Positions 1 to 64,000 of a stretch of DNA of 64,000 nt are shown here, piece by piece. Made by a program: the position numbers and the translations under genes. The notes under the pieces are model-generated. The model ran no database searches. It was not told the DNA's origin and saw only the letters and a list, made by a program, of their open reading frames with translations. Source of the stretch: an uncultured Sulfuricurvum sp. (lineage in GTDB: Bacteria > Campylobacterota > Campylobacteria > Campylobacterales > Sulfurimonadaceae); assembly GCA_903844635.1 (NCBI GenBank), contig CAIMUF010000081.1:1-64000 (forward strand), written 5' to 3'. Each line of letters starts with the position of its first letter. Position 1 is the stretch's first letter.

Positions 1-109
1 AAATGTCGGTTTCAAGCATTCGCCTGACCGTCACCTCTGCTTAGTTTTCAATGATCTCAAACTCAAATCTAGTTGGCTTTTAATGGCTTCCCAGTGTTTG
101 TGGACGGGA

Positions 110-138
110 ATTATAGGGGATTTAGAAAGGAATGTCAA
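110..138 (-). promoter_or_regulatory. Consensus sigma-70 promoter, probably of an rRNA operon lying off the left edge
   Basis: Read on the minus strand this is TTGACA (138-133), a 17-nt spacer, then TATAAT (115-110), a perfect consensus pair. Upstream (139-187) is a very A/T-rich tract that could act as an UP element. Downstream is a GC-rich discriminator (TCCCGTCC), as in stringently controlled stable-RNA promoters. The transcript would leave the window at position 1 through about 100 nt without an open frame. That leader carries CATTGAAAACTAAGCAG, which resembles antitermination/leader sequence near bacterial 16S or 23S genes. The promoter is seen directly; the rRNA assignment is inference. 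Confidence 0.65.
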
Positions 139-187
139 GAGTAAATGAAAAGAATTCTAAAAAAAGCAAAAAAAGTTCACTTTTTCT

Positions 188-820
188 TTAATAAGTCACT
201 GATACATAGCCTGTTTCTGGACGAATAGTAATAACAGCTGTACCATCAGGATGAGTTAATGTAATATTACAATCTCCTTTCAATAAATATTGATACATGT
301 TTGTTGCAAGTGGTTTCCCCCCTGGATCACCAGTGATATAATAATATGGCCGCCCCAAATGATCAAAGGCAAGCTCACCAATTGCTGAACTTGTATTAAC
401 ATGACACGATGTAGAGAATGTTACAGATGTGATAGCAAATTTTCTTACTATATCTGTATTTTTATTACTACCATCTAAATAATCGTGCGTTAAAGGATCC
501 CTTGCCGTTTCTTCAGGTGATACAGTATCTGAATTTCCATTATGATCTATATCTGAATATATTTCATAATATATTCTCAAAGGAGTAGTAAAGCGTTTAA
601 ACTCAAATTGCCAATTTTCAAGATACCACCTAGTATCATTTGGATCAAATTTATCATCCACCATAGCCAAATGTTGTGTATAACGAATATGACCAGCAAC
701 TTGTTCCGCTGCTTCTTGTAATGGATGACGATTGAAGTTTGGCATTGCTAGTACAGCTAATATACCTATTACTATAATCACAAAAACCAGTTCTAGCATC
801 GTAAAGGCAAAGCGCTTCAT
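188..820 (-). CDS. Type II/IV secretion pseudopilin-like protein
   Basis: A 210-residue protein with a class III (prepilin) signal: MKRFA, then a mature N-terminus FTMLELVFVIIVIGILA with the conserved Glu at mature position 5 and a hydrophobic helix of about 20 residues. The residue before the cleavage site is Ala rather than the usual Gly. The rest is a globular domain with two Cys residues (in a TSCHV stretch and KGDCN) that could form a disulfide. It is probably a minor pilin or pseudopilin processed by prepilin peptidase at the inner membrane. No other pilus gene is nearby. Start chosen at the ATG behind GGTGAATTAAT. Confidence 0.8.
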   Translation of the reverse strand: MKRFAFTMLELVFVIIVIGILAVLAMPNFNRHPLQEAAEQVAGHIRYTQHLAMVDDKFDPNDTRWYLENWQFEFKRFTTPLRIYYEIYSDIDHNGNSDTVSPEETARDPLTHDYLDGSNKNTDIVRKFAITSVTFSTSCHVNTSSAIGELAFDHLGRPYYYITGDPGGKPLATNMYQYLLKGDCNITLTHPDGTAVITIRPETGYVSVTY

Positions 821-857
821 ATTAATTCACCAATATACCCTATTTATATTAGTGATG

Positions 858-863
858 ATTATA
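858..863 (-). promoter_or_regulatory. Putative -10 box of the pseudopilin gene
   Basis: TATAAT on the minus strand, about 38 nt upstream of the pseudopilin ATG. No clear -35 is visible, which is common in Campylobacterota promoters. Confidence 0.4.
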
Positions 864-906
864 ACAAAAGTATTTATAAAAAGAGGGAAAGAGAAAAGAG
901 AATGGG

Positions 907-922
907 TTCCCGCATGCGGGAA
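907..922. repeat. Palindrome TTCCCGCATGCGGGAA, probable aclBA terminator
   Basis: A perfect 16-bp palindrome 17 bp beyond the aclA stop codon. On the minus strand it is followed by a pyrimidine-rich run (CTCTTTTCTCTTTCCCTC), so it could end aclBA transcription. The flanking ATGACG matches other copies of a dispersed GTCATTCCCG-type palindrome in this window (about 29.7, 36.2, 46.1 and 63.1 kb). Confidence 0.6.
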
Positions 923-939
923 TGACGAAAATGGTAAAA

Positions 940-2757
940 TTAAATCTCGTCTGCCATTTCGACGTTGTACAGAATATCGTCTGTTGGGTGACGATACATA
1001 GGCATTCCAAGACGTTTTTCATCTAAGATATGACCGATGAAACCGATAGAGCGACCTACTACGAAGAATGCGTTTAGAGCACCAGCTTCGATGAAGCCGT
1101 CGATATCGGATTCAGAATAACCAAGTGCGCGCCACATATCGACCATCAAGATACCGATAGTTCCATCAACGTTCAAGATAAGATTGTCTTTTTTGGACGT
1201 TGTCAATTTTTCTACTTCAAGAGCAAAATCAAGCAATGGAGTTGCCGGGAAGTGCTCAGCTGCGTATTTTTTCAAACCGGATACACGTAGATCTGGGTTA
1301 CGGACTGATTTGATACGGTGACCGATACCGGAAATCGTTTTTCCTTCTTTTTTCATGTAATCAATAAACTCAGCCGGAGTCATACCACGGTCATTTGCAT
1401 ATTTAAAATAACGTGCTGCATCATCGATTGCGCCACCAAAACGTGGTCCGATTGTCAGAAGTCCTGTTACCAATGAACTGATAACGTCTTTACCTGCACG
1501 AGCTGTTACTTTTGCATTATGCGCTCCCGAAACAGCAGGGCCGTGATCGGCAACGGTCTTGATAACGGTTTCAAGATAATCAGTTGCCCATTTTGGATAA
1601 CGTTTTTTGAACCAAAGAAGAGAGATAACATCACCGATACCAAATCCAGTTTCTGGAGTCGCTACAGAGCTGATTGGGTAACCAGCATAAGTCGCTTCAT
1701 CACCACGGTCATCAGAGATGGTACAAATAAACTCTTTTTTACGACGTACCTTTGGAACCGTTTTCAATTCTGGCTCAATGATTTCTGTAACGATACCTTC
1801 ATTACGAAGTTTTGTGTAAACATCTGCAATGGTTTTTGGTAGGTCATTGAAGCTTGCAGGGACAAACATTCCGGCTTCCGCCATAGCAGTATTTTTGAAT
1901 GCCGCTGTTTCTGCATCTGCATTTGCGCTAGCACCTGCGTGACCGAATTGAACACCTGAACTGAAATGTTTTGCAATCGTTCCGATACACCATGCGATAA
2001 TCGGTTTTTTGATCAAACCTGATTTGACCGCTTCGATTACTTTGTATTCTTCAGTACCCCCTACTTCGCCTAACAATACCATGTATTTAACCTCTGGATT
2101 GCTCTCCATACGAAGAAGATTATCGATGAATACCGATCCAACAAAACGGTCTCCACCGATCGCTACACCCTCGGCAATACCATCAGCATTGATAGCGATG
2201 ATGTTTGAAAGTTCATTAAACAAACCGCCTGAACGGGTAACGAGTCCACATGAACCTGCGCGGTGAAGCTTAGAGTTGATGATGTTTTCGATTGTTCCGC
2301 CGACATTAGCAATTTTAAATCCGCCCGGTGCGATACCACCGACCGTTGCAGGTCCGATAACAACAACACCTGCATCACGCGCTGCTTGGTTCATTTTACG
2401 TGCAAGACGCTCAGGGATACCCTCAGCAGTTACCATGACGGTTTTGAATTGACCTTTGATAGTGATTGCTTCCATTGTTACATCGTACGCAGTACGAAAT
2501 GAAGCAAAGTTCAATAAAACATCTGCTTTTGGAAACGCTGCTGCAGCTTCTGCCGTGTTACGGAAAACTGGAACCATAATCTCATCAGCACCATAGAAAA
2601 ATTTCTCAAATTTATTACCTGAAGTTGGTGCAACGATTGCAGCAACAGAAGGTTTTACGCGATTGATAACATAGTCATAATCCAACATGCGTTGAATTGC
2701 GCTTGCGTTGTTGTTCCAAAAAATCGCTTGTGTATCTTTGGTAAATAAAGCACCCAT
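940..2757 (-). CDS. aclA: ATP-citrate lyase large (alpha) subunit
   Basis: A 605-residue protein matching the large subunit of the two-subunit ATP-citrate lyase of the reductive TCA cycle. The N-terminal half is succinyl-CoA-synthetase-alpha-like and carries the phospho-histidine motif GHAGA at about residue 275. The C-terminal part, from about residue 370, is citrate-synthase-like (for example GIGHRIKSVRNPD and DGTIGILMVDMWRALG). With AclB it cleaves citrate with ATP and CoA to acetyl-CoA and oxaloacetate, the defining step of rTCA carbon fixation. The tracked ORF begins 21 codons earlier; I chose ATG 2757 because AAGGAG lies just upstream and family proteins start near MGALFTKDTQ. It follows aclB by about 10 bp. 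Confidence 0.96.
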   Translation of the reverse strand: MGALFTKDTQAIFWNNNASAIQRMLDYDYVINRVKPSVAAIVAPTSGNKFEKFFYGADEIMVPVFRNTAEAAAAFPKADVLLNFASFRTAYDVTMEAITIKGQFKTVMVTAEGIPERLARKMNQAARDAGVVVIGPATVGGIAPGGFKIANVGGTIENIINSKLHRAGSCGLVTRSGGLFNELSNIIAINADGIAEGVAIGGDRFVGSVFIDNLLRMESNPEVKYMVLLGEVGGTEEYKVIEAVKSGLIKKPIIAWCIGTIAKHFSSGVQFGHAGASANADAETAAFKNTAMAEAGMFVPASFNDLPKTIADVYTKLRNEGIVTEIIEPELKTVPKVRRKKEFICTISDDRGDEATYAGYPISSVATPETGFGIGDVISLLWFKKRYPKWATDYLETVIKTVADHGPAVSGAHNAKVTARAGKDVISSLVTGLLTIGPRFGGAIDDAARYFKYANDRGMTPAEFIDYMKKEGKTISGIGHRIKSVRNPDLRVSGLKKYAAEHFPATPLLDFALEVEKLTTSKKDNLILNVDGTIGILMVDMWRALGYSESDIDGFIEAGALNAFFVVGRSIGFIGHILDEKRLGMPMYRHPTDDILYNVEMADEI

Positions 2758-2767
2758 ATTTTTCTCC

Positions 2768-4084
2768 TTACTTCTCAAGAGCCATACGGACGATGTCAGT
2801 GACATGCGTTTCTGGCCCATAAACTTCGATATAAAGACCCAAACGGTCTGCTGCCTCTTTAATATCCTTCAAACCTTTTTCATAGTTTGGTCCGCCACGG
2901 CGTACATAGATACGTGTATTGTGTGCTTTCATACGTTCTGCATACGTTTCAAACGCTTGGATAATACCGGTAAAGGTTTTGGCAACGTCTGTAAAGTTCG
3001 CAATTGCTCCACCAATGATGAGGATTTTGTCACGACCTTTTGGATCTTTATGACGAGTCATCAAATCAAGAACAGTTTCAGCATAAAACTTGGTTTCACC
3101 CGTAGTTGGTCCACCTGAATATTCACCGTAGTTGGCAAGATCAGCAACATTTCCTGATAAATCAGCAATCGTATCGGCATAAACAACCGATGCACCGCCG
3201 CCCGCAACCATAGTCCAAATACGGCCCATTGGGTTAAGGATAGTAAGTTTCAATGAAGCACCCGATTTGGAGTCTGCTTCAGCAATTGCTTTTTCTTCCG
3301 GAGATTGATCTTCCATACCAAACGCAGTTGGGAACTCTGCTCCACACCATGCATCCGCCATCATAAATCCTGCGGTATCGTCAAGACGTGCAACGAGGTC
3401 AAGAATGTGCATATCATTTCCAACCATAACGATTGGATTAATTTCTAGGTATGCGAAGTTTTGATCACGGTAAAATTTGTAGAATTGTTCAGCAAATGTA
3501 ATAAAACGCTCTTTATTTTCCGTAGGAATTCCAGCAGGAACGTTTGCACGGATCAAGTGAGCGATAGAAGCGTCATCCATAGTAATAGGAATAGTCACTT
3601 CATTGACTTTTTCTTCCCATCCTTCTTCTACTTCCATTCCGCCCTCAGCAGATAGATAAAGGACATCGTCTTCACCAACCGTGGTTGCTGAAATGTAATA
3701 TTCTTGATCTTGAGAGTGAGGAGTAAACGGTTCAATGATAAAGTGCGTCAATGTCCCTTTTTGTCCTGAAAGAAGAATAGTCTCATTAGCGATTTTCGCA
3801 TCAATCCACGTTGCAGCTTCTTCAAGAGTGACATCACCCGGCTTGTTGGTTCGAAACAAAACTAAGTCATTTTTACCCCGTTTACCAAAAAGCATGTCCG
3901 GTTTTGCAACCAATGCTTCTTGTTTCAACCATTCAAAACCATGTTCTTGTGCTTTTGCACGAAGCTCATCACCGTTAGTGACCATTACCGATTTAAAACC
4001 ATAATGGAAACCGCTGAAGTATTTTTCCCAATGCTTTGAGAAAATTGCTTTACCGTCGTATTCACGAATCGCTCTTTGAGCCAT
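2768..4084 (-). CDS. aclB: ATP-citrate lyase small (beta) subunit
   Basis: A 438-residue protein matching the ATP-grasp, succinyl-CoA-synthetase-beta-like subunit of ATP-citrate lyase. It begins MAQRAIREYDGKAIFSKHW; an ATP-grasp region covers roughly the first 230 residues (FITFAEQFYKFYRD, YLEINPIVM) and a flavodoxin-like CoA-ligase domain follows (GRIWTMVAGGGASVVYADTI). It binds ATP and citrate, and AclA supplies the phospho-histidine. First gene of aclBA, with AAGGAG before the ATG. A TATAAT box just upstream suggests strong constitutive expression. The gene marks rTCA autotrophy. Confidence 0.96.
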   Translation of the reverse strand: MAQRAIREYDGKAIFSKHWEKYFSGFHYGFKSVMVTNGDELRAKAQEHGFEWLKQEALVAKPDMLFGKRGKNDLVLFRTNKPGDVTLEEAATWIDAKIANETILLSGQKGTLTHFIIEPFTPHSQDQEYYISATTVGEDDVLYLSAEGGMEVEEGWEEKVNEVTIPITMDDASIAHLIRANVPAGIPTENKERFITFAEQFYKFYRDQNFAYLEINPIVMVGNDMHILDLVARLDDTAGFMMADAWCGAEFPTAFGMEDQSPEEKAIAEADSKSGASLKLTILNPMGRIWTMVAGGGASVVYADTIADLSGNVADLANYGEYSGGPTTGETKFYAETVLDLMTRHKDPKGRDKILIIGGAIANFTDVAKTFTGIIQAFETYAERMKAHNTRIYVRRGGPNYEKGLKDIKEAADRLGLYIEVYGPETHVTDIVRMALEK

Positions 4085-4113
4085 TGCAACTCCTTCGAAA
4101 AATCTTTTGGCAA

Positions 4114-4119
4114 ATTATA
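4114..4119 (-). promoter_or_regulatory. Putative -10 box of the aclBA operon
   Basis: GGTTATAATTTG on the minus strand, about 30 nt upstream of the aclB ATG. No recognisable TTGACA lies 17 nt further up. The position gives a short leader containing the AAGGAG ribosome site. Confidence 0.5.
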
Positions 4120-4175
4120 ACCAATATGAGCTACAGAAATACTCTCAGAGTTTCACTTTGAAGGTAATTATCGTA

Positions 4176-5360
4176 CTATTTGTTTACTTTCGTAACATAA
4201 GCTGTATATATAGGAATATTGATGTAACTTATTGTAACTTTTTTTCCTTTTTTATTTTTCTCTTCGCTCAAAAGAGTCCCTTGGCACTCTGTGATTCCAT
4301 AAAAACGAAGTCTAAGCTGCATTTTTTCACTATCAGCATTTACGCAGGAAATTTGATTGTCCTTTAGTTCATGGGCTAATTCTTTTGCAATATGCATTGA
4401 ATAGGAAAAGTGATCTTTAGGGTTTTTTATCCATTGATATAGCCATTGATTAAAAAATACGGCCAGAGCATTTACAACCAAAAGAGTAAAGGCACTGTAA
4501 AACAAAAGCCGATAACGTCGTCTAAAAATGGGCAACCTAACCCGATAAGTATGAAAAAAAGTTTGTGCCGCGAGCGGAAGTGCCACCATAAAGTACGGTG
4601 CAAAATCTTGAATATTCACTTTTTGACGGAACGACAATAATAATGAAATGACAAACATACTCGATGCTATCATCCATACCAAATCCCGTTCATGAGTCAT
4701 GTACCGTCGGTACAGGACATAAAAAAGATACATGAAGACCACAGGAGAAAAAATAGCCGAATAAATAGCCAAAGCATCTAAAAAACGCCCTTGAGGTCTC
4801 CCGCTTAGATCTATACCAAAAAAGAAAACAGCTAAGAGCAAGAGTCCTGATGAAACGCCTGCTGTAATCCATTGCTTACGGCTAAACCCAAACAATGCAA
4901 TGGAAAAATAGAGAAAAATTGACGTTGCATCGAGCAACATAAAAAGAGGTAAAAGTAGCAATGACCAATTATTAAATCGCAAATATATATATACAAAAGC
5001 AAAAAGCGTCACTATTTTTAATCCTGCTATATTGACAAGCAGTGCAGAACTCGTGATTCCAGGAAGAAGAAGATAGATGAAAACAATCCAAAGCTTATCG
5101 TTTGGGCGGGACACATAGTAGCTTGAAATGAGATACAAAAGTATTGTAGATATGAGATGTATTACAATCATGGGAATACGCAACGTATAATCGTTGGAGC
5201 CAAAAATATTTAAAAAGAAGGTACTAAAACTTTTTAAAAGTGAGCTGTCACCATAAAGGATATTGGCTTCATAAAAGCTAATCGAAAGCCCTTGGATTTG
5301 TGCCACTAAAATAAGGAAATTAATCCCTAAAAAAAGTGCAAAAATCTTATGTTCTCTCAT
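4176..5360 (-). CDS. Polytopic membrane glycosyltransferase-like protein (ArnT/PMT type)
   Basis: A 394-residue, very hydrophobic protein with about nine or ten membrane helices. The first helix is followed by SFYEANILY, resembling the acidic catalytic loop of GT-C glycosyltransferases (PMT/ArnT-like), where an Asp/Glu acts as base and the donor is a polyprenyl-linked sugar. The C-terminus is a short periplasmic-like domain with two Cys residues. It overlaps the upstream amidotransferase gene by 4 bp (ATGA), so the two are translationally coupled although their functions look unrelated. Substrate unknown; the GT-C assignment rests on topology and one motif. Confidence 0.6.
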   Translation of the reverse strand: MREHKIFALFLGINFLILVAQIQGLSISFYEANILYGDSSLLKSFSTFFLNIFGSNDYTLRIPMIVIHLISTILLYLISSYYVSRPNDKLWIVFIYLLLPGITSSALLVNIAGLKIVTLFAFVYIYLRFNNWSLLLLPLFMLLDATSIFLYFSIALFGFSRKQWITAGVSSGLLLLAVFFFGIDLSGRPQGRFLDALAIYSAIFSPVVFMYLFYVLYRRYMTHERDLVWMIASSMFVISLLLSFRQKVNIQDFAPYFMVALPLAAQTFFHTYRVRLPIFRRRYRLLFYSAFTLLVVNALAVFFNQWLYQWIKNPKDHFSYSMHIAKELAHELKDNQISCVNADSEKMQLRLRFYGITECQGTLLSEEKNKKGKKVTISYINIPIYTAYVTKVNK

Positions 5361-5926
5361 AATTTGAGAAAATTATCCAATATTTCGTGCCCATATTCAC
5401 TCATAATGGACTCAGGGTGAAATTGAACGCCATAGATAGGCTTGTCTTTGATTTGCAATGCCATAATCTCATGATCATCTTCGCTGTACGCCGTTGGAAT
5501 AATCTCACTGGGAAGATTTTTTTGCTCTACAATCAGAGAATGATAACGCGTTGCGATAAACATCTCCGGCAATTTATTAAAAATAGCCGTATCCCCCTCT
5601 CGAATCATACGTGATGTCTTGCCGTGCATCATTCGATTGGCTCGTACGACATTACCACCAAACACTTGCGCAATACTTTGATGTCCTAAACATATCCCTA
5701 AAATAGGAATTTTATCTGCAAAGTAACGGATGGCTTCGAGAGTGACACCTGCATCGTCCGGCGTTGCAGGTCCTGGAGAGATGATAAGTTTTTCGGGGTG
5801 AAGTGCCTCAATCTCCTCAACACTCATCTCATCATTTCGGATAATTTTTAAATCAGCGCCCAATTCAAGACAATACTGGACGATGTTATAGGTAAAACTG
5901 TCATAATTATCAATCATTACTATCAT
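5357..5926 (-). CDS. Aminodeoxychorismate/anthranilate synthase glutamine amidotransferase subunit
   Basis: A 189-residue class I glutamine amidotransferase (PabA/TrpG family). It carries the N-terminal MIDNYDSFTYN, the nucleophile Cys in GICLGHQ, and the His-Glu pair in GVQFHPES. It transfers glutamine-derived ammonia to a chorismate-using partner, giving 4-amino-4-deoxychorismate (folate) or anthranilate (tryptophan). No trpE or pabB is in the window, so pabA and trpG cannot be separated. Start set at ATG 5926 because GGAGAAAAT precedes it; the tracked ORF adds five residues. It sits 8 bp after mqnE. Confidence 0.88.
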   Translation of the reverse strand: MIVMIDNYDSFTYNIVQYCLELGADLKIIRNDEMSVEEIEALHPEKLIISPGPATPDDAGVTLEAIRYFADKIPILGICLGHQSIAQVFGGNVVRANRMMHGKTSRMIREGDTAIFNKLPEMFIATRYHSLIVEQKNLPSEIIPTAYSEDDHEIMALQIKDKPIYGVQFHPESIMSEYGHEILDNFLKL

Positions 5927-5934
5927 ATTTTCTC

Positions 5935-6996
5935 CTACCACGCTTTGATAACATTATACAAGCTATCACGCTCAATCGGCTCAAACCCGCTGTTCTTTAT
6001 TAAGGCAACGTACTCATCCAAGTTTACACCATGAGCACTTTTAGCACCTGCCGCTGAATTTATGGATTCTTTTTCGATTGTACCGTCCAAATCGTTAGCC
6101 CCGAATTCTTGAGCTACCAACGCTAAATTTACCGTAGAAGTCACCCAATAAGCTTTAAGATTGGGGACATTATCCAAAACGATTCGACTAATCGCCATCG
6201 TTTTGAGAATCTCATGTGCGGTAATGAACTCTTTGACGTTTAAAAAATTATTTTCACTTTGATACACAAGAGGGATAAAACAGTTAAACCCTCCCGTTAC
6301 ATCCTGTAAATCACGGATTCTCATCATGTGATCAACTCTATGAGAGCGTTCTTCGATATGACCAAACAGCATCGTAACGTTGGATTTCATCCCGCGTTCA
6401 TGCCATTTACGATGAATTTCAATCCACTGCTGGGAATTTACTTTCCCCTTGCAGATGAAATCGCGTACTTTTTCATCAAAAATTTCTGCTCCGCCCCCAG
6501 GAATCGAATCAACACCGTTTGCCACCATCAAATCCAAAATTTCATCGTAGCTTTTATTGTACTCTTCCGCCAAAAAATGAACTTCTGCTGCCGTTAGTGC
6601 TTTAATATGCAACTTCGGGTGACGTGATTTTATTTTTCGAAACACTTCCAAATACCAGTCCAAGCCTGTTTCAGGATTGTGAGCTGAAACGATATGCACT
6701 TCCGAAATACCCCGTGAGACAATATCATCCGTAATCGCCACAATTTCCTCATGACTCATCGTGTAGGGATTAGGGTTTTTACGACTGGCACTGTAGGCAC
6801 AAAATTTGCAGACATCTTTGCAAACATTCGTTGGATTAATATGGCGGTTAATATTGAAAAAGGTCTTTTTGCCATGTAAGGCAATCCGTTTTGTATCTGC
6901 AAGTTCCCCAAGGGTAAACAGATCTAAATTGTACAAAGAAACCGCTTCGTCGAATGTCAGCCGAATATTTTGTTTTACTTTTTCGATAATAGTCAT
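5935..6996 (-). CDS. mqnE: Aminofutalosine synthase, radical SAM
   Basis: A 353-residue radical SAM protein with the cluster motif CKDVCKFC (CX3CX2C) near residue 60, preceded by HINPTNV, and the GGGAEIFDEKVR segment typical of MqnE. It joins the product of MqnA to S-adenosylmethionine, giving aminodeoxyfutalosine in the futalosine route to menaquinone. That fits an organism whose respiration uses menaquinone. MqnC is a related radical SAM enzyme, but the CKFCAYSA form and length favour MqnE. First gene of an operon with the amidotransferase and the membrane glycosyltransferase. No clear ribosome site is visible. Confidence 0.9.
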   Translation of the reverse strand: MTIIEKVKQNIRLTFDEAVSLYNLDLFTLGELADTKRIALHGKKTFFNINRHINPTNVCKDVCKFCAYSASRKNPNPYTMSHEEIVAITDDIVSRGISEVHIVSAHNPETGLDWYLEVFRKIKSRHPKLHIKALTAAEVHFLAEEYNKSYDEILDLMVANGVDSIPGGGAEIFDEKVRDFICKGKVNSQQWIEIHRKWHERGMKSNVTMLFGHIEERSHRVDHMMRIRDLQDVTGGFNCFIPLVYQSENNFLNVKEFITAHEILKTMAISRIVLDNVPNLKAYWVTSTVNLALVAQEFGANDLDGTIEKESINSAAGAKSAHGVNLDEYVALIKNSGFEPIERDSLYNVIKAW

Positions 6997-7028
6997 GAAA
7001 AAATCTTTTATTGTTTATTTATTCGCGC

Positions 7029-7034
7029 ATTATA
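7029..7034 (-). promoter_or_regulatory. Putative -10 box of mqnE
   Basis: TATAAT on the minus strand, about 33 nt upstream of the mqnE ATG, in the divergent mqnE/glnD spacer. Confidence 0.45.
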
Positions 7035-7049
7035 GCGAAAGAAAAACGA

Positions 7050-7055
7050 TACAAT
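7050..7055 (+). promoter_or_regulatory. Putative -10 box of glnD
   Basis: GATACAAT on the plus strand, 20 nt upstream of the chosen glnD ATG at 7076. It argues against the long N-terminal extension in the ORF track, which would begin upstream inside mqnE. Confidence 0.45.
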
Positions 7056-7075
7056 ATCTTAAAAAAGTAGCCCCA

Positions 7076-9583
7076 ATGACTATCACAGAACAACTTGAAG
7101 ATCTAATCGAATCCAATGCCAGTGATTTTGAACTCTCAAAGCTTTTTAAATCACATATTAATGATTACAAGAATTCTTTATTAACTCTCTTTGAACGTAA
7201 TCAAGGAAAAGATTTTCTCGTCACGCACACCAAAGCTCTTGATTCAATTATCTCTCTTATGTACAAAACACTTTTACGCCGAATGTTTGGTAATTATCTC
7301 CCTATGAGGGGAAATATTCCCATCGCCCTTATCGCCCTTGGAAGCTATGGCCGTGAACAGCTTTGTGTTCATAGCGACATCGATCTCATGATTGTGTATG
7401 AAAAGAATGAAGGATACAACACGGCAGCTATTATCGAAAAGTTTCTTTATTTGGCTTGGGATTCTGGGTTAAAAATGGGACATCGTGTGCATGAAGTAAG
7501 TGATTTATTCAATGCATCACGTGAGGACATAACCATCAAAACTGCCATGATGGAATCACGTCTCATCATTGGTTCTCCTTTTACGTGGAATGCAACTCAA
7601 AATCGTCTTACTCTCATCCGTCACGATGATCCTAAAAAATTTGTTTTGGCAAAAATTACTGAGGCGGAGATACGTCGTGCTAAATATGCTTTTTCTATGC
7701 AGCCCAATATTAAAGAAGGAGTGGGCGGATTACGAGATTCACAATTACTGTATTGGATTGCCAAAACACTTTATGGTGTCACAACTCTTCGTGAACTTAT
7801 CGGGACACTGTTTAGTGAAGACCATTATCGTGAATATCGTATCGCGTTGGAATTGCTCTTTCGGGTTCGAAGTGCGCTTCATCTGCTTACCAATAAGCAG
7901 CAAGACCAACTGGTTCTTGACTACATGCCAAATATCGCCAGAATGCTCGGATTTACCGATGAACGTAGACTGGTCACCAAGCTGCTCGAAGCGCAATGGC
8001 GTATCAATAACTTTACCCAAATCTATGTCAAAAAAATGGCGCGACACTATCTCACAGATATTAGTAAAACTGCAAAACTACGATCAGGAAGACTATGTAA
8101 AGGGTTTTATGCTCTTGAGGACACCCTCTATAGTTCATACAATCTCCCCACTCCGAACATTGACTCTCTTCTCGAGCTTTTGACCACTCTCGAAGACAAA
8201 CCGTGGAAATTTGATGAAAGTGTACTCTTTCACTTTACTTATGTCACCATAAAACATCCACTAAAAGCCAAAACCCACATCCTTTTACGTAAGCTTTTCG
8301 AACGTAACCATCTTTATGTCATTTTGAAACTGTTTTATGATGCCGGTATCCTCCATCATCTTATTGGAGCCTTTAAAAAAGTCCTTCATCTTCCCCAGTT
8401 TGATGGCTATCACCATTACCCTGTTGATTTGCACTCCATTAAATGTATTGAAGCACTTGAAAATATCAAAGACCCTCATGTAGAGGTTCTCTACACTCCA
8501 CTGTCACTCAACGATAAGATTCTTCTAAAATCGGTCATTTTACTTCATGATACCGGTAAAGGAAGAAAACAAGATCACAGTGAAGTAGGAACAAAGCTCA
8601 TCGTTCCCTTTATCAAAAGTCTTAAACTTCCGGCTTCCACACATGAACGTGCAGCTTTACTCGTCCGTCACCATGTCACGATGAGTAACGTTGCCTATCG
8701 TGAAAATCTTTACAGTGAAAAAACACTTTATCAATTTATGTCCAAAATCAAAACTCCCGAAAACCTCAAGCTTCTCTATATTCTCACCTATGCCGATATT
8801 AATGGAGTAGGTGCTGGAACGTATACGAGTTTTGGTGCTAATTTACTGTATGAACTTTATGAGGCATCGTTAGAAATTTCTTCTCAAAATGACCGTATTA
8901 CCGATGCAATTAAGCGTCAGAATAAAGAACGTCGATTGCTCGCTGATACTAATTTTACTTTATTAAGCAAAGTTGAGCAAAAGAAAATCCTCTCTATTGA
9001 ATCCAACCTTTTCTTTTTTAAGCACACTCCAGATGAAATCATAGCTCTCTCAAAAGAGGCATTTGAATGCCAAACCTTTACCTATGGACTCAATATTGAT
9101 GGTGGTTTGATTATCCATATTTTCCGTCGTATTCCTCTAAATCTAGGTTATTTACTCGGAAAACTAAGCTATCTTGATGTGGCTTCAATGGATATATTTA
9201 CACTTTTTGATGGAATCAAATATTTTAAAATCGAGTTTCTTCAACAACCGCGTGAGGGGACGATGGAACAAATCGAAATCATTGTTGAAGAAGCATTTGA
9301 TATGTCCAAAAAACTTGACTTACCAAAACCTATCATTAAGCCGCAGGAAATAACTCTCGATTGCGATCATTCCATCCATTACGCTCAACTCAATCTAAAT
9401 ACGGCAAACCAACGCGGATTACTTGCTTATTTTGTCCAACTTTGTGATGAAGTTCAGATAAACATCGCAACTGCCAAGATTCACACGGATAAAAATAGAG
9501 TCCGTGATCACTTCTTAATCGAAAAACAAAACAGGATGTGCAATAATGCGCAGGAAATAATTGCTAAATTGACAGAGGTATAA
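7076..9583 (+). CDS. glnD: PII uridylyltransferase/uridylyl-removing enzyme
   Basis: An 835-residue GlnD from ATG 7076. Domains in order: nucleotidyltransferase with GSYGREQLCVHSDIDLMIVY (about residues 80-110), GlnE/GlnD linker region with GVGGLRDSQLLYW, an HD hydrolase domain with LLHDTGKGRKQDHSEVG (about 490-510), and C-terminal ACT domains ending near HYAQLNLNTANQRGLLA. It uridylylates PII proteins when glutamine is low and removes the groups when glutamine is high. The 90 extra residues in the track overlap mqnE and the divergent promoter and are unlikely to be translated. glmS, a glutamine-consuming enzyme, follows 3 bp later. Confidence 0.93.
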   Translation: MTITEQLEDLIESNASDFELSKLFKSHINDYKNSLLTLFERNQGKDFLVTHTKALDSIISLMYKTLLRRMFGNYLPMRGNIPIALIALGSYGREQLCVHSDIDLMIVYEKNEGYNTAAIIEKFLYLAWDSGLKMGHRVHEVSDLFNASREDITIKTAMMESRLIIGSPFTWNATQNRLTLIRHDDPKKFVLAKITEAEIRRAKYAFSMQPNIKEGVGGLRDSQLLYWIAKTLYGVTTLRELIGTLFSEDHYREYRIALELLFRVRSALHLLTNKQQDQLVLDYMPNIARMLGFTDERRLVTKLLEAQWRINNFTQIYVKKMARHYLTDISKTAKLRSGRLCKGFYALEDTLYSSYNLPTPNIDSLLELLTTLEDKPWKFDESVLFHFTYVTIKHPLKAKTHILLRKLFERNHLYVILKLFYDAGILHHLIGAFKKVLHLPQFDGYHHYPVDLHSIKCIEALENIKDPHVEVLYTPLSLNDKILLKSVILLHDTGKGRKQDHSEVGTKLIVPFIKSLKLPASTHERAALLVRHHVTMSNVAYRENLYSEKTLYQFMSKIKTPENLKLLYILTYADINGVGAGTYTSFGANLLYELYEASLEISSQNDRITDAIKRQNKERRLLADTNFTLLSKVEQKKILSIESNLFFFKHTPDEIIALSKEAFECQTFTYGLNIDGGLIIHIFRRIPLNLGYLLGKLSYLDVASMDIFTLFDGIKYFKIEFLQQPREGTMEQIEIIVEEAFDMSKKLDLPKPIIKPQEITLDCDHSIHYAQLNLNTANQRGLLAYFVQLCDEVQINIATAKIHTDKNRVRDHFLIEKQNRMCNNAQEIIAKLTEV

Positions 9584-9586
9584 ATA

Positions 9587-11401
9587 ATGTGCGGAATCGT
9601 AGGATACATCGGAACTAAACCCATAAAAGAAATACTCATAGACGGACTTCGTGAACTTGAATATCGTGGTTACGATTCAGCAGGAATCGCTGTTTTGCAA
9701 AACCACCAGTTCTCTCTTTTCAAAGCCGTCGGAAAACTTGTCAATCTTGAAGAAAAAGCACAAAAATTTGAAAGCACTGGTTTTTCAGTCGGTATCGGAC
9801 ATACTCGCTGGGCGACACACGGCAAACCTACTGAACTCAATGCCCATCCCCATGTAGGATCTAGTTCCTACGTGGTTCACAATGGAATTATCGAAAATTA
9901 TCAAGAACTCAAAAGCAAGCTCATAGCACACGGAGCGCATTTTATTAGTCAGACTGACACAGAAGTCATCGTTCATCTCTTTGAATATCATCTTAAAACT
10001 GCTGCTAGTCCTTTTGAAGCATTCAAAAAAACACTCGAAGAGCTTGAAGGAGCGTATGCAATTTTACTGGTTACTGCTTCTGTCAATGATACAATTTTCT
10101 TTGCCAAAAACGGTTCACCTATGATTGTTGGACGAAACCAAGAAAATGAGACTCTTTTCGGTTCTTCGGATGCAGCACTCATCGGAAAATGCCATGAAGT
10201 CATCTACCTCGAAGATGGCAATTATGGGCTAGCAACAGCCGATAAAATTTTTCTTTACGACAAGAATAACAATCCGGTTGATCTGTTTTTTACCCCTCTA
10301 AGTGAAAACAAACTCTCAGCTCAAAAAGATGGATATCGCTTTTTTATGGAAAAAGAGATTTATGAACAAGGTACGGTTTTAGCTGATACGCTTATGGGGC
10401 GATTGCACGATGAGAGCGTTTATTTTGAAGAACTGCCCACTGAGCTTTTTGATGGTATTCATTCTATCAAACTGTGTGCTTGTGGTACAAGCTATCATGC
10501 TGCATTAGTTGCCACCTATCTATTAGAGCGTCACGCAAAAATTCAAACCTCGGTAGAAATTGCCAGTGAATTTCGATATCGCGAACCTCTGCTCACACCC
10601 GATACCCTTTTCGTTGTTATAAGCCAAAGCGGAGAAACTGCTGATACCCTTGAATCACTTAAGATGGCGAAAAAAGCGGGCCTTAAAACTCTTGTTATCT
10701 GTAACGTTGATAACTCTTCTATGGTACGTTTAGCGGATGCCAGTATCCTGACTCGTGCAGGAATCGAAAAAGGGGTTGCTTCGACTAAAGCTTTTGCAAC
10801 CCAAGTAAGCGTTTTATGGATGCTTAGCCTCCATCTCGCAAGTGAGCATACAACCCTTCAAAAAAATGAAATTGCTCGTCAAATCAAACTTTTACGAGCA
10901 CTTCCATCTGTTGTAACCGTTGACAATACCATACATGAGCAGCTTCGACGTATCTCAAAGCGCTACCTGCACGGACATGGTTTTTTCTTTATCGGACGGG
11001 ATGTTTTCTTTCCTCTGGCACTCGAAGGGGCACTCAAGCTCAAAGAAATCAGCTACCTTCATGCAGAAGGGTACCCAAGCGGAGAGATGAAGCATGGCCC
11101 AATTGCGTTAGCTGATCCAGAACTGTTTACCATTGCTCTGCTTCCGCAGCATAAACTCTACGACAAAACTAAAAGCAATGTAGAAGAGCTAAGCGCCCGA
11201 GATTCAACGATCTGCTCTATCAGTCCACTTAATTTTGACAAAGCAGATGATCATATACGTACGCATCATCACGAGGACTATATGCTTGAGTTTTTTGAGA
11301 TGATGGTTGTTCTTCAACTTCTCTCTATGGAAATCGCTGTTCGACTAGGGAACGATGTTGATATGCCTCGTAATCTTGCTAAAAGTGTTACCGTAGAGTA
11401 G
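9587..11401 (+). CDS. glmS: Glutamine-fructose-6-phosphate aminotransferase (isomerising)
   Basis: A 604-residue GlmS. Met-1 is removed to expose the nucleophile Cys of MCGIVGYIG; a class II glutaminase domain covers about residues 2-220 (HTRWATHG, VHNGIIENY). Two SIS sugar-isomerase domains follow (LCACGTSYHAAL, VISQSGETADTLE), with the C-terminal DMPRNLAKSVTVE tail. It makes glucosamine-6-phosphate for peptidoglycan and lipopolysaccharide. It starts 3 bp after glnD, so co-transcription is likely. Confidence 0.97.
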   Translation: MCGIVGYIGTKPIKEILIDGLRELEYRGYDSAGIAVLQNHQFSLFKAVGKLVNLEEKAQKFESTGFSVGIGHTRWATHGKPTELNAHPHVGSSSYVVHNGIIENYQELKSKLIAHGAHFISQTDTEVIVHLFEYHLKTAASPFEAFKKTLEELEGAYAILLVTASVNDTIFFAKNGSPMIVGRNQENETLFGSSDAALIGKCHEVIYLEDGNYGLATADKIFLYDKNNNPVDLFFTPLSENKLSAQKDGYRFFMEKEIYEQGTVLADTLMGRLHDESVYFEELPTELFDGIHSIKLCACGTSYHAALVATYLLERHAKIQTSVEIASEFRYREPLLTPDTLFVVISQSGETADTLESLKMAKKAGLKTLVICNVDNSSMVRLADASILTRAGIEKGVASTKAFATQVSVLWMLSLHLASEHTTLQKNEIARQIKLLRALPSVVTVDNTIHEQLRRISKRYLHGHGFFFIGRDVFFPLALEGALKLKEISYLHAEGYPSGEMKHGPIALADPELFTIALLPQHKLYDKTKSNVEELSARDSTICSISPLNFDKADDHIRTHHHEDYMLEFFEMMVVLQLLSMEIAVRLGNDVDMPRNLAKSVTVE

Positions 11402-11496
11402 CACTTTGCCTCCTTCGTCTTATTTCAAACTCTTTTAATACATATTTAGCTAAGCTGATATTTTTAAAATAAAAAATATTTATAAGTAGGCTGTGT

Positions 11497-13338
11497 ATGA
11501 ATACTAATCGAAAAATTCTTTTTATTGTTGCCCTTATGCTTATTGGCTTAGCTGTTGCCACCATCACCAATGTCGCTCTTAATTTTCGAGAGTACGGATA
11601 TAGTAATGCTATTGAAAAATCAAAAATGACTGCTGAGATTGTCCGAGATGGACTAACCGCCCATATGGTTAATGGTATTATGGATAAACGACAATTTTTT
11701 CTCTCAAACATTGCCAATATAAAAGATGTTCAATCACTCTGGATCGTCCGTTCTGATAATGTCATTGCGCAACATGGTGAAGGGCTACAAAATGAACATC
11801 CCAGAGATACGATCGATCGACAGGTATTAAAAGAAGGTAAAATAGTTAGTAAAGTTCGTGAAAATTCCCAAAATGCTATTTTACGTGTCACAATCCCTTA
11901 TATCGCTTCAGCCTATGGTAGTCCAAACTGCTTGAGCTGTCATAATGCAAAAGAAGGCGATGTCCTTGGTGCCATCAGTATGGAATTTAATATCAATGAT
12001 ATCCGCCAAACAGGAGCGCTGACAATTGCCAAGATATTCGCTATTAATGTCCTCTTTATATTTATTGCTCTTTGGGTTACTCATTACTATTTTAAACCCT
12101 ACATGAAGCTTTTTGAAAATCTTCAACAAGGAATTAAACGAGCACGCACCGGTGATTTTTCTTTCCGATTTACAACTACACTAAAAGATGGAGGGAATGA
12201 GGTAGCTGAGCAAATGAATACCTTATTTGAAAAAATGGATGAGACATTTGGTGGTATAAAGCATGATTTGGGAACATTTATGTCAAGTTCTAATATTTCA
12301 TGTTCCGATCCGCTCAATACTGCGGGCACAATTATCAAAGAACTCTCTGATGTCTATAAATTCAAAAAGACCATAGAATTGGATGGTAGCAAAGATGCTA
12401 TATATGACCGCTTTATCTATGTTTTAAAAGAGAAGTTTCATTTCGATCATTTTGCCTTGTATGAAGTAGACAAAATAACTAAAACTCGTCGTCTTGTTTA
12501 CATAACAGATCACAAAAGCTTTTGTGCCCCGATGGTTGATCATGATGCGACAGAGTGCCGTGCCTATCGTACCCATAGTGATGTATATTCGACTGATTTT
12601 CCCAATATATGTCAAAATTGTTCGGTTCATGATAAAGAATACACGTGTGTACCTTTTAACATCAACGATGATTTAGCGCTAACACTGTCGTATTCAACTA
12701 AAGAAACACAAACGATTGAACTCTTCAACCAAAAACTTCCCACTATTAAGAATTATTTTGAAGCAGCTAAAGCAGTGATTGAGAGCCAAACGCTGATGGA
12801 TAAACTTCGTGATTCGTCACTACGCGATGGAGCAACCAAGCTGTACAATCGACGATTTATGGAAGAATTTATTGACAAAAGTGCAGAACAGGCTCTACGC
12901 TCCAATATTTCGTATTCTATCCTTATGATCGATATTGATTACTTTAAAATGGTTAATGATACATATGGTCATGATTCTGGAGATATAGTCATCAAATCTC
13001 TCGCTGAGATTTTACAATCAACTGTTCGTAAAGCTGATCTTCCTATCCGTTACGGAGGAGAAGAATTTCTTATTTTCTTGCACAATACAACAAGAGAAGG
13101 AGCTTTGGTTGTTGCCCAAAAAATTCGTACTCAGTTTGCTGCAAAAAAATATCAGTTTGGAAACGATAGCGTTGAAAAGACCCTTAGCATAGGAATTTCT
13201 CACTTCCCCTCGGATGCAGATTCAATCTGGAAGGTTATCAAATTTGCCGACATAGCCCTCTATGAAGCAAAACATTCAGGACGCAATCAAGTCGTAGAGT
13301 TTGAGAGTAAGATGTTCAAAAGCGGGAATAATTACTAA
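11497..13338 (+). CDS. Diguanylate cyclase with periplasmic c-type haem sensor domain
   Basis: A 613-residue inner-membrane protein. One helix lies at about 7-27 and a second at about 175-197; the periplasmic loop between them carries CLSCH (Cys145, Cys148, His149), a covalent haem c site, followed by EGDVLGAIS. A GLTAHM segment near residue 55 offers another His that could ligate haem. After a HAMP-like stretch and a Cys-rich cytoplasmic segment of about 150 residues comes a GGDEF domain with intact RYGGEEF. The RKAD exactly five residues before it is a c-di-GMP inhibitory (I-) site. It should make c-di-GMP in response to redox or a gas ligand. It faces a paralogue of the same architecture. 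Confidence 0.9.
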   Translation: MNTNRKILFIVALMLIGLAVATITNVALNFREYGYSNAIEKSKMTAEIVRDGLTAHMVNGIMDKRQFFLSNIANIKDVQSLWIVRSDNVIAQHGEGLQNEHPRDTIDRQVLKEGKIVSKVRENSQNAILRVTIPYIASAYGSPNCLSCHNAKEGDVLGAISMEFNINDIRQTGALTIAKIFAINVLFIFIALWVTHYYFKPYMKLFENLQQGIKRARTGDFSFRFTTTLKDGGNEVAEQMNTLFEKMDETFGGIKHDLGTFMSSSNISCSDPLNTAGTIIKELSDVYKFKKTIELDGSKDAIYDRFIYVLKEKFHFDHFALYEVDKITKTRRLVYITDHKSFCAPMVDHDATECRAYRTHSDVYSTDFPNICQNCSVHDKEYTCVPFNINDDLALTLSYSTKETQTIELFNQKLPTIKNYFEAAKAVIESQTLMDKLRDSSLRDGATKLYNRRFMEEFIDKSAEQALRSNISYSILMIDIDYFKMVNDTYGHDSGDIVIKSLAEILQSTVRKADLPIRYGGEEFLIFLHNTTREGALVVAQKIRTQFAAKKYQFGNDSVEKTLSIGISHFPSDADSIWKVIKFADIALYEAKHSGRNQVVEFESKMFKSGNNY

Positions 13339-13454
13339 TACGAGCTTTCTCCTCTCAAACTGGAAAGGAAGGCTTTTTAAAATCAGACCTTAATAATTTC
13401 TACTGAGCAAGGTCAATTAATACGATTAGTACAAACAGAAGAAGAAAGGAACTA

Positions 13455-15257
13455 TTATTCTTCCAATAAGCGAGTGTGAAATTTGACACGAATATTTCCA
13501 CCCTCACTCTTTCCTTCTTTCATTGCCAAACGAGCATATCGAATACATTCTTCAAGATTTTTATGCTGTTGAGGAAAAATAGCACTCCCTACACTGACCG
13601 TTATAATCAATCCTCCGGAATGAGACTTGAGCTTCTTATTCGCAAAAATTGAACGTATCTTTTCTCCTACATCTGCAACATGAATTGGATTACAATCATA
13701 TAAAAAGACAACAAATTCATCCCCATCAAATCGCGCAATAAGATCACTTTCGCGTAATGAATCAAGTAATGTTCTTCCAATAAGTCTAATTGTCTCATCT
13801 CCTACTTTATTCCCATAAACTTCATTAATAGCCTTGAAATTATCTACATTTATTACCAAAACACCGTATGGAATCGCAGTTCGTTTAGACTCTTTTATTA
13901 TTGCAAAAATCCGCTCATCTAAGTAATTTCGATTGAATAGTCCACTAAGAGAATCAATACGCTCCAATGCTTTTATACCTTCAGCCATTTGGTGATATGC
14001 AATATCTTGACGTACACCTTGCATGGTTTCATCAACTATATGTTTATTATGACGCACTGAATTAAGAAGAGTTTTTTTATCACTTACAATAGAAACAACC
14101 AATGTTGACGTAGGTGTGATCGCATAAGGGAAACAAACATAGTGTTCGTTAGGAGTAATCATTTTTGGGCAAATTCCATCTGGTTGCGATGAATCAACGA
14201 TTTCACCTGTTCGTGCTGCCCTACACCCACTTGATGCATCACACATTATTTGTTTTGTTTCATACGCAATTACACTCTCCTGAGAAAGGGTATTGTAGGT
14301 AATAATATTCACATCATTAATATCGAATTTTTCACAAAAATGGGAACCAATATGTTTATATGCCTCTTGCGTGTTTGCATCTTTTTGAATCGTTTGAGCA
14401 AAATTATTTATTTCACCAAGTCTCGCTGACCCTTCACTTAATGCAATCAGCGGATCATTTGAAGTCTCAAGGCGAATAAGTCCAGACAAATTGTCCCTCA
14501 TTGTTTCAAGCAATATTTGGAATTTTTCAATCAATCGGTTCAACGATGCTGCATCTTTGTCACTAGAAAGTTCATCAGAGATACGAGCATGATAATCCCC
14601 CTCTTCAACAGCACGCACACATTCACCCATCGCATCAAAACGATCAAAATAGATAAGTACTTTAGTATAGAGAAAATACGCCATCAATGCAAATAAAAGA
14701 ACCAAAATTATTACAGTTATAATAATATTTCGATAGTTGAGCGCCTTTAAGTCATTTGTTTGCATCTCAAGTGAAATAACACCCAATGTATCGCCCACTT
14801 TAACATCATGACAGCTAAGGCAATCAATTTTTTCACCTGAAGTTGCTTTGTAGGGAATAGATATACGGACAGTTGCATCTTCTAAAATACTCCCTCTCGT
14901 CTCAATTACTGCTTCACCACTGGTTAAAACTGATTTATCTAGTCCATCTTGAGCATCTTGTGAAAATGGCCCTTGTCCATATTGATGGGATACTTTTTGG
15001 GAACGAACCACCCATAGCCGCTTCATCGTCTCTATCGATGATATTTGTTTTAAAAATTCATCACGCTGATTCATTGACCCTGAAATCATATGTGCCGTAA
15101 GCCCTGCTTCAACAACCTTAGCAGCAGCTAACGCTTGTGACTGAGCACTTACAGCTGAAGACTTTCGTAAATCAACAATTGTATTCCAAAAAATAACACT
15201 GAATAGAAGAAAGAGAGCAGAAAATAAGAGGAGAGAAATTTTTGTCTTTAAATGCAT
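13455..15257 (-). CDS. GGDEF protein with periplasmic c-type haem sensor domain (variant DGDEF)
   Basis: A 600-residue paralogue of the convergent neighbour: membrane helix at about 8-27, GLTAHM near residue 52, CLSCH (Cys146, Cys149, His150) then VGDTLGVIS, second helix near 185, HAMP-like region, a Cys-containing cytoplasmic segment, and a GGDEF domain. The signature is FDGDEF, so the first Gly is Asp; an I-site RESD is kept five residues before it. Activity may be reduced or the domain may act as a c-di-GMP receptor. Start taken at ATG 15257, behind GAAGGG; the track begins five codons earlier without a ribosome site. Confidence 0.87.
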   Translation of the reverse strand: MHLKTKISLLLFSALFLLFSVIFWNTIVDLRKSSAVSAQSQALAAAKVVEAGLTAHMISGSMNQRDEFLKQISSIETMKRLWVVRSQKVSHQYGQGPFSQDAQDGLDKSVLTSGEAVIETRGSILEDATVRISIPYKATSGEKIDCLSCHDVKVGDTLGVISLEMQTNDLKALNYRNIIITVIILVLLFALMAYFLYTKVLIYFDRFDAMGECVRAVEEGDYHARISDELSSDKDAASLNRLIEKFQILLETMRDNLSGLIRLETSNDPLIALSEGSARLGEINNFAQTIQKDANTQEAYKHIGSHFCEKFDINDVNIITYNTLSQESVIAYETKQIMCDASSGCRAARTGEIVDSSQPDGICPKMITPNEHYVCFPYAITPTSTLVVSIVSDKKTLLNSVRHNKHIVDETMQGVRQDIAYHQMAEGIKALERIDSLSGLFNRNYLDERIFAIIKESKRTAIPYGVLVINVDNFKAINEVYGNKVGDETIRLIGRTLLDSLRESDLIARFDGDEFVVFLYDCNPIHVADVGEKIRSIFANKKLKSHSGGLIITVSVGSAIFPQQHKNLEECIRYARLAMKEGKSEGGNIRVKFHTRLLEE

Positions 15258-15320
15258 TAAAATACCCTTCATTAAGAAGGATAGATTATAAACGTTTTCA
15301 AATAAATTTAGAGTAAAACC

Positions 15321-16490
15321 TTAGTGACAACCGCATCCAGTTCCACAACTTTCACCACTTGAAGCTTTCGGAGCAGGAGCAGCAGCTGTTGAACAGGCAG
15401 ATACGCCCGGAGGAGTATTGGGTTGAATCGCTTGATTATCAACACCACCCTCTTCATTAATTTTTTCAATTGTTGCCCATAACTCTTCGGCAGCTTTCAT
15501 ATAACGTTTTGCCGTTTCAGATGTTGGAACACAATACGTAATAGGCTTCCCTTCATCTCCACCTGTACGAATCGAAGGTTCAATAGGAATTTGAGCCAAA
15601 ATAGTCGTATCAAACTGCTTAGCCATCGCTTCAGACGTCCCTTTTCCAAAGATATCGTATTCAACACCCGTATCAGGAGCAATAAATCCAGACATATTTT
15701 CAATCACGCCAGCAATAGGAATATGTAATTTTTTAAACATATCCAAACTTCTTCGTGAATCATCGAGCGCCACCATTTGGGGAGTAGTGACGGTAACACC
15801 TACAGTAACAGGAACACTTTGAGCCAAAGTAAGCTGAGCATCACCAGTGCCTGGAGGCATATCGATTACCAAACAATCCAAATCTGACCACACGATGTCA
15901 CGTAAGAATTGCTCAATTGCTTTCATAATCATTGCACCGCGCCAAATCAGGGACTGGCCATCTTCCATCAATGAGCCCATAGACATTACTTCTACGCCAT
16001 ATGCTTTGATAGGAAGGACTTTATTCCCCACTACTTCAGGCTTGATCCCGTCAATACCCATCATACGAGGAATATTAGGACCATAAATATCAGCATCCAA
16101 CAACCCTACTTTTTTACCTTGCATTGCAAGTGCTACTGCAAGATTGACGGAAGTTGTTGATTTCCCAACGCCCCCCTTACCTGAGCTCACCATAATGAAA
16201 TTTTTTACTTGAGGAGCAATATTTTTCCCCTTAGATGAACTTTCACGAGGCATTTTTGGCGCTTGTACATTGATTACAACGTCAGCAAAACCAGCTAGTT
16301 TTAACTCGTCAGTAGCTTCGGTGGTGATTTGGTGAGCCACTTCTGGTGCACTTGAGGTTATGTCAACAATTACACTAACATTTTTTCCCTCAATCTTAAT
16401 CTCTTTAACAAATCCAAACGCTACGATGTCTTTCGTAAAACCAGGATATGTAACCTTAGATAACGCACTTTTTACAATTTCTTCTGTCAT
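15321..16490 (-). CDS. Mrp/NBP35-family iron-sulfur cluster carrier ATPase
   Basis: A 389-residue protein with an N-terminal MIP18/DUF59 domain (about 1-85) and a P-loop ATPase with the deviant Walker A SSGKGGVGKSTTSVNLA near residue 105. Further ATPase motifs are DADIYGPNIPRMMG and DMPPGTGDAQL. A Pro/Ala-rich linker leads to a Cys tail, GESCGTGCGCH. Family members bind and transfer [4Fe-4S] clusters in the cytoplasm. thiC, which needs a [4Fe-4S] cluster, lies directly upstream with only 22 bp between them, so the pair may be co-expressed. The CXXXCXC-like tail could be an extra metal or cluster site. Confidence 0.92.
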   Translation of the reverse strand: MTEEIVKSALSKVTYPGFTKDIVAFGFVKEIKIEGKNVSVIVDITSSAPEVAHQITTEATDELKLAGFADVVINVQAPKMPRESSSKGKNIAPQVKNFIMVSSGKGGVGKSTTSVNLAVALAMQGKKVGLLDADIYGPNIPRMMGIDGIKPEVVGNKVLPIKAYGVEVMSMGSLMEDGQSLIWRGAMIMKAIEQFLRDIVWSDLDCLVIDMPPGTGDAQLTLAQSVPVTVGVTVTTPQMVALDDSRRSLDMFKKLHIPIAGVIENMSGFIAPDTGVEYDIFGKGTSEAMAKQFDTTILAQIPIEPSIRTGGDEGKPITYCVPTSETAKRYMKAAEELWATIEKINEEGGVDNQAIQPNTPPGVSACSTAAAPAPKASSGESCGTGCGCH

Positions 16491-16512
16491 GAAAATACTC
16501 TCCTTTTATTTT

Positions 16513-17889
16513 TTAACTAGCATTCGCTTTATTTTCTTCTGCCGCAATCCACGCCATTGATTCTGGATTGTCCATAATCTGCTGGGTAATTTTGTAACTG
16601 CAAAACTTTGGTCCGCACATGGAACAAAACTCTGCTTCTTTGAACACGTCTTGAGGCAACGTCTCATCATGATACTCACGCGCACGTTCAGAATCAAGCG
16701 CCAATTCAAACTGACGATTCCAATCAAACGCATAACGAGCATCACTCATTGCATCATCAACGTCACGTGCACCTTTTCGACCGCGAGCAATATCTGCTGC
16801 GTGTGCTGCGATTTTATACGCGATGATTCCATTACGAACGTCCTCAGCATTGGGTAGTCCCAAATGTTCTTTTGGTGTAACGTAGCACAACATTGACGCA
16901 CCATGCCATCCGCCTACTGCTGCACCAATTGCGGAGCTAATATGATCATACCCTGCTGCGATATCGGTTACAAGCGGTCCAAGAATATAAAATGGTGCTT
17001 CATGACAATATTCACGCTGGATTTTCATATTACGCTCAATTTGATTGAGAGGAACGTGTCCCGGTCCTTCAATCATGACTTGAACATTTTTCTCCCATGC
17101 ACGTAATGTCAATTCGCCCAACACTTTAAGTTCAGAAAGCTGTGCATCATCCGAAGCATCCGCCAAACATCCCGGACGGAGAGAATCTCCAAGTGAAAGA
17201 GAAACATCATAGCGGGCACAAATATCTAAGATCTCATCATACGCCGTATAAAAAGGATTCTCACGATGATAGTGCATCATCCATGCCGCCATTAAAGATC
17301 CGCCACGACTGACGATTCCCATTTTACGTTTCGCTACTTTGGGCATTGTCGAGAGTAAAAAGCCTGCATGGATAGTGAAATAACTCACCCCTTGCTGTGC
17401 TTGACGCTCTAATACTTCAAGCATTTTTTCGATGCTCATATCTTCAATTTTATTATGAACATCATGTAAAATTTGATAGATAGGCACTGTTCCTATAGGA
17501 ATTTTTGAGTTAGCAATAACCGCACGGCGAATCTCATCCAAATCGCCACCAGTTGAAAGGTCCATGGCCGTATCGGCTTTATAATGCTGAGAAACTTGAA
17601 TTTTTTCAATTTCTCCTTGCACATCGCTAGCAATTGCTGAAGAACCTATATTTGCATTGATTTTACAGCGTGCTGCAATCCCGATTGCCATTGGTTCTAA
17701 ATTTTTGTGATTTATATTGGCTGGTATTATTAAACGACCACGCGCTACTTCACTGCGGACGAGCTCGGCGTCTAGCTCTTCTATCGCTGCTACATACTTC
17801 ATCTCTTCAGTGACAATACCTTGCTTGGCATAATACATCTGAGTACAAACTGTATCATTTTTTCGTTCATCGACCCATTTTGTTCTCAT
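16513..17889 (-). CDS. thiC: Phosphomethylpyrimidine synthase
   Basis: A 458-residue ThiC of the short form without the N-terminal extension of enterobacterial enzymes. It keeps the C-terminal cluster motif CSMCGPKFC (CX2CX4C) and catalytic-domain segments such as [14 protein letters not shown] and [13 protein letters not shown]. This radical SAM enzyme converts aminoimidazole ribotide to the thiamine pyrimidine phosphate. The 233-nt leader region to ispDF has no recognisable TPP riboswitch. A ribosome site (AAGGAG) precedes the ATG at 17889. The downstream Mrp protein may help supply its iron-sulfur cluster. Confidence 0.96.
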
Positions 17890-17938
17890 AATTTTACTCC
17901 TTGGACTTTGCGTAAAGCTACAGTGGACTTATAAATAA

Positions 17939-17955
17939 GACCCCCTAAAAGGGTC
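17939..17955 (-). promoter_or_regulatory. Small hairpin in the thiC leader
   Basis: GACCC/GGGTC with a 7-nt loop, followed on the minus strand by a second small palindrome CTTATTTATAAG, about 50 nt before the thiC ATG. It could be an attenuator or a stabilising stem, but there is no TPP-box sequence around it. The rest of the 17890-18122 spacer is A/T rich and shows only candidate promoter boxes. Confidence 0.3.
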
Positions 17956-18122
17956 GTATCAGTTTCAACTTATATTAAAAATTTCAAGAATATTTAGGGA
18001 AACATTATTTTATATGCTCTATATTTCTCAAATGAATTTAAGTAGAATTTATCACAAACAAGATAAAAAACAGCTTTTTATGTGTATACTTTCGTAACAC
18101 TACCTATAAAACAGGATATAAA

Positions 18123-19244
18123 TTGTCTGATTTGACGCTTATTCTACTCGCAGCAGGTAATTCAAGCCGTTTTAAAGTCCCTGTCAAAAAACAGTGGCTT
18201 CGAATTGATCACGATCCGCTGTGGCTATATGTTACTAACCGTATCACTGATATGGAATCTTTTGCAAAAGTAATTATAGTTGCCCACACTGATGAAGTCT
18301 CCTTTATGCAAAGCATGTGTGAACATACGATTGTTGTCGGTGGAGATAGTCGTCAGCACTCTTTACTCAACGCAATGAAGCACGTTGAAACATCCCATGT
18401 GTTAGTAAATGATATTGCTCGTTCATGTGTTAGCTCTGAACTCATACAGCGTCTTATCAATGCAAAAGAATTTGCTGATTGCATCGTTCCTGCACTGAGT
18501 ATCAATGACACCATACTCTATAATAATGAGACGATAAATCGTGATCAGGTAAAACGAGTTCAAACTCCGCAGCTTTCCAAAACTTCCATTCTCATCCAAG
18601 CATTAAAAACGACTGTCGAATATACCGATGAAAGCAGTGCGATTATAGCTTCTGGAGGAACACGCCACCTTATTGAAGGAGACATTTTAGCCGATAAAAT
18701 AACGCATGTCAGCGATCTCTCCGCGCTTCAATGTCTAAAATCTCCTTCAAGTGCTATTTTTACCGGAAATGGTTTTGATGTTCATGGATTTGAAGAAGGC
18801 AAACCTATGGTGCTTGGTGGGGTAAAACTTGAGAGTCCTTTTGGATTTTTAGCCCACAGTGATGGAGATGTTGCGATTCATGCTCTTATTGATGCACTTT
18901 TGGGCGCTGCTTGTTTAGGTGATATTGGAATGCTTTTCCCCGATACCGACAGTGCCTATAAAAATGCGGACTCTAAAGAATTACTTGAGCAATGTGTTTT
19001 AAAATTGCATCAATTTGGCTTTTTAATCTTGCATGCAGACATTACCATTATTGCTCAAACACCAAAGATTTCTCCCTACAAAGAGCAGATGCGCCATGCA
19101 CTCAGTTCTTTATTACAAATACCTCGCTCACGATTAAACATTAAAGCCACTACAACAGAGCACCTCGGCTTTATCGGACGAAAAGAAGGGGTTGGTGTCC
19201 TTGCAACTGCTTCGTTATACTATTTTGATTGGAAAAACGGATGA
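18123..19244 (+). CDS. ispDF: Bifunctional IspD/IspF of the MEP isoprenoid pathway
   Basis: A 373-residue fusion. The N-terminal IspD domain (about 1-210) has LLAAGNSSRF and a KKQW segment binding CTP; the C-terminal IspF domain (about 215-373) has the metal ligands DVHGF and HSDGDV, and ends in the usual LGFIGRKEGVG segment. It forms CDP-methylerythritol and later the 2,4-cyclodiphosphate. The fusion is common in Campylobacterota. The start codon is TTG 18123, supported by AGGA eight nt upstream and the IspD N-terminus. Its TGA overlaps the next gene's ATG (ATGA). Confidence 0.95.
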   Translation: MSDLTLILLAAGNSSRFKVPVKKQWLRIDHDPLWLYVTNRITDMESFAKVIIVAHTDEVSFMQSMCEHTIVVGGDSRQHSLLNAMKHVETSHVLVNDIARSCVSSELIQRLINAKEFADCIVPALSINDTILYNNETINRDQVKRVQTPQLSKTSILIQALKTTVEYTDESSAIIASGGTRHLIEGDILADKITHVSDLSALQCLKSPSSAIFTGNGFDVHGFEEGKPMVLGGVKLESPFGFLAHSDGDVAIHALIDALLGAACLGDIGMLFPDTDSAYKNADSKELLEQCVLKLHQFGFLILHADITIIAQTPKISPYKEQMRHALSSLLQIPRSRLNIKATTTEHLGFIGRKEGVGVLATASLYYFDWKNG

Positions 19245-20128
19245 ACGTCTTAATTATCGAAAATGAGATTTATCTCGCACAAAGTATTGCTTCTAAACTC
19301 AGTGATCTAAATCACAATTGTGATATTAGCAGCTCAACTAAAGAAGCACTAAAAGGTACGCCATACGATGTCATTCTCCTCTCAACCAACATTAGCGGCC
19401 AAGATATTTATCCTGTTATCGAAGCGTACAAGGATGCCGTCGTTATTTTGATGGTTTCCTACGTCAGTAATGATACCGTTTCAAAGCCCCTCGCAGCAGG
19501 GGCAAAAGATTATATTCTAAAACCATTTATGATTGAAGAGTTAATTCGTAAAATTCAACATTTTCAAAATCATGAACGACTTCGCCGTCAAAATCAAACC
19601 TATGAACGTTATTTAGCCCATAGCTTTACGAGTGTTAAAATTGATGAAGATTTTGATAAAACAGAACTCCCCATTATGATATGCAGTGGTTATCAAAAAT
19701 ATGCCGATGCCTTTGCATTTGGATATGCTGAACATCATCGAGGAAATCTTCAATTTATTTCCCTTAGTTCGCCTAAAGCACTCCATGAAATTGCACTTTT
19801 TTCCAATACGAATGTCCTTTATATTACGGACTTTCAAAATCTCAAAAAAAGTGATCATAAAACTTTTTTTGAACTGATTGAAAAAAGGTCATGTATTATT
19901 TCCAGTACAGAGCATGTTGAAAATGTTCCTTTCCGTATCATCGAAATTGAAAGCGAAAGTCAACTCTTTGATCAAGGAGAAATCTTACCGATTGAGGAAT
20001 ATGTCAAGTACATCATGACCAATTTTCAAAACCGTTTTCCAGATACAGAACTTTCAAAAAAACTAGGTATTTCACGCAAAAGCTTATGGGAAAAGAGAAA
20101 GAAGTATGGCATCATCAAGAAAAAATAG
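19241..20128 (+). CDS. Orphan atypical response regulator, HP1021/Cj1608-like
   Basis: A 295-residue protein: receiver-like domain (about 1-120), a central region without any Walker motif (about 125-240), and a C-terminal Fis-like helix-turn-helix (ELSKKLGISRKSLWEKRKKYGI). The acceptor aspartate is replaced by Ser48 (DVILLSTNISG), so classical phosphorylation is unlikely. Lys98 of the LKPF motif is kept. This architecture and the ispDF-regulator-sat-pgpA order match, as far as I recall, HP1021 of H. pylori and Cj1608 of C. jejuni, redox-responsive regulators also linked to oriC. Start at ATG 19241 in a 4-bp overlap with ispDF; the tracked TTG start adds four residues. Confidence 0.85.
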   Translation: MNVLIIENEIYLAQSIASKLSDLNHNCDISSSTKEALKGTPYDVILLSTNISGQDIYPVIEAYKDAVVILMVSYVSNDTVSKPLAAGAKDYILKPFMIEELIRKIQHFQNHERLRRQNQTYERYLAHSFTSVKIDEDFDKTELPIMICSGYQKYADAFAFGYAEHHRGNLQFISLSSPKALHEIALFSNTNVLYITDFQNLKKSDHKTFFELIEKRSCIISSTEHVENVPFRIIEIESESQLFDQGEILPIEEYVKYIMTNFQNRFPDTELSKKLGISRKSLWEKRKKYGIIKKK

Positions 20129-21296
20129 AGCTCTTTATATTGACCAAGAGGCATTAAGCGCACTTACCCTTCTAAAATCGGGAATGCTCTCTCCTGTCAC
20201 ACAACTCATGAATGCACAGCAATGCATGGAAGTACTTCAAAGTGGACTTTTCAATGGAACAACGTTTCCATTCCCACTCATTCTTTCGCCCAATGGTAAG
20301 ACCAATGAAACTATTTTACTCAGTACCAAAAAAGGAGAAATTCTCAATTTGGTTTGTGAGAATGCAATCGTTGGGGAGATATGTGTTGATGAAGTTTTTC
20401 CTATCAACCCTATTGAGCGCCTAAAACAAATTTACGGCACTGAAGACCTTGCTCATCCTGGCGTAAGTGCCACCTACAAACGACTAGGAAAATATGCTCT
20501 TTGCGGAGAATATTCGATTGACCTCTCCCCTATCGAAGCAATCCAATCAAAGATCACAAAAGCTCAAGAACAAATTTCGGCTAAACACACAACGGCTATT
20601 TTCATGGCAGCCAATCCTCTCCACCGTGCCCATGAGCGGCTTATTCGTCAAAGCTTGGATCGAAGTGATTTAGTCGTTATATTTTTATTCAAACCTTACG
20701 CAAGCAGTGATCTTACTTATGAACTTCGTCATGAAGTACTCGAATTTTTCATCACTAATTATCTTCCTCAAGGTCGAGTCATTGTTGTTCCACTGGAAAA
20801 TAGCTATATCTTTGCAGGAAGTAATGAAGTAATTCTTGATGCTATTGTTGCTAAAAATTACGGGTGCGATCGCCTTATGATTGGTCAAAATCATGCAGGT
20901 ATCGGTATGTATTATGATAGAAATGCGAATAAATCTGTTGTTGATCGTCTAGTCGGTATTAACATTGAGGTGTGTATCGCCAGTGAATACGTTTATTGTA
21001 ACCTGTGTAAAACACTTGTCAGCATACAAACTTGTCCACATGGGCATCATCACCATATTTCTTACAATTCCGAATCCATTTTGGAGCTTATGAAACAAGG
21101 ACTTCTCCCCCCGGCCGTCTTGGTTCGAAAAGAAATTTCTTCCCTTATCGTCTCAACGCTTCATCCAAATCGATTTAAAAATCTAGCCAAGCTTTATTAT
21201 GACATTATGCCAACAAATGGACTGCTTGAAGAACATAGCGAAAAAGATTTTTATGTCGAATTGATGAATCTTTACCAAACTACTTCTCTAACCTAG
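20106..21296 (+). CDS. sat: ATP sulfurylase (sulfate adenylyltransferase) family protein with altered active site
   Basis: A 396-residue protein with the N-terminal PUA-like and catalytic domains of ATP sulfurylase. The HxxH signature is intact (NPLHRAHERLIR) and a Cys4-type metal knuckle is present (YCNLCKTLVSIQTCPHG). But the QXRN motif reads MAAN, so the Gln and the sulfate-binding Arg are missing, and GRDHAG reads GQNHAG. It may not activate sulfate normally. It overlaps the end of the regulator gene by 23 bp, and pgpA follows. The symbol reflects family and position only; function as a true sulfurylase is doubtful. Confidence 0.75.
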   Translation: MASSRKNRALYIDQEALSALTLLKSGMLSPVTQLMNAQQCMEVLQSGLFNGTTFPFPLILSPNGKTNETILLSTKKGEILNLVCENAIVGEICVDEVFPINPIERLKQIYGTEDLAHPGVSATYKRLGKYALCGEYSIDLSPIEAIQSKITKAQEQISAKHTTAIFMAANPLHRAHERLIRQSLDRSDLVVIFLFKPYASSDLTYELRHEVLEFFITNYLPQGRVIVVPLENSYIFAGSNEVILDAIVAKNYGCDRLMIGQNHAGIGMYYDRNANKSVVDRLVGINIEVCIASEYVYCNLCKTLVSIQTCPHGHHHHISYNSESILELMKQGLLPPAVLVRKEISSLIVSTLHPNRFKNLAKLYYDIMPTNGLLEEHSEKDFYVELMNLYQTTSLT

Positions 21297-21304
21297 GAAC
21301 GATT

Positions 21305-21817
21305 ATGAAACTAAACTGGCTTTTTCTCACCCTCTTCAAAAGTGGTCATGCACCCAAAGCTCCCGGAACCGTAGGAACACTGGTCTCGCTACCTTTGGGT
21401 GTTGCTATTTTGATGTTTTTTGGATCACAGACTCTTTTTATGTTTTCAGTTTTAATCACCCTTATTGCAATAAAAGCGATTGATAAACACGAAGCTTCTT
21501 GTGAAACTCATGATGATTCACGTATTGTCATCGATGAGCTTGTTGGGATGTGGATTGCCCTTGCTATTGCTCCTGGAATAGCGTTTGGTATGGGAGACTT
21601 AGGCGATTTTAATAATGGAATAGCCATTCAAATTGTATTGAGCTTTATTTTCTTTCGGATTTATGATATCAAAAAGCCCTCTCTTATTGGACGAATTGAT
21701 CGTGAAACCAAAGGGGGATTGGGAGTGATGGGCGATGATGTACTCGCAGGATTTGCAGCAGGAATTACAACTGCATTGGTGTGGCAAGGGATTTTAAAAA
21801 TACAAACGATGATGTAA
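21305..21817 (+). CDS. pgpA: Phosphatidylglycerophosphatase A
   Basis: A 170-residue inner-membrane protein with the PgpA signatures FKSGHAPKAPGTVGTL at the N-terminus, IVIDELVGMWIAL in the middle and DDVLAGFAAG near the end; about four membrane helices. It dephosphorylates phosphatidylglycerophosphate to phosphatidylglycerol. Last gene of the ispDF cluster. It ends exactly where the convergent molybdoenzyme operon ends (21817/21818), leaving no intergenic base. Confidence 0.93.
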   Translation: MKLNWLFLTLFKSGHAPKAPGTVGTLVSLPLGVAILMFFGSQTLFMFSVLITLIAIKAIDKHEASCETHDDSRIVIDELVGMWIALAIAPGIAFGMGDLGDFNNGIAIQIVLSFIFFRIYDIKKPSLIGRIDRETKGGLGVMGDDVLAGFAAGITTALVWQGILKIQTMM

Positions 21818-22318
21818 TTACATCATCATAGGCTCATCTGTTGGTTCTATCTCTTCAAAATCTTCAATAATCTGATCCAACATTCTTTGCGTTTTTTTGA
21901 TTTTAGCTATATTGGCATCAAAAATTGCTTTTGATGCAGGAAATGCTTCGGAAAGTTCCGTGTAAATCAAAATACGCCCTCCAAAATGACGATTAAACTC
22001 ATTAAATGCCTCTTGCAGATACGAACGTCGTGTTGTATGGCGAAACAGTGCACGAATCATTTTTTTACGCTCTTTGATTGGGATCGATTCATCGATTGCT
22101 TCCGCAACACGTTTAATATCCATACGAGAAAAATAAACACCGCTATGATAAGGAGCAAGAAGCTTATCCCCTAGCTCATCCACAAAACCAGGAACGTATT
22201 CCTCAGCTTCTTCTTCACTTTTTTCATCACTGGATGGCTCACAACTTCCGCTCTCACATTTACCTCGTACAAACTGGTCAAACTCAGCTTTTAAATCACT
22301 AAAATCCGTTTTAATCAT
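21818..22318 (-). CDS. Unknown protein, last gene of the molybdoenzyme operon
   Basis: A 166-residue protein I do not recognise. It has a short N-terminal helix, a CESGSCEP segment with two Cys, an acidic stretch (EKSEEEAEEY), then a mostly helical basic region (PIKERKKMIRALFRHTTRRSYLQ) and a C-terminal helix ending in EPMMM. No signal peptide. It overlaps the preceding gene by 8 bp, so it is translated with the accessory genes for the molybdoenzyme. A role in assembly or cofactor handling is inferred from position only. Confidence 0.7.
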   Translation of the reverse strand: MIKTDFSDLKAEFDQFVRGKCESGSCEPSSDEKSEEEAEEYVPGFVDELGDKLLAPYHSGVYFSRMDIKRVAEAIDESIPIKERKKMIRALFRHTTRRSYLQEAFNEFNRHFGGRILIYTELSEAFPASKAIFDANIAKIKKTQRMLDQIIEDFEEIEPTDEPMMM

Positions 22319-22757
22319 TCTTTTCTCCTGTAGTTAATTCATAAAAATAGTGGCACATTGAGTTCAGTGCAATATCATCTTCAAACTCTGCGCTGTCTGC
22401 AAATTTTTCTAAAGCAAGTGGCATAATAAGCTCACCGATAAGTTCACCTTCGACAATACGTATAAAATCACAATATCCATGATCTTGTGCCAGATTAGAG
22501 GCTCTGTCCAATAAAGCAAATGCTTCCTCTTGGTACTCCGACGAAATCACGGCACCGGAAAGTTTTGAACTGCGCATTTGCGAAATGGTAAATGCCACAT
22601 CATCAGGACGAATATTCATCGGGATTGCCATAGCATTTATGCCGTTGCCTTTAAACAATTTATTGACCGTAACGGAAAAACGATTGCTGTGTGCATTTTC
22701 TGCAATAAATCCATAAAGCAATGTTGCTGCTGTAATTGAATTATCATTGTTCATCAT
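22311..22757 (-). CDS. Orphan shikimate-dehydrogenase N-terminal-like domain protein
   Basis: A 148-residue protein. Residues about 12-80 follow the pattern of the AroE substrate-binding domain: LYGFIAENAHSNRFSVTVNK resembles the GxPIxHSxSPxxHN signature, then the F-x-G-x-N-A spacing and a PDDVAFTISQMR helix. Where AroE has the catalytic Lys (NVTxPxK) this protein has GAVISSEYQ, and the NADP-binding half is absent. It is therefore unlikely to be an enzyme of the shikimate pathway. It starts right after the polyferredoxin stop (TAAATG) inside the molybdoenzyme operon, so an accessory or chaperone role is possible. The fold call is by eye. Confidence 0.65.
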   Translation of the reverse strand: MMNNDNSITAATLLYGFIAENAHSNRFSVTVNKLFKGNGINAMAIPMNIRPDDVAFTISQMRSSKLSGAVISSEYQEEAFALLDRASNLAQDHGYCDFIRIVEGELIGELIMPLALEKFADSAEFEDDIALNSMCHYFYELTTGEKND

Positions 22758-23855
22758 TTATTCAAGCCCCCATAATTCTTTTGCTTCTTCATCTTCTAAA
22801 CGGCAACGACGGCATATTCTATCCCCAATACTGGAACTAAAGAGTACATCGCACTCATCACACCGTCGCACTCTGAAAGTTACAAGATTCTGCACCGTTG
22901 GCTTGTACCATTCTGCTAAATTGTAAGATTCTGAAAGGGTAATTGCCTTTGGTTCGCAAACATCGTGGCACAAATGGCATTTAATACACAAAAATGGATC
23001 AAAATCAATTTTAGAATTACGAACATCAGATGTTAAAGCCCCTGTCGGACAAGTTCTATAACACATTTCACATGCTGTACACAGAGTCTCATCCATTAGT
23101 TTCTGAGACGTAAACGATATTTTTGACCCATCTACAACATGAAGAATTGAAGGAGTTGGCAAGCGCTTGATAGCGGTAAAAAAAAGTTTACGACGATCAG
23201 TAATTTTTTTTGTTCTCAACTCTTTAGTATGCGAACTGTCGGTTGAATACTCTACAAACTCATCCGTCGTTTTCTGAATCTCTTTTTCAAAATCTCCTCG
23301 AATTTTACCCAATCCACGAAGATGAAACGTCTTGAAGAAATCTCTTCTCTCAACGATCACTTCATTTTCACCCAAATCACTGTATCCAACATCCGAGCAT
23401 TCTACTCTAAACTCTGATTCAATCGCTTCGAGCAGATAGTTGGTATTCTCAAGAGTACTAGCTAGTGTCGCTAATACATTCGTTCCAATCTCACATTGTG
23501 CACAGTGACCCGTATCTAAAACAACACCATGTTTCATTTGAGCAAATGAAATAAGCTGTTCATGACTCAAAGCCGCGACACAAGGGACATTTTTTTGACA
23601 TGAAATTAGATTATCTTCATCGGAAGCAAATGCAAAGAAAAAGTCAGTTGAACTGAAATCATCCAAATTCAACGCCTCAATAGGACACACTGCAACGCAT
23701 CCCGCACAACCAACACATTGCGCCTGATTGATAGAGGGAAGGCGTCCTGTAATAGTAATAGCACTGACAGGACACACATCAACACAATGAGTACAAATCG
23801 AATTGACACTCAATGCTCGAACGCATCTGCTGGGAGAGAGGATTAAAAGACTCAT
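22758..23855 (-). CDS. Polyferredoxin-like 4Fe-4S accessory protein of the molybdoenzyme operon
   Basis: A 365-residue soluble protein with no signal peptide. N-terminal cluster motifs CTHCVDVCP and CVGCAGCVAVCP (about 21-60), a middle region with further Cys (SCQKNVPC, GHCAQCEIG), then CTACEMCYRTCP and CIKCHLCHDVCEP (about 255-305), and a C-terminal zinc-ribbon-like set CDEC...CRRCR. So at least four [4Fe-4S] clusters. It overlaps the TorD-like gene by 4 bp. It may pass electrons to the catalytic subunit or help insert its cluster before Tat export. NapF/FdhX-like accessory ferredoxins are analogous, but I cannot name a family. Confidence 0.75.
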   Translation of the reverse strand: MSLLILSPSRCVRALSVNSICTHCVDVCPVSAITITGRLPSINQAQCVGCAGCVAVCPIEALNLDDFSSTDFFFAFASDEDNLISCQKNVPCVAALSHEQLISFAQMKHGVVLDTGHCAQCEIGTNVLATLASTLENTNYLLEAIESEFRVECSDVGYSDLGENEVIVERRDFFKTFHLRGLGKIRGDFEKEIQKTTDEFVEYSTDSSHTKELRTKKITDRRKLFFTAIKRLPTPSILHVVDGSKISFTSQKLMDETLCTACEMCYRTCPTGALTSDVRNSKIDFDPFLCIKCHLCHDVCEPKAITLSESYNLAEWYKPTVQNLVTFRVRRCDECDVLFSSSIGDRICRRCRLEDEEAKELWGLE

Positions 23856-24475
23856 GAAACTTTGGAAACTACTGCGGTTAAGGTTTCATTATCAGAGAGA
23901 ATAAATTCCAATGCCGTTTCAGCAGCATCGTAATACAAAGGGGTTCTGGATTCATATTTCATATTGATGAGATACATCGGTGCCCATTGAAGTAAATGAG
24001 TATTTAAAAAACGATGCTGTACCTCTTGAAGATCACGAACCGCCTCTGAATCGTTTTCTTCCATCGCTTTTTTTTGTGCATCACAAAGATGATGCATAAA
24101 TTCATATTGGATTCCAATATGGTCTGCTGAAACAACACGGGCGATTTCATAATCAACCATAAAATCATATGCACTGTAAATATCAGTGACAGGATTTGCC
24201 CCGCCCGTTTCAATCATTTGGTCCGATCGTGTATAAAAAGTCTCATACGGGACAAGATGTAAAATCGAAAGATTGGTAAAATCCGGATTAAGATATTCTT
24301 CTAAAAGTTTAGAATTACTTACGCTTGTACGTTGTTCCCATTCATTCCAATGAGGAAAAAATTCTAATACTGTCAGATCAGTTTTAAGCGTCTCCAAAAG
24401 TTCACTGTCCAATTCTTGGAGAAGTATTCGAGAAAGAAGTGCATATATATTGCTTCGTGCAATGATCTCATCCAT
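23852..24475 (-). CDS. TorD/DmsD-family molybdoenzyme chaperone
   Basis: A 207-residue, all-helical protein of the TorD/DmsD (NarJ-like) type: an N-terminal RSNIYALLSRIL helix, a LVPYETFYTRSD segment, the typical central Tyr/Asp/His region (DFMVDYEIARVVSADHIGIQYEFMHHL) and a C-terminal helix. Such chaperones bind the Tat signal and catalytic subunit until the molybdenum cofactor is inserted. It follows the catalytic-subunit gene across two hairpins. ATG 24475 was chosen because the family begins near MDEIIARSNIYALL; the tracked ORF adds 14 residues without support. Confidence 0.82.
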   Translation of the reverse strand: MDEIIARSNIYALLSRILLQELDSELLETLKTDLTVLEFFPHWNEWEQRTSVSNSKLLEEYLNPDFTNLSILHLVPYETFYTRSDQMIETGGANPVTDIYSAYDFMVDYEIARVVSADHIGIQYEFMHHLCDAQKKAMEENDSEAVRDLQEVQHRFLNTHLLQWAPMYLINMKYESRTPLYYDAAETALEFILSDNETLTAVVSKVS

Positions 24476-24516
24476 AACGGTTTGGCCTTTTAATAGTGAT
24501 TGTAGGATTGTAACCA

Positions 24517-24557
24517 AAAGGGCTGAAAAGCCCTTTAGAAGTCCCTTTTAGCAAGGG
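24517..24557. repeat. Two hairpins between catalytic-subunit and chaperone genes
   Basis: AAAGGGCT-GAAA-AGCCCTTT (24517-24536, 8-bp perfect stem with a tetraloop) and CCCTT-TTAGC-AAGGG (24543-24557) sit in the 94-bp gap after the catalytic-subunit stop. On the minus strand the larger stem is followed by only a short T run. They could stabilise the upstream mRNA or partly terminate it, so that structural subunits are made in excess over the chaperone and accessory proteins. Confidence 0.6.
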
Positions 24558-24569
24558 GAAGAAAGGTTG

Positions 24570-27500
24570 TTATGCCTTAATATTCACATCATATGATGCT
24601 GGGTCAAGCTTGACCCATGGACGGAAGATATGACGAGGACGTCGAAGCTTGGAATTAGAATCCAATCCGCGTGAAAGTTTATCTCTCCATGCTTGGTAAA
24701 CTTTGAGATTGTTGTCATAATTGACAAAAATATCTCCAATTTTATCTCCTGGCTGTGCCAGTTCAACAAGAACTTTATGGTGCCAACAGTGCATTCCTGA
24801 TACAGGGTCAGGATGAGGAGCCGCCACAGCATTTTGCCATGAACCGCTTAGTCCATCCCACCATACATTTTCAGAATCTCGGTTATATTCAGCAAAACGT
24901 TCTGCTTTAAACCCTTTGATTCCTTCAACATATTTGAGCTTACCTACTTTACCATCCATCTGGATTTCAGCTACCGGTACTCCAAAACTGTTAATTCCAC
25001 TTGTACCACTGTAATCATCGATAATACTTTGACCACCCGCTTTACCTACATTTGCCGGTGATTCTTTGAGAAACTCTTTGTTACTCAAATCACGAGGTGC
25101 TGCACCAGGTGCTACCTTACCGTCACTGACTCCATTAGGAATCGTAACATGATTAGTAAGCTTCCAACGTCCGCCATGATGTGAACACGCAAGTGTTCCA
25201 GGAAGAACACCCTCCGTTGGAACTGCCATCGCTACGAAATGTCCACTCTCTAAGCCTGAAACAGTATCAACAATTTTTACACGAATTGCATCACCGCGTT
25301 TTATACTAAGACGTTTTGCATCTCCCGTACTGATCCAAATTGGATCATGGTTCTGGCTAATTTCCATCAAATGTTTGGAGTTCGCCGAACGAGTATGAAT
25401 ATTATACGGTAAACGGAAAACCGTATTAAGAGCAAACGAATTTTCCTCTTTCATATAGATATGATTAACATGAGAAACGATATGAACCATATCTTCTTTC
25501 TCTTTATCATTACGTGGATAAATTGGCATACCATATTCTGGCCATTTCCAATCTTTTGCTACCCACTGTGTATAAACATCAAGTTTACGTGTTGGAGTAG
25601 TAAAACCTTGTAATTTTTTACCATCGATTTCAATCCCGATTTTTTTCGATTTGCCTTTATCATCATTGGCACTGATAATACCCAAACTATCCACACTAAC
25701 CGAACCTGCATCGTATTTGTGTTCATACGATTCAATTTTGCCCTCTTCAACTTTTAGCTCACGTTCTTGTACATTGTAAATTTTATCTTCTTCGAGCCAT
25801 ACACCATGATCTCTCATATACGAATAAACCGGAAATTCTTCTTTTGTATAGCGTTCATCATTCATAACTGTTTCATGAAGCTTAGGAAGGTTATCTCCAA
25901 ACGCTGCATCGTACCATTCTGGAATGGTAACCGCTTTACCTGGATGACGTTTACTCTCCCACATTTTCTTGATATTCAAACTTCCATCAGGATCAATGTA
26001 ATCCGTACACAATTGGAACCAGAACTCATTCTCTTCCCACACTTCACCAAGACCTGCTTTGATGTGTGCTTCAAGAGTTGCTCGATTTGGATTTTTTGGT
26101 TTCCAACCCGATTTTTCAAGTGCTACACGCAATACCGGCTGACGAAAAGTTGTCCATCGTGCAGGAATTGTTGCTTCTGAGTGCTGATCGTGGCGCTCAC
26201 CCGCAAGCCCAACAGGTAGGACATAGTCCATATACCAATTAGTTTCTGACCAAACCGGAGAGAGGTTAAAGGTAAGTTCCATAAGTTCTTCGTTTTTAAG
26301 TACTTCAATCCAACGGAAACCATCTGGATTGATCCAAACTGGATTGTACATACGAGGAGCATACACTGCCAATTTACTTGGCACTTGTAATCCTCGATCA
26401 TTCCATTTTTTCTGCCACTCTTTATCACTTAACAAGTGTGGAAGAAGATAGGAAAGCTCGTACGTAGTAAGAGGCCATTCAGGTGGCCATGTCAACTCAT
26501 TCCACGCTTTAACTGCAGGAACATCAGCCCCACTTTTACCTTGTCCAACGGTAGCACTTCCACCTTTACCGCCCACTGAAATATCATGAGAGTGATAAAA
26601 CCCGGTTCCACCGACATTACCGATAGCACCGCGTAAACCAGTTACAAAGAACACCGCTTTACCAATCATCCATCCACCACGGTTACCCGCAGCAGCAGCA
26701 CGCCAAACGTATGTAGAGATAGCATCTTCTGCCCAAATAAACATCTCATAAAGTTTTTCAAGTTTGTAGGCTGGAATATGAGTCTCTTTTACAGCAAATT
26801 CCAGAGTATAGGGAGCATACATATCTTTTAAAAGCTCTAAATAACTTTCAAAATCACGCCCTTCAGGAAGTTTGGGGACATACCCCTTTTCTACCATATA
26901 ATTGAGATAATCACTATCGTTCATCAAGGTATCCCAGTTAAACCAACGCTTAACAAAGGCTTTGTTTACGAGATTATCACTCAAAATTCGGCTTGCCAAA
27001 TGAAGGTAGATTACCGTTTCAGTACCTGGCCATGGTGCGAGCCATAAATCCGCAATACCTGCCGAATTCGAAAGGCGTGGATCCATAACGACCATTTTCG
27101 CACCCTTCTTACGAGCATCAGCAATATATGCCGCAGCTTGCGCAAAATAGTGCCCTGCATCCGCTGCGTGTGATGAGTTAAGGAAAATGAGTTTTGCATT
27201 CCCCCAGTCAGGACTTGTACGGTCATCATTCACAAATTGAATCGTCGGGGTACGACCGTTTGCCGAACAAATATTTGTATGTGAGTTATACGAATCTAGA
27301 CCTAAGCTTTCCCAAACTTTAGGAACAAAGCCATTTTCATTCGGACGACCAACATGGTACATAACCGATTTTTTAGAGAGTTCATCCCCTTTACGAATCG
27401 TGTCACCCATCTTTTTACCGATAGTGGTCATCGCTTCATCCCATGTCGTACGTATCCATTTTCCTTCTCCGCGTTTTGAACCCGGAGCACGCTTAAGGGG

Positions 27501-27965
27501 GAATGGAATACGGTCAGGATCGTACATTTGTGACTGAACGGCATACCCTTTGGCACAGTTACGTCCACGTGAACCTGGATGCAATGGATTACCCATGTAC
27601 TTTTTGACCGTCATTGTTTTTTTGTCAACCCATGCTGTCAATCCGCATGACGCTTCACAGTTGGAACAGGCTGTTGGAATAACCATATAGTCATTTACTT
27701 TAATACCGTCTGGATTCTCTTCACTTTGGACACCGTGACGACCGATACCGCCACGCTTCCAGTCTGTACCGTCAAGCTCTTGGAAATTATCCCATTGATC
27801 CAGTGGAGGATAAAATGAAAGCGTATCTGGAGTGTTTGTAAACTTGCTGTTCTCTACAGACTCAGCAGCTGCATCGGTTGTAAATACGCCCTTTGCAATA
27901 GCAGCGCCTGCTACGGTAAACGCTGCACCTTTTAAAAATGTTCTTCTGCTTTCTAAATACATCAT
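24570..27965 (-). CDS. Tat-exported molybdopterin oxidoreductase catalytic subunit (Psr/Soe/Ttr-like)
   Basis: A 1131-residue DMSO-reductase-superfamily subunit. It has a clear twin-arginine signal (ESRRTFLKGA), the N-terminal [4Fe-4S] motif CSNCEASCG...NCAKG (about 100-140), molybdopterin domains (HTNICSANGRTP, whose Cys is a candidate molybdenum ligand; VVMDPRLSNSAG) and a C-terminal dinucleotide-binding domain (FALNTVFRLPYNIHTRSANSKH). It is longer than PsrA (about 760) and ends in a tail of about 150 residues containing a GMHCWHHK segment. With a ferredoxin subunit and NrfD anchor it should exchange electrons with menaquinone. Polysulfide, sulfite or tetrathionate are plausible substrates; none is proven by sequence. 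Confidence 0.85.
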   Translation of the reverse strand: MMYLESRRTFLKGAAFTVAGAAIAKGVFTTDAAAESVENSKFTNTPDTLSFYPPLDQWDNFQELDGTDWKRGGIGRHGVQSEENPDGIKVNDYMVIPTACSNCEASCGLTAWVDKKTMTVKKYMGNPLHPGSRGRNCAKGYAVQSQMYDPDRIPFPLKRAPGSKRGEGKWIRTTWDEAMTTIGKKMGDTIRKGDELSKKSVMYHVGRPNENGFVPKVWESLGLDSYNSHTNICSANGRTPTIQFVNDDRTSPDWGNAKLIFLNSSHAADAGHYFAQAAAYIADARKKGAKMVVMDPRLSNSAGIADLWLAPWPGTETVIYLHLASRILSDNLVNKAFVKRWFNWDTLMNDSDYLNYMVEKGYVPKLPEGRDFESYLELLKDMYAPYTLEFAVKETHIPAYKLEKLYEMFIWAEDAISTYVWRAAAAGNRGGWMIGKAVFFVTGLRGAIGNVGGTGFYHSHDISVGGKGGSATVGQGKSGADVPAVKAWNELTWPPEWPLTTYELSYLLPHLLSDKEWQKKWNDRGLQVPSKLAVYAPRMYNPVWINPDGFRWIEVLKNEELMELTFNLSPVWSETNWYMDYVLPVGLAGERHDQHSEATIPARWTTFRQPVLRVALEKSGWKPKNPNRATLEAHIKAGLGEVWEENEFWFQLCTDYIDPDGSLNIKKMWESKRHPGKAVTIPEWYDAAFGDNLPKLHETVMNDERYTKEEFPVYSYMRDHGVWLEEDKIYNVQERELKVEEGKIESYEHKYDAGSVSVDSLGIISANDDKGKSKKIGIEIDGKKLQGFTTPTRKLDVYTQWVAKDWKWPEYGMPIYPRNDKEKEDMVHIVSHVNHIYMKEENSFALNTVFRLPYNIHTRSANSKHLMEISQNHDPIWISTGDAKRLSIKRGDAIRVKIVDTVSGLESGHFVAMAVPTEGVLPGTLACSHHGGRWKLTNHVTIPNGVSDGKVAPGAAPRDLSNKEFLKESPANVGKAGGQSIIDDYSGTSGINSFGVPVAEIQMDGKVGKLKYVEGIKGFKAERFAEYNRDSENVWWDGLSGSWQNAVAAPHPDPVSGMHCWHHKVLVELAQPGDKIGDIFVNYDNNLKVYQAWRDKLSRGLDSNSKLRRPRHIFRPWVKLDPASYDVNIKA

Positions 27966-27973
27966 TTACCTCT

Positions 27974-28873
27974 TTAGCTCATATTTAACAATTGTGGGAT
28001 AACAAGCCAAACGTGTTTAGCTACCCATAAACCGACCAATGCTGATACAGCAGCGATCTTCAACAAATAATACGACTCTTTCTTAATACTCAAACAGACA
28101 AGAACCATTGGGACAATAAACGCCATGATTTGTCCAATCCAGAACATAGCCGTATACTCTCCGCCTTTAATAAACTCTAAGGTAGCTGCTACCTCTTCTG
28201 CTTTCATTCCGCCGAAAATATATTCCGCCATATAAAGAATAAATGCTGAAAATGCACTCAGTCCTAAAATAATTCCAAGATCTTTTTTGATTGAATCAGA
28301 AAATTTATTTCCGCCTAACAAAATCATTGTTGCAGAACCGGCTAACAACGCTGCCAAAATCATTTGTGCTGATTCCGTTGGCATTTGCCACAACTCACGT
28401 GCTGTCGATTCAGCCATAAGCCCCGCGGTGTACAATGTAACTGGGATACCTAATAAAACAGTCCATCCCAAAAATTTATCGTACATTGCTTCATCTTTTT
28501 TCAAGTAAATAGCATATGCCATAGCGAAAAGAAGACCAACAAAACCAGTTGCCATCCATGCACCAATCGTAATTGCTGATGTCAAATGAGGATAAAAAAA
28601 GATATGCCAAAAACGGAACATCTGATGTAGATCAATGACCGTAAAAAATAAAAATAAGTGAATAAATACAATTGAAATAGCTACCACTGGTAAACGGATA
28701 AAACCTGTCTCATTCGGATATTTTTTCAATAAGAAAAAGCCAAGGAAAATAATACCGGTACCGATACTTTTAGCCCACATATTCATCGTAATAATCCAAC
28801 CCCAGACAATTCCCGGAAGAGGAACGTCAAGAACGACTATCGCATTCGTTGCTGCAATTGCTTCGTGTACCAT
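27974..28873 (-). CDS. NrfD/PsrC-family membrane anchor subunit
   Basis: A 299-residue integral membrane protein with about eight or nine helices, of the NrfD/PsrC type (for example VIDLHQMFRFWHIFFYPH and PVTLYTAGLMAESTARELW, the latter like the quinone-site region of this family). It anchors the complex and exchanges electrons with the menaquinone pool. Its ATG overlaps the ferredoxin-subunit stop (TAATG), and the catalytic-subunit gene follows 8 bp later. Confidence 0.88.
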   Translation of the reverse strand: MVHEAIAATNAIVVLDVPLPGIVWGWIITMNMWAKSIGTGIIFLGFFLLKKYPNETGFIRLPVVAISIVFIHLFLFFTVIDLHQMFRFWHIFFYPHLTSAITIGAWMATGFVGLLFAMAYAIYLKKDEAMYDKFLGWTVLLGIPVTLYTAGLMAESTARELWQMPTESAQMILAALLAGSATMILLGGNKFSDSIKKDLGIILGLSAFSAFILYMAEYIFGGMKAEEVAATLEFIKGGEYTAMFWIGQIMAFIVPMVLVCLSIKKESYYLLKIAAVSALVGLWVAKHVWLVIPQLLNMS

Positions 28874-29511
28874 TAGTGGTGCCCTCCTAAAGGGAGATGA
28901 GTAAGTTTATTAAAGAGGTTATGTCCCTCTCCACGGAATGATGCCAATGGATTTAACTGAACATTTCCACCACCAACATAGAAATGGTGAGGATCGGTTC
29001 CTTTTTCCGGTTTACGCACTTGTACATTGCCTTGATGTTGCTGGATATATTTGCTGATATTCGACAATGGATCATCTAAATCTCCAAATATATTCGCTTC
29101 AACCGGACATGCTACAACACATGATGGCATCATAGAACTTGCAATACGGTGGGCACAATAGGTACATTTGTCCGCAGTTTGTGTTTGTGGATCAATATAA
29201 ATTGCACCATATGGACATGCCATAACACATCCAGCACACCCGATACATCGATCTTTATCAATATTAACAATGCCATTCTCAAGATAGTGTAGTGCACTAA
29301 CTGGACAAATTCGCTCACACGGTGCATTCGCACAGTGATTACAACGAAGCGGAGTAAACGTCCGTCTTGTCTCAGGGAACGATCCCACATCAACATATTT
29401 TACACGAAGACGCCATGTACTCAGTGGAACTTCATTTTCCACTTTACATGCAATCTCACAGCCCTTACAACCCATACAAAGGTGAAGGTCTACCAAGAAA
29501 CCTAACTGCAT
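28873..29511 (-). CDS. Four-cluster ferredoxin subunit of the molybdoenzyme (PsrB/DmsB type)
   Basis: A 212-residue protein with four [4Fe-4S] motifs: CMGCKGCEIAC, CNHCANAPCERICP, CIGCAGCVMACP and CTYCAHR...CVVACP. It is the electron-transfer subunit between the NrfD anchor and the catalytic subunit and would ride through Tat with the latter, having no signal of its own. First gene of the operon. ATG 29511 was chosen because AAGGAG stands six nt upstream and MQLGFLVDLHLC is a typical start; the tracked ORF is 11 residues longer. Confidence 0.9.
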   Translation of the reverse strand: MQLGFLVDLHLCMGCKGCEIACKVENEVPLSTWRLRVKYVDVGSFPETRRTFTPLRCNHCANAPCERICPVSALHYLENGIVNIDKDRCIGCAGCVMACPYGAIYIDPQTQTADKCTYCAHRIASSMMPSCVVACPVEANIFGDLDDPLSNISKYIQQHQGNVQVRKPEKGTDPHHFYVGGGNVQLNPLASFRGEGHNLFNKLTHLPLGGHH

Positions 29512-29562
29512 ATATTCTCCTTGAATTCCTATTGCGTAATACAATAATAATTATCTATTGTC

Positions 29563-29568
29563 ATTATA
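29563..29568 (-). promoter_or_regulatory. Putative -10 box of the molybdoenzyme operon
   Basis: TATTATAAT on the minus strand, about 52 nt before the ferredoxin-subunit ATG. No TTGACA is present 17 nt upstream, and I see no FNR-type TTGATnnnnATCAA site. Confidence 0.4.
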
Positions 29569-29681
29569 ATAGGCTTATAATGGCATTTCTGCTAAGTTGA
29601 TATTAGCTAAATAAGGTTTAACCGAAACTAAAAGGAAACCAATTTTTGAGATAACTTTTTGATATGTAACCGATTGGTAAT

Positions 29682-29704
29682 TTTCCCGCGAAGGGGATGG
29701 GAAA
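29682..29704. repeat. TTTCCC/GGGAAA inverted repeat after hisD
   Basis: A 6-bp stem around an 11-nt loop containing GCGAAGGGG, 11 bp beyond the hisD stop. It may end hisD transcription, and the CCCGCGAAG core suggests a decayed copy of the dispersed GTCATTCCCG palindrome. Confidence 0.45.
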
Positions 29705-29715
29705 GAATAAAAAAG

Positions 29716-31008
29716 TTATTTATCTAGTCGACAACGAACCGATGCCTCATGGGCACCAAGACCTTCAGTATGTGCAATCAAGGCGCAGGCTTCACCAATT
29801 TCGTTGATTGCTTGTTTTGAAAAAGAAATAATAGAAGATTTTTTCATAAAATTCTCAACCCCAAGAGGTGAGTAAAATTTGGCCGTTCCACCGGTAGGTA
29901 GCGTATGATTAGGACCTGCCACATAATCACCGATTGCTTCTGGGGTATTATGTCCTAAAAATATTGCTCCAGCGTGTTTTATTGATGCTAAAAGTTCAAA
30001 TGGATTATTTGTTGCTACCTCTAAATGCTCTGGAGCAATGCAGTTCATTAGCTTAACCGCTTCTTCCATTGACTCAGTAACGATTATTGCGGCACGATCT
30101 TCAATGGATTTTCGTGCAATCTCTTCACGAGGAAGCTTTTTAAGCCATCTTTCGATTTCCAGTGCACACGCATCCGCAAATGCTTGGGATGGAGTTATCA
30201 AGATGGAACTTGCCATTTCATCATGTTCTGCTTGTGAAAGCAAATCTATTGCAATGTGTTCAGGATTGGCCGAATCATCCGCCAAAACACCAATTTCACT
30301 TGGACCTGCAATCATGTCGATGTTTACTTCACCAAACACCATTTTTTTTGCTGTGGCGACAAAAATATTTCCTGGCCCCGTAATGACATCTACCTTAGGA
30401 ATACTTTGAGTTCCATACGCCATAGCCGCAATTGCACTTGCACCACCGACTTTGAAGACTTCACTCACTCCACATAAATGACACGCCGCAAGCAAAAGAT
30501 CATTAGGTTCATTATCCGGTGTTGGAGTACAAACGACAATGTGTTCTACGCCTGCTACTTGTGCGGGGATGACATTCATAAGAAGCGAACTAGGATACGC
30601 AGCTTTTCCTCCTGGTATGTAGAGACCTGCTCGATCAACGGGTGTTACTTTCTGCCCCAAAATCGTACCATTGGCTTCGGTGTCAAACCAACTGCGAGGA
30701 AGCTGTTTTTCGTGATACGTTCGGATACGATCATACGCTAAGTGAAGCGCTGATTTTAATGCTGGTTCAAGTTCCTCATACGCAGTTTTCATATCGTCTG
30801 GATTGATTTTTAATTCTGAACCGCTAACAGGTGTCCAACGGTCAAATTTTGCAATATGAGTCATCAATGCTGCATCTTTATCAAGACGAATTTCATCAAT
30901 TATCGTTTTAACGATACTTGCGACATGCTCCATATCCATCTTTCCACGATTTAAAAGTTCATCAAAAACATTTTGAAAATTACTGTCACTTGTTCGAATA
31001 CTAACCAT
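29716..31008 (-). CDS. hisD: Histidinol dehydrogenase
   Basis: A 430-residue HisD with typical segments: PGGKAAYPSSLLMNVIPAQVAGV, the VDVITGPGNIFVATAKK loop, MIAGPSEIGVLADD and SQAEHDEMASSIL (zinc ligands), and the C-terminal ENFMKKSSIISFS. It carries out the last two oxidation steps of histidine synthesis with NAD. It is last in a group aroK - thioredoxin-like - hisD, 12 bp after the middle gene. No other his gene is near, which is common in this phylum. Confidence 0.96.
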   Translation of the reverse strand: MVSIRTSDSNFQNVFDELLNRGKMDMEHVASIVKTIIDEIRLDKDAALMTHIAKFDRWTPVSGSELKINPDDMKTAYEELEPALKSALHLAYDRIRTYHEKQLPRSWFDTEANGTILGQKVTPVDRAGLYIPGGKAAYPSSLLMNVIPAQVAGVEHIVVCTPTPDNEPNDLLLAACHLCGVSEVFKVGGASAIAAMAYGTQSIPKVDVITGPGNIFVATAKKMVFGEVNIDMIAGPSEIGVLADDSANPEHIAIDLLSQAEHDEMASSILITPSQAFADACALEIERWLKKLPREEIARKSIEDRAAIIVTESMEEAVKLMNCIAPEHLEVATNNPFELLASIKHAGAIFLGHNTPEAIGDYVAGPNHTLPTGGTAKFYSPLGVENFMKKSSIISFSKQAINEIGEACALIAHTEGLGAHEASVRCRLDK

Positions 31009-31020
31009 CTTATTATCCTT

Positions 31021-31437
31021 TTACTTTTTCGGTGATACTTTTGCATATTCGGTGCTGACAATATCCAGCGCCTTTTGAAAACTTGTTGAATCAACTGCTC
31101 CCATGAGCGGTTCAAATAACGGCTCACCATCCCCTTTTATAAACCATGTTGCTGGCGTACCACCCACATAAAGTTCACGCGGGAACAAAGGATTTTCATC
31201 AACATAGACAATAACAGCTACGTAATTGGAATTAATTTTTTGAATCACTTTTGGATCTTTAAGCGTTGTAGATGCCAGCTGAACACAATAACGGCAATTG
31301 TGATTTGAAATAATAAACATCATTGGTTTATGAAGTAACTTTGCTTGCTTGAGTCCGGTTGCATAATCCTTTTCCCATTTGATATCGCTACCAAAGAGAG
31401 TGGAAAATACTAAAAGAAGAAGTAATAGTGTTTTCAT
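31021..31437 (-). CDS. Periplasmic thioredoxin-like protein
   Basis: A 138-residue protein with an N-terminal signal peptide (about 1-17) and a thioredoxin fold: WEKDYATGLKQAKLLHKPMMFI, the redox motif CRYC, and the cis-Pro segment GGTPATWF. Probably a periplasmic disulfide reductase, SoxW- or DsbD-gamma-like, perhaps for cytochrome c or sulfur enzyme maturation. Its ATG overlaps the aroK stop by 4 bp (ATGA), so the two are coupled. Confidence 0.8.
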   Translation of the reverse strand: MKTLLLLLLVFSTLFGSDIKWEKDYATGLKQAKLLHKPMMFIISNHNCRYCVQLASTTLKDPKVIQKINSNYVAVIVYVDENPLFPRELYVGGTPATWFIKGDGEPLFEPLMGAVDSTSFQKALDIVSTEYAKVSPKK

Positions 31438-31946
31438 CGTTTTTTACCTTTTTCAATGATCTCTTTTGCAATTGCATCAACGCTTTTATCACTCACATCA
31501 ATCACAATATCTGCTACTTTTAGATACTGAGAAAGTCTCTCATTGTACAATTCACGAGCTTTATCAATATCTTTGAACAACGGACGTTTTTTTAATTTTT
31601 TTGCTGAATCCGTATGCGCCAGAATACGCTCATAAATCGTATCAAATGGGGCATTTAATAAAACAATCGTACCAACTTTTTTCAATGCCGGAACTTTAAA
31701 AAATCCGCCCCCGGTAGATATGATTGTTCCTGTCACTTTTTTCTTTAGCCAGCGCGCTATTTTACGCTCTAAATTACGAAAATATTCTTCCCCATCCGTG
31801 GCAAATATTGCTTTGATGGAGCGATTTTCAATACTCTCGATAATGTCATCTGTATCCAGTGCCATCATCGACGTATGCTTGACCATTGCTCGTGCAATAG
31901 ACCCCTTTCCCACACCCATAAATCCAATTAAAACAATATTTTTCAT
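31434..31946 (-). CDS. aroK: Shikimate kinase
   Basis: A 170-residue kinase with the shikimate-binding motifs LDTDDIIE and STGGGFF, and the lid region around KKRPLFKDIDKARELYNER. The P-loop is GFMGVGKGS: the residue after Lys is Gly, as in adenylate kinases, rather than the Ser/Thr usual in AroK (GKST). It phosphorylates shikimate in aromatic amino acid synthesis. The tracked ORF adds 11 residues; ATG 31946 matches the family start MKNIVLIGFMG. Confidence 0.9.
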   Translation of the reverse strand: MKNIVLIGFMGVGKGSIARAMVKHTSMMALDTDDIIESIENRSIKAIFATDGEEYFRNLERKIARWLKKKVTGTIISTGGGFFKVPALKKVGTIVLLNAPFDTIYERILAHTDSAKKLKKRPLFKDIDKARELYNERLSQYLKVADIVIDVSDKSVDAIAKEIIEKGKKR

Positions 31947-32005
31947 GACATACCAAAAATTTAAATTATAAAGTCGCAATCATATCAGAGATTAACTTAG
32001 TACCC

Positions 32006-33592
32006 TTAGCTTTTAAACTCATTAATACGCGCTTGTAATGATTGAGCAACACTCAAAAGTTTTTCGGAATCTCCCTCAATATTTTCAACACTTTTTTGAT
32101 TGGATTGTGAAACATCATTAATCTGTGATATTTTTTCAATAATCCATTCAATATTTTCCACCATTTCTATCGAGTCCTTATAGGATTTTTTTGCAATTAC
32201 GACTGAATTTTCCATCTCTTGCGATGTTGTCGAAATCTTTGCTTCTACTTCAAGTGATATGGTCGTCAATCCATTCATATTGGTAGCATTTTCAGCAATA
32301 GTATCACTCACATCGTTAATAGACTGAACAATTGTTCCGACATTGACTTCAATTTCTGTCAAACTTTTTTGGGTTCGTTCAGCAAGCTTTCGTACCTCAT
32401 CGGCAACTACCGCAAATCCTCGTCCATGTTCGCCGGCACGCGCTGCTTCAATTGCTGCATTCAGTGCCAAAAGATTGGTTTGATCTGCGATGTCTTTGAT
32501 CACACCAAGAACACTTTTAACTTGTTGGGCATCTTGACGTAGACCTACTAAACGTGAAGACATATCATTTTCTGTTTCTATGTATCCCTCTACTTCACTA
32601 ACAAGGCGATCTAAGGCATCTTTTGCGCTTAAAAGTTCATCATTAGCATTTGAAACATTACGCTGTGTCTGCTCCGAGATTGTCATTGCCGCTGAAAGTA
32701 TTTCTTTTATTGAATGACTTTTTTGCGTTGTGGCTTCAACAATAGATCGCTCTTTTTCCACTCCAGTCAAAATATTTTGCGTTGCTTGAGTAATCGTTGA
32801 GGCTATTGTCGCATTTTGTTTTCCTAACGATTTAACCTCATTAATTGTCTCTTGCACCATAGCTACAAAATTATTGACAGCTGTTGCCGCTTCTGCAAAC
32901 TCATCTTTATTTCGTACTTCAAGCCGTTTTGTCAAATCTTTATCTCCACTTACCAATTCAGCAATTCGAATACGTAATCCAGAAAGAGGAGTTAACACTT
33001 CTCGACCAAAAAAGAGGTTTAATACAAGAACAAAAGCGATAACAACAATGCCAAGGGCAATCAATAAAATATTTTGAGTTTTATCAATTGCTTCATCATT
33101 TTTCTCTAAGGATATTACCAAGTCCATAACACCAAGAGTATCTCCTACTTGAACATTAGTGTGACAAGCAAGACATTTATCTTCCGCAACCAGAGGCTGA
33201 AGGAGTCGAATAGCATGTCCTGACTCTTGATTTTCTACAACCTCGGATTTTTTGGTTTCAAAGACTTTTTTAATAAGTAAATCATTACTTGGAGTTCCAT
33301 GAGAACCAAACAGCTCATTCACTGCATTAGAGCGCTCAATTTTAATATTGGTAATTCCTTCAATACCCTTAGCTGTTTCAATTGCTTCAGCGACAATTTT
33401 TGGATCACCGGCCAACATACTCTGGGTTAATGTTTGAAAAATAGATTGACTCAACATGCCTAAAGAACGCTTGGCGGTTGCATTGGAAAAATCGTTAAAT
33501 GTTAGGCTTAAATAGCCGTAAATAGCCCCTAATCCCAACGCACTGAAGACTAATGTGGAAAAAATTACTTTTGATTTAACTGTGTTAAGCAT
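32006..33592 (-). CDS. Methyl-accepting chemotaxis protein with periplasmic c-type haem domain
   Basis: A 528-residue chemoreceptor. Membrane helix at about 9-30, periplasmic domain with CLACH (Cys140, Cys143, His144) followed by [13 protein letters not shown], second helix at about 173-195, a HAMP domain, and a signalling domain with the conserved hairpin [31 protein letters not shown] (quoted in part: [20 protein letters not shown]). Its sensor resembles those of the two GGDEF proteins at 11-15 kb. It probably signals redox state, O2, NO or a similar ligand to CheA. Confidence 0.9.
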
Positions 33593-33636
33593 TCTCTATA
33601 CTCCGATTTATAGTGTAAAAATTGAAATTCTAAAAC

Positions 33637-35007
33637 TTATTGTACCGTATAATATTCGCCTTCATGCGGATAGCTCACAATTCCTTCTAACGTTTGTATT
33701 TTAATGGGCAGATTCATCGGTCGACGCATCGATACAGGGTCAACCTTGCTGACACTAAAATGCAAATGCGGTGCTGTTGTATAACCTGTATTTCCCGAGT
33801 ACGCAATTAATTGCCCTTTTTTAACAACATCCCCTATTTTGACCGCTGACCCTCCTAATTTAAGATGATAATAATTCCCCAATGTTCCATCACTATGCCG
33901 GATATTGACATAGTTCATAAACGTGCGGTATTGCGGCGATGGTCCCCCTAAATTATTACTTACATCGACGCCGACAACTTCGCCTTCACGAGCTGCATAA
34001 ATGCTCGTTCCTATAGGAAGAGAAAAATCAATAGCATAAGCAGATAGTCCCTTGTGTGATAATCCCCCATTATACCCTTGGGATATCCGCACGTTAGTTC
34101 CGGCAGCGAATGGAAGTCGATAAATATATGTATCATCATGTTGTGCAAAAGCAGAACCCTTTACCCAACCGTAAGAAGACTGATAATCTGTTATTGATGA
34201 TGCCACGATCGGACTAAGAGCTAAAATTTCTTTTTTAGTGTGTCCGGGAAGCTCCACATACAATGGAAGGGAATGATTGGCTTTAAGATTGGTCAGTTTT
34301 TCAAAATCCAACGACAGTGTCACTAAATAAGGGTTGAGATTTTCTGCTTCAAATACCATCTCACCTTTAGCATTGCGCTCACCTACAACAATAACACTGC
34401 TTCGTGATCCGATTTTAGCGGTTTGTTTAATTCCTCGCACCTCAGAACGCTTTAAAATTCTTAAATGCTCTTCATACGCCTGTTCCTGATCCATGGAAAA
34501 TTGGATACTTTTAGCTTCTAATGCCTGCTCCTTGCATAATGAATCCAAATTTTTAATCGAATGATCAGAAAAGTTTTTTTGATAAAAAGCTATCGTCTCT
34601 GAGCGAACACGTGGATGATGTAGAGGTTCCAGTTCGATCGATGCCAAGTGCTCGAATTTTTGTTTATCATTCGTCTCAATAGCCCCAAGTAATGATTTTC
34701 GATACAGTTGATAAATAACCTCTTGACGTGATGACAATGAGCGTAATTTCTGAAGATAAGCGCTTAGTTTTCCTTTGTCTTTTTTAGAAGGTTCTCGTAA
34801 TGACTCTCCTAAAAGTAATGTCTCCTGCACATCTTTGCAATAATTTGCAATAATTTTCGGTTCTTCAGTCTCCAAAAATGCTTCATTTAATTGACTTAAT
34901 CGACGTGAATCTTTTTCGAGTGGTTCCGCAAGTGCGTAAAACGGAGGTAAATTTTCTCCATGGACAATAATCATGCTGAACAGTAAAAAAATAACCGATT
35001 TTATCAC
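33637..35007 (-). CDS. M23 (LytM) family zinc peptidase
   Basis: A 456-residue secreted protein with a signal peptide (about 1-18), a helical N-terminal half of about 250 residues and a C-terminal M23 peptidase domain. Catalytic-domain motifs are LSHKGLSAYAIDFS (first zinc ligands; the usual H-x3-D is spaced out) and TTAPHLHFSV (HxH). It probably trims peptidoglycan cross-links and affects cell shape or division. It diverges from fba and stands alone. Confidence 0.82.
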   Translation of the reverse strand: MIKSVIFLLFSMIIVHGENLPPFYALAEPLEKDSRRLSQLNEAFLETEEPKIIANYCKDVQETLLLGESLREPSKKDKGKLSAYLQKLRSLSSRQEVIYQLYRKSLLGAIETNDKQKFEHLASIELEPLHHPRVRSETIAFYQKNFSDHSIKNLDSLCKEQALEAKSIQFSMDQEQAYEEHLRILKRSEVRGIKQTAKIGSRSSVIVVGERNAKGEMVFEAENLNPYLVTLSLDFEKLTNLKANHSLPLYVELPGHTKKEILALSPIVASSITDYQSSYGWVKGSAFAQHDDTYIYRLPFAAGTNVRISQGYNGGLSHKGLSAYAIDFSLPIGTSIYAAREGEVVGVDVSNNLGGPSPQYRTFMNYVNIRHSDGTLGNYYHLKLGGSAVKIGDVVKKGQLIAYSGNTGYTTAPHLHFSVSKVDPVSMRRPMNLPIKIQTLEGIVSYPHEGEYYTVQ

Positions 35008-35093
35008 TCTTTACTAACCCTTTCAACACAATTTTATGGAGTCTACCTATCTTATTTTAGCACATCTAAATAACATATAAGAGCAAGGTCTGC

Positions 35094-35099
35094 TATAAT
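35094..35099 (+). promoter_or_regulatory. Putative -10 box of fba
   Basis: GCTATAATAAAG, 31 nt upstream of the fba ATG at 35131, in the divergent spacer with the M23 peptidase gene. No good -35. Confidence 0.45.
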
Positions 35100-35130
35100 A
35101 AAGATTATATTTATTCATTACGGAGTGATC

Positions 35131-36210
35131 ATGTCCATGCGTATTTTAGACTCAATCAAACCAGGTGTCGTATTCGGCGAAGATTTATATACTCTTTTTG
35201 CCATTGCCAAACAAGAAGGGTTTGCTCTTCCTGCTGTTAATGTTGTCGGAACCGATTCAATCAACGCGGTTCTTGAGGCTGCCAAAATAGTCAATTCTCC
35301 AGTAGTCATTCAGTTTTCCAATGGTGGTGCAAGCTACTATGCCGGAAAAGGGCTTAGTAACGAAAATGAAAAAGCAGCGATTGTTGGTGCAATCAGTGGC
35401 GCATTGCATGTTCATATGATGGCAGAAGCGTACGGGATTCCTGTAGTATTGCATACCGATCATGCTGCTCGTCATCTTCTTCCATGGATTGATGCCTTGT
35501 TGGATGCAGGTGAAAAACACTTCGCTCAATACGGCAAACCCCTCTTTAGTTCTCACATGCTTGATCTTTCTGAAGAGAGTTTAGAAGAAAATGTTGCAAC
35601 CTGTGTTCGCTATATGGAACGAATGGCTAAAATTGGAATGACTCTGGAAATCGAACTTGGCGTTACCGGCGGAGAAGAAGATGGAGTAGACAATAGCAAT
35701 ATTGATAATTCACTTTTGTACACTCAGCCTGAAGATGTTGCGTACGCCTACGAAAAACTGATGGCAGTGAGTAAAAACTTTACAATTGCCGCATCATTTG
35801 GAAATGTGCATGGCGTTTATAAACCCGGTAATGTTGTTCTCACCCCTATAATTTTGGACAACTCCCAAAAATACATCCAACAAAAATTCAACACAGCACC
35901 AAAGCCTGTTAATTTCGTTTTTCACGGCGGTTCAGGCTCAACACTCGAAGAGATTCGCGAAGCGATTAGCTATGGCGTTATCAAAATGAATATCGACACG
36001 GATACCCAATGGGCAACATGGGAAGGGGTCAAAGATTATTATGAAAAATATAAAGATTATCTCCAAGGACAAATCGGAAATCCTGAAGGGGAAGACAAAC
36101 CAAATAAAAAGTATTATGACCCTCGTAAATGGTTACAAGCTGGACAAAAAACATTAATCAATCGTGTAAAAGTAGCGTTTAATGATTTGAATGCGATAGA
36201 TAGAAACTAA
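35131..36210 (+). CDS. fba: Class II fructose-bisphosphate aldolase
   Basis: A 359-residue class IIA aldolase close in length and sequence pattern to E. coli FbaA. Visible are KPGVVFGEDL, QFSNGGASYYAGKG, the zinc ligands in HTDHAARHLLPWID, and NFVFHGGSGS. It cleaves or forms fructose-1,6-bisphosphate; in an rTCA autotroph it mainly runs toward sugars. ATG 35131 was preferred to the tracked GTG at 35125, because GGAG is correctly spaced for ATG. The convergent ppiC-like gene lies beyond a repeat element. Confidence 0.95.
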   Translation: MSMRILDSIKPGVVFGEDLYTLFAIAKQEGFALPAVNVVGTDSINAVLEAAKIVNSPVVIQFSNGGASYYAGKGLSNENEKAAIVGAISGALHVHMMAEAYGIPVVLHTDHAARHLLPWIDALLDAGEKHFAQYGKPLFSSHMLDLSEESLEENVATCVRYMERMAKIGMTLEIELGVTGGEEDGVDNSNIDNSLLYTQPEDVAYAYEKLMAVSKNFTIAASFGNVHGVYKPGNVVLTPIILDNSQKYIQQKFNTAPKPVNFVFHGGSGSTLEEIREAISYGVIKMNIDTDTQWATWEGVKDYYEKYKDYLQGQIGNPEGEDKPNKKYYDPRKWLQAGQKTLINRVKVAFNDLNAIDRN

Positions 36211-36214
36211 TTTT

Positions 36215-36277
36215 GTCATTCCGTGCTTGACACGGAATCTAATACAAAGAGGGATCCCGTATCAAGTACGGGATGAC
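36215..36277. repeat. 63-bp double-palindrome element (GTCATTCCG...GGGATGAC)
   Basis: Two hairpins side by side: ATTCCGTG-CTTGA-CACGGAAT and GATCCCGTA-TCAAG-TACGGGATG, enclosed by terminal GTCAT/ATGAC inverted repeats. It fills almost the whole 71-bp space between the convergent fba and ppiC-like genes, where it can serve as a bidirectional terminator. It looks like a mobile or REP-like intergenic unit, related to simpler copies elsewhere in the window. Confidence 0.75.
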
Positions 36278-36281
36278 GAAG

Positions 36282-37124
36282 TTATTTAGTGTAGGTTATT
36301 TTTGCTTTTGATTTTAGTGCTGACATTTTTTTATCCATATAAACTTTGAACTTATCCATTTTCAATCGTTGCTCAATAAAGTTTTTAACCTCATCAAAAC
36401 TCATCTTTTTTGCTGCCATTTTATCTTCGAGATAGATAACATGATATCCAAATTGACTTTGTACCGGATCGGATGAAATAGAACCCTCTTTCATTGCAAA
36501 TACAGCATCATTAAATGACGGTACCATTTGCCCACGAGGGAAGTAACCTAGATCTCCACCTTTAGCTGCACTTGGTCCTGTTGATTTTGACTTTGCCTGA
36601 GCTATAAATTCTGCTTTGAGTTTATCTCCGCTAAGACCTTTCATACTTTTTATCACAGCTTCTGCATCATCCGACGTTTTAACTAAAATATGACGGGCAT
36701 GCACTTTCTCTTTATCTACAAACTCATCAGGATTTGCATCATAATATGCTTTTACTTCTTTGGCATCTACTTTGATAGCATCAAACTGCTGCTGTTCCCA
36801 GACTTTTGCTGCAAGTTGCATTTTCATACGTTCTGCTAATTTTTGGTATTCAGACTTATATTCTTTAGATTCTAATATTCCTATTTTTTGAGCATCATCG
36901 TATACTAATTGCTGAGCGACCATTCCCTCAATAATACGCTGACGCAGTTCATTTTGCTTATCTGCAGGCAAAGAGTCAAAACGTCCCTGTGTCCCTTCCA
37001 TAAGTACACGGTTCACTTCGTCTGATGTGATGTTATCACCATTTACCGTTGCAAGAACTGCTGCATTGGAAATTGTTGCACTTAATAAAACCCCTAATAC
37101 CCATACGCCAAACTGTCGTCTCAT
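36282..37124 (-). CDS. Periplasmic PpiC-type prolyl isomerase/chaperone (PEB4/SurA-like)
   Basis: A 280-residue secreted protein: signal peptide (about 1-21), SurA-like N-terminal helices (VNGDNITSDEVNRVLMEG...), a parvulin PpiC domain at about 140-235 (HARHILVKTSDDAEAVI, GGDLGYFPRGQMVPSF, GYHVIYLEDK) and a C-terminal helix. It should assist folding of outer-membrane proteins. It resembles C. jejuni PEB4 (Cj0596), which also neighbours fba and nth; here two kinase genes separate it from nth. Confidence 0.9.
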   Translation of the reverse strand: MRRQFGVWVLGVLLSATISNAAVLATVNGDNITSDEVNRVLMEGTQGRFDSLPADKQNELRQRIIEGMVAQQLVYDDAQKIGILESKEYKSEYQKLAERMKMQLAAKVWEQQQFDAIKVDAKEVKAYYDANPDEFVDKEKVHARHILVKTSDDAEAVIKSMKGLSGDKLKAEFIAQAKSKSTGPSAAKGGDLGYFPRGQMVPSFNDAVFAMKEGSISSDPVQSQFGYHVIYLEDKMAAKKMSFDEVKNFIEQRLKMDKFKVYMDKKMSALKSKAKITYTK

Positions 37125-37199
37125 TGTTGTCCTTGTCTAATCTTCGATTGAGCGAATTATATTACAAATAAAACAATATCGTATACAAATTAATCAACG

Positions 37200-39116
37200 T
37201 TAAACGCTTAATGTTTTTCGCTTCTCATAGGTGAGTTCTAAATAGCGATCAATCGTCTGCAATAAAAAGTTTTTATCAATTGGTTTTGCAAGGTGAGCAT
37301 CCAAACCTGCACGAATAATACGTTCACGATCCCCAATCAAGGCATGAGCAGTGAGTGCAATAACAGGTGTAAATCCTCGCTTGTCACGCTTGTCAATTTC
37401 TTTAATCAGTCTATTTGCTGTTAATCCATCCATAACAGGCATATCGATATCCATTAAAACTAGATCAAAGGACTCTTTTAGATAAATATCGACTGCTTTT
37501 TGTCCGTTATCTACGGCTGTGACCGTAAAATTATGCTGTCGTAAAATTGTTTCAAGTAATTTGAGATTAATGAGATTGTCTTCAGCAACCAAAATCTTTG
37601 CATTTTCTATGCTAGCTTCAGGTTTACTCTCTACTGTTACATCAAGAGGTTTTTCTTGTGAAACTGTTTTTCCTAACATAGAGAATACTTTGTGCAGGCT
37701 ACTTGGTAAAAGAGGGGTCATAATAGTTGCTTCAACCGTTTTACGTAAATGTCCCAATTGCTCTTTGGATTTCGAATCCAAAACTGCTACTATTTGTAAG
37801 TTATGATACGTTGCCTTAATAGATTCAACCTGTGATACTGAAAGATGAGGAACATCAATGAGTAAAACGTCACAAAAATTAAGCTCAGGATTCACCAATG
37901 AGGAAACAGAAATTACTTTTAATTTAAGAAGATCTAGATATTTCTCCAACAAAACACTCTGTGTCGAATGAGGTTCATGTGAGTAAAAAGCGATCTTTTT
38001 AGCTTCTATAGTCGATAAATGAGTATTATTATGAATTTCATGAGAGATCCGGAATGAAAACCGTGATCCTCTTCCCACTTCGGAAGCTAGCATCAAATGG
38101 GAATCCATCATATCAATGTACTTATGACTCAAGCTCAATCCAACACCCATTCCATCTTGCCCATGACGTTGATTTTCCCATGCTGATGAAAAAGGTCGAA
38201 GCAGAGTTATCATCCGCCCACTCTCGATCCCTACTCCAGTATCACTCACGGCATATTCCACTTCAATTTTGTTTTCTTCTTGTTTTAAAATTAAAATTTC
38301 AAGAAGTACTTGACCGGAAAACGGAGTAAATTTAATAGCATTTTGAACTAGATTCCGAAGAATAGTCAAGATCTTATCTTGATCACCCATGATCTCTAAT
38401 GGTAATCGAGGATCAATTAAAACACTCCAGCGTATTTCTTTGGCATCAAGCATTTCACTAAACTGCATTGAAAAATTTTCGTATACATCAAAAGGATTAA
38501 AAGGATGTAAATTCGGCTGAATACCTCCTCCTTCAACTTGCATAAGCTCCAAAAGATTTTCAATGTTTCGCATCATTGAAGAGGCACTCTTTCCTGCCAT
38601 ATCAATATATTCTTGTTGCCATGAGCTAAGTGGACTAGAATGTAATAAATCAACAAAACCGATAATAGCGTTCATTGGCGTTCGAAACTCGTGCGATATG
38701 TTGGTTAAAAGTTTCTTTTTAAACCGTTGAAAATAACGTTCTGCAAGCAAAGCTCGCTCCAGTGCTGAGGTATCTCGTAATACAATGGCGACAACAAATT
38801 CATTTCCAGGAACAATTACCTCTGTACGGATCATAACTTCATACGTTTTTGAATTTGTACTGGCTTTACCGCGATATTCCCCTGAGTTGGAAAGGATATA
38901 GGATAATTCTAGTCCTTGGGGATGTAACCAAAACTCAAGAGAAGCGATTAAAGTTATCTCTTCTATTCCAAAGAAATTGAGTAAAAGCTGGTTACTTCCA
39001 CCAACTTCACCTGCAAGGCTGGTATACAAGAAAGGGTCACCATGCGTTGACGCACAGGAGGTGAGCATTCCTAGTTCGCGAGCAAATGTATCTTCAAATA
39101 GACTCGTGTACTTCAT
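37200..39116 (-). CDS. Soluble hybrid histidine kinase with C-terminal receiver (second of a tandem pair)
   Basis: A 638-residue protein with no membrane helix: an N-terminal PAS-like region (about 1-130), HisKA with NISHEFRTPMNAIIGF, an HATPase domain with NAIKFTPFSG and DTGVGI and GVGLSLSHKY, a degenerate receiver-like segment (about 370-480, no acceptor Asp motif), then an intact receiver with DLVLMDIDMPVMDG and the LAKPI lysine. It probably senses an intracellular signal and passes phosphate to an unseen partner. It starts 12 bp after a paralogue and was probably formed by duplication. Confidence 0.9.
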   Translation of the reverse strand: MKYTSLFEDTFARELGMLTSCASTHGDPFLYTSLAGEVGGSNQLLLNFFGIEEITLIASLEFWLHPQGLELSYILSNSGEYRGKASTNSKTYEVMIRTEVIVPGNEFVVAIVLRDTSALERALLAERYFQRFKKKLLTNISHEFRTPMNAIIGFVDLLHSSPLSSWQQEYIDMAGKSASSMMRNIENLLELMQVEGGGIQPNLHPFNPFDVYENFSMQFSEMLDAKEIRWSVLIDPRLPLEIMGDQDKILTILRNLVQNAIKFTPFSGQVLLEILILKQEENKIEVEYAVSDTGVGIESGRMITLLRPFSSAWENQRHGQDGMGVGLSLSHKYIDMMDSHLMLASEVGRGSRFSFRISHEIHNNTHLSTIEAKKIAFYSHEPHSTQSVLLEKYLDLLKLKVISVSSLVNPELNFCDVLLIDVPHLSVSQVESIKATYHNLQIVAVLDSKSKEQLGHLRKTVEATIMTPLLPSSLHKVFSMLGKTVSQEKPLDVTVESKPEASIENAKILVAEDNLINLKLLETILRQHNFTVTAVDNGQKAVDIYLKESFDLVLMDIDMPVMDGLTANRLIKEIDKRDKRGFTPVIALTAHALIGDRERIIRAGLDAHLAKPIDKNFLLQTIDRYLELTYEKRKTLSV

Positions 39117-39128
39117 ATCAAGCTAACC

Positions 39129-41069
39129 TCACTTTGCTACGTGTAAATATTTTTGAAGAATATACTCTAATTTTTCACGAGTAAGAGGCTTAGAAAGATA
39201 GTCATCCAGCCCTTTTTCAAGTATATACTCACGATCGCCTTCCATTGCCAAAGCTGTTAACGCAATAATTGGCATACGTCCGCTTCGCGATGCTCCTTCT
39301 TCTGCTTTTATCTCTTGTGTTGCCAAAATACCATCTTTTATCGGCATGTCGATATCCATAAAAACAATATCAAAACGTTGATTTCTACATACTTCTACCG
39401 CTTCATCTCCATTTGATGTCGTAACAACACTTAATCCATACTCTTTGAGTAAAAGTTTTATAAGCCGCTGATTAATCAAATTGTCTTCAACAACCAACGC
39501 ATGGATTCCTCGTTGTAACTGGGCAATAACAGGTACTTCTTTTTGTGTCAAACGCAAAACTTCTGCCAAATTAGCGAGTAAACTTGTCGGTAATAAAGGT
39601 TTAGACAAAGAATAATCAATGACATGCAGCGTCCGAGCTAACAATCGTTCATGCTGTTCCAATAATAAAACTGTTTTACAGGTTCGCTTCAGCGATGAAA
39701 GCTTCAAAATCCAATCGCTTTTTTCTTGTGAGGCAATAAAATAGACAGCGTCCGTATCGTTAAAAATAGTCTCATCAATCAAATGAGTCTTCGTTACGCT
39801 TACTCCAAAACTACGTAGATAATTGGTCAAATGGTTAGCATCATCAACGCGCTTTTCATCCAATAAAACTACTTTTACACTATGCTCATTAATCATTCGC
39901 ATTGCCTGATCAGATGAACCTTCAAGTGTCAATGCAAAACTAAACGATGATCCGCGCCCCTCTTCACTCGTAATTTTTAGCTCACCACCCATGAGATTAA
40001 TCAATCCGTGAGAAAGACTTAATCCAACACCAAGTCGATTATCCGCATGATCACCAGAGACAAAAGGTCGTGTAATAAAACCAAGATCCCCTTTACTAAT
40101 TCCCTTACCGGTATCTTTGACATTAAATCCAATATTACTGCTGCCTGTCGTATTACGTTTTAAAAGTTTAATTTCAATCGTAATACGTCCTTGAGGTGCT
40201 GTGAATTTTAAAGCATTATTATAAAGGTTACTCAGAGCCTGCTTGATTTTTCGAATATCTCCCGTCAAATGCGTTGGAAGCTTAGGGTCAATAAAGAGCA
40301 TAACCCCAACGCCTTTATCATTACCTAGAGAAACACAGCCAAGGGCAAATTCTTCCATTTCAGCAATAATGTTAAAATCAACCTTACTGATAGTTAAACG
40401 CCCTGTTTGCATTTGTGCAAGATCAAGTAAGTTTTCAATATTGGACATCAGATTTCGAGCAGAGCCCTGAACAGAATGTATATATTCCAGTTGCGTATCC
40501 GTAGGGGAAGTTTTCGATAAAAGATCCACAAACCCTAGAATTCCATTCATGGGTGTTCTGAATTCATGTCCGATATTCGCTAAAAATTTCGTTTTAAGGG
40601 CTTCAACTTGTACCACTTCTTCTTTGAGACTGACAATGCTTGTTTTATCTTCCAATCGTAAAAGGTACAAATCACTTGATCCTTGACGCAACATGGTTGA
40701 GGTTGCCAACATCGCGCGGCGCTTTCCTTCGGAATCTGTAATACCAAGTCCATATCCATGTGGACAATGGGTACGAATATAATCCAGCCAGCTTTTATCG
40801 TATTCGGTAAATACTTCTTCATCTTCATCACTAAAAAGCTCACGTATACTTTCATATTTTGTACGAAGTTCTTCAATATTTTTTACTGGAACTAAATTAA
40901 AAAAAGCTTTGTTAGCTCCTATCCATCCACTCTCTTTGGTGAAAAATAAAATTGCACTGGGATCTGTATCTAAGACTTTATAAAAAAGCTCTTTGTCAAT
41001 ATTATGATCGAGATCATCCTTATCCTCACGATGTCCAAAAAGATTCATAATCCACTTTTTAAGTTCCAA
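39129..41069 (-). CDS. Soluble hybrid histidine kinase with C-terminal receiver (first of a tandem pair)
   Basis: A 646-residue paralogue of the next gene: PAS-like domain (about 25-150), HisKA with NIGHEFRTPMNGILGF, HATPase with NALKFTAPQG, DTGKGI and GVGLSLSHGL, a degenerate middle receiver (about 395-500) and an intact receiver with DIVFMDIDMPIKDG and LSKPL. No membrane segment. No response regulator with an output domain lies beside the pair, so a phosphotransfer protein or a distant regulator is needed. Confidence 0.9.
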   Translation of the reverse strand: MELKKWIMNLFGHREDKDDLDHNIDKELFYKVLDTDPSAILFFTKESGWIGANKAFFNLVPVKNIEELRTKYESIRELFSDEDEEVFTEYDKSWLDYIRTHCPHGYGLGITDSEGKRRAMLATSTMLRQGSSDLYLLRLEDKTSIVSLKEEVVQVEALKTKFLANIGHEFRTPMNGILGFVDLLSKTSPTDTQLEYIHSVQGSARNLMSNIENLLDLAQMQTGRLTISKVDFNIIAEMEEFALGCVSLGNDKGVGVMLFIDPKLPTHLTGDIRKIKQALSNLYNNALKFTAPQGRITIEIKLLKRNTTGSSNIGFNVKDTGKGISKGDLGFITRPFVSGDHADNRLGVGLSLSHGLINLMGGELKITSEEGRGSSFSFALTLEGSSDQAMRMINEHSVKVVLLDEKRVDDANHLTNYLRSFGVSVTKTHLIDETIFNDTDAVYFIASQEKSDWILKLSSLKRTCKTVLLLEQHERLLARTLHVIDYSLSKPLLPTSLLANLAEVLRLTQKEVPVIAQLQRGIHALVVEDNLINQRLIKLLLKEYGLSVVTTSNGDEAVEVCRNQRFDIVFMDIDMPIKDGILATQEIKAEEGASRSGRMPIIALTALAMEGDREYILEKGLDDYLSKPLTREKLEYILQKYLHVAK

Positions 41070-41227
41070 TACAGGCTCCTGTTTACTAAATTTATAGTCG
41101 TTTGTCGCTTATTGTAACACAAAATTCTCACACGTACTTTATTAATAATCATTTTAATCTATTTAAGTATTCTCGGTGTGTAAAAATTGGTGATACAATA
41201 CCAAAAAAAAATGGATTGAACCTTCCC

Positions 41228-41875
41228 TTGAAAAAAGCAACCAAAAAAGAAATTGAAGAGATCAAGCAGATCCTATTAGATAAATACAGTGATGCCGTAA
41301 CCGAACTCACCTATAAAAATGCCTACGAATTAGTCATCGCGGTTGCTCTCTCTGCACAATGTACCGATAAACGTGTTAACCTGATAACACCCGCACTTTT
41401 TAAGTCATATCCAACGCCGCAAGCTTTAGCAAAAGCCGATTTAACTCATGTCAAAAGTCTCATCCAAACCTGCTCTTTTTTCAACAATAAAGCGGTTAAC
41501 CTTATTGCCATGGCCCACAGAGTCGTCGAGGTTTATGGAGGAGAAATTCCTTTAGATGAAAAGGAACTTATGACCCTCGCAGGTGTTGGACAAAAAACAG
41601 CCCATGTGGTCTTAATCGAATACACACAAGCCAATCTTATGGCCGTAGACACACACGTATTTCGTGTCAGTCACAGACTGGGTCTGAGTGATGACTTAAC
41701 CCCTGCCACTACCGAAGCCACTTTGGTCAAAAAATTCAAAACAGGGTTGCATCAGTTGCATCAGGGAATGGTACTCTTCGGTCGTTATATTTGTACCGCA
41801 AAAAATCCAAAATGCGAGGATGGGTGTTTTTTACAAAACTACTGTAAAACCAAGGAAAGCTTTAAACCCAGATAA
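41228..41875 (+). CDS. nth: Endonuclease III
   Basis: A 215-residue base-excision DNA glycosylase/AP lyase from TTG 41228. It has the helix-hairpin-helix LAGVGQKTAHVVL with the catalytic Lys and VDTHVFRVSHRLG with the catalytic Asp. The C-terminal cluster is C-x6-C-x3-C-x5-C (CTAKNPKCEDGC...C), one residue longer in the middle than the C-x6-C-x2-C-x5-C of E. coli Nth. The start is uncertain: TTG 41216 and TTG 41228 are both in frame; the tracked ORF start lies upstream of a TACAAT box at about 41194. Confidence 0.9.
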   Translation: MKKATKKEIEEIKQILLDKYSDAVTELTYKNAYELVIAVALSAQCTDKRVNLITPALFKSYPTPQALAKADLTHVKSLIQTCSFFNNKAVNLIAMAHRVVEVYGGEIPLDEKELMTLAGVGQKTAHVVLIEYTQANLMAVDTHVFRVSHRLGLSDDLTPATTEATLVKKFKTGLHQLHQGMVLFGRYICTAKNPKCEDGCFLQNYCKTKESFKPR

Positions 41876-41877
41876 GC

Positions 41878-41883
41878 TACAAT
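41878..41883 (+). promoter_or_regulatory. Candidate -10 box of a leaderless lipoprotein gene
   Basis: TACAAT lies only 5 nt before the lipoprotein ATG at 41889, inside the end of nth. If used, transcription would start at the ATG itself. Similar spacing is seen at hemW and cmoA. Confidence 0.3.
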
Positions 41884-41888
41884 TTCTC

Positions 41889-42107
41889 ATGATAAAATTT
41901 ATACTAATTTGGTTATTCGCATTGATAATGTTTTCGGGATGTTTCAATGAGCGTGGTGTTAGCATGCGTTATTACAATGATTGTGAAGAGTTTTATGATT
42001 CACAAGGATATTATCATAAAAAATGTGACGACAATCTACTCAACTACAGTGATGTTAAAAAAGCTTTTACCCCTTCAAATTCTGAAGTCTCATCTAAAGT
42101 TTGGTAA
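41889..42107 (+). CDS. Small putative lipoprotein
   Basis: A 72-residue protein from ATG 41889: MIKF, a hydrophobic stretch and a lipobox-like FSGC at about residues 15-18, so the mature protein would start at Cys18 with a lipid anchor. The remainder (RYYNDCEEFYDSQGYYHKKC) is Tyr/Asp rich with two more Cys that could pair. No ribosome site is apparent. It lies between nth and cmoA. Function unknown; the ORF track's longer version overlaps the end of nth. Confidence 0.6.
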   Translation: MIKFILIWLFALIMFSGCFNERGVSMRYYNDCEEFYDSQGYYHKKCDDNLLNYSDVKKAFTPSNSEVSSKVW

Positions 42108-42113
42108 AGAGGG

Positions 42114-42830
42114 TTATTTACACGCAATAAAAGTGGCAAAATTTGCCCACTGAAACAAGACATCACAGCTTGAAAATCCACTTTTTTTGACCATTGCACT
42201 GTTTTCCTCTACCGTGTAAGGTATCAGTACGTTTTCGAGGGCTTCACGCTTTTGGACAATTTCGTATTCACTGTAGCCTTGAACTTTTTTATAATCGTAA
42301 TAACAATCGATTAGCTGCTTGTTAAGGGTAGCGTTTTCACTCAGCACTTTTTCGCTAAAAATAAAAACGCCCCCTTCTTCAAGTGAGTCATATATTTTTT
42401 GAACCAATTTTTCTCTCATCATCGGACGGACGAACTGTAAGGTATAGTTGCATACAATAGCTCGTGTTAGTCCAAAAGGATATTCTAAAATATCACCTTC
42501 GACAAGATGGATTTTTGATTGATACACTTCAAGTTTTTTGTGTGCATGCTCAATCATGGCATGCGAATTATCGATACCAATCAGCTCACACTTATCGGAT
42601 GCACTCACCCCTCGCTCAATTTGAAGAAGAAGTGACGCAGTCGAGCATCCCAAATCAATAACTCGTCCCCCCTCACTAAGAACATTACAACAAAATCGAC
42701 TAGTCAATTGCTGTGATTCTTTGTAAAAAGGGACAGAACGGCTCAGCATATCATCAAAAACAGCTGCTACATCGGCATCGAATTCAAATTGCTTGGAAAT
42801 AGGTTTAGTAAAAAGAGTATCAGTGTTCAT
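42114..42830 (-). CDS. cmoA: Carboxy-S-adenosyl-L-methionine synthase
   Basis: A 238-residue Rossmann methyltransferase-fold protein matching CmoA: FDDMLSRSVPFYKE, the SAM motif VIDLGCSTASLL, IGIDNSHAMIEHA, CNYTLQFV and a SEKVL segment. It makes carboxy-SAM from SAM and prephenate, used by CmoB to form cmo5U34 in tRNA. ATG 42830 is preferred because TATAAT at 42843-42838 overlaps the alternative ATG at 42839; the transcript may be leaderless. The 258-bp spacer before it is highly structured. Confidence 0.9.
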   Translation of the reverse strand: MNTDTLFTKPISKQFEFDADVAAVFDDMLSRSVPFYKESQQLTSRFCCNVLSEGGRVIDLGCSTASLLLQIERGVSASDKCELIGIDNSHAMIEHAHKKLEVYQSKIHLVEGDILEYPFGLTRAIVCNYTLQFVRPMMREKLVQKIYDSLEEGGVFIFSEKVLSENATLNKQLIDCYYDYKKVQGYSEYEIVQKREALENVLIPYTVEENSAMVKKSGFSSCDVLFQWANFATFIACK

Positions 42831-42837
42831 AAGTGCC

Positions 42838-42843
42838 ATTATA
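42838..42843 (-). promoter_or_regulatory. Candidate -10 box of cmoA
   Basis: TATAAT on the minus strand ends 7 nt before ATG 42830 and overlaps ATG 42839. This favours the inner start and a leaderless message. The -35 region is weak. Confidence 0.35.
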
Positions 42844-42847
42844 GCTA

Positions 42848-42938
42848 AATGTGGATTTTTTTGAGGGAGGGGTCGCGACGAAACAACACTTTTGCTCCCC
42901 CCTCAACATCTGCCATAAAGCAAAAGTCAATCCACATT
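42848..42938. repeat. Nested inverted repeats upstream of cmoA
   Basis: An outer perfect 10-bp inverted repeat (AATGTGGATT 42848-42857; AATCCACATT 42929-42938) encloses two further pairs: TTGAGGGAGG/CCCCCCTCAA (42861-42870 with 42897-42906, one mismatch) and ACTTTTGCT/AGCAAAAGT (42888-42896 with 42919-42927, perfect). The two inner pairs interlock, so they exclude each other or form a pseudoknot-like fold. No reading frame explains it. It could be a structured RNA, a mobile-element scar or a regulatory leader. Confidence 0.65.
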
Positions 42939-42970
42939 CAAAATCTTACGTTACATATCATATCCACATG

Positions 42971-43080
42971 GGGTGCTTTTCTTGAAAATTCAACCCTAAA
43001 CTTCATTCGTCAAGAGATTGCGGTGCTTTTACTTTAGATCAGTTAGCTTGTGCATCTTTGAATTCTCAAGAAAAGCACCC
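42971..43080. repeat. 110-bp element with 23-bp near-perfect terminal inverted repeats
   Basis: Left arm begins GGGTGCTTTTCTTGA (42971-42993) and right arm ends TCAAGAAAAGCACCC (43058-43080); 22 of 23 positions pair. The 64-bp interior contains another partial copy of the arm (GGTGCTTTT at about 43022). It resembles a miniature inverted-repeat element or a large stem-loop RNA. No clear target-site duplication is visible. It stands 17 bp beyond the pyk stop codon and might also end pyk transcription. Confidence 0.7.
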
Positions 43081-43097
43081 TATGTACGTAAAGTCAA

Positions 43098-44594
43098 TTA
43101 AAACAGCGATGGAATAATTTCATGAACTTTTTTCGATTTTGAAGATGAAACTTTAGATGTGCCAAAGAAACTGATCTCATGTTCTCTTAAAATACGAATG
43201 AGATTCGTTGTCCCTTGCACCCCGACAGGATCTCCTGCCGTAAAAATATAAGTTTGCGTTTTATCTATAATATTACGTGCTAATCCACGACTGATAATAT
43301 CACTCAGCATCTCTTCGAGTTTTGCTTTTTTGGTTAAGTATGCTGGAATTACTCCCCATACTAAGGTTAACAGTCGTGCTACACGTTCATCATGAGTCGC
43401 CGCGTAAATAGTCATTTCAGGGCGATAACGGGCAAGTTTTTTTGCTGATTGCCCCGAGGTTGTCATAGCAATAATTCCTACTGCATGAAGCGCATCTCCC
43501 AATCGCACAGCAGATTCGTTAATAATATCCATTGGATCATGCGGTCTAAATTCAGCAAATTTATCAAAAGGATAGATTTCTTCAATCGATTGTATGGTAT
43601 TAACCATTGTCTCAACCACCAAAATTGGATTATCCCCTACCGCTGACTCTTCTGAGAGCATTACCGCATCCGTACCATCTAAAACAGCATTCGCTACATC
43701 ACTAATTTCAGCACGAGTTGCTGTCTCATTTTGAGTCATTGAAAGTAACATCTGCGTTGCCGTGATTACCGGTTTTGAACGTTCATTAGCTTTACGAATT
43801 AACATTTTCTGAATCGTCGGTACTTGATAATAAGGAACTTCGATCCCCAAATCACCGCGAGCTACCATCAATCCATCTGAATGTTCTAAAATGTCATCAA
43901 TATTTTCAACCGCATCAAATTTTTCAATTTTTGCAAACAGTTGCACCTCTCCGCCAAGAGAACGAACGATTTCACGTGCCCTAATCATATCCAATCCATT
44001 TTGTACAAAAGAGATTGCCATAAAATCAACGCCATTAGCAACGCCCCACGCCATATCTTCTTGATCTTTAGCGGTCAAAATATCAATACCCAAACGAGTA
44101 TTAGGAAAATTTATCCCCTTGCGTGAGTTTAACTTCCCATTGTTTTCAATTTCTGCTTGAACAAACCTATCTTCACACGACACAATACGTGCTCTGATAT
44201 TTCCATCATGCAAATAGATGGAATCCCCTACATTGAGTAAGTCTAAAATACTGTTTTCATTGATAGACACCGTGTAGTGATGTTCACCTATACGCTCGCC
44301 CTCAATCGGATCTCGATAAAAATCGAGCCTGTCCTTCGGATGAAGATGAAACTCTTCCCTTAAGGCTCCAATTCGGATTTTTGGACCGCTAATATCTTGC
44401 AAAACACCTACAATCAATCCGGTTTTATTCATTGAACTACGAATATTTGCAAGAACTTTTGAATGATAGTCATGTGTTCCGTGTGAAAAATTCAAACGAA
44501 ATACATTTACACCTGAGAGTATCATCTGCGATAACACTTCTACACTATCTGAAGATGGTCCTACCGTAGCTACTATTTTGGTCCGCTTTTGCAT
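43098..44594 (-). CDS. pyk: Pyruvate kinase
   Basis: A 498-residue pyruvate kinase: KRTKIVATVGPSS, VFRLNFSHG, the active-site segment MVARGDLGIEVPYYQVP with ATQMLLSM, and a C-terminal allosteric domain. The final tail (SSKSKKVHEIIPSLF) extends somewhat beyond usual family ends. It makes pyruvate and ATP from phosphoenolpyruvate. ATG 44594 was chosen because GGAGAAAGT precedes it and the family starts near MQKRTKI; the tracked ORF is 15 residues longer. Confidence 0.95.
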   Translation of the reverse strand: MQKRTKIVATVGPSSDSVEVLSQMILSGVNVFRLNFSHGTHDYHSKVLANIRSSMNKTGLIVGVLQDISGPKIRIGALREEFHLHPKDRLDFYRDPIEGERIGEHHYTVSINENSILDLLNVGDSIYLHDGNIRARIVSCEDRFVQAEIENNGKLNSRKGINFPNTRLGIDILTAKDQEDMAWGVANGVDFMAISFVQNGLDMIRAREIVRSLGGEVQLFAKIEKFDAVENIDDILEHSDGLMVARGDLGIEVPYYQVPTIQKMLIRKANERSKPVITATQMLLSMTQNETATRAEISDVANAVLDGTDAVMLSEESAVGDNPILVVETMVNTIQSIEEIYPFDKFAEFRPHDPMDIINESAVRLGDALHAVGIIAMTTSGQSAKKLARYRPEMTIYAATHDERVARLLTLVWGVIPAYLTKKAKLEEMLSDIISRGLARNIIDKTQTYIFTAGDPVGVQGTTNLIRILREHEISFFGTSKVSSSKSKKVHEIIPSLF

Positions 44595-44733
44595 ACTTTC
44601 TCCATCCATCAAATGTGTAAATTTTAGGGATATTAGCATATTTTTACTACAGTAAAATCAATCTCAGGGATTTTAGAGGTGGTTTCCTATAAAATGGACA
44701 CTATATTCATTGATTTGGAAACAGCACACACAA

Positions 44734-45399
44734 ATGAACAAAAGACCCATCGAAACTGATATTGTTCTGGTTGATATTATTGATTTTTCACTTCTCAGTA
44801 TGTCTAACCAGCTCGAACTTATAAGTTATATTTCTCAGAGCTACAAGAAAATGATCCATAAAATGCTTAAAAACTCAGGCATTCCATTGGAAAAAATGTT
44901 GCAAGGAATTATTCCGACAGGAGACGGTTTTTATTGCATTCTACATCCAAGTCTACGAGGATTTGGCTCCATACTTGGTTTATCTTTTAACCATTTTTCC
45001 GATTTTATTGCTCGTGAGTACCCTTATTTTCAAGGATTACGTGTCGCAGTTCATACTGGAAACGTATACCGTTTTGAAGACATTTTAGGTCATGACAATT
45101 TTGTCGGGGATGGCTTAAATGAATGCGCTCGATATGTGGAGATAAAGAATCTGATTGTCAGCACTGTTTTCATCTCTGAAACTGCATACGAGTCTTTACA
45201 AGGATTTCTAGAAGATCACAGTGATTTTTCTGAGCTGTTAACAAAATGCGAATTCAGACACAGTTCCCTTCACACGTTTACTGATAAACACAACATACAA
45301 CACAGTGGTTACCTCATTTGGATGCGGCAAGGAGGAATTATTCCTCCACCAAAATCTGATTGGTTACTTACCCCAAAAAGGAGAATGAATGCGTTTTAG
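44734..45399 (+). CDS. Class III nucleotide cyclase-like domain protein
   Basis: A 221-residue protein consisting almost only of a class III adenylate/guanylate cyclase homology domain. The first metal Asp is in VLVDIIDFS, the second in PTGDGFY; VAVHTGNV is the usual beta-strand, and VGDGLNECARY gives the catalytic Asn and Arg (NxxxR). So the active-site pattern looks intact, unlike many degenerate homologues. There is no signal peptide, membrane segment or attached sensor. It overlaps the next gene by 11 bp. A TATAAA box at 44688 may be its promoter. Whether it makes cAMP, cGMP or another product cannot be told. Confidence 0.72.
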   Translation: MNKRPIETDIVLVDIIDFSLLSMSNQLELISYISQSYKKMIHKMLKNSGIPLEKMLQGIIPTGDGFYCILHPSLRGFGSILGLSFNHFSDFIAREYPYFQGLRVAVHTGNVYRFEDILGHDNFVGDGLNECARYVEIKNLIVSTVFISETAYESLQGFLEDHSDFSELLTKCEFRHSSLHTFTDKHNIQHSGYLIWMRQGGIIPPPKSDWLLTPKRRMNAF

Positions 45400-46045
45400 C
45401 ATCGATGAATACGCCAAAACTTTTAAAATGTCCAAAGAGATGATCCATAATAAATTGAAGTCTAAACGACTCAACTATATTATCGAAGGTGGAATAACCT
45501 ATATTATTGTTCCAAAAAGTGCGCTAAGTGAAGAGAAACAACGTGATATTCAATCTGCCCAACATACGTCTGCCGCACTATCCGTCCCAACAACTAAAAC
45601 AAGCGTTGGAATGATCATTGCCCTCTATCAAAAAGAAAATAATCACCTCAAACTCAAAGTTAAAGAACTTGAAGCAAAAATCGACTCTCTTGTAAATGAT
45701 AAAGAGCAAATGCTTATCGCTGAACGCAATCGAATCGAAGAAATTTACACATCGAAGGATGAGCAACTAAAAAATATACTTGAAGTATTAAGTACAAAGC
45801 TTATGCTCTCACAAAACAGTACTGTACACGATGTTGATGCTACTGTATCCAATACAATTCCATTTAGCGCAAGCGGCCTTATTGAACTCAAGCGTTATTT
45901 AAAATTTATTGGAATAGGAAGTGAAGGGCGCAAGGCAGTTCGAGGCCGTTTTTCTGATCGATATGGTAGTGATGTACGCATTATTCAAAAAGAAGGCGAG
46001 TTTTACGTCGATCTTTCAAAATACGACTATACCGACCTTCTCTAA
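45389..46045 (+). CDS. Putative DNA-binding protein with HTH, coiled coil and conserved C-terminal domain
   Basis: A 218-residue protein: N-terminal helix-turn-helix-like region (EYAKTFKMSKEMIHNKLKSKRL, about 6-28) followed by a beta-hairpin (YIIEGGITYIIV), a coiled coil at about 75-130, and a compact C-terminal domain (GSEGRKAVRGRFSDRYGSD, then YVDLSKYDYTDLL). I do not recognise the family with confidence. It begins inside the end of the cyclase-like gene behind AAGGAGAATGA, so the two products are coupled and may work together. Confidence 0.7.
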   Translation: MRFSIDEYAKTFKMSKEMIHNKLKSKRLNYIIEGGITYIIVPKSALSEEKQRDIQSAQHTSAALSVPTTKTSVGMIIALYQKENNHLKLKVKELEAKIDSLVNDKEQMLIAERNRIEEIYTSKDEQLKNILEVLSTKLMLSQNSTVHDVDATVSNTIPFSASGLIELKRYLKFIGIGSEGRKAVRGRFSDRYGSDVRIIQKEGEFYVDLSKYDYTDLL

Positions 46046-46080
46046 CCTTTTTTTCCTTCTTTATTCTTTCATCATTTTTT

Positions 46081-46104
46081 CATTCTCGTGCTTGCACGGG
46101 ATAA
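46081..46104. repeat. Short palindrome CGTGC-TT-GCACG, decayed repeat copy
   Basis: CATTCTCGTGCTTGCACGGGA lies 36 bp after the stop of the coiled-coil gene. The 5-bp core stem and CATTC/GGGAT flanks resemble one half of the element at 36215. It may serve as a terminator. The rest of the 256-bp gap to the next gene is very A/T rich and shows nothing else recognisable. Confidence 0.45.
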
Positions 46105-46301
46105 TATCCTAAACTATTTTAAAAAATTCATACGTTTTTCTGTATATTTTATATTATTATATGAATATAATTAAATAATTTTTGTATACAACCGATAAGA
46201 AATATGTCTTTTTATTTGTCTAAATGTTTTAAAAGATAGTTTTTTAGTTTATTTTATACACTTTTATGTTTAATTAAATAAATAAAGTTTACAATAGGGT
46301 A

Positions 46302-46547
46302 ATGGAAATGAATGACCTTTTTAATCTTCTTCACAACGCTGTCGAAGCACAAAACAATGGGAAGAAAATTTCTCAAAAAGAAATGGCTCAAAGGCTAGGA
46401 ATTTCTATGCGCTCCTATCAAGATTGGCGCCTTGGAAATGCAAAGCCTCAAGCCGCCAAAGCGATTTTAGACATGCTTGGAATGCTTGAAGATGATGAGA
46501 TCATACGTGTAGTCCGTAAAATCAATAAATTAGGAAAAAAGTCATGA
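46302..46547 (+). CDS. Small HTH (Cro/C1-like) protein
   Basis: An 81-residue protein with a clear helix-turn-helix: ISQKEMAQRLGISMRSYQDW (about 23-42), like the lambda Cro/C1 or XRE fold. Possibly a DNA-binding repressor controlling itself and the overlapping gene downstream. ATG 46302; a second ATG lies two codons on. It follows an A/T-rich spacer and is joined to the next gene by an ATGA overlap. Confidence 0.7.
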   Translation: MEMNDLFNLLHNAVEAQNNGKKISQKEMAQRLGISMRSYQDWRLGNAKPQAAKAILDMLGMLEDDEIIRVVRKINKLGKKS

Positions 46548-46789
46548 GCACTTTAAGCGAACAAGAACGCCACGGTTTAGATGATGTTTTTTTATCCATA
46601 TCCTCCACTCAGCCCTTTATCTTTAAATATAAATTATCTCATTATCACACGTACTTTATTTTGCATCTAAAAACCCGTGTGAAGGCCTTTAAAATTCAAA
46701 CATTACTCCATGAAAAGATTAAAATCACTCTAAAAAACACATTTTTACAAAAGAATTCACAAAAAATAGAAAAAACAAGAAAAATTTAA
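46544..46789 (+). CDS. Small protein overlapping the HTH gene
   Basis: An 81-residue, Lys-rich protein of unknown function. Its N-terminus (SEQERHGLDDVFLSIS) looks folded and conserved in style; the C-terminus is basic with many Lys, Thr and Asn and low complexity. It starts in an ATGA overlap with the HTH gene, which supports translation. It could be a partner of the HTH protein, but no toxin or antitoxin family is recognisable. Confidence 0.5.
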   Translation: MSTLSEQERHGLDDVFLSISSTQPFIFKYKLSHYHTYFILHLKTRVKAFKIQTLLHEKIKITLKNTFLQKNSQKIEKTRKI

Positions 46790-46895
46790 GCTAAGAGATA
46801 TTAAAGTATTTCCGTCGGAAACGCAGGACTCTCTTTTTTCTCGTAAATCAGGAAGTTTTAGTGAATTTCATAAATCTTTACCTTAAAGGAATTAA

Positions 46896-47180
46896 ATGAA
46901 TAAAGCGCAATTCGTTGAGTTGGTACAAAAAAGTGGTAGTTACAAAACTAAAGTAGAAGCTGAAACAGCAATCAAAGCATTCACAGAAGCAGTTACAGCA
47001 GCTCTTGTTGCTAAAGAAGAAGTTTCATTAGTAGGCTTCGGTAGCTTTGCTGCATCACTTCAAAAAGGTAAAAGTGGTAAAGTACCAGGTACTGATAAAA
47101 CTTACAGTACTGCAGATAAAATGGTTCCTAAATTTAAACCAGGCAAAAGTCTTAAAGACTCTGTTGCAGCTGCAAAATAG
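46896..47180 (+). CDS. hup: HU-family nucleoid protein
   Basis: A 94-residue HU protein: MNKAQFVELVQKSGSY, VSLVGFGSFAASLQKGKSG and FKPGKSLKDSV. HU normally has RxxRxGRNPxTG in the DNA-binding arm; here it is QKGKSGKVPGTDKTYS, with Lys instead of Arg but the intercalating Pro kept. It compacts and bends DNA. AAAGGA precedes the ATG, the codons look typical of a highly expressed gene, and a clear terminator follows. Confidence 0.93.
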   Translation: MNKAQFVELVQKSGSYKTKVEAETAIKAFTEAVTAALVAKEEVSLVGFGSFAASLQKGKSGKVPGTDKTYSTADKMVPKFKPGKSLKDSVAAAK

Positions 47181-47192
47181 TTCTTCCTAATT

Positions 47193-47213
47193 CTTCGAGG
47201 ATATTCCTCGAAG
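47193..47213 (+). terminator. Terminator of the HU gene
   Basis: A perfect 8-bp stem CTTCGAGG / CCTCGAAG with a 5-nt loop, 13 bp after the stop codon, followed by a T-rich but interrupted run (CTTACTTATATATTTCTC). Confidence 0.65.
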
Positions 47214-47296
47214 CTTACTTATATATTTCTCTTATTTAGTCACTTAATACGTTATAATTATCACCTTATCATTCATCGTTGGAGAGGATTACTATC

Positions 47297-48760
47297 GTGT
47301 TATTTTCATTTTTATCCCATCTCTTTCCATCAAAATCTACTAAAATCAATGTTGATAGTAATGTACCTGAACAAGAAAAACAAATAGCGTCACAAAAAGT
47401 ACTTGAATCTTCCATCCTTGATGTGAATGGCACGCTGCTTAAAGATTTCACGCTCTTTCATCACAACACTTCATTCTTCATTGATTTATTAATTTTTTTA
47501 CCTCATTATGGTCTTTATCTAGGCGAAAAAATATCCTGGAAAAACGTAGATTTAAAAGGTGCGAGCGTTGAACGGTCTTCACGAAAAAGTAAAAAAACAT
47601 CTACAACACGCCTCGAAGCTACTGAAAAAATACTCCATCAAAAACTTGAAGATGTCTTATCTTTTGATTCCACCCAAATTGAGCGATTTTTTTGGATGGA
47701 ATATCTTAGTGAAGCAGAATTTGATGCCCTTGATCCTTCTTTTCATAAACTGTTGCCTAAAGAAAGGTTACTATTTTGTGATGATACTATTCAAAGTATT
47801 CAAAATAAACTTATGTCACTGGAAAGCTATCAAGAAATACCCTATTCAGAGTTAAAGGTAATCGGATCGCTTCGAGCACATACCTTATTGCTTCCAACAG
47901 CTACAGAGCCTTTTGGAGCCTTTCTAGACGATAATCAGCAAATATTTCTAGACTCTCCACTTACTCAAACTCCTCTTATTCTTGGAGGCGCATGTGCTAG
48001 TGGTAAAAGTACCGTTCTTGTCCGAAAAATACTTCAAATACTTCTTGAAGATTCCAATGCTAAAATCATGATTATTACCCCCACACTCCTTAACGGGGAA
48101 ACGCTTCGTCAAGAGCTCATTGCCTTGACTGATTTTGCCGTTGTGCACCTTGATTTTACACGAATTCAGTTTTTAAGTCCTAGTCAACTCTATACTCCTA
48201 TTGATACCAAGGAGTTTCCAAGTGACATGACTCATATTGTGTGTGATGATATACAACTGCTGGATATTGCCCCTTTTCTTGATAATACTACAAGTTTGAA
48301 AGGAAAATTTATTATTCTAAGCGGTTCTATACTCGAAGAAAATACCTTTCAACAAACGCTAACGCACATCTATCGAAATCCTTCTATACACTTCGTACAT
48401 TTTTCCCACACCAAAGGAGCACTCTATACCCTCCTGTCAGGATTGCGGAACCACTTGGATCTTCTTTCTACTTCTCCAGTTATGATTATTCTTCCCAATG
48501 AGGAACTTTTGGATGAATATAAAAATGCTATCGATGAATATTTGCATCTCGAGTCACGTATACTCAACACATCGTTTAGCTTACAATACAAAAGCCTTGA
48601 ATTTATCACACTATCAACCTTAGAGTTTATCAGTTCTTTTAGTGTTTCCCATTGCTATCTCATAAATCTTGATCCAAATAACCTTCTCTACCCTCTTGCA
48701 TTAAGCCGAGCATCAGAGAGCGTCACTATAATTTCTGAAGATCTTCACTCGTTATCTTAA
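47297..48760 (+). CDS. NERD-like plus short UvrD-like P-loop NTPase
   Basis: A 487-residue protein. Residues about 50-75 (FFIDLLIFLPHYGLYLGEKISWK) resemble a NERD nuclease-related core, but the usual E-x-K is E-K. From about 225 there is a superfamily-1 helicase-like ATPase: Walker A GGACASGKSTV, TPTLLNGETLRQEL, Walker B-like VCDDIQLLDIAPF, LSGSI, and a motif-VI-like LALSRASESVTII near the end. It is shorter than UvrD/Rep helicases and lacks obvious 1B/2B insertions. GTG 47297 is preferred: GGAGAGG is its ribosome site, and the tracked TTG start lies on that site. Function unknown; DNA repair or defence are possible. Confidence 0.65.
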   Translation: MLFSFLSHLFPSKSTKINVDSNVPEQEKQIASQKVLESSILDVNGTLLKDFTLFHHNTSFFIDLLIFLPHYGLYLGEKISWKNVDLKGASVERSSRKSKKTSTTRLEATEKILHQKLEDVLSFDSTQIERFFWMEYLSEAEFDALDPSFHKLLPKERLLFCDDTIQSIQNKLMSLESYQEIPYSELKVIGSLRAHTLLLPTATEPFGAFLDDNQQIFLDSPLTQTPLILGGACASGKSTVLVRKILQILLEDSNAKIMIITPTLLNGETLRQELIALTDFAVVHLDFTRIQFLSPSQLYTPIDTKEFPSDMTHIVCDDIQLLDIAPFLDNTTSLKGKFIILSGSILEENTFQQTLTHIYRNPSIHFVHFSHTKGALYTLLSGLRNHLDLLSTSPVMIILPNEELLDEYKNAIDEYLHLESRILNTSFSLQYKSLEFITLSTLEFISSFSVSHCYLINLDPNNLLYPLALSRASESVTIISEDLHSLS

Positions 48761-48782
48761 ACATCATCTAAAAGGAATAACC

Positions 48783-49313
48783 ATGCGCCTCTTACTCTCT
48801 TTGTTGCTATCTTATAGCTTTGCACTCGCTGCTCATCCAACAGTCTTACTTCAAACAACTCAAGGTGATTTAACTCTTGAACTCTATGAAGATGTTGCTC
48901 CTCTTGCAGTTGAAAACTTCACAACACTCGTAAAAAACGGTTATTATAATGGTTTAACTTTTCACCGTATTATCAAAAATTTCATGGTTCAAGGTGGTGA
49001 TCCAACGGGGACTGGTGCAGGAGGAGAATCAATTTGGAAGAAACCGTTTAAAGATGAATTCAAATCAGGAGTTGTCTTTAATCAAGCTGGAGTCTTAGCA
49101 ATGGCTAATGCTGGACCTCGAACAAATGGAAGTCAGTTTTTTATCACAACAGCACCCACTCCATGGCTTAATGGCTACCACACTATTTTTGGTAAAGTCG
49201 TTAAAGGATCCGATACCTTAAACAAGCTCAATAACATTCAAACCAATGGTCAGCAAAATGGTGATCGACCAATTCAAACACAAAAAATAATCAAAGCCAC
49301 ATTGCTTCCCTAA
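48783..49313 (+). CDS. Periplasmic cyclophilin-type peptidyl-prolyl isomerase
   Basis: A 176-residue protein with a signal peptide (about 1-17) and a bacterial-type cyclophilin domain: NFTTLVKNGYYNGLTFHRII, the active-site FMVQGGDPTGTG, AMANAGPRTNGSQFFI, and WLNGYHTIFGKV (Trp and His of the active site). It catalyses prolyl isomerisation of exported proteins. It ends directly against the convergent motB with no spacer. Confidence 0.93.
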   Translation: MRLLLSLLLSYSFALAAHPTVLLQTTQGDLTLELYEDVAPLAVENFTTLVKNGYYNGLTFHRIIKNFMVQGGDPTGTGAGGESIWKKPFKDEFKSGVVFNQAGVLAMANAGPRTNGSQFFITTAPTPWLNGYHTIFGKVVKGSDTLNKLNNIQTNGQQNGDRPIQTQKIIKATLLP

Positions 49314-50150
49314 TTACTTAGGGAGTTTTGCCAACGAATCTAAAACACTTTTTTGTGTTCCTTGATCAAGTTTTTTATCATTGGACACAAACATATAAAA
49401 CTCAACTCGTCTATTTTTAGCTCGATTAACTTCGCTGTTATTGGTCGCGAGTGGTTTTGCTGCTCCAAATCCTGCACTTGAAATTCGTTCAGAACTTACA
49501 CCATTTTTAATCAATTCTCTTACTACTGTTGCTGCACGAGCACTGGATAAGTCCAAGTTATCTCTATATGCAGAACCTTTAGGAAGAGCTTGATTGTCGG
49601 TATAGCCCCGCACCGAGATCTCAGCCGTGGGAGGAAGTGTTTTGATAATATCTGCTACTCTTTTAACAAAACGATGTATCTCTTCATCGTCTAGCGTTGC
49701 ATTCGAACCTCTGAAGGGTATGGTTGCCGGCAGTTTAAGCAATGTCCCATCCATACTCTGATCCAATGCACCCTCACCCACCGAAACATTTTGCATCTGT
49801 TCATCTTCCGTACTGGTGGCTTCAGTTTTACCTTCACTTTGTGTTGGGTTATTCTCCAATACCGCTCCACCCTCTGCAACCGGCATTTTCCCACTGCTTT
49901 GCTCAGATGGCTTTTCAGGCGTCGCTGGATCCATAGGGAGTACAGGACTAATCTCTTGCGGGGCAGGCGCATAATCGTATATTTTTACAAATTCTTCTTT
50001 AACAGCACGCATTTTTTCTTTGTTTACCGAAGCAAGTGCGTATAAGGCAATAAATAATGCTAAAAGAAGACTGAAAAAGTCAGCCGTCGGAACTGCCCAC
50101 TTTTCCCCGGCAGCACATTCACACGGTTTACATTTTTTTTTCTTAGCCAT
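49314..50150 (-). CDS. motB: Flagellar stator protein MotB
   Basis: A 278-residue stator subunit: a short cytoplasmic N-terminus with CKPCEC, one membrane helix with the proton-carrying Asp in PTADFFSLLLALFIALYA, a long acidic/Pro-rich linker (about 70-135) and an OmpA-type peptidoglycan-binding domain (SVRGYTDNQALPKG, LSSARAATVVRELI, NRRVEFYM). With MotA it couples ion flow to flagellar torque. It follows motA by 11 bp. Confidence 0.95.
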   Translation of the reverse strand: MAKKKKCKPCECAAGEKWAVPTADFFSLLLALFIALYALASVNKEKMRAVKEEFVKIYDYAPAPQEISPVLPMDPATPEKPSEQSSGKMPVAEGGAVLENNPTQSEGKTEATSTEDEQMQNVSVGEGALDQSMDGTLLKLPATIPFRGSNATLDDEEIHRFVKRVADIIKTLPPTAEISVRGYTDNQALPKGSAYRDNLDLSSARAATVVRELIKNGVSSERISSAGFGAAKPLATNNSEVNRAKNRRVEFYMFVSNDKKLDQGTQKSVLDSLAKLPK

Positions 50151-50161
50151 TTAAATACTCA

Positions 50162-50932
50162 TTATGTAAATTGACTATGCTTCTCTTCCGCAGGGGAAAG
50201 GAAGTTGAGAAGCTTCGCTTCTAGTGTACGCGGATTATCGCCATGAACGATTCCAATAATTCCCTCAAGCATCACTTTTTGTTCTTTGACGATGTGATGC
50301 GCTTTTGCTTTCATCTTATTACCCATCGGTCCGATCAAAACATACGCCCCGAAAATACCGGTAACCGTTGCGGTAAACGCACCCGCAATACCCTCTGCCA
50401 TTTCAGCAGGATTATCCAGTTTTTGAAGCGCAAGAATCAGACCCAAAACGGCCCCAACAAGACCCATAACCGGGGACGTTTCGCCTGCTAGAATCCAATA
50501 GTGAGCGCATCCATGCCAATAATGTTCTGTCTCTTCGATCACAGCTTCAAGTGTTTCAGAAATGGTATCAATCTCATTTCCATCAACTGCCATACTGAGA
50601 CCTTGTTTTAAAAACTCATTATCGAGTTCAGCCACTCTTTTTTCAAGTGATAAAAGACCATCACGACGTGCCATAAGGGCCAAATCAACTATTTCTTTGA
50701 TACGTTCTTCCAAATTGACAGGTGATTTTTTAAAATTCATCCCGACGTTCTTAAAAGCACCCTTGATGTATTCTGGATCGGTACTTACCATGGATGCCAA
50801 TAGCGTTGTCGGAATAATAATAATAAGGGAAGTAATATGAACGACATGAACGGGATTTCCCCCCTCCATCAAGTCCCCGATAGAAATAGTAGCCATAGCC
50901 CCTAATATCCCTAAAATCGTTGTCAAATCCAC
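50162..50932 (-). CDS. motA: Flagellar stator protein MotA
   Basis: A 256-residue MotA with four membrane helices, the cytoplasmic loop RRDGLLSLEKRV, and the conserved Pro segments SPVMGLVGAVLGLI and ATVTGIFGAYV. First gene of motAB. It uses a GTG start at 50932 with AAGGAG a few nt upstream. Confidence 0.96.
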   Translation of the reverse strand: MDLTTILGILGAMATISIGDLMEGGNPVHVVHITSLIIIIPTTLLASMVSTDPEYIKGAFKNVGMNFKKSPVNLEERIKEIVDLALMARRDGLLSLEKRVAELDNEFLKQGLSMAVDGNEIDTISETLEAVIEETEHYWHGCAHYWILAGETSPVMGLVGAVLGLILALQKLDNPAEMAEGIAGAFTATVTGIFGAYVLIGPMGNKMKAKAHHIVKEQKVMLEGIIGIVHGDNPRTLEAKLLNFLSPAEEKHSQFT

Positions 50933-51018
50933 AGGAACTCCTTCTCCACTAGACTAATTTATTTTTAATTATCTCTATAACTCATAATTAGTCGATTGTA
51001 CCTTGTTTTTGCTGAAAA

Positions 51019-52185
51019 TTATGATTTTTTCTCATTATAAGGATAGAAAAAATTGTAAAGAATTTTGATAAGAATCATCAGAAAAATACCGCTTCCCATA
51101 CTCGCAACAATAAAAGCATTGTATTCTTCATGAGAAATAGCATGCGCGCTGTATCCCAGTGTCGCAATTGCTACGGTAAACGTTAACGGCATTGAGTCGC
51201 TTAGTGAAAAAAGTATTGTATTTTTAAGTCCTAAGTAGCCACTGTATGCGACGAAAGAACTCAACAATCGAATACCGATAATAGCACTGGCAATAAAGAG
51301 TGCTGCCATCAAAATTTTAGTATCAGTAAATGCCTCAAGCGCCAACGTAGATCCGACGTGAATAAAAAAGATCGGAACTAAAAATCCAAAACCAAAAGAA
51401 GAGAGCTTTTCAGGAAGTTCTTTTTTATGCTTAAAATAGGTTGCCACGAAAGTCCCTGCCAAGAAAGCTCCTAAAACCACATCGATTTTAAGATAAAGCA
51501 TCACAGCAACCATCATAAACATAAGCGACATGGAAAAACGTACATCCTGATCTTTTCCATCATCATGAGGCATTATCAATGTTTTAAGACCTGGATACCA
51601 CCAAAAAAGGATTCTAATCCCCTTGAAGAAAAGGACAAATCCGATCATAAATGCAAACAATCCCCCTAGCGTAAAAGCGAATTCACGGTTATACCCGTAT
51701 TCAAGCCCGCCGCTGAGTATCGTCAGAGCCATAATACTCACAAGTTCACCGATAATTCCAATATTGAGTGCCAATGCAAGCCATGGCTGATTTTTACCGT
51801 ATTCTTTGACCAATGCCATCAACATACCCAGTGAAAAAATCGGAAAAGTAACCAAATAAACAGCACTCAAATCAAAATATAAAAATAAAGCCAGTGAGCA
51901 CCCGTACAGCATCGCAAAATAGATGATAGTTCGGCGCAAGAGAGATGATTTTGCAAATCCAAATTCTTTAAGATTGACTTCCATTCCCGCCAAGAACATC
52001 AAATATAAAAATCCTACTTTTGCAATAATTTTAAAGAGTTCATTTTCAACCAGAAGCCCAAAATATGCCGCTACACTTCCTAGCAATATTTCAACGACCA
52101 CTACCGGAATTTTTGTGACTCTCGATAAGAAAGGTGAGAACATTACGAGAAGCGATAAGGTAATAATAACAACCGTTGTACTCAT
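51019..52185 (-). CDS. CPA2-family cation:proton antiporter
   Basis: A 388-residue membrane protein with about 12-13 helices, of the KefB/NapA-like Na+/H+ exchanger domain type: IPVVVVEILLGSVAAYFG, LYLMFLAGMEVNLKEFG, DVVLGAFLAGTFVATYFK. There is no C-terminal RCK/TrkA domain. It probably exchanges Na+ or K+ for protons. It lies 4 bp downstream of folP, so it may be read as the tail of the folP operon. Confidence 0.88.
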   Translation of the reverse strand: MSTTVVIITLSLLVMFSPFLSRVTKIPVVVVEILLGSVAAYFGLLVENELFKIIAKVGFLYLMFLAGMEVNLKEFGFAKSSLLRRTIIYFAMLYGCSLALFLYFDLSAVYLVTFPIFSLGMLMALVKEYGKNQPWLALALNIGIIGELVSIMALTILSGGLEYGYNREFAFTLGGLFAFMIGFVLFFKGIRILFWWYPGLKTLIMPHDDGKDQDVRFSMSLMFMMVAVMLYLKIDVVLGAFLAGTFVATYFKHKKELPEKLSSFGFGFLVPIFFIHVGSTLALEAFTDTKILMAALFIASAIIGIRLLSSFVAYSGYLGLKNTILFSLSDSMPLTFTVAIATLGYSAHAISHEEYNAFIVASMGSGIFLMILIKILYNFFYPYNEKKS

Positions 52186-52189
52186 ACCA

Positions 52190-53329
52190 CTAACCTCTCA
52201 ACTCTTGCCATAAAGCGATGGCTTGAATATGCTCTTTTACATCATGAACGCGAACTATCGAGGCGCCTTCTTCAATCGCTTTAAGATGGATTGCCAACGT
52301 TCCGCCAAGACGATTTTCACTGCTTGAGGGTGAAATAGAGTCAATCATTGATTTACGGCTTGCACCTACCAACAACGGTTTACCAAAAGCCAAAAAATGT
52401 TTTTGATGACGTATCAGCTCCAAATTGTCATCCAAACGTTTTCCAAAACCGATACCGCAGTCTAAAATCACATCAGAAATTCCAAATTTATTTGCTTTTT
52501 CCAAACGTTCAACAAAGAAATTCTCAACTTCATGAAGTATGGAAGTAGTTTGCGGATTACTTTGCATATCATGTGGAGCCCCCAGTGCATGCATAAGAAC
52601 TACCGTAGCCTTGTGTGAACCGCAAAGTCCTGCAACCTCATCATTTGCAAGCCCTGTAATATCATTGATAATATTAAACCCTCTCTCGAGCGCATACGCA
52701 ATCACTTTTGGAGTATAACTGTCCAAACTCAAACGAATTCTTTCATACGTTTTTTCATAGTAAAGCAGATCAATAATCGGTTTTACTCGTGCCAATTCTT
52801 CTTCAACACTGACACCAACACTTCCTGGACGGCTTGAAACTCCTCCGATATCGATAATGTCCGCACCCTGAACTATCATCTCTTCGATTTTTTCTATCGC
52901 ACATGACTCTTGAAATCGGCTTAAAGGATAAAAGCTGTCATCATTGGCATTGATAATACCCATAACCTGGATTTTTTGAGGGAAATGAAGTCCACAAAAA
53001 CGGGCTAACTCCTGTGATACGATTTTTAAACCAAAGGGCTGAGCTTTTTCTTTTTGTACCAATTCTTTAAGTTGTCTCTCATTGGCAATTAACAGGGCAT
53101 CTACAAAAGGTGTTGATGCGGTTACCGTCCCTTTGGGAACGGCTAAATCTGCACCAATGCTCAAAGCATCTTGCTTGAGGATATTGGCAGCTCCTACATG
53201 TAAATTCTTGATAGAAATAAGATGAATTTGCCCTTTGTCACTCAAAATAAACACCCCTCCACCATCAACACCAAGCTCTTTAAGAGCGTTTTTAAGATTA
53301 AAGGAAGAAGAGAGATGTTCAACGTGCAC
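52190..53329 (-). CDS. folP: Dihydropteroate synthase
   Basis: A 379-residue FolP with an N-terminal extension of about 115 residues before the TIM-barrel catalytic domain. Motifs: MGIINANDDSFYPLSRF (NVTPDSF-like, altered), ADIIDIGGVSSRPGS, LDSYTPKVIAYAL, NDITGL, DCGIGFGKRLDDNL, LLVGASRKSMI. It condenses pABA with hydroxymethyldihydropterin pyrophosphate. The long N-terminus is known, as I recall, from other Campylobacterota FolP. The GTG start lies inside the end of holB, an 11-bp overlap. Confidence 0.92.
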   Translation of the reverse strand: MHVEHLSSSFNLKNALKELGVDGGGVFILSDKGQIHLISIKNLHVGAANILKQDALSIGADLAVPKGTVTASTPFVDALLIANERQLKELVQKEKAQPFGLKIVSQELARFCGLHFPQKIQVMGIINANDDSFYPLSRFQESCAIEKIEEMIVQGADIIDIGGVSSRPGSVGVSVEEELARVKPIIDLLYYEKTYERIRLSLDSYTPKVIAYALERGFNIINDITGLANDEVAGLCGSHKATVVLMHALGAPHDMQSNPQTTSILHEVENFFVERLEKANKFGISDVILDCGIGFGKRLDDNLELIRHQKHFLAFGKPLLVGASRKSMIDSISPSSSENRLGGTLAIHLKAIEEGASIVRVHDVKEHIQAIALWQELRG

Positions 53330-53942
53330 GTTTGGCTTCTTTGAGAAAATTCATCAGTACCATAATCAAGATACTTTGTGTCCGTCCATTAAGCTCGATG
53401 AGTCGAAATGCTTTTTCAAATGCTTCTATCTGGACTACGGATAAACTATACTGCTCTTGATAGACGGCATGATGAAACAAGTTTTCAATCAACTCTTTTG
53501 CTTCATGTTTTTTGAGTTTATCGTGCTCTTTTACCCATCTAAACATTTCTGAAATATCCAATTGGCGTAATACCAAAGAAATGGGCTCATGTTTTTTACC
53601 CTCTTGCTCAACTTGCAGAGACATTCGAGAGCGAACGGTTGGTAAAAATGTACTTTTATTGGGAGCCATTAAAATAAAGACAATATTTCTAGGAGGTTCT
53701 TCTAAAATTTTCAGCAAAGCATTTTGGGCAGGAATCGTGAAGCTTTTTGCTCCAAGAATGAGAGTTTTAGTATTTTCTTCACTTCTATACGCTTCCGCTA
53801 TCACTTCTTTAGCGTCTTCGATTTTAAAATCTTCACAGATGAAACGGACACTTCGCAAAGGCAATAATGTGTGTTCGATTTCCAGTGATTTTTCTTCAAA
53901 TCGCTCCGTGATAACGATTCCTCCTCGCTCAAGCGTGAACAT
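53319..53942 (-). CDS. holB: DNA polymerase III delta-prime subunit, short form
   Basis: A 207-residue protein with the clamp-loader segments ILGAKSFTIPAQNALLKILEEPPRN (quoted in part: AQNALLKILEEPP) and MAPNKSTFLPTVRSR. It is far shorter than E. coli delta-prime (334 residues), missing the P-loop region and most of the collar domain, as known for Helicobacter and Campylobacter. GGGGAGAT precedes its ATG within the end of hobA (14-bp overlap). It sits with hobA and folP as in H. pylori. Confidence 0.85.
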   Translation of the reverse strand: MFTLERGGIVITERFEEKSLEIEHTLLPLRSVRFICEDFKIEDAKEVIAEAYRSEENTKTLILGAKSFTIPAQNALLKILEEPPRNIVFILMAPNKSTFLPTVRSRMSLQVEQEGKKHEPISLVLRQLDISEMFRWVKEHDKLKKHEAKELIENLFHHAVYQEQYSLSVVQIEAFEKAFRLIELNGRTQSILIMVLMNFLKEAKRAR

Positions 53943-54480
53943 CTATCTCCCCAAATAATACACTGGCTAATGTACGGTCGAGAAGCCGATAAAGCTGAAG
54001 AAGCTTGATGTCAATATGAGAATCATACGATCTAAGCAACAAAGCATTGGGATAATTTTCATCCATCATCCAAATAAAAGCACCATTGGAGCGCTTAACA
54101 ATATCAGCACGACGTTCATCGCCCCCTTTTCCAATGTACCAAAAGAAATATTTTCCATTATACGAGAGATCCAGCATATCGTTGAGCATATCGATCGATT
54201 CAGCGTCTCGCATCAGATTTAAATGAGGATGAAGTGCCTCTAAAGCGACGATGGGTATCATAGGACGTTCTTTGGTGCGCTTATTGATTGATTCAGTAAT
54301 ATAGTGCGAAAACCATCGTCGTTCATGATCGGTTACAACAACAATGGTATGTCCTTGCATGATCTGATCCATGACATTCACAATTTGCGGAATCCATTCA
54401 TAGCGTTGTTCTTCAAACCAGCTCATGGATGCTCCCTCTGCGCGTATCGCATCGAGAGTCCACTGGTCAAATTGACGCAT
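53929..54480 (-). CDS. hobA: DnaA-binding replication initiation factor HobA
   Basis: A 183-residue protein matching HobA, the Campylobacterota functional counterpart of DiaA. Recognisable parts are MRQFDQWTLDAIRAEGASMSWFEEQR, LEALHPHLNLMRD, YFFWYIGKGGDERRADIV and IDIKLLQLYRLLDRTLASVLF. It tetramerises and gathers DnaA at oriC. Order lysC-hobA-holB-folP is the same as I recall for H. pylori HP1229-HP1232. Its ATG overlaps the lysC stop. Confidence 0.92.
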   Translation of the reverse strand: MRQFDQWTLDAIRAEGASMSWFEEQRYEWIPQIVNVMDQIMQGHTIVVVTDHERRWFSHYITESINKRTKERPMIPIVALEALHPHLNLMRDAESIDMLNDMLDLSYNGKYFFWYIGKGGDERRADIVKRSNGAFIWMMDENYPNALLLRSYDSHIDIKLLQLYRLLDRTLASVLFGEIDVHA

Positions 54481-55691
54481 TACTGATCCAACGAATAGGC
54501 ACTGTGAAGTGAGCGAACCGAAAGTTCCGCGTATTTTTCAGCAACGACCATCGAGACTTTGATCTCAGAGGTTGAAATCATCATGATATTGATATTTTCT
54601 CGCGCCATCGTTTGAAATGCTTTTGCCGCAACTCCCGTGTGCGATTTCATCCCCACACCGACGATGGATACTTTACAAATATTCTCATCGTAGCTTGATT
54701 CACTAATCTCACCTTCACCCACAAATTGTTCGACTATATTTTTGGCATCCAGTAGTTCTGTTTTAGGAACCGTAAAATCAAGACTGGTTTTTCCATCATG
54801 TCCCAGTGTTTGAATAATCATATCGATGTTCACACTGTTGTCTGCCAAACGGGTAAAAATATCCGACGCGATTCCCGGACGGTCGATAACACCGCTCAAC
54901 GATACACGAGCTTGATTTTTATCCAGCGCAATGCCGCTAACAAGAGGTTTTTCCATAATATTTTCTTCCTTTGTGATAAGTGTCCCTTCCGCATCAGTGA
55001 AACTAGAGCGGGTTACGAGGTTGACATTGAGTTTTTTTGCGAGCTCGACCGAACGGTTTTGAAGGACTTTAGCCCCAAGTGATGCGAGTTCTAACATCTC
55101 GTCATAACTAATTTTATCCATCTTTTTGGCTTTTGGCTCGATGCGCGGATCCGTAGTATAAATCCCATCAACATCCGTATATATCTCACATAAATCCGCT
55201 TTGAGAGCCCCGGCAAGGGCTACTGCCGAGAGATCCGATCCGCCACGCCCCAATGTCGTTACTTGACCATCTTCGCTTACTCCTTGAAATCCTGCGACAA
55301 CGACAACCTTGCCCAGAGCAAGCTGCTCGCGCATCAATGAGGGATCAATACTCTCAATGCGTGCTTTCGTATGAACATTATCCGTTACGATACCTGCACG
55401 ACGTCCACTCATGGAGACTGCTGGATGTCCCAATGCATTAAGAGCGATCGAAAGCAATGCTGCCGTTACTCGCTCGCCTGAGCTTAAAAGCATATCCACT
55501 TCACTTCGTTCAGGAGTAGCGGTATAATGCTCAGCATACGCGATCAGCTTATTCGTCTCACCGCTCATAGCTGACACTACGGCAACGACTTGGTGACCTT
55601 CTTTTAGTGTTTTGGCAACACGCATGGCAACATTTTGGATACGCTCCAAATCGCCAACACTCGTCCCGCCGAATTTTTGTACGATTACCAT
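54480..55691 (-). CDS. lysC: Aspartokinase
   Basis: A 403-residue aspartokinase: VQKFGGTSVGDLERI at the N-terminus, SAMSGETNKLI, TTLGRGGSDLSAVAL, YTDVDGIYTTDPR, then two ACT domains (about 265-400; GVGMKSHTGVAAKAF) for lysine/threonine feedback. It starts the aspartate family (lysine, diaminopimelate, threonine, methionine). Its ATG overlaps the nudH stop. Confidence 0.95.
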   Translation of the reverse strand: MVIVQKFGGTSVGDLERIQNVAMRVAKTLKEGHQVVAVVSAMSGETNKLIAYAEHYTATPERSEVDMLLSSGERVTAALLSIALNALGHPAVSMSGRRAGIVTDNVHTKARIESIDPSLMREQLALGKVVVVAGFQGVSEDGQVTTLGRGGSDLSAVALAGALKADLCEIYTDVDGIYTTDPRIEPKAKKMDKISYDEMLELASLGAKVLQNRSVELAKKLNVNLVTRSSFTDAEGTLITKEENIMEKPLVSGIALDKNQARVSLSGVIDRPGIASDIFTRLADNSVNIDMIIQTLGHDGKTSLDFTVPKTELLDAKNIVEQFVGEGEISESSYDENICKVSIVGVGMKSHTGVAAKAFQTMARENINIMMISTSEIKVSMVVAEKYAELSVRSLHSAYSLDQ

Positions 55692-56161
55692 TACAAATAT
55701 CCCTCCGCTTTAAAATGTAAAATTACTTGTTCATAAATCGGCTTTTTAAAATGAGCAATGTTTTCAAATAGTTCATCCATGCTGACAAAACGGTATTGTT
55801 TAAATTCTGGATGCTTGGTATCTAAATCAATTTTCGCTCCCTCTTTGAGACGTACGAGATAGTAACGTTGTTTTTGTCCCGCAAAAGGTGTCATTTTTGC
55901 CGCAACATGCGAAGGAAAATCATAGGCAATCCAGTCAGGATATTCCGCGATTATTTCAATTTTCTTGGTCCCTATTTCTTCTTTAAGTTCGCGAAAAAGA
56001 GCTTCTTCAGCCGATTCGCCCTCATCGATTCCCCCTTGAGGGAACTGCCAAACATTGTTCATATCATTACGTTCAGCAATAAAAATTTCTTTTTTATCAG
56101 GATACTCATGGGAAACGATTACCGCAGCAACATTAGGGCGATAAAATTTTGTTTGACTCAT
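55691..56161 (-). CDS. rppH: RNA pyrophosphohydrolase (Nudix)
   Basis: A 156-residue RppH/NudH: FYRPNVAAVIVSHEYP, the Nudix box GGIDEGESAEEALFRELKEEIG, PDWIAYDFPSHVA, and GQKQRYYLVRL. It converts 5'-triphosphate mRNA to monophosphate and triggers decay, or hydrolyses dinucleoside polyphosphates. First gene of the lysC-hobA-holB-folP series, diverging from hemW. Confidence 0.92.
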   Translation of the reverse strand: MSQTKFYRPNVAAVIVSHEYPDKKEIFIAERNDMNNVWQFPQGGIDEGESAEEALFRELKEEIGTKKIEIIAEYPDWIAYDFPSHVAAKMTPFAGQKQRYYLVRLKEGAKIDLDTKHPEFKQYRFVSMDELFENIAHFKKPIYEQVILHFKAEGYL

Positions 56162-56222
56162 AATGGATGATCTTTTTGGTTAATTTTGTCGCGTATTGTA
56201 AACTATTCGCCATTAAAAATAC

Positions 56223-56228
56223 TATAAT
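56223..56228 (+). promoter_or_regulatory. Candidate -10 box of hemW (leaderless)
   Basis: TATAAT ends 5 nt before the hemW ATG (56234), with no ribosome site between. Transcription from it would begin at or next to the A of ATG. Confidence 0.4.
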
Positions 56229-56233
56229 CCCGT

Positions 56234-57295
56234 ATGCTTTTATACATTCATATCCCTTTTTGCGACAGCAAATGCTCTTATTGTGCCTTCAACTCCTACG
56301 TTGATAAATTTTCACAGCGTGAGCACTACATGCAGGCGCTTAGTGTTCAACTCGATTTCGAACTCAAACGTTTTGGCGTTAATCCTTCGTGTCTTATCAA
56401 AACCGTCTTTATCGGTGGAGGAACTCCCTCGACGGTCGATCCGAGTCTGTATGCTGAAATTTTTACTAGCATTCGTCCTTTTTTAGCACACGATGTCGAA
56501 ATCACCTCCGAAGCCAATCCCAACAGCGCAACTTTGGAATGGCTGGAAGGAATGTATGCACTTGGGGTCAATCGAATCAGCTTTGGGGTACAAAGTTTTA
56601 ATGATGAAAAACTCAAAACATTAGGACGTGCTCATAACACATCTCATGCACTCAATGCTATTCATAATGCTCAAAAAATTGGATTTAAACACCTGTCTGT
56701 TGATCTTATTTATGGAGTGGCAGGTGATACTAAAGAACTCTTGCAAAATGATATTACCCAAGCTTTTTCTCTTCCCATCGATCATATCAGCCTTTATTCC
56801 CTCACCATCGAAGAACATACTGCTTTTGAAAAAACTCCCGAAATTGCCCAAGAAGAATTGGCACTCACCGAATGGCTTTTTGAAAAAATAGCCTCGCATG
56901 GATTTGAGCAATACGAGATTTCGAACTTCGGTAAAAGTAAATCGATGCACAATCTCGGATACTGGGAGGGGGAAAACTACATCGGATTAGGTGCAGGTGC
57001 TGTTGGGTTTTTAGACAACTGCCGATTTTATCCTTCCGTGGATATTGACTATTACATTGAACATCCACTCGAAATCAATGAGGAATTCCTAGCTGAAAAA
57101 GCACTCTTGAGTGAAAAACTTTTTTTAGGATTTCGTAGCTGTGTTGGAGTAGATGAAACAATTCTCTCTAAAAATCAACTCAAAACCGCAAAACTGCTTT
57201 GTGATGAAAACATGCTGAAACATCACGATGGACGTTACTTTAACCCTAACTTTCTCCTTGCGGATGAAATTGCACTGCGAGTTGAAGGATATTAA
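56234..57295 (+). CDS. hemW: Radical SAM haem chaperone HemW
   Basis: A 353-residue radical SAM protein. Motif CDSKCSYCAF (CX3CX2CxF) marks HemW, since true HemN has a fourth Cys in place of the Phe; GGGTPS, SFGVQSF and HLSVDLIYG follow. HemW delivers haem to acceptors rather than decarboxylating coproporphyrinogen. The ATG comes just after a TATAAT box. tatB follows after 47 bp. Confidence 0.9.
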   Translation: MLLYIHIPFCDSKCSYCAFNSYVDKFSQREHYMQALSVQLDFELKRFGVNPSCLIKTVFIGGGTPSTVDPSLYAEIFTSIRPFLAHDVEITSEANPNSATLEWLEGMYALGVNRISFGVQSFNDEKLKTLGRAHNTSHALNAIHNAQKIGFKHLSVDLIYGVAGDTKELLQNDITQAFSLPIDHISLYSLTIEEHTAFEKTPEIAQEELALTEWLFEKIASHGFEQYEISNFGKSKSMHNLGYWEGENYIGLGAGAVGFLDNCRFYPSVDIDYYIEHPLEINEEFLAEKALLSEKLFLGFRSCVGVDETILSKNQLKTAKLLCDENMLKHHDGRYFNPNFLLADEIALRVEGY

Positions 57296-57342
57296 ATCTT
57301 TTTTCGCTAAAATTGCCCTATCTTTAGCATTAGGCAAATAAT

Positions 57343-57756
57343 ATGTTTGGTATGGGTATCGGCGAAATTTTTCTTATCGCAATTATTGCAGTGTTATTTT
57401 TAGGTCCAGAGAAGCTCCCCTCGACCATGGTAGATATTGCTAAGTTTTTTCGTAGCGTAAAGGGTACGGTCAATTCAGCCCGCGCAACCATCGAAGAGGA
57501 AATGAATTTTTCTGAAATGAAACAAGAAGCTCTTAACTACAAAAAAGATCTTTTGGATGCGAGTTCAGAGCTGGAGCGAATGACCAATGTCACTGAAATT
57601 GGAAGTGAAGTTCAATCCATGAAAAATGATCTCAATTTAAACACTATTGTATCTCAAGCACCTTCGGCTCCAAAAGAAGCAGAAGTCATTACTTTTGCTC
57701 CCAAAGTAAAAGAAGTTCAACCTATTGATATAAAATCCCTCCAAGAGAATGCTTAA
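57343..57756 (+). CDS. tatB: Twin-arginine translocase subunit TatB
   Basis: A 137-residue TatB: N-terminal membrane helix GEIFLIAIIAVLFLGPEKLP, amphipathic helix (VDIAKFFRSVKGTVNSAR), then an acidic tail. It pairs with TatC to bind folded substrates such as the molybdoenzymes of this window. Its stop overlaps the tatC ATG (TAATG). Confidence 0.93.
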   Translation: MFGMGIGEIFLIAIIAVLFLGPEKLPSTMVDIAKFFRSVKGTVNSARATIEEEMNFSEMKQEALNYKKDLLDASSELERMTNVTEIGSEVQSMKNDLNLNTIVSQAPSAPKEAEVITFAPKVKEVQPIDIKSLQENA

Positions 57757-58541
57757 TGTTTGATGATTTACGCCCTCATTTAGTCGAACTGCGCAAGCGA
57801 CTTGGAATCAGTGTCCTTGCTGTCATTATTATGTCCATCATTATGTGGAACTTTCACGATGCTTTATTGGCATGGATTACCGCTCCTCTTGTTGATGCAT
57901 TAACCGCTACCGCAAAAATCTCACGTAAAGCAGCTATGGGGATGATTGTCACACGAGAATTATCAGAAGCATTTTTTGTTGCTATGAAAGTTTCCTTTTT
58001 TGCAGGACTCCTTCTGGCGCTTCCTGTCATCCTCTCACAAGTATGGCTTTTTATCGCTCCAGGTTTGTATACTAATGAGAAAAAAATGATGATTCCCATC
58101 GTGGTCGGAGGGACAGGAATGTTCCTTATGGGTGCGGCATTCGCTTACTATTTTGTAACCCCTATCGGATTTGCCTTTTTTATTGAATTCGGAAGTGCTT
58201 CTTTTGTCCCAATGTATAACATCGGAGAATATGTCGAGTTTTTTACCAAAATTTTATTTGGATTTGGACTTGCCTTTGAACTTCCAGTCGTTTGTTATTT
58301 TCTTGCCCTCTTGGGCCTCATCGATGACAAAATGATGAAAGACTTCTTTCGCTACGCTATCGTATTAATCTTTGTCATTGCAGCGATTTTAACTCCTCCG
58401 GACGTTATCTCTCAAATCTTAATGGCATTGCCTTTGATTCTTCTCTATGGCATCTCTATTCTCATTGTACAAGCTGTCAATCCAGCTCCTAAAGAAGAAC
58501 CTGAGTCAGACTACGAAGATGAAGAAGAGACGATTGATTAA
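57756..58541 (+). CDS. tatC: Twin-arginine translocase subunit TatC
   Basis: A 261-residue TatC with six membrane helices: LRPHLVELRKRLGIS, PVILSQVWLFIAPGLYTNEKK, FGLAFELPVVCYFLALLGL, and PPDVISQILMALPLILLYG. It is the receptor for Tat signals. An acidic C-terminal tail (EESDYEDEEETID-like) overlaps the start of queA. sorA, itself a likely Tat substrate, is two genes on. Confidence 0.95.
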   Translation: MFDDLRPHLVELRKRLGISVLAVIIMSIIMWNFHDALLAWITAPLVDALTATAKISRKAAMGMIVTRELSEAFFVAMKVSFFAGLLLALPVILSQVWLFIAPGLYTNEKKMMIPIVVGGTGMFLMGAAFAYYFVTPIGFAFFIEFGSASFVPMYNIGEYVEFFTKILFGFGLAFELPVVCYFLALLGLIDDKMMKDFFRYAIVLIFVIAAILTPPDVISQILMALPLILLYGISILIVQAVNPAPKEEPESDYEDEEETID

Positions 58542-59559
58542 AGACCCCCTGTTAACCTCCAGTTATGACTACTCACTTCCCAGTGAGCTCATAGCCACAC
58601 ACCCAGTCCATCCACGTGACCATGCACGGCTTCTTGTTTACCGACGAAGCGATCGTTCCATCACCCACGCCCGTTTTGACCAATTAGAACAGTTTTTGCC
58701 TGAAGAGTGTGGCCTTATTTTTAATGATACCAAAGTTATTAAAGCACGGTTATACGGTAAAAAAGTCAGTGGCGGAGCGATTGAACTGCTCATCAATCGT
58801 CCGCTCAATGCTCACACTCTCAATGTTTACATCAAAGGACGCGTGAAAAAGCAAACGCATCTTCTTTTTGATGATAACCTTACCGCAACCGTCACCATGC
58901 TCCATGATGATGGATCCCGTGAAGTACAGTTCACCAAAGATGAAACTCTTTTACGTTTTGAAGAACTGTTGCCTATTCTTGAACGTATTGGCCACATTCC
59001 CCTTCCCCCTTATCTCGGTCGTGAAGATAACTCTGAAGACGAACGAGAGTACCAGAGCGTCTTTGCCGTCCACGAAGGAGCGGTTGCTGCACCCACAGCG
59101 TCACTGCATTTTACCGATGAGCTTTTTGAAGCCGTTTGCCATTCACGTCCCCATGCTTTTGTCACCTTGCACGTAGGCTCCGGAACGTTCAAACCTGTCG
59201 AATGTGCGCATATTACTGATCATCCTATGCACTCGGAGTACTTTAATATCACCGAACAAGCACAGTCTCTTATCCAACAAGAAATACCCCTCCTTTGCAT
59301 CGGAACGACATCAACGAGAACCATTGAATATCATGCTCGCACCCATGAACTTCACGGCGAGGCAAATCTCTTTTTACATCCAAATAATCAGCCCTTACGT
59401 GTCAATCATCTCTTAACCAACTTTCATCTTCCTCAATCAACCCTTCTGATGCTCGTTGCTTCTTTCGTTGGGCTGGAAGAAACTCATCGTATTTACCAAG
59501 AAGCAATTGATTGCAAATATCGCTTTTTTTCTTATGGTGACGCTATGCTTATTCTATAA
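58519..59559 (+). CDS. queA: S-adenosylmethionine:tRNA ribosyltransferase-isomerase
   Basis: A 346-residue QueA: YDYSLPSELIATHPVHPRDHARLLV, LIFNDTKVIKARLYG, GHIPLPPYLGRED, TASLHFTDEL, THVGSGTF-like TLHVGSGTF, and the ending FFSYGDAMLIL. It makes epoxyqueuosine in tRNA. The start is uncertain: ATG 58519 overlaps tatC by 23 bp, and TTG 58534 is also possible; the tracked start at 58447 would overlap tatC too deeply. The stop coincides with a TATAAT box (59555-59560) that could drive sorAB. Confidence 0.92.
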   Translation: MKKRRLIKDPLLTSSYDYSLPSELIATHPVHPRDHARLLVYRRSDRSITHARFDQLEQFLPEECGLIFNDTKVIKARLYGKKVSGGAIELLINRPLNAHTLNVYIKGRVKKQTHLLFDDNLTATVTMLHDDGSREVQFTKDETLLRFEELLPILERIGHIPLPPYLGREDNSEDEREYQSVFAVHEGAVAAPTASLHFTDELFEAVCHSRPHAFVTLHVGSGTFKPVECAHITDHPMHSEYFNITEQAQSLIQQEIPLLCIGTTSTRTIEYHARTHELHGEANLFLHPNNQPLRVNHLLTNFHLPQSTLLMLVASFVGLEETHRIYQEAIDCKYRFFSYGDAMLIL

Positions 59560-59609
59560 TTTACCTTAGATACGCTAAAATAACACATAATATGAATCGA
59601 GGTATTTTA

Positions 59610-60836
59610 ATGAAACATCTTAATCGACGACATTTTTTAGGTGCTGGCTTATTATTAGGAGCTTCCACGCTCATAGGTAAAGAACTTCCTGCCAAACCCA
59701 TTGCGATTCCTCAAGAGTACGTTCCTCCTATTATTGCATTCCCTGAAAAAAAGCCGATGGTGGCTATCTCTGATCGTCCGCCGTTGCTAAAATCTGCTAA
59801 AGGTCGTGAACTTTTTACGCAACCGATTACTCCAAACGATGAATTTTTCGTCCGTTGGCATCTTCCTGACATTCCGACTTTTGTTGATTTAAGCACATTT
59901 CGTCTCGAAGTTAAAGGAGAAGTTCATACACCACTTTCTCTTAGCGTTGATGATTTAAAATCCAAATTTGAACCAACAGAGATTACCGCAGTACTTCAAT
60001 GCGGAGGAAATAGCCGTAAATACTATAAAAACGTAGGTCCAGCAACCCATGGGGTACAATGGGATCATGGCGCCATGGGATGTGCTGTTTGGAAAGGGGT
60101 ACGTCTAAAAGACCTCTTAGAACATGCAGGTGTCAAAGAAAGTGCTAGATGGGTAGGACTGAACGGCCTAGAAAAACCTGCTATGGAAGAAACCCCTGAT
60201 TTTTTCCGAGAAATGGCCATTGCGGAAGCACTCGAAGATCAAATTCTTGTTGCTTATTCCATGAATGGTGAGGATCTTCCTTACTTAAACGGTTTTCCAT
60301 TACGATTGGTTATTCCAGGACATTTCGCCGACAGTTGGGTTAAAATGCTCACGGAAATTACGGTACTAGACAGGTATCAAAAAAGCTTTTTTATGGATGT
60401 TGCTTACACCGTTCCTGATAACGATTGTGAATGCGTTGTTTCAGGAAGCGATTTTGAATACAAACGAAAACCCATCGCGAGCATGAAAGTAAAATCCGTC
60501 ATTGGCTACCCTTCATCCGACACAGTTATCAAAAAAGGATCCAAAGTTAAAGTGGCAGGAGTAGCTTTTGACCAAGGAAAAGGGATCAAAGAAGTTATGA
60601 TTTCTCTTGATGGCGGAAAAAGCTGGAGTGCTGCCAAGCTGGCTGCTGAAAATGGCAAATATTCCTTTAGAATGTGGACCTATGAGTGGGATGCTAAAAT
60701 TAAAGGGGACTTTTCCATTATGGCACGTGCGATCAATCGCATCGGAAATATTCAACCTCAGGTGGACGAAATCGGCTGGAACGCAGGCGGATATCAATAC
60801 AATGCGGTTGATGTTGTCAACGTAAAAATAGTCTAA
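59610..60836 (+). CDS. sorA: Sulfite:cytochrome c oxidoreductase catalytic subunit, SorA-like
   Basis: A 408-residue protein of the sulfite oxidase family. Tat signal LNRRHFLGAG; molybdenum-binding domain with the ligand Cys in VLQCGGNSRKY, and GMGC-like HGAMGCAVWKGVRLKDLL, GFPLRLVIPGHFADSWVK; a C-terminal dimerisation domain (KVKVAGVAFDQGKGIKEVMIS). It oxidises sulfite to sulfate in the periplasm. The monohaem cytochrome gene follows 9 bp later, as in SorAB. ATG 59610 lies behind GAGG; the tracked ORF is six residues longer. Confidence 0.9.
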   Translation: MKHLNRRHFLGAGLLLGASTLIGKELPAKPIAIPQEYVPPIIAFPEKKPMVAISDRPPLLKSAKGRELFTQPITPNDEFFVRWHLPDIPTFVDLSTFRLEVKGEVHTPLSLSVDDLKSKFEPTEITAVLQCGGNSRKYYKNVGPATHGVQWDHGAMGCAVWKGVRLKDLLEHAGVKESARWVGLNGLEKPAMEETPDFFREMAIAEALEDQILVAYSMNGEDLPYLNGFPLRLVIPGHFADSWVKMLTEITVLDRYQKSFFMDVAYTVPDNDCECVVSGSDFEYKRKPIASMKVKSVIGYPSSDTVIKKGSKVKVAGVAFDQGKGIKEVMISLDGGKSWSAAKLAAENGKYSFRMWTYEWDAKIKGDFSIMARAINRIGNIQPQVDEIGWNAGGYQYNAVDVVNVKIV

Positions 60837-60845
60837 GGAGCAAAA

Positions 60846-61163
60846 ATGAAGAAATTATTTTTAACGGCACTTATCCTCGGAGCTACAACACTTTTTGCTC
60901 AAGTTGACAAACCTGTTGAAATGCCATACGTAGATTATCCTATGGTAAAAGGAGATCACGACGAAGTAGCACAACAATACTGCCTCATCTGTCACTCATG
61001 GGGATACATTCTTAACCAAGGTAAAAAAAGCAGACCTTACTGGAAAGGAACAGTTCAGAAAATGGTCAATGAATTCAAAGCTCCTATCTCCAAAGAAGAT
61101 CAGCAGACTATCACCAACTATCTCGTCAAACATTATGGATATGAAACAACTTCAGCCCATTAA
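60846..61163 (+). CDS. sorB: Monohaem cytochrome c subunit, SorB-like
   Basis: A 105-residue exported cytochrome: signal peptide (about 1-19), one haem site CLICH near residue 46, and a C-terminal helix (KEDQQTITNYLVKHYG). It would take electrons from SorA and pass them to the respiratory chain. AAGGAG stands before the ATG. A strong bidirectional terminator follows. Confidence 0.88.
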   Translation: MKKLFLTALILGATTLFAQVDKPVEMPYVDYPMVKGDHDEVAQQYCLICHSWGYILNQGKKSRPYWKGTVQKMVNEFKAPISKEDQQTITNYLVKHYGYETTSAH

Positions 61164-61189
61164 AATTTGCTTCTAAAGAGGCAAATTTT
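61162..61189. terminator. Bidirectional terminator between sorB and dprA
   Basis: A perfect 9-bp inverted repeat AAAATTTGC / GCAAATTTT with a 10-nt loop, starting at the sorB stop and ending 3 bp before the dprA stop. A/T tails on both sides suit convergent genes. Confidence 0.75.
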
Positions 61190-61192
61190 CTA

Positions 61193-61969
61193 TTAAACTA
61201 CGAATACTCTTCCATTTCGAACTTCGATAATTCCGCCTAATTCTCCCTCAAATATTTCTTTTGGAAACCGTGCAATCACTTCTTCATACGTCGGCATTGT
61301 TCTGCAATAGGCAATAAAAGGCGAGTCATTTATTGTATTAAGAGCGGATGAAGTAATCATGGCAACAAAACTGTCAATCTCTTCAATTGCTATTGCCCTG
61401 CCCTGCGTCAGAAGTCTATGAGTTCCTTCACTCTCACGAATTCTGTGTGGTAAAACATAAATTTGCTTTCCCATCTCTAATGCAAACTCCACGGAGCGCA
61501 TACTTCCGCTATTTAAATCAGCTTCAGTAACAATCAAGACCTCACCTAATGCAACAACAATTTCATTGCGTACAACAAAACTCCACTCTCTAGCCGTAAA
61601 ATCAGGTTCAAACTGAGAAAGAGTTAAGCCATTATTTTCAATTGACGCAATGAACTCGCTATTAGCTTTGGGATAGCGAATATCAATGCCGCATGGTAAC
61701 ACGGCAATCGTATTGCTAACTCCCGCACCCTGATGCGCTAAAGTATCCACACCGGCAGCAGCACCGCTAACAATGACCATCCCAGCGTATGAAAGTTTTT
61801 TAGAAAGTTCCAGTGTAAGGGCTCGCGTATAAGGATTAGGGCGACGTGTTCCGACAATGGAGATTTTAGGGCGAGAAAGCAGATCTAGCGAGCCTTTAAA
61901 ATAAAGCTCATCTGGATATTTCTTCATAGATTCTAGTTCTTTTATTCTCGATGGAACATACTGAGACAT
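61193..61969 (-). CDS. dprA: DNA-processing protein DprA
   Basis: A 258-residue DprA with a Rossmann-like core: ISIVGTRRPNPYTRALT, VSGAAAGVDTLAHQGA, TIAVLPCGIDIRYPK, and TEADLNSGSMRSVEFALEMGKQIYVLP (quoted in part). It loads RecA on incoming single-stranded DNA during transformation. It is shorter than many DprA proteins, lacking a SAM domain at the N-terminus. The order dprA - YibQ-like - ilvC matches C. jejuni Cj0634-Cj0632 as I recall. Confidence 0.92.
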   Translation of the reverse strand: MSQYVPSRIKELESMKKYPDELYFKGSLDLLSRPKISIVGTRRPNPYTRALTLELSKKLSYAGMVIVSGAAAGVDTLAHQGAGVSNTIAVLPCGIDIRYPKANSEFIASIENNGLTLSQFEPDFTAREWSFVVRNEIVVALGEVLIVTEADLNSGSMRSVEFALEMGKQIYVLPHRIRESEGTHRLLTQGRAIAIEEIDSFVAMITSSALNTINDSPFIAYCRTMPTYEEVIARFPKEIFEGELGGIIEVRNGRVFVV

Positions 61970-62040
61970 AGGACTATCCGATATTAAATTTTTATCATCC
62001 TATCGCAATGATGAAAAAAAAGTAAAAATATGACAGTTTG

Positions 62041-63057
62041 TTATATTTTATCAATTCCTACGAGCTTAATTTCGCTCAAAATAGATTTGGATTCTTTGAG
62101 TGCCTGAATAGTATCAGGGCGCGGATGACCGATGGCGATTGCACTTCCATTACGCTTTGCAATTTCAACGGCTTCACGTATTTGTTTTTTGATGTTTTCA
62201 ACACCATCATGATGATCTAAAAATACATCGCGGCCTAGGTAACGCATTCCATATTTCGTATCAATCACTTTTACTTTGCTCTGTGCTGTGGTTCGACTAT
62301 CCACAAAAATAAGCCCATTCTCTCTCATTACCGATACCAAACGATCCATGGCATCTTCATCTGCCGTAAACTTTGAACCGGTGTGATTATTAATATAGCG
62401 AACGTCCGGATAAAGTTTTTTGATTTTTTGAATTTGTGAAGCTATCATCTCTTTCGAGTCACTTATCCGCAATGTCACCTGCTCTTCATCATTAAAATCA
62501 ACCGCTTCAAGAGGTAAATGCACCATATAGCCATTTATTCCCTGCGCCAACGTTGCTGATTCATTATGGCGAGGACTCGGTGGTAAAAATGACATAACGA
62601 GAGGTAATCCAACGGATCGAATTGCTTTTACATCATGTGCATACGATACATCATCCATGATGATAACTAACTTTGCAGTGCCTTGTATTACGGGATGAGA
62701 GATTCTAGGCTCACTAGGTGGTGGTGCTGCTTTTTTGTCTTTGGGGGCGTATTCATGATGAGCACTAATCGATTCATGTTCCAGTAACTCTTTAAGAGCT
62801 TTTTTAAGATGACCAATCTCGAGATTTTGCTCATTGGCTTTTAATGAAGCATTCGTATCTACTTTAGCAATCTCTTTAATTTGTCCCATGAGTAACTCGG
62901 TCTGTTCACGTTGGCGATCTGTCTCATCTTGAGCTTGATTGAAACCAATAAAATAACCAATTAAAATAGCTACACAAATCATAATAAGCAATGATAAAAA
63001 AACGGCAATATGTTTTAATGAAAAAAGAGATCGAAAAGAAGAAGTGTGCTTATGCAT
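62041..63057 (-). CDS. Divergent polysaccharide deacetylase (YibQ/DUF610 family)
   Basis: A 338-residue protein anchored by one N-terminal membrane helix (about 17-40), a coiled linker with a Pro/Lys-rich stretch (about 100-120), and a periplasmic NodB-like domain: LVIIMDDVSYAHDVKAI, MSFLPPSPRHNES, GYMVHLPLEAVDF, YINNHTGSKFT, FVDSRTT and AIAIGHPRPDTI. A cell-envelope hydrolase role is likely but undefined. ATG 63057 is used rather than the TTG one codon upstream. Confidence 0.85.
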   Translation of the reverse strand: MHKHTSSFRSLFSLKHIAVFLSLLIMICVAILIGYFIGFNQAQDETDRQREQTELLMGQIKEIAKVDTNASLKANEQNLEIGHLKKALKELLEHESISAHHEYAPKDKKAAPPPSEPRISHPVIQGTAKLVIIMDDVSYAHDVKAIRSVGLPLVMSFLPPSPRHNESATLAQGINGYMVHLPLEAVDFNDEEQVTLRISDSKEMIASQIQKIKKLYPDVRYINNHTGSKFTADEDAMDRLVSVMRENGLIFVDSRTTAQSKVKVIDTKYGMRYLGRDVFLDHHDGVENIKKQIREAVEIAKRNGSAIAIGHPRPDTIQALKESKSILSEIKLVGIDKI

Positions 63058-63096
63058 CAAGAAACATTTATGTTAAATTTGTATTTTAGAGCTGAG

Positions 63097-63114
63097 TTCC
63101 CGCCTTCGCGGGAA
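63097..63114. repeat. Palindrome TTCCCGC-CTTC-GCGGGAA after ilvC
   Basis: A perfect 7-bp stem with a 4-nt loop, 21 bp beyond the ilvC stop. On the minus strand it reads TTCCCGCGAAGGCGGGAA, the classic form of the dispersed palindrome. It may terminate ilvC. Confidence 0.65.
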
Positions 63115-63135
63115 TAACGAGCTTAAAAGCAATTC

Positions 63136-64000
<865 letters not shown>

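Follow-up and report, generated by a model that had tools for sequence, protein, structure and literature searches.

The seven-gene locus described here, from an uncultured Sulfuricurvum (Campylobacterota), encodes what is, judged from sequence, a complex iron-sulfur molybdoenzyme (CISM) of the DMSO reductase superfamily, its genes in the order B-C-A, together with four accessory genes. The catalytic subunit, A, belongs to a separate and widely kept clade whose gene neighbours in other organisms are tied to sulfur oxidation, and B-C-A may therefore carry out a step of that process that has so far gone unrecognised. The reading put forward, tentatively and at slightly under an even chance, is of a periplasm-facing, membrane-anchored B-C-A within the core sulfur-oxidation machinery, served by a four-gene maturation module. 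As to substrate and direction, preference is given to an oxidoreductase in the periplasm that is linked to menaquinone and acts on sulfane sulfur or sulfite, chiefly by oxidising it.

Gene layout, enzyme architecture and accessory genes

Seven open reading frames are tightly packed at positions 21818-29511 of the window (the whole 64,000-nucleotide stretch that was analysed), all on the minus strand:

28873-29511, minus: B, iron-sulfur electron-transfer subunit, 212 aa (ORF, Fer4_11, start conserved in homologues)
27974-28873, minus: C, NrfD/PsrC-type integral membrane quinone-binding anchor, 299 aa (PF03916, hydropathy segments)
24570-27965, minus: A, catalytic Mo-bisMGD subunit, 1131 aa, predicted TAT-exported (domains, AlphaFold model with Foldseek fold, tree)
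27930-27947, minus: twin-arginine motif RRTFLK, A residues 7-12 (RR, F and K invariant in the family alignment)
27555-27668, minus: FS0 [4Fe-4S] motif, Cys100, Cys103, Cys107 and Cys137 of A (PF04879; invariant in the family alignment)
27267-27269, minus: Mo-ligand Cys233 of A, in SHTNICS (aligned with the ligand Cys of the Psr, ArrA, TtrA and SoeA-type rows)
24573-24755, minus: C-terminal extension of A, residues about 1071-1131, ~60 aa (alignment)
23852-24475, minus: TorD/NarJ-type chaperone for A (PF02613, 54 bits)
22758-23855, minus: cytoplasmic polyferredoxin, 365 aa (Fer4 repeats, C-terminal CxxC-CxxC zinc ribbon)
22311-22757, minus: AroE-N-like protein, 148 aa (Shikimate_dh_N; catalytic Lys and Asp gone)
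21818-22318, minus: U166, 166-aa all-helical protein (without domain match; paralogues known)

The longest frames of B and TorD open at TTG codons (29544 and 24517), with the conserved start of B, MQLGFLVDL, at 29511 and the likely ATG of TorD at 24475. Neighbourhood comparison recovered the complete seven-gene order in dozens of Campylobacterota loci, so the arrangement is not due to chance. Packing, domain calls and conserved order bear out the seven genes as the preliminary description gave them.

The features that define a CISM were all found by domain searches, alignment and modelling: a MopB fold with FS0 and Mo-bisMGD motifs, a four-cluster B and a membrane anchor, C. A, B and C presumably join into one complex, and by domains and fold this is a B-C-A molybdoenzyme of ordinary architecture, a point on which the preliminary description is not supported as worded. 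B contains 16 Cys in four 4Fe-4S motifs within a Fer4_11 domain, and its best NCBIfam match is TtrB (202 bits, under the cut-off of 416). C matches NrfD (PF03916, 46.8 bits) and has membrane segments by hydropathy; a PDB search with C alone gave no match. In A, profile searches identified MopB with FeS and MPT-binding domains, and the best PDB sequence match is Thermus PsrA. Its AlphaFold model agrees with the molybdoenzyme fold in Foldseek, but is of moderate quality (pLDDT 64, from 18 sequences) and was therefore used for confirming the fold and not for substrate docking. The RRTFLK motif predicts a periplasmic location.

With 1131 aa, A is indeed unusually large, as first described, beside PsrA (about 750-805 aa), but not beside TtrA (about 1000-1025 aa) or its own family (about 1070-1150 aa). 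Its tail, earlier called unassigned, is mostly typical of the family. The alignment resolves it into three parts: the end with which MPT domains normally finish, a loop that is enlarged and carries a ~40-aa insert in Sulfuricurvum and certain relatives, and a genuine C-terminal extension of ~60 aa. This extension is kept across the family and in Rhodococcus and haloarchaeal relatives; the rows for TtrA, ArrA and Psr lack it.

TorD, the polyferredoxin, the AroE-like protein and the 166-aa protein have the look of a cytoplasmic maturation module, not of additional subunits of the enzyme. The four genes are conserved alongside the gene for A, as a block that stays intact even where it is separated from B-C-A (locus L210), in keeping with the earlier proposal that they are tied as a set to the catalytic subunit. 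The polyferredoxin is probably a NapF-like maturation protein, and a homologue with the same zinc-ribbon ending is encoded in an operon of Azoarcus KH32C. The AroE-N-like protein matches Shikimate_dh_N at 29.2 bits (cut-off 27), though its catalytic residues are changed (K to Q, D to M), which rules out shikimate dehydrogenase activity for this 148-aa protein. The catalytic Lys is gone in 15 of 15 homologues, some relatives have a full two-domain AroE-like form, and a true AroE is encoded elsewhere in the same Sulfuricurvum genome. For the 166-aa protein, profile searches gave no domain match and a fold search with the predicted model gave none at E<=0.001; its paralogues adjoin a type II molybdoenzyme locus. 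To our knowledge, neither the AroE-like pseudoenzyme nor the 166-aa helical protein has a counterpart among maturation proteins.

Clade, distribution and gene neighbours of subunit A

A tree whose references were TtrA, ArrA, Psr/Phs and Aquificota SoeA-type sequences placed the A family in a fully supported clade (100/100) apart from all of these. The SoeA-type reference is a single, long-branched Aquificota sequence, assigned by its A-B-C operon and a sequence motif only, and its own place in the tree is unsure. Membership of Psr/Phs is ruled out by the position of A outside the PsrA/PhsA clade and a PhsA score of 131.8 bits (cut-off 694). TtrA and ArrA membership are likewise excluded, by positions outside both clades and by scores of 45.7 bits (cut-off 1750) and 73.5 bits (cut-off 1600), profiles for which the campylobacterial TtrA-like and ArrA-like references themselves fall under the cut-offs. 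Cytoplasmic homologues occur in Rhodococcus, Thermomicrobium and haloarchaea, the TAT signal being missing in the Rhodococcus, Thermomicrobium and Natrinema relatives. The sister group of the family includes an enzyme of Azoarcus KH32C.

The candidate undescribed complex thus groups with none of the anchored characterised enzymes (TtrA, ArrA, Psr/Phs, Aquifex-type SoeA), yet it is uncharacterised rather than unseen, since the family has probably been filed already, by similarity, as 'polysulfide reductase' in Sulfurovum and other Campylobacterota. This is suggested by the Mo-ligand position: ligand Cys247 and Cys257 are given for Sulfurovum 'PsrA', and the Sulfurovum member of the A family has its ligand at 252. 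Identity of the B-C-A operon with psrA1B1CDE of Sulfurimonas was also considered and is weakened by a classical TAT PsrA-B-C-A-B cluster in one Sulfurimonadaceae genome, which fits the five-gene name equally. A 766-aa MopB protein beside a 521-aa Fe-S protein was rejected as Psr; its neighbours indicate an assimilatory nitrate-reductase-like enzyme.

Among 200 Campylobacterota genomes the A family is present in 28, including all 16 Sulfurimonadaceae of the sample, and it recurs in 17 of 61 Aquificota and in Myxococcota, where the carriers are sulfur-oxidising; Thiovulum, Sulfurihydrogenibium, Persephonella, Sulfurimonas and Sulfurovum are among the genera represented. In the Campylobacterota sample its carriers overlap with those of SoxB (16 shared, Fisher 5e-9; 0.08 at genus level) and of the type II molybdoenzyme (14 shared, 8e-10; 5e-4 at genus level), statistics that partly reflect shared ancestry. 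Twelve of the 28 carriers have no SoxB above cut-off and half have no type II molybdoenzyme. None of the 34 TtrA carriers and none of the 6 ArrA carriers in these 200 genomes has the family.

In Aquificota and Myxococcota a single cluster holds the gene for A, genes for rhodaneses and for a sulfur transporter of the YeeE type, and the type II molybdoenzyme; in Aquificota it also includes a FadL porin and an SCP2-like protein. In Rhodococcus and two haloarchaea the cytoplasmic relatives adjoin genes for MBL-fold, DsrE, TusA, rhodanese and TauE proteins; the other two of the five annotated neighbourhoods (Thermomicrobium, Natrinema halophilum) contain no sulfur gene. Overall, the neighbourhood points to sulfur chemistry, with an oxidative role more likely than that of a facultative reductase; the preliminary description had put forward no substrate.

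The Azoarcus KH32C sister enzyme, encoded with the same B-C-A-TorD-polyferredoxin logic, adjoins arsA, ACR3, a two-component system and a PhnD-like sensor, a point against a role in sulfur oxidation. No arsenic genes lie beside the family in the Sulfuricurvum, Sulfurimonas, Sulfurovum, Aquificota and Myxococcota loci examined.

Proposed function and alternatives

In the favoured oxidative role, A would be the catalytic subunit, B the electron wire and C the quinone site. TorD would hold A during insertion of Mo-bisMGD and FS0, while the polyferredoxin, the AroE-like pseudoenzyme and the 166-aa protein would help assembly; A-B would then leave by TAT and dock on C. There A would oxidise a periplasmic sulfur species, either sulfane/polysulfide sulfur or sulfite, and two electrons would pass from FS0 through the four clusters of B to C and on to menaquinone.

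Further observations run the other way. Most of the NrfD-anchored relatives (Psr, Ttr, Arr) work as reductases. Growth on sulfite is absent in Sulfurimonas hydrogeniphila NW10, which respires S0 (PMC7952632), while all sampled genomes of Sulfurimonadaceae, the group to which Sulfurimonas belongs, carry the A family.

The strongest rival, possible though on balance unlikely, makes B-C-A a divergent Psr, a periplasmic polysulfide or S0 reductase that takes electrons from menaquinol in H2-dependent sulfur respiration. The NrfD anchor and Cys-ligated Mo are indeed Psr-like and Thermus PsrA is the closest PDB sequence, but the classical PsrABC of Campylobacterota lies outside its clade. Respiration of S0 is possible in Sulfurimonas and Sulfurovum (PMC7952632; PMC10045233), and the two ligand positions given for Sulfurovum 'PsrA' fit the family. 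The family is, however, in every sampled member of Sulfurimonadaceae although several Sulfurimonas species do not use S0 as acceptor (PMC7952632), psrA2 transcripts of S. indicum were low during S0 reduction (PMC10045233), and relatives in aerobes adjoin sulfur-oxidation genes.

An extension of the favoured oxidative reading, regarded as doubtful, combines B-C-A with the type II molybdoenzyme, A'B'C', and its rhodaneses, YeeE and FadL in an undescribed periplasmic pathway in which two molybdoenzymes handle elemental or sulfane sulfur. Hydroxylation of carrier-bound sulfane sulfur would fall to A'B'C', which would pass electrons to cytochrome c, and B-C-A would perform the following step with electrons passing to menaquinone. 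The pathway would accompany or replace SoxCD in Campylobacterota, Hydrogenothermaceae and some Myxococcota. It could also supply sulfur disproportionation with its oxidative branch; which enzymes act in that branch, and how Campylobacterota and Hydrogenothermaceae deal with elemental sulfur, are stated to be unresolved in recent papers (PMC10045233; PMC12998232).

Reduction of another oxyanion (tetrathionate, thiosulfate, selenate or arsenate) by a Ttr-, Srd- or Arr-like respiratory enzyme is improbable. TtrB is the best match of B, the gene order is that of the name srdBCA (PMC10100899) and A is of TtrA-like length; A itself scores far under the TtrA and ArrA cut-offs, in a separate clade absent from all sampled carriers of either, and Sulfurimonas NW10, tried with tetrathionate, selenate, arsenate and sulfite, reportedly uses only S0, nitrate and O2 (PMC7952632). 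Arx-like oxidation of a metalloid oxyanion (arsenite or antimonite) is very improbable, as the Azoarcus operon that suggests it is set against loci of the family free of adjoining arsenic genes and against its presence in nearly all marine and groundwater Sulfurimonadaceae, which argues for a common substrate.

Significance and relation to known systems

Campylobacterota and Hydrogenothermaceae are the dominant sulfur oxidisers at vents and in sulfidic waters. A conserved molybdoenzyme that is probably filed as 'polysulfide reductase' and yet has a sulfur-oxidation neighbourhood gives rise to opposite predictions for oxidation and reduction, and metagenome surveys should be wary of counting the gene for A as a sign of sulfur reduction.

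Like PsrABC and PhsABC, the enzyme is a three-subunit CISM with Cys-ligated Mo, a four-cluster B, an NrfD-type C and TAT export. It differs in gene order (B-C-A, not A-B-C), in an A about 330 aa longer with a C-terminal extension, in its separate clade and in its accessory genes. TtrBCA shares the B-C-A order, the TAT signal, the Cys ligand, a large A and the closest B, whereas A scores 46 bits against the TtrA cut-off of 1750, forms a separate clade and has no shared carriers in 200 genomes. SrdBCA, compared by gene order alone, is likewise B-C-A.

SoeABC of Allochromatium and Aquifex is also a quinone-linked CISM of sulfur oxidisers, and resembles the cytoplasmic Rhodococcus and haloarchaeal relatives in location and sulfur context. 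Its A and B are cytoplasmic, whereas the A described here has the TAT motif RRTFLK and its family an NrfD-like anchor; A does not group with the lone, long-branched Aquificota SoeA-type row, itself of unsure place. ArrAB(C) and Arx belong to the same superfamily branch and share the Cys ligand, with a similar end of the MPT domain in ArrA, but A stands apart from the clade of ArrA, the one of the two represented in the tree, has no adjoining As genes and shares no ArrA carriers. Finally, as with NapF and TorD, a cytoplasmic chaperone and a multi-cluster ferredoxin are encoded with a TAT-exported molybdoenzyme, the polyferredoxin here differing in its zinc-ribbon end.

The operon and its catalytic subunit

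The preliminary description placed seven genes at 21818-29511, and reading of the open frames bears this out: all lie on the minus strand, and neighbours either abut or share a few bases. The operon encodes a four-cluster Fe-S subunit (B), an NrfD-type membrane anchor (C) and a catalytic molybdenum subunit (A), followed by four accessory proteins. Pfam and NCBIfam searches assign A the MopB Fe4S4, Molybdopterin and dinucleotide-binding domains, B Fer4_11, C NrfD, the chaperone NarJ/TorD, the polyferredoxin multiple Fer4 domains and the AroE-like protein Shikimate_dh_N. The 166-residue protein has no domain match in these searches, and none of the seven proteins reaches an NCBIfam equivalog cut-off. 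The four cluster motifs of B hold 16 cysteines. An AlphaFold model of A of moderate confidence (pLDDT 64) resembles known MopB structures, among them those of acetylene hydratase, Thermus Psr and Shewanella Arr. Features located in B and A are:

29511, minus strand: start of B at the conserved MQLGFLVDL; the TTG of the longest open frame is not the start
A: twin-arginine motif (sequence and alignment)
A, residues 100, 103, 107 and 137: FS0 cysteines (sequence and alignment)
A, residue 233: Mo-ligand cysteine (alignment)

The unassigned C-terminal tail first attributed to A is largely accounted for by alignment with TtrA, ArrA and Psr. Residues 945-1040 form an enlarged loop, with an insert of ~40 residues in Sulfuricurvum and some relatives, and residues ~1040-1070 correspond to the usual C-terminal end of the MPT domain. 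From ~1071 on, a true extension (GD-V-YQ-WRD-RRP-RP) does stand, common to Rhodococcus-type relatives and partly to the Azoarcus enzyme.

Distribution and the accessory module

The gene for A is present in 35 of 37 Sulfuricurvum genomes, the other two being incomplete assemblies. Its family is found in 28 of 200 sampled Campylobacterota, including all 16 Sulfurimonadaceae of that sample, in 17 of 61 sampled Aquificota and in Myxococcota MAGs; named carriers include Sulfurimonas, Sulfurovum, Thiovulum, Persephonella and Sulfurihydrogenibium yellowstonense. On a Sulfurovum mangrovi plasmid (L041, 8001-11169), the family gene is frameshifted between two overlapping frames and unannotated in the record.

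hisD adjoins B in Sulfuricurvum and in several Sulfurimonadaceae and related loci, while pgpA, sat, a regulator and ispDF lie at the operon's other end in three Campylobacterota lineages. Both flanks point to vertical inheritance, so proximity to sat alone is not functional evidence. Synteny of sat, pgpA, a response-regulator gene and ispDF beside the accessory module is seen in the window (20106-21817), L041 and L050.

The genes for TorD, the polyferredoxin, the AroE-like protein and the 166-residue protein follow A in most Campylobacterota loci, the order originally described downstream of the TorD-like gene. They also occur apart from B-C-A: in one genome all four stand as a group with no B-C-A beside them (L210), and several Sulfurimonas have B-C-A without adjoining accessory genes. 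This behaviour suggests a maturation module rather than enzyme subunits. The polyferredoxin sequence lacks a TAT motif, and an Azoarcus homologue shares its zinc-ribbon ending. The AroE-like protein of the window consists of the N-domain only, whereas some relatives have an AroE paralogue with both domains; relative to the genome's own AroE (L290), the catalytic Lys is replaced by Gln and Asp by Met, and the Lys is absent from 15 of 15 homologues. The 166-residue protein has an all-helical predicted fold (pLDDT 83) with no PDB fold match at E≤0.001. Its paralogues adjoin a type II molybdoenzyme and an Mrp/ApbC-like Fe-S carrier; an LRV-repeat protein accompanies them in most loci. We infer a maturation context from this setting, and the roles of the accessory proteins are likewise putative.

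Sulfur-gene neighbourhoods and direction of catalysis

A typical Aquificota cluster consists of rhodanese, a YeeE sulfur transporter, rhodanese, A'B'C'D', B-C-A-TorD-polyferredoxin, a FadL porin and an SCP2-like gene; its core also occurs in Myxococcota. By sequence, A'B'C' is an enzyme of the type II DMSO-reductase family: its catalytic subunit A' scores 735-833 bits to TIGR03479 (below the cut-off of 985), B' scores 522 bits (above the TIGR03478 cut-off), and C' combines EB_dh with cytochrome c. Campylobacterota, Sulfuricurvum among them, encode A'B'C' at a separate site in the genome, together with a rhodanese; in Sulfuricurvum a FadL porin is also near it (L204-L208). The type II enzyme, rhodanese, a heme b plus cytochrome c gamma subunit and a nearby FadL porin are found in L204 (contig C60 of the window's own genome, 97-4155), L205-L208 and L113 (2569-7914). 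The enzyme with rhodanese is conserved across sulfur-oxidising Campylobacterota, Aquificota and Myxococcota, and we know of no named function for it. Its catalytic gene is split or contains stop codons in five Campylobacterota assemblies (G148, G153, G250, G256 and G287), reflecting decay or assembly error.

Rhodococcus relatives of A adjoin MBL-fold hydrolases, DsrE and TusA, and two haloarchaeal relatives adjoin rhodanese and TauE; sulfur genes are absent from the neighbourhoods of the Thermomicrobium and Natrinema halophilum relatives. Family carriers overlap with carriers of SoxB (5e-9 at genome level, 0.08 at genus level) and of A' (8e-10 and 5e-4, respectively), greatly exceeding chance expectation across genomes and less strongly across genera, co-occurrence that shared ancestry explains in part. 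There is zero overlap with TtrA or ArrA carriers.

Electron acceptors in Sulfurimonadaceae are reported to be mostly O2 and nitrate, with S0 used by some species (PMC7952632). Since the family is universal in these bacteria and has relatives in aerobes, an oxidative core role for the B-C-A complex is tentatively favoured over a facultative reductase, at slightly less than even confidence. The same distribution speaks against a Psr-like reductase, which appears somewhat less likely; in its favour, and counting against oxidation, Sulfurimonas NW10 respires S0 and does not grow on sulfite (PMC7952632). Sulfane sulfur and sulfite are therefore both kept as candidate substrates. The sulfur role proposed for the complex is testable.

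Relation to known molybdoenzymes

In a tree of 34 catalytic subunits, whose references were drawn from the same phylum by NCBIfam search (full-length matches below curated cut-offs) and from operon reading and which therefore lacks SrdA, ArxA and experimentally studied SoeA, the ArrA-like, TtrA-like, Psr and Aquificota SoeA-type references fall outside the clade of A; the deeper order is poorly supported (51/20). This clade (100/100) holds the family together with relatives from Thermomicrobium, Rhodococcus RHA1 and Natrinema, which are cytoplasmic, lack a TAT motif and have seemingly fused B and C. Its sister comprises the Azoarcus KH32C enzyme and an 853-residue Sulfuricurvum paralogue (100/98). 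This paralogue, a TAT molybdoenzyme with an Fe-S partner, occurs in a few Sulfuricurvum genomes, with no adjacent anchor gene found at L053 (5826-8983) or L054. On Azoarcus sp. KH32C plasmid pAZKH (L042, 6311-14202), a B-C-A-TorD-polyferredoxin operon adjoins arsA, ACR3, a two-component system and a PhnD-like binding protein. Its gene order differs from the arx order known to us, and its product is possibly an arsenic or sulfur enzyme.

An unassigned lineage sister to TtrA/SrdA, remarked on by Wells et al. (PMC10100899), could be the family of A. Sulfurovum members have the ligand cysteine at 252, compared with 247 in PsrA2 of S. indicum, 257 in PsrA of NBC37-1 and 171-195 in classical enzymes (PMC10045233); the family thus probably owes the name Psr solely to similarity, although statements in that paper on TAT signals and on PsrA2 without a C subunit fit imperfectly. 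At 1131 residues, A is indeed much longer than classical PsrA (~750-805), as originally noted, but this is no peculiarity of A, as the family spans ~1070-1150 residues, compared with ~1000-1025 in TtrA-like proteins of the same phylum.
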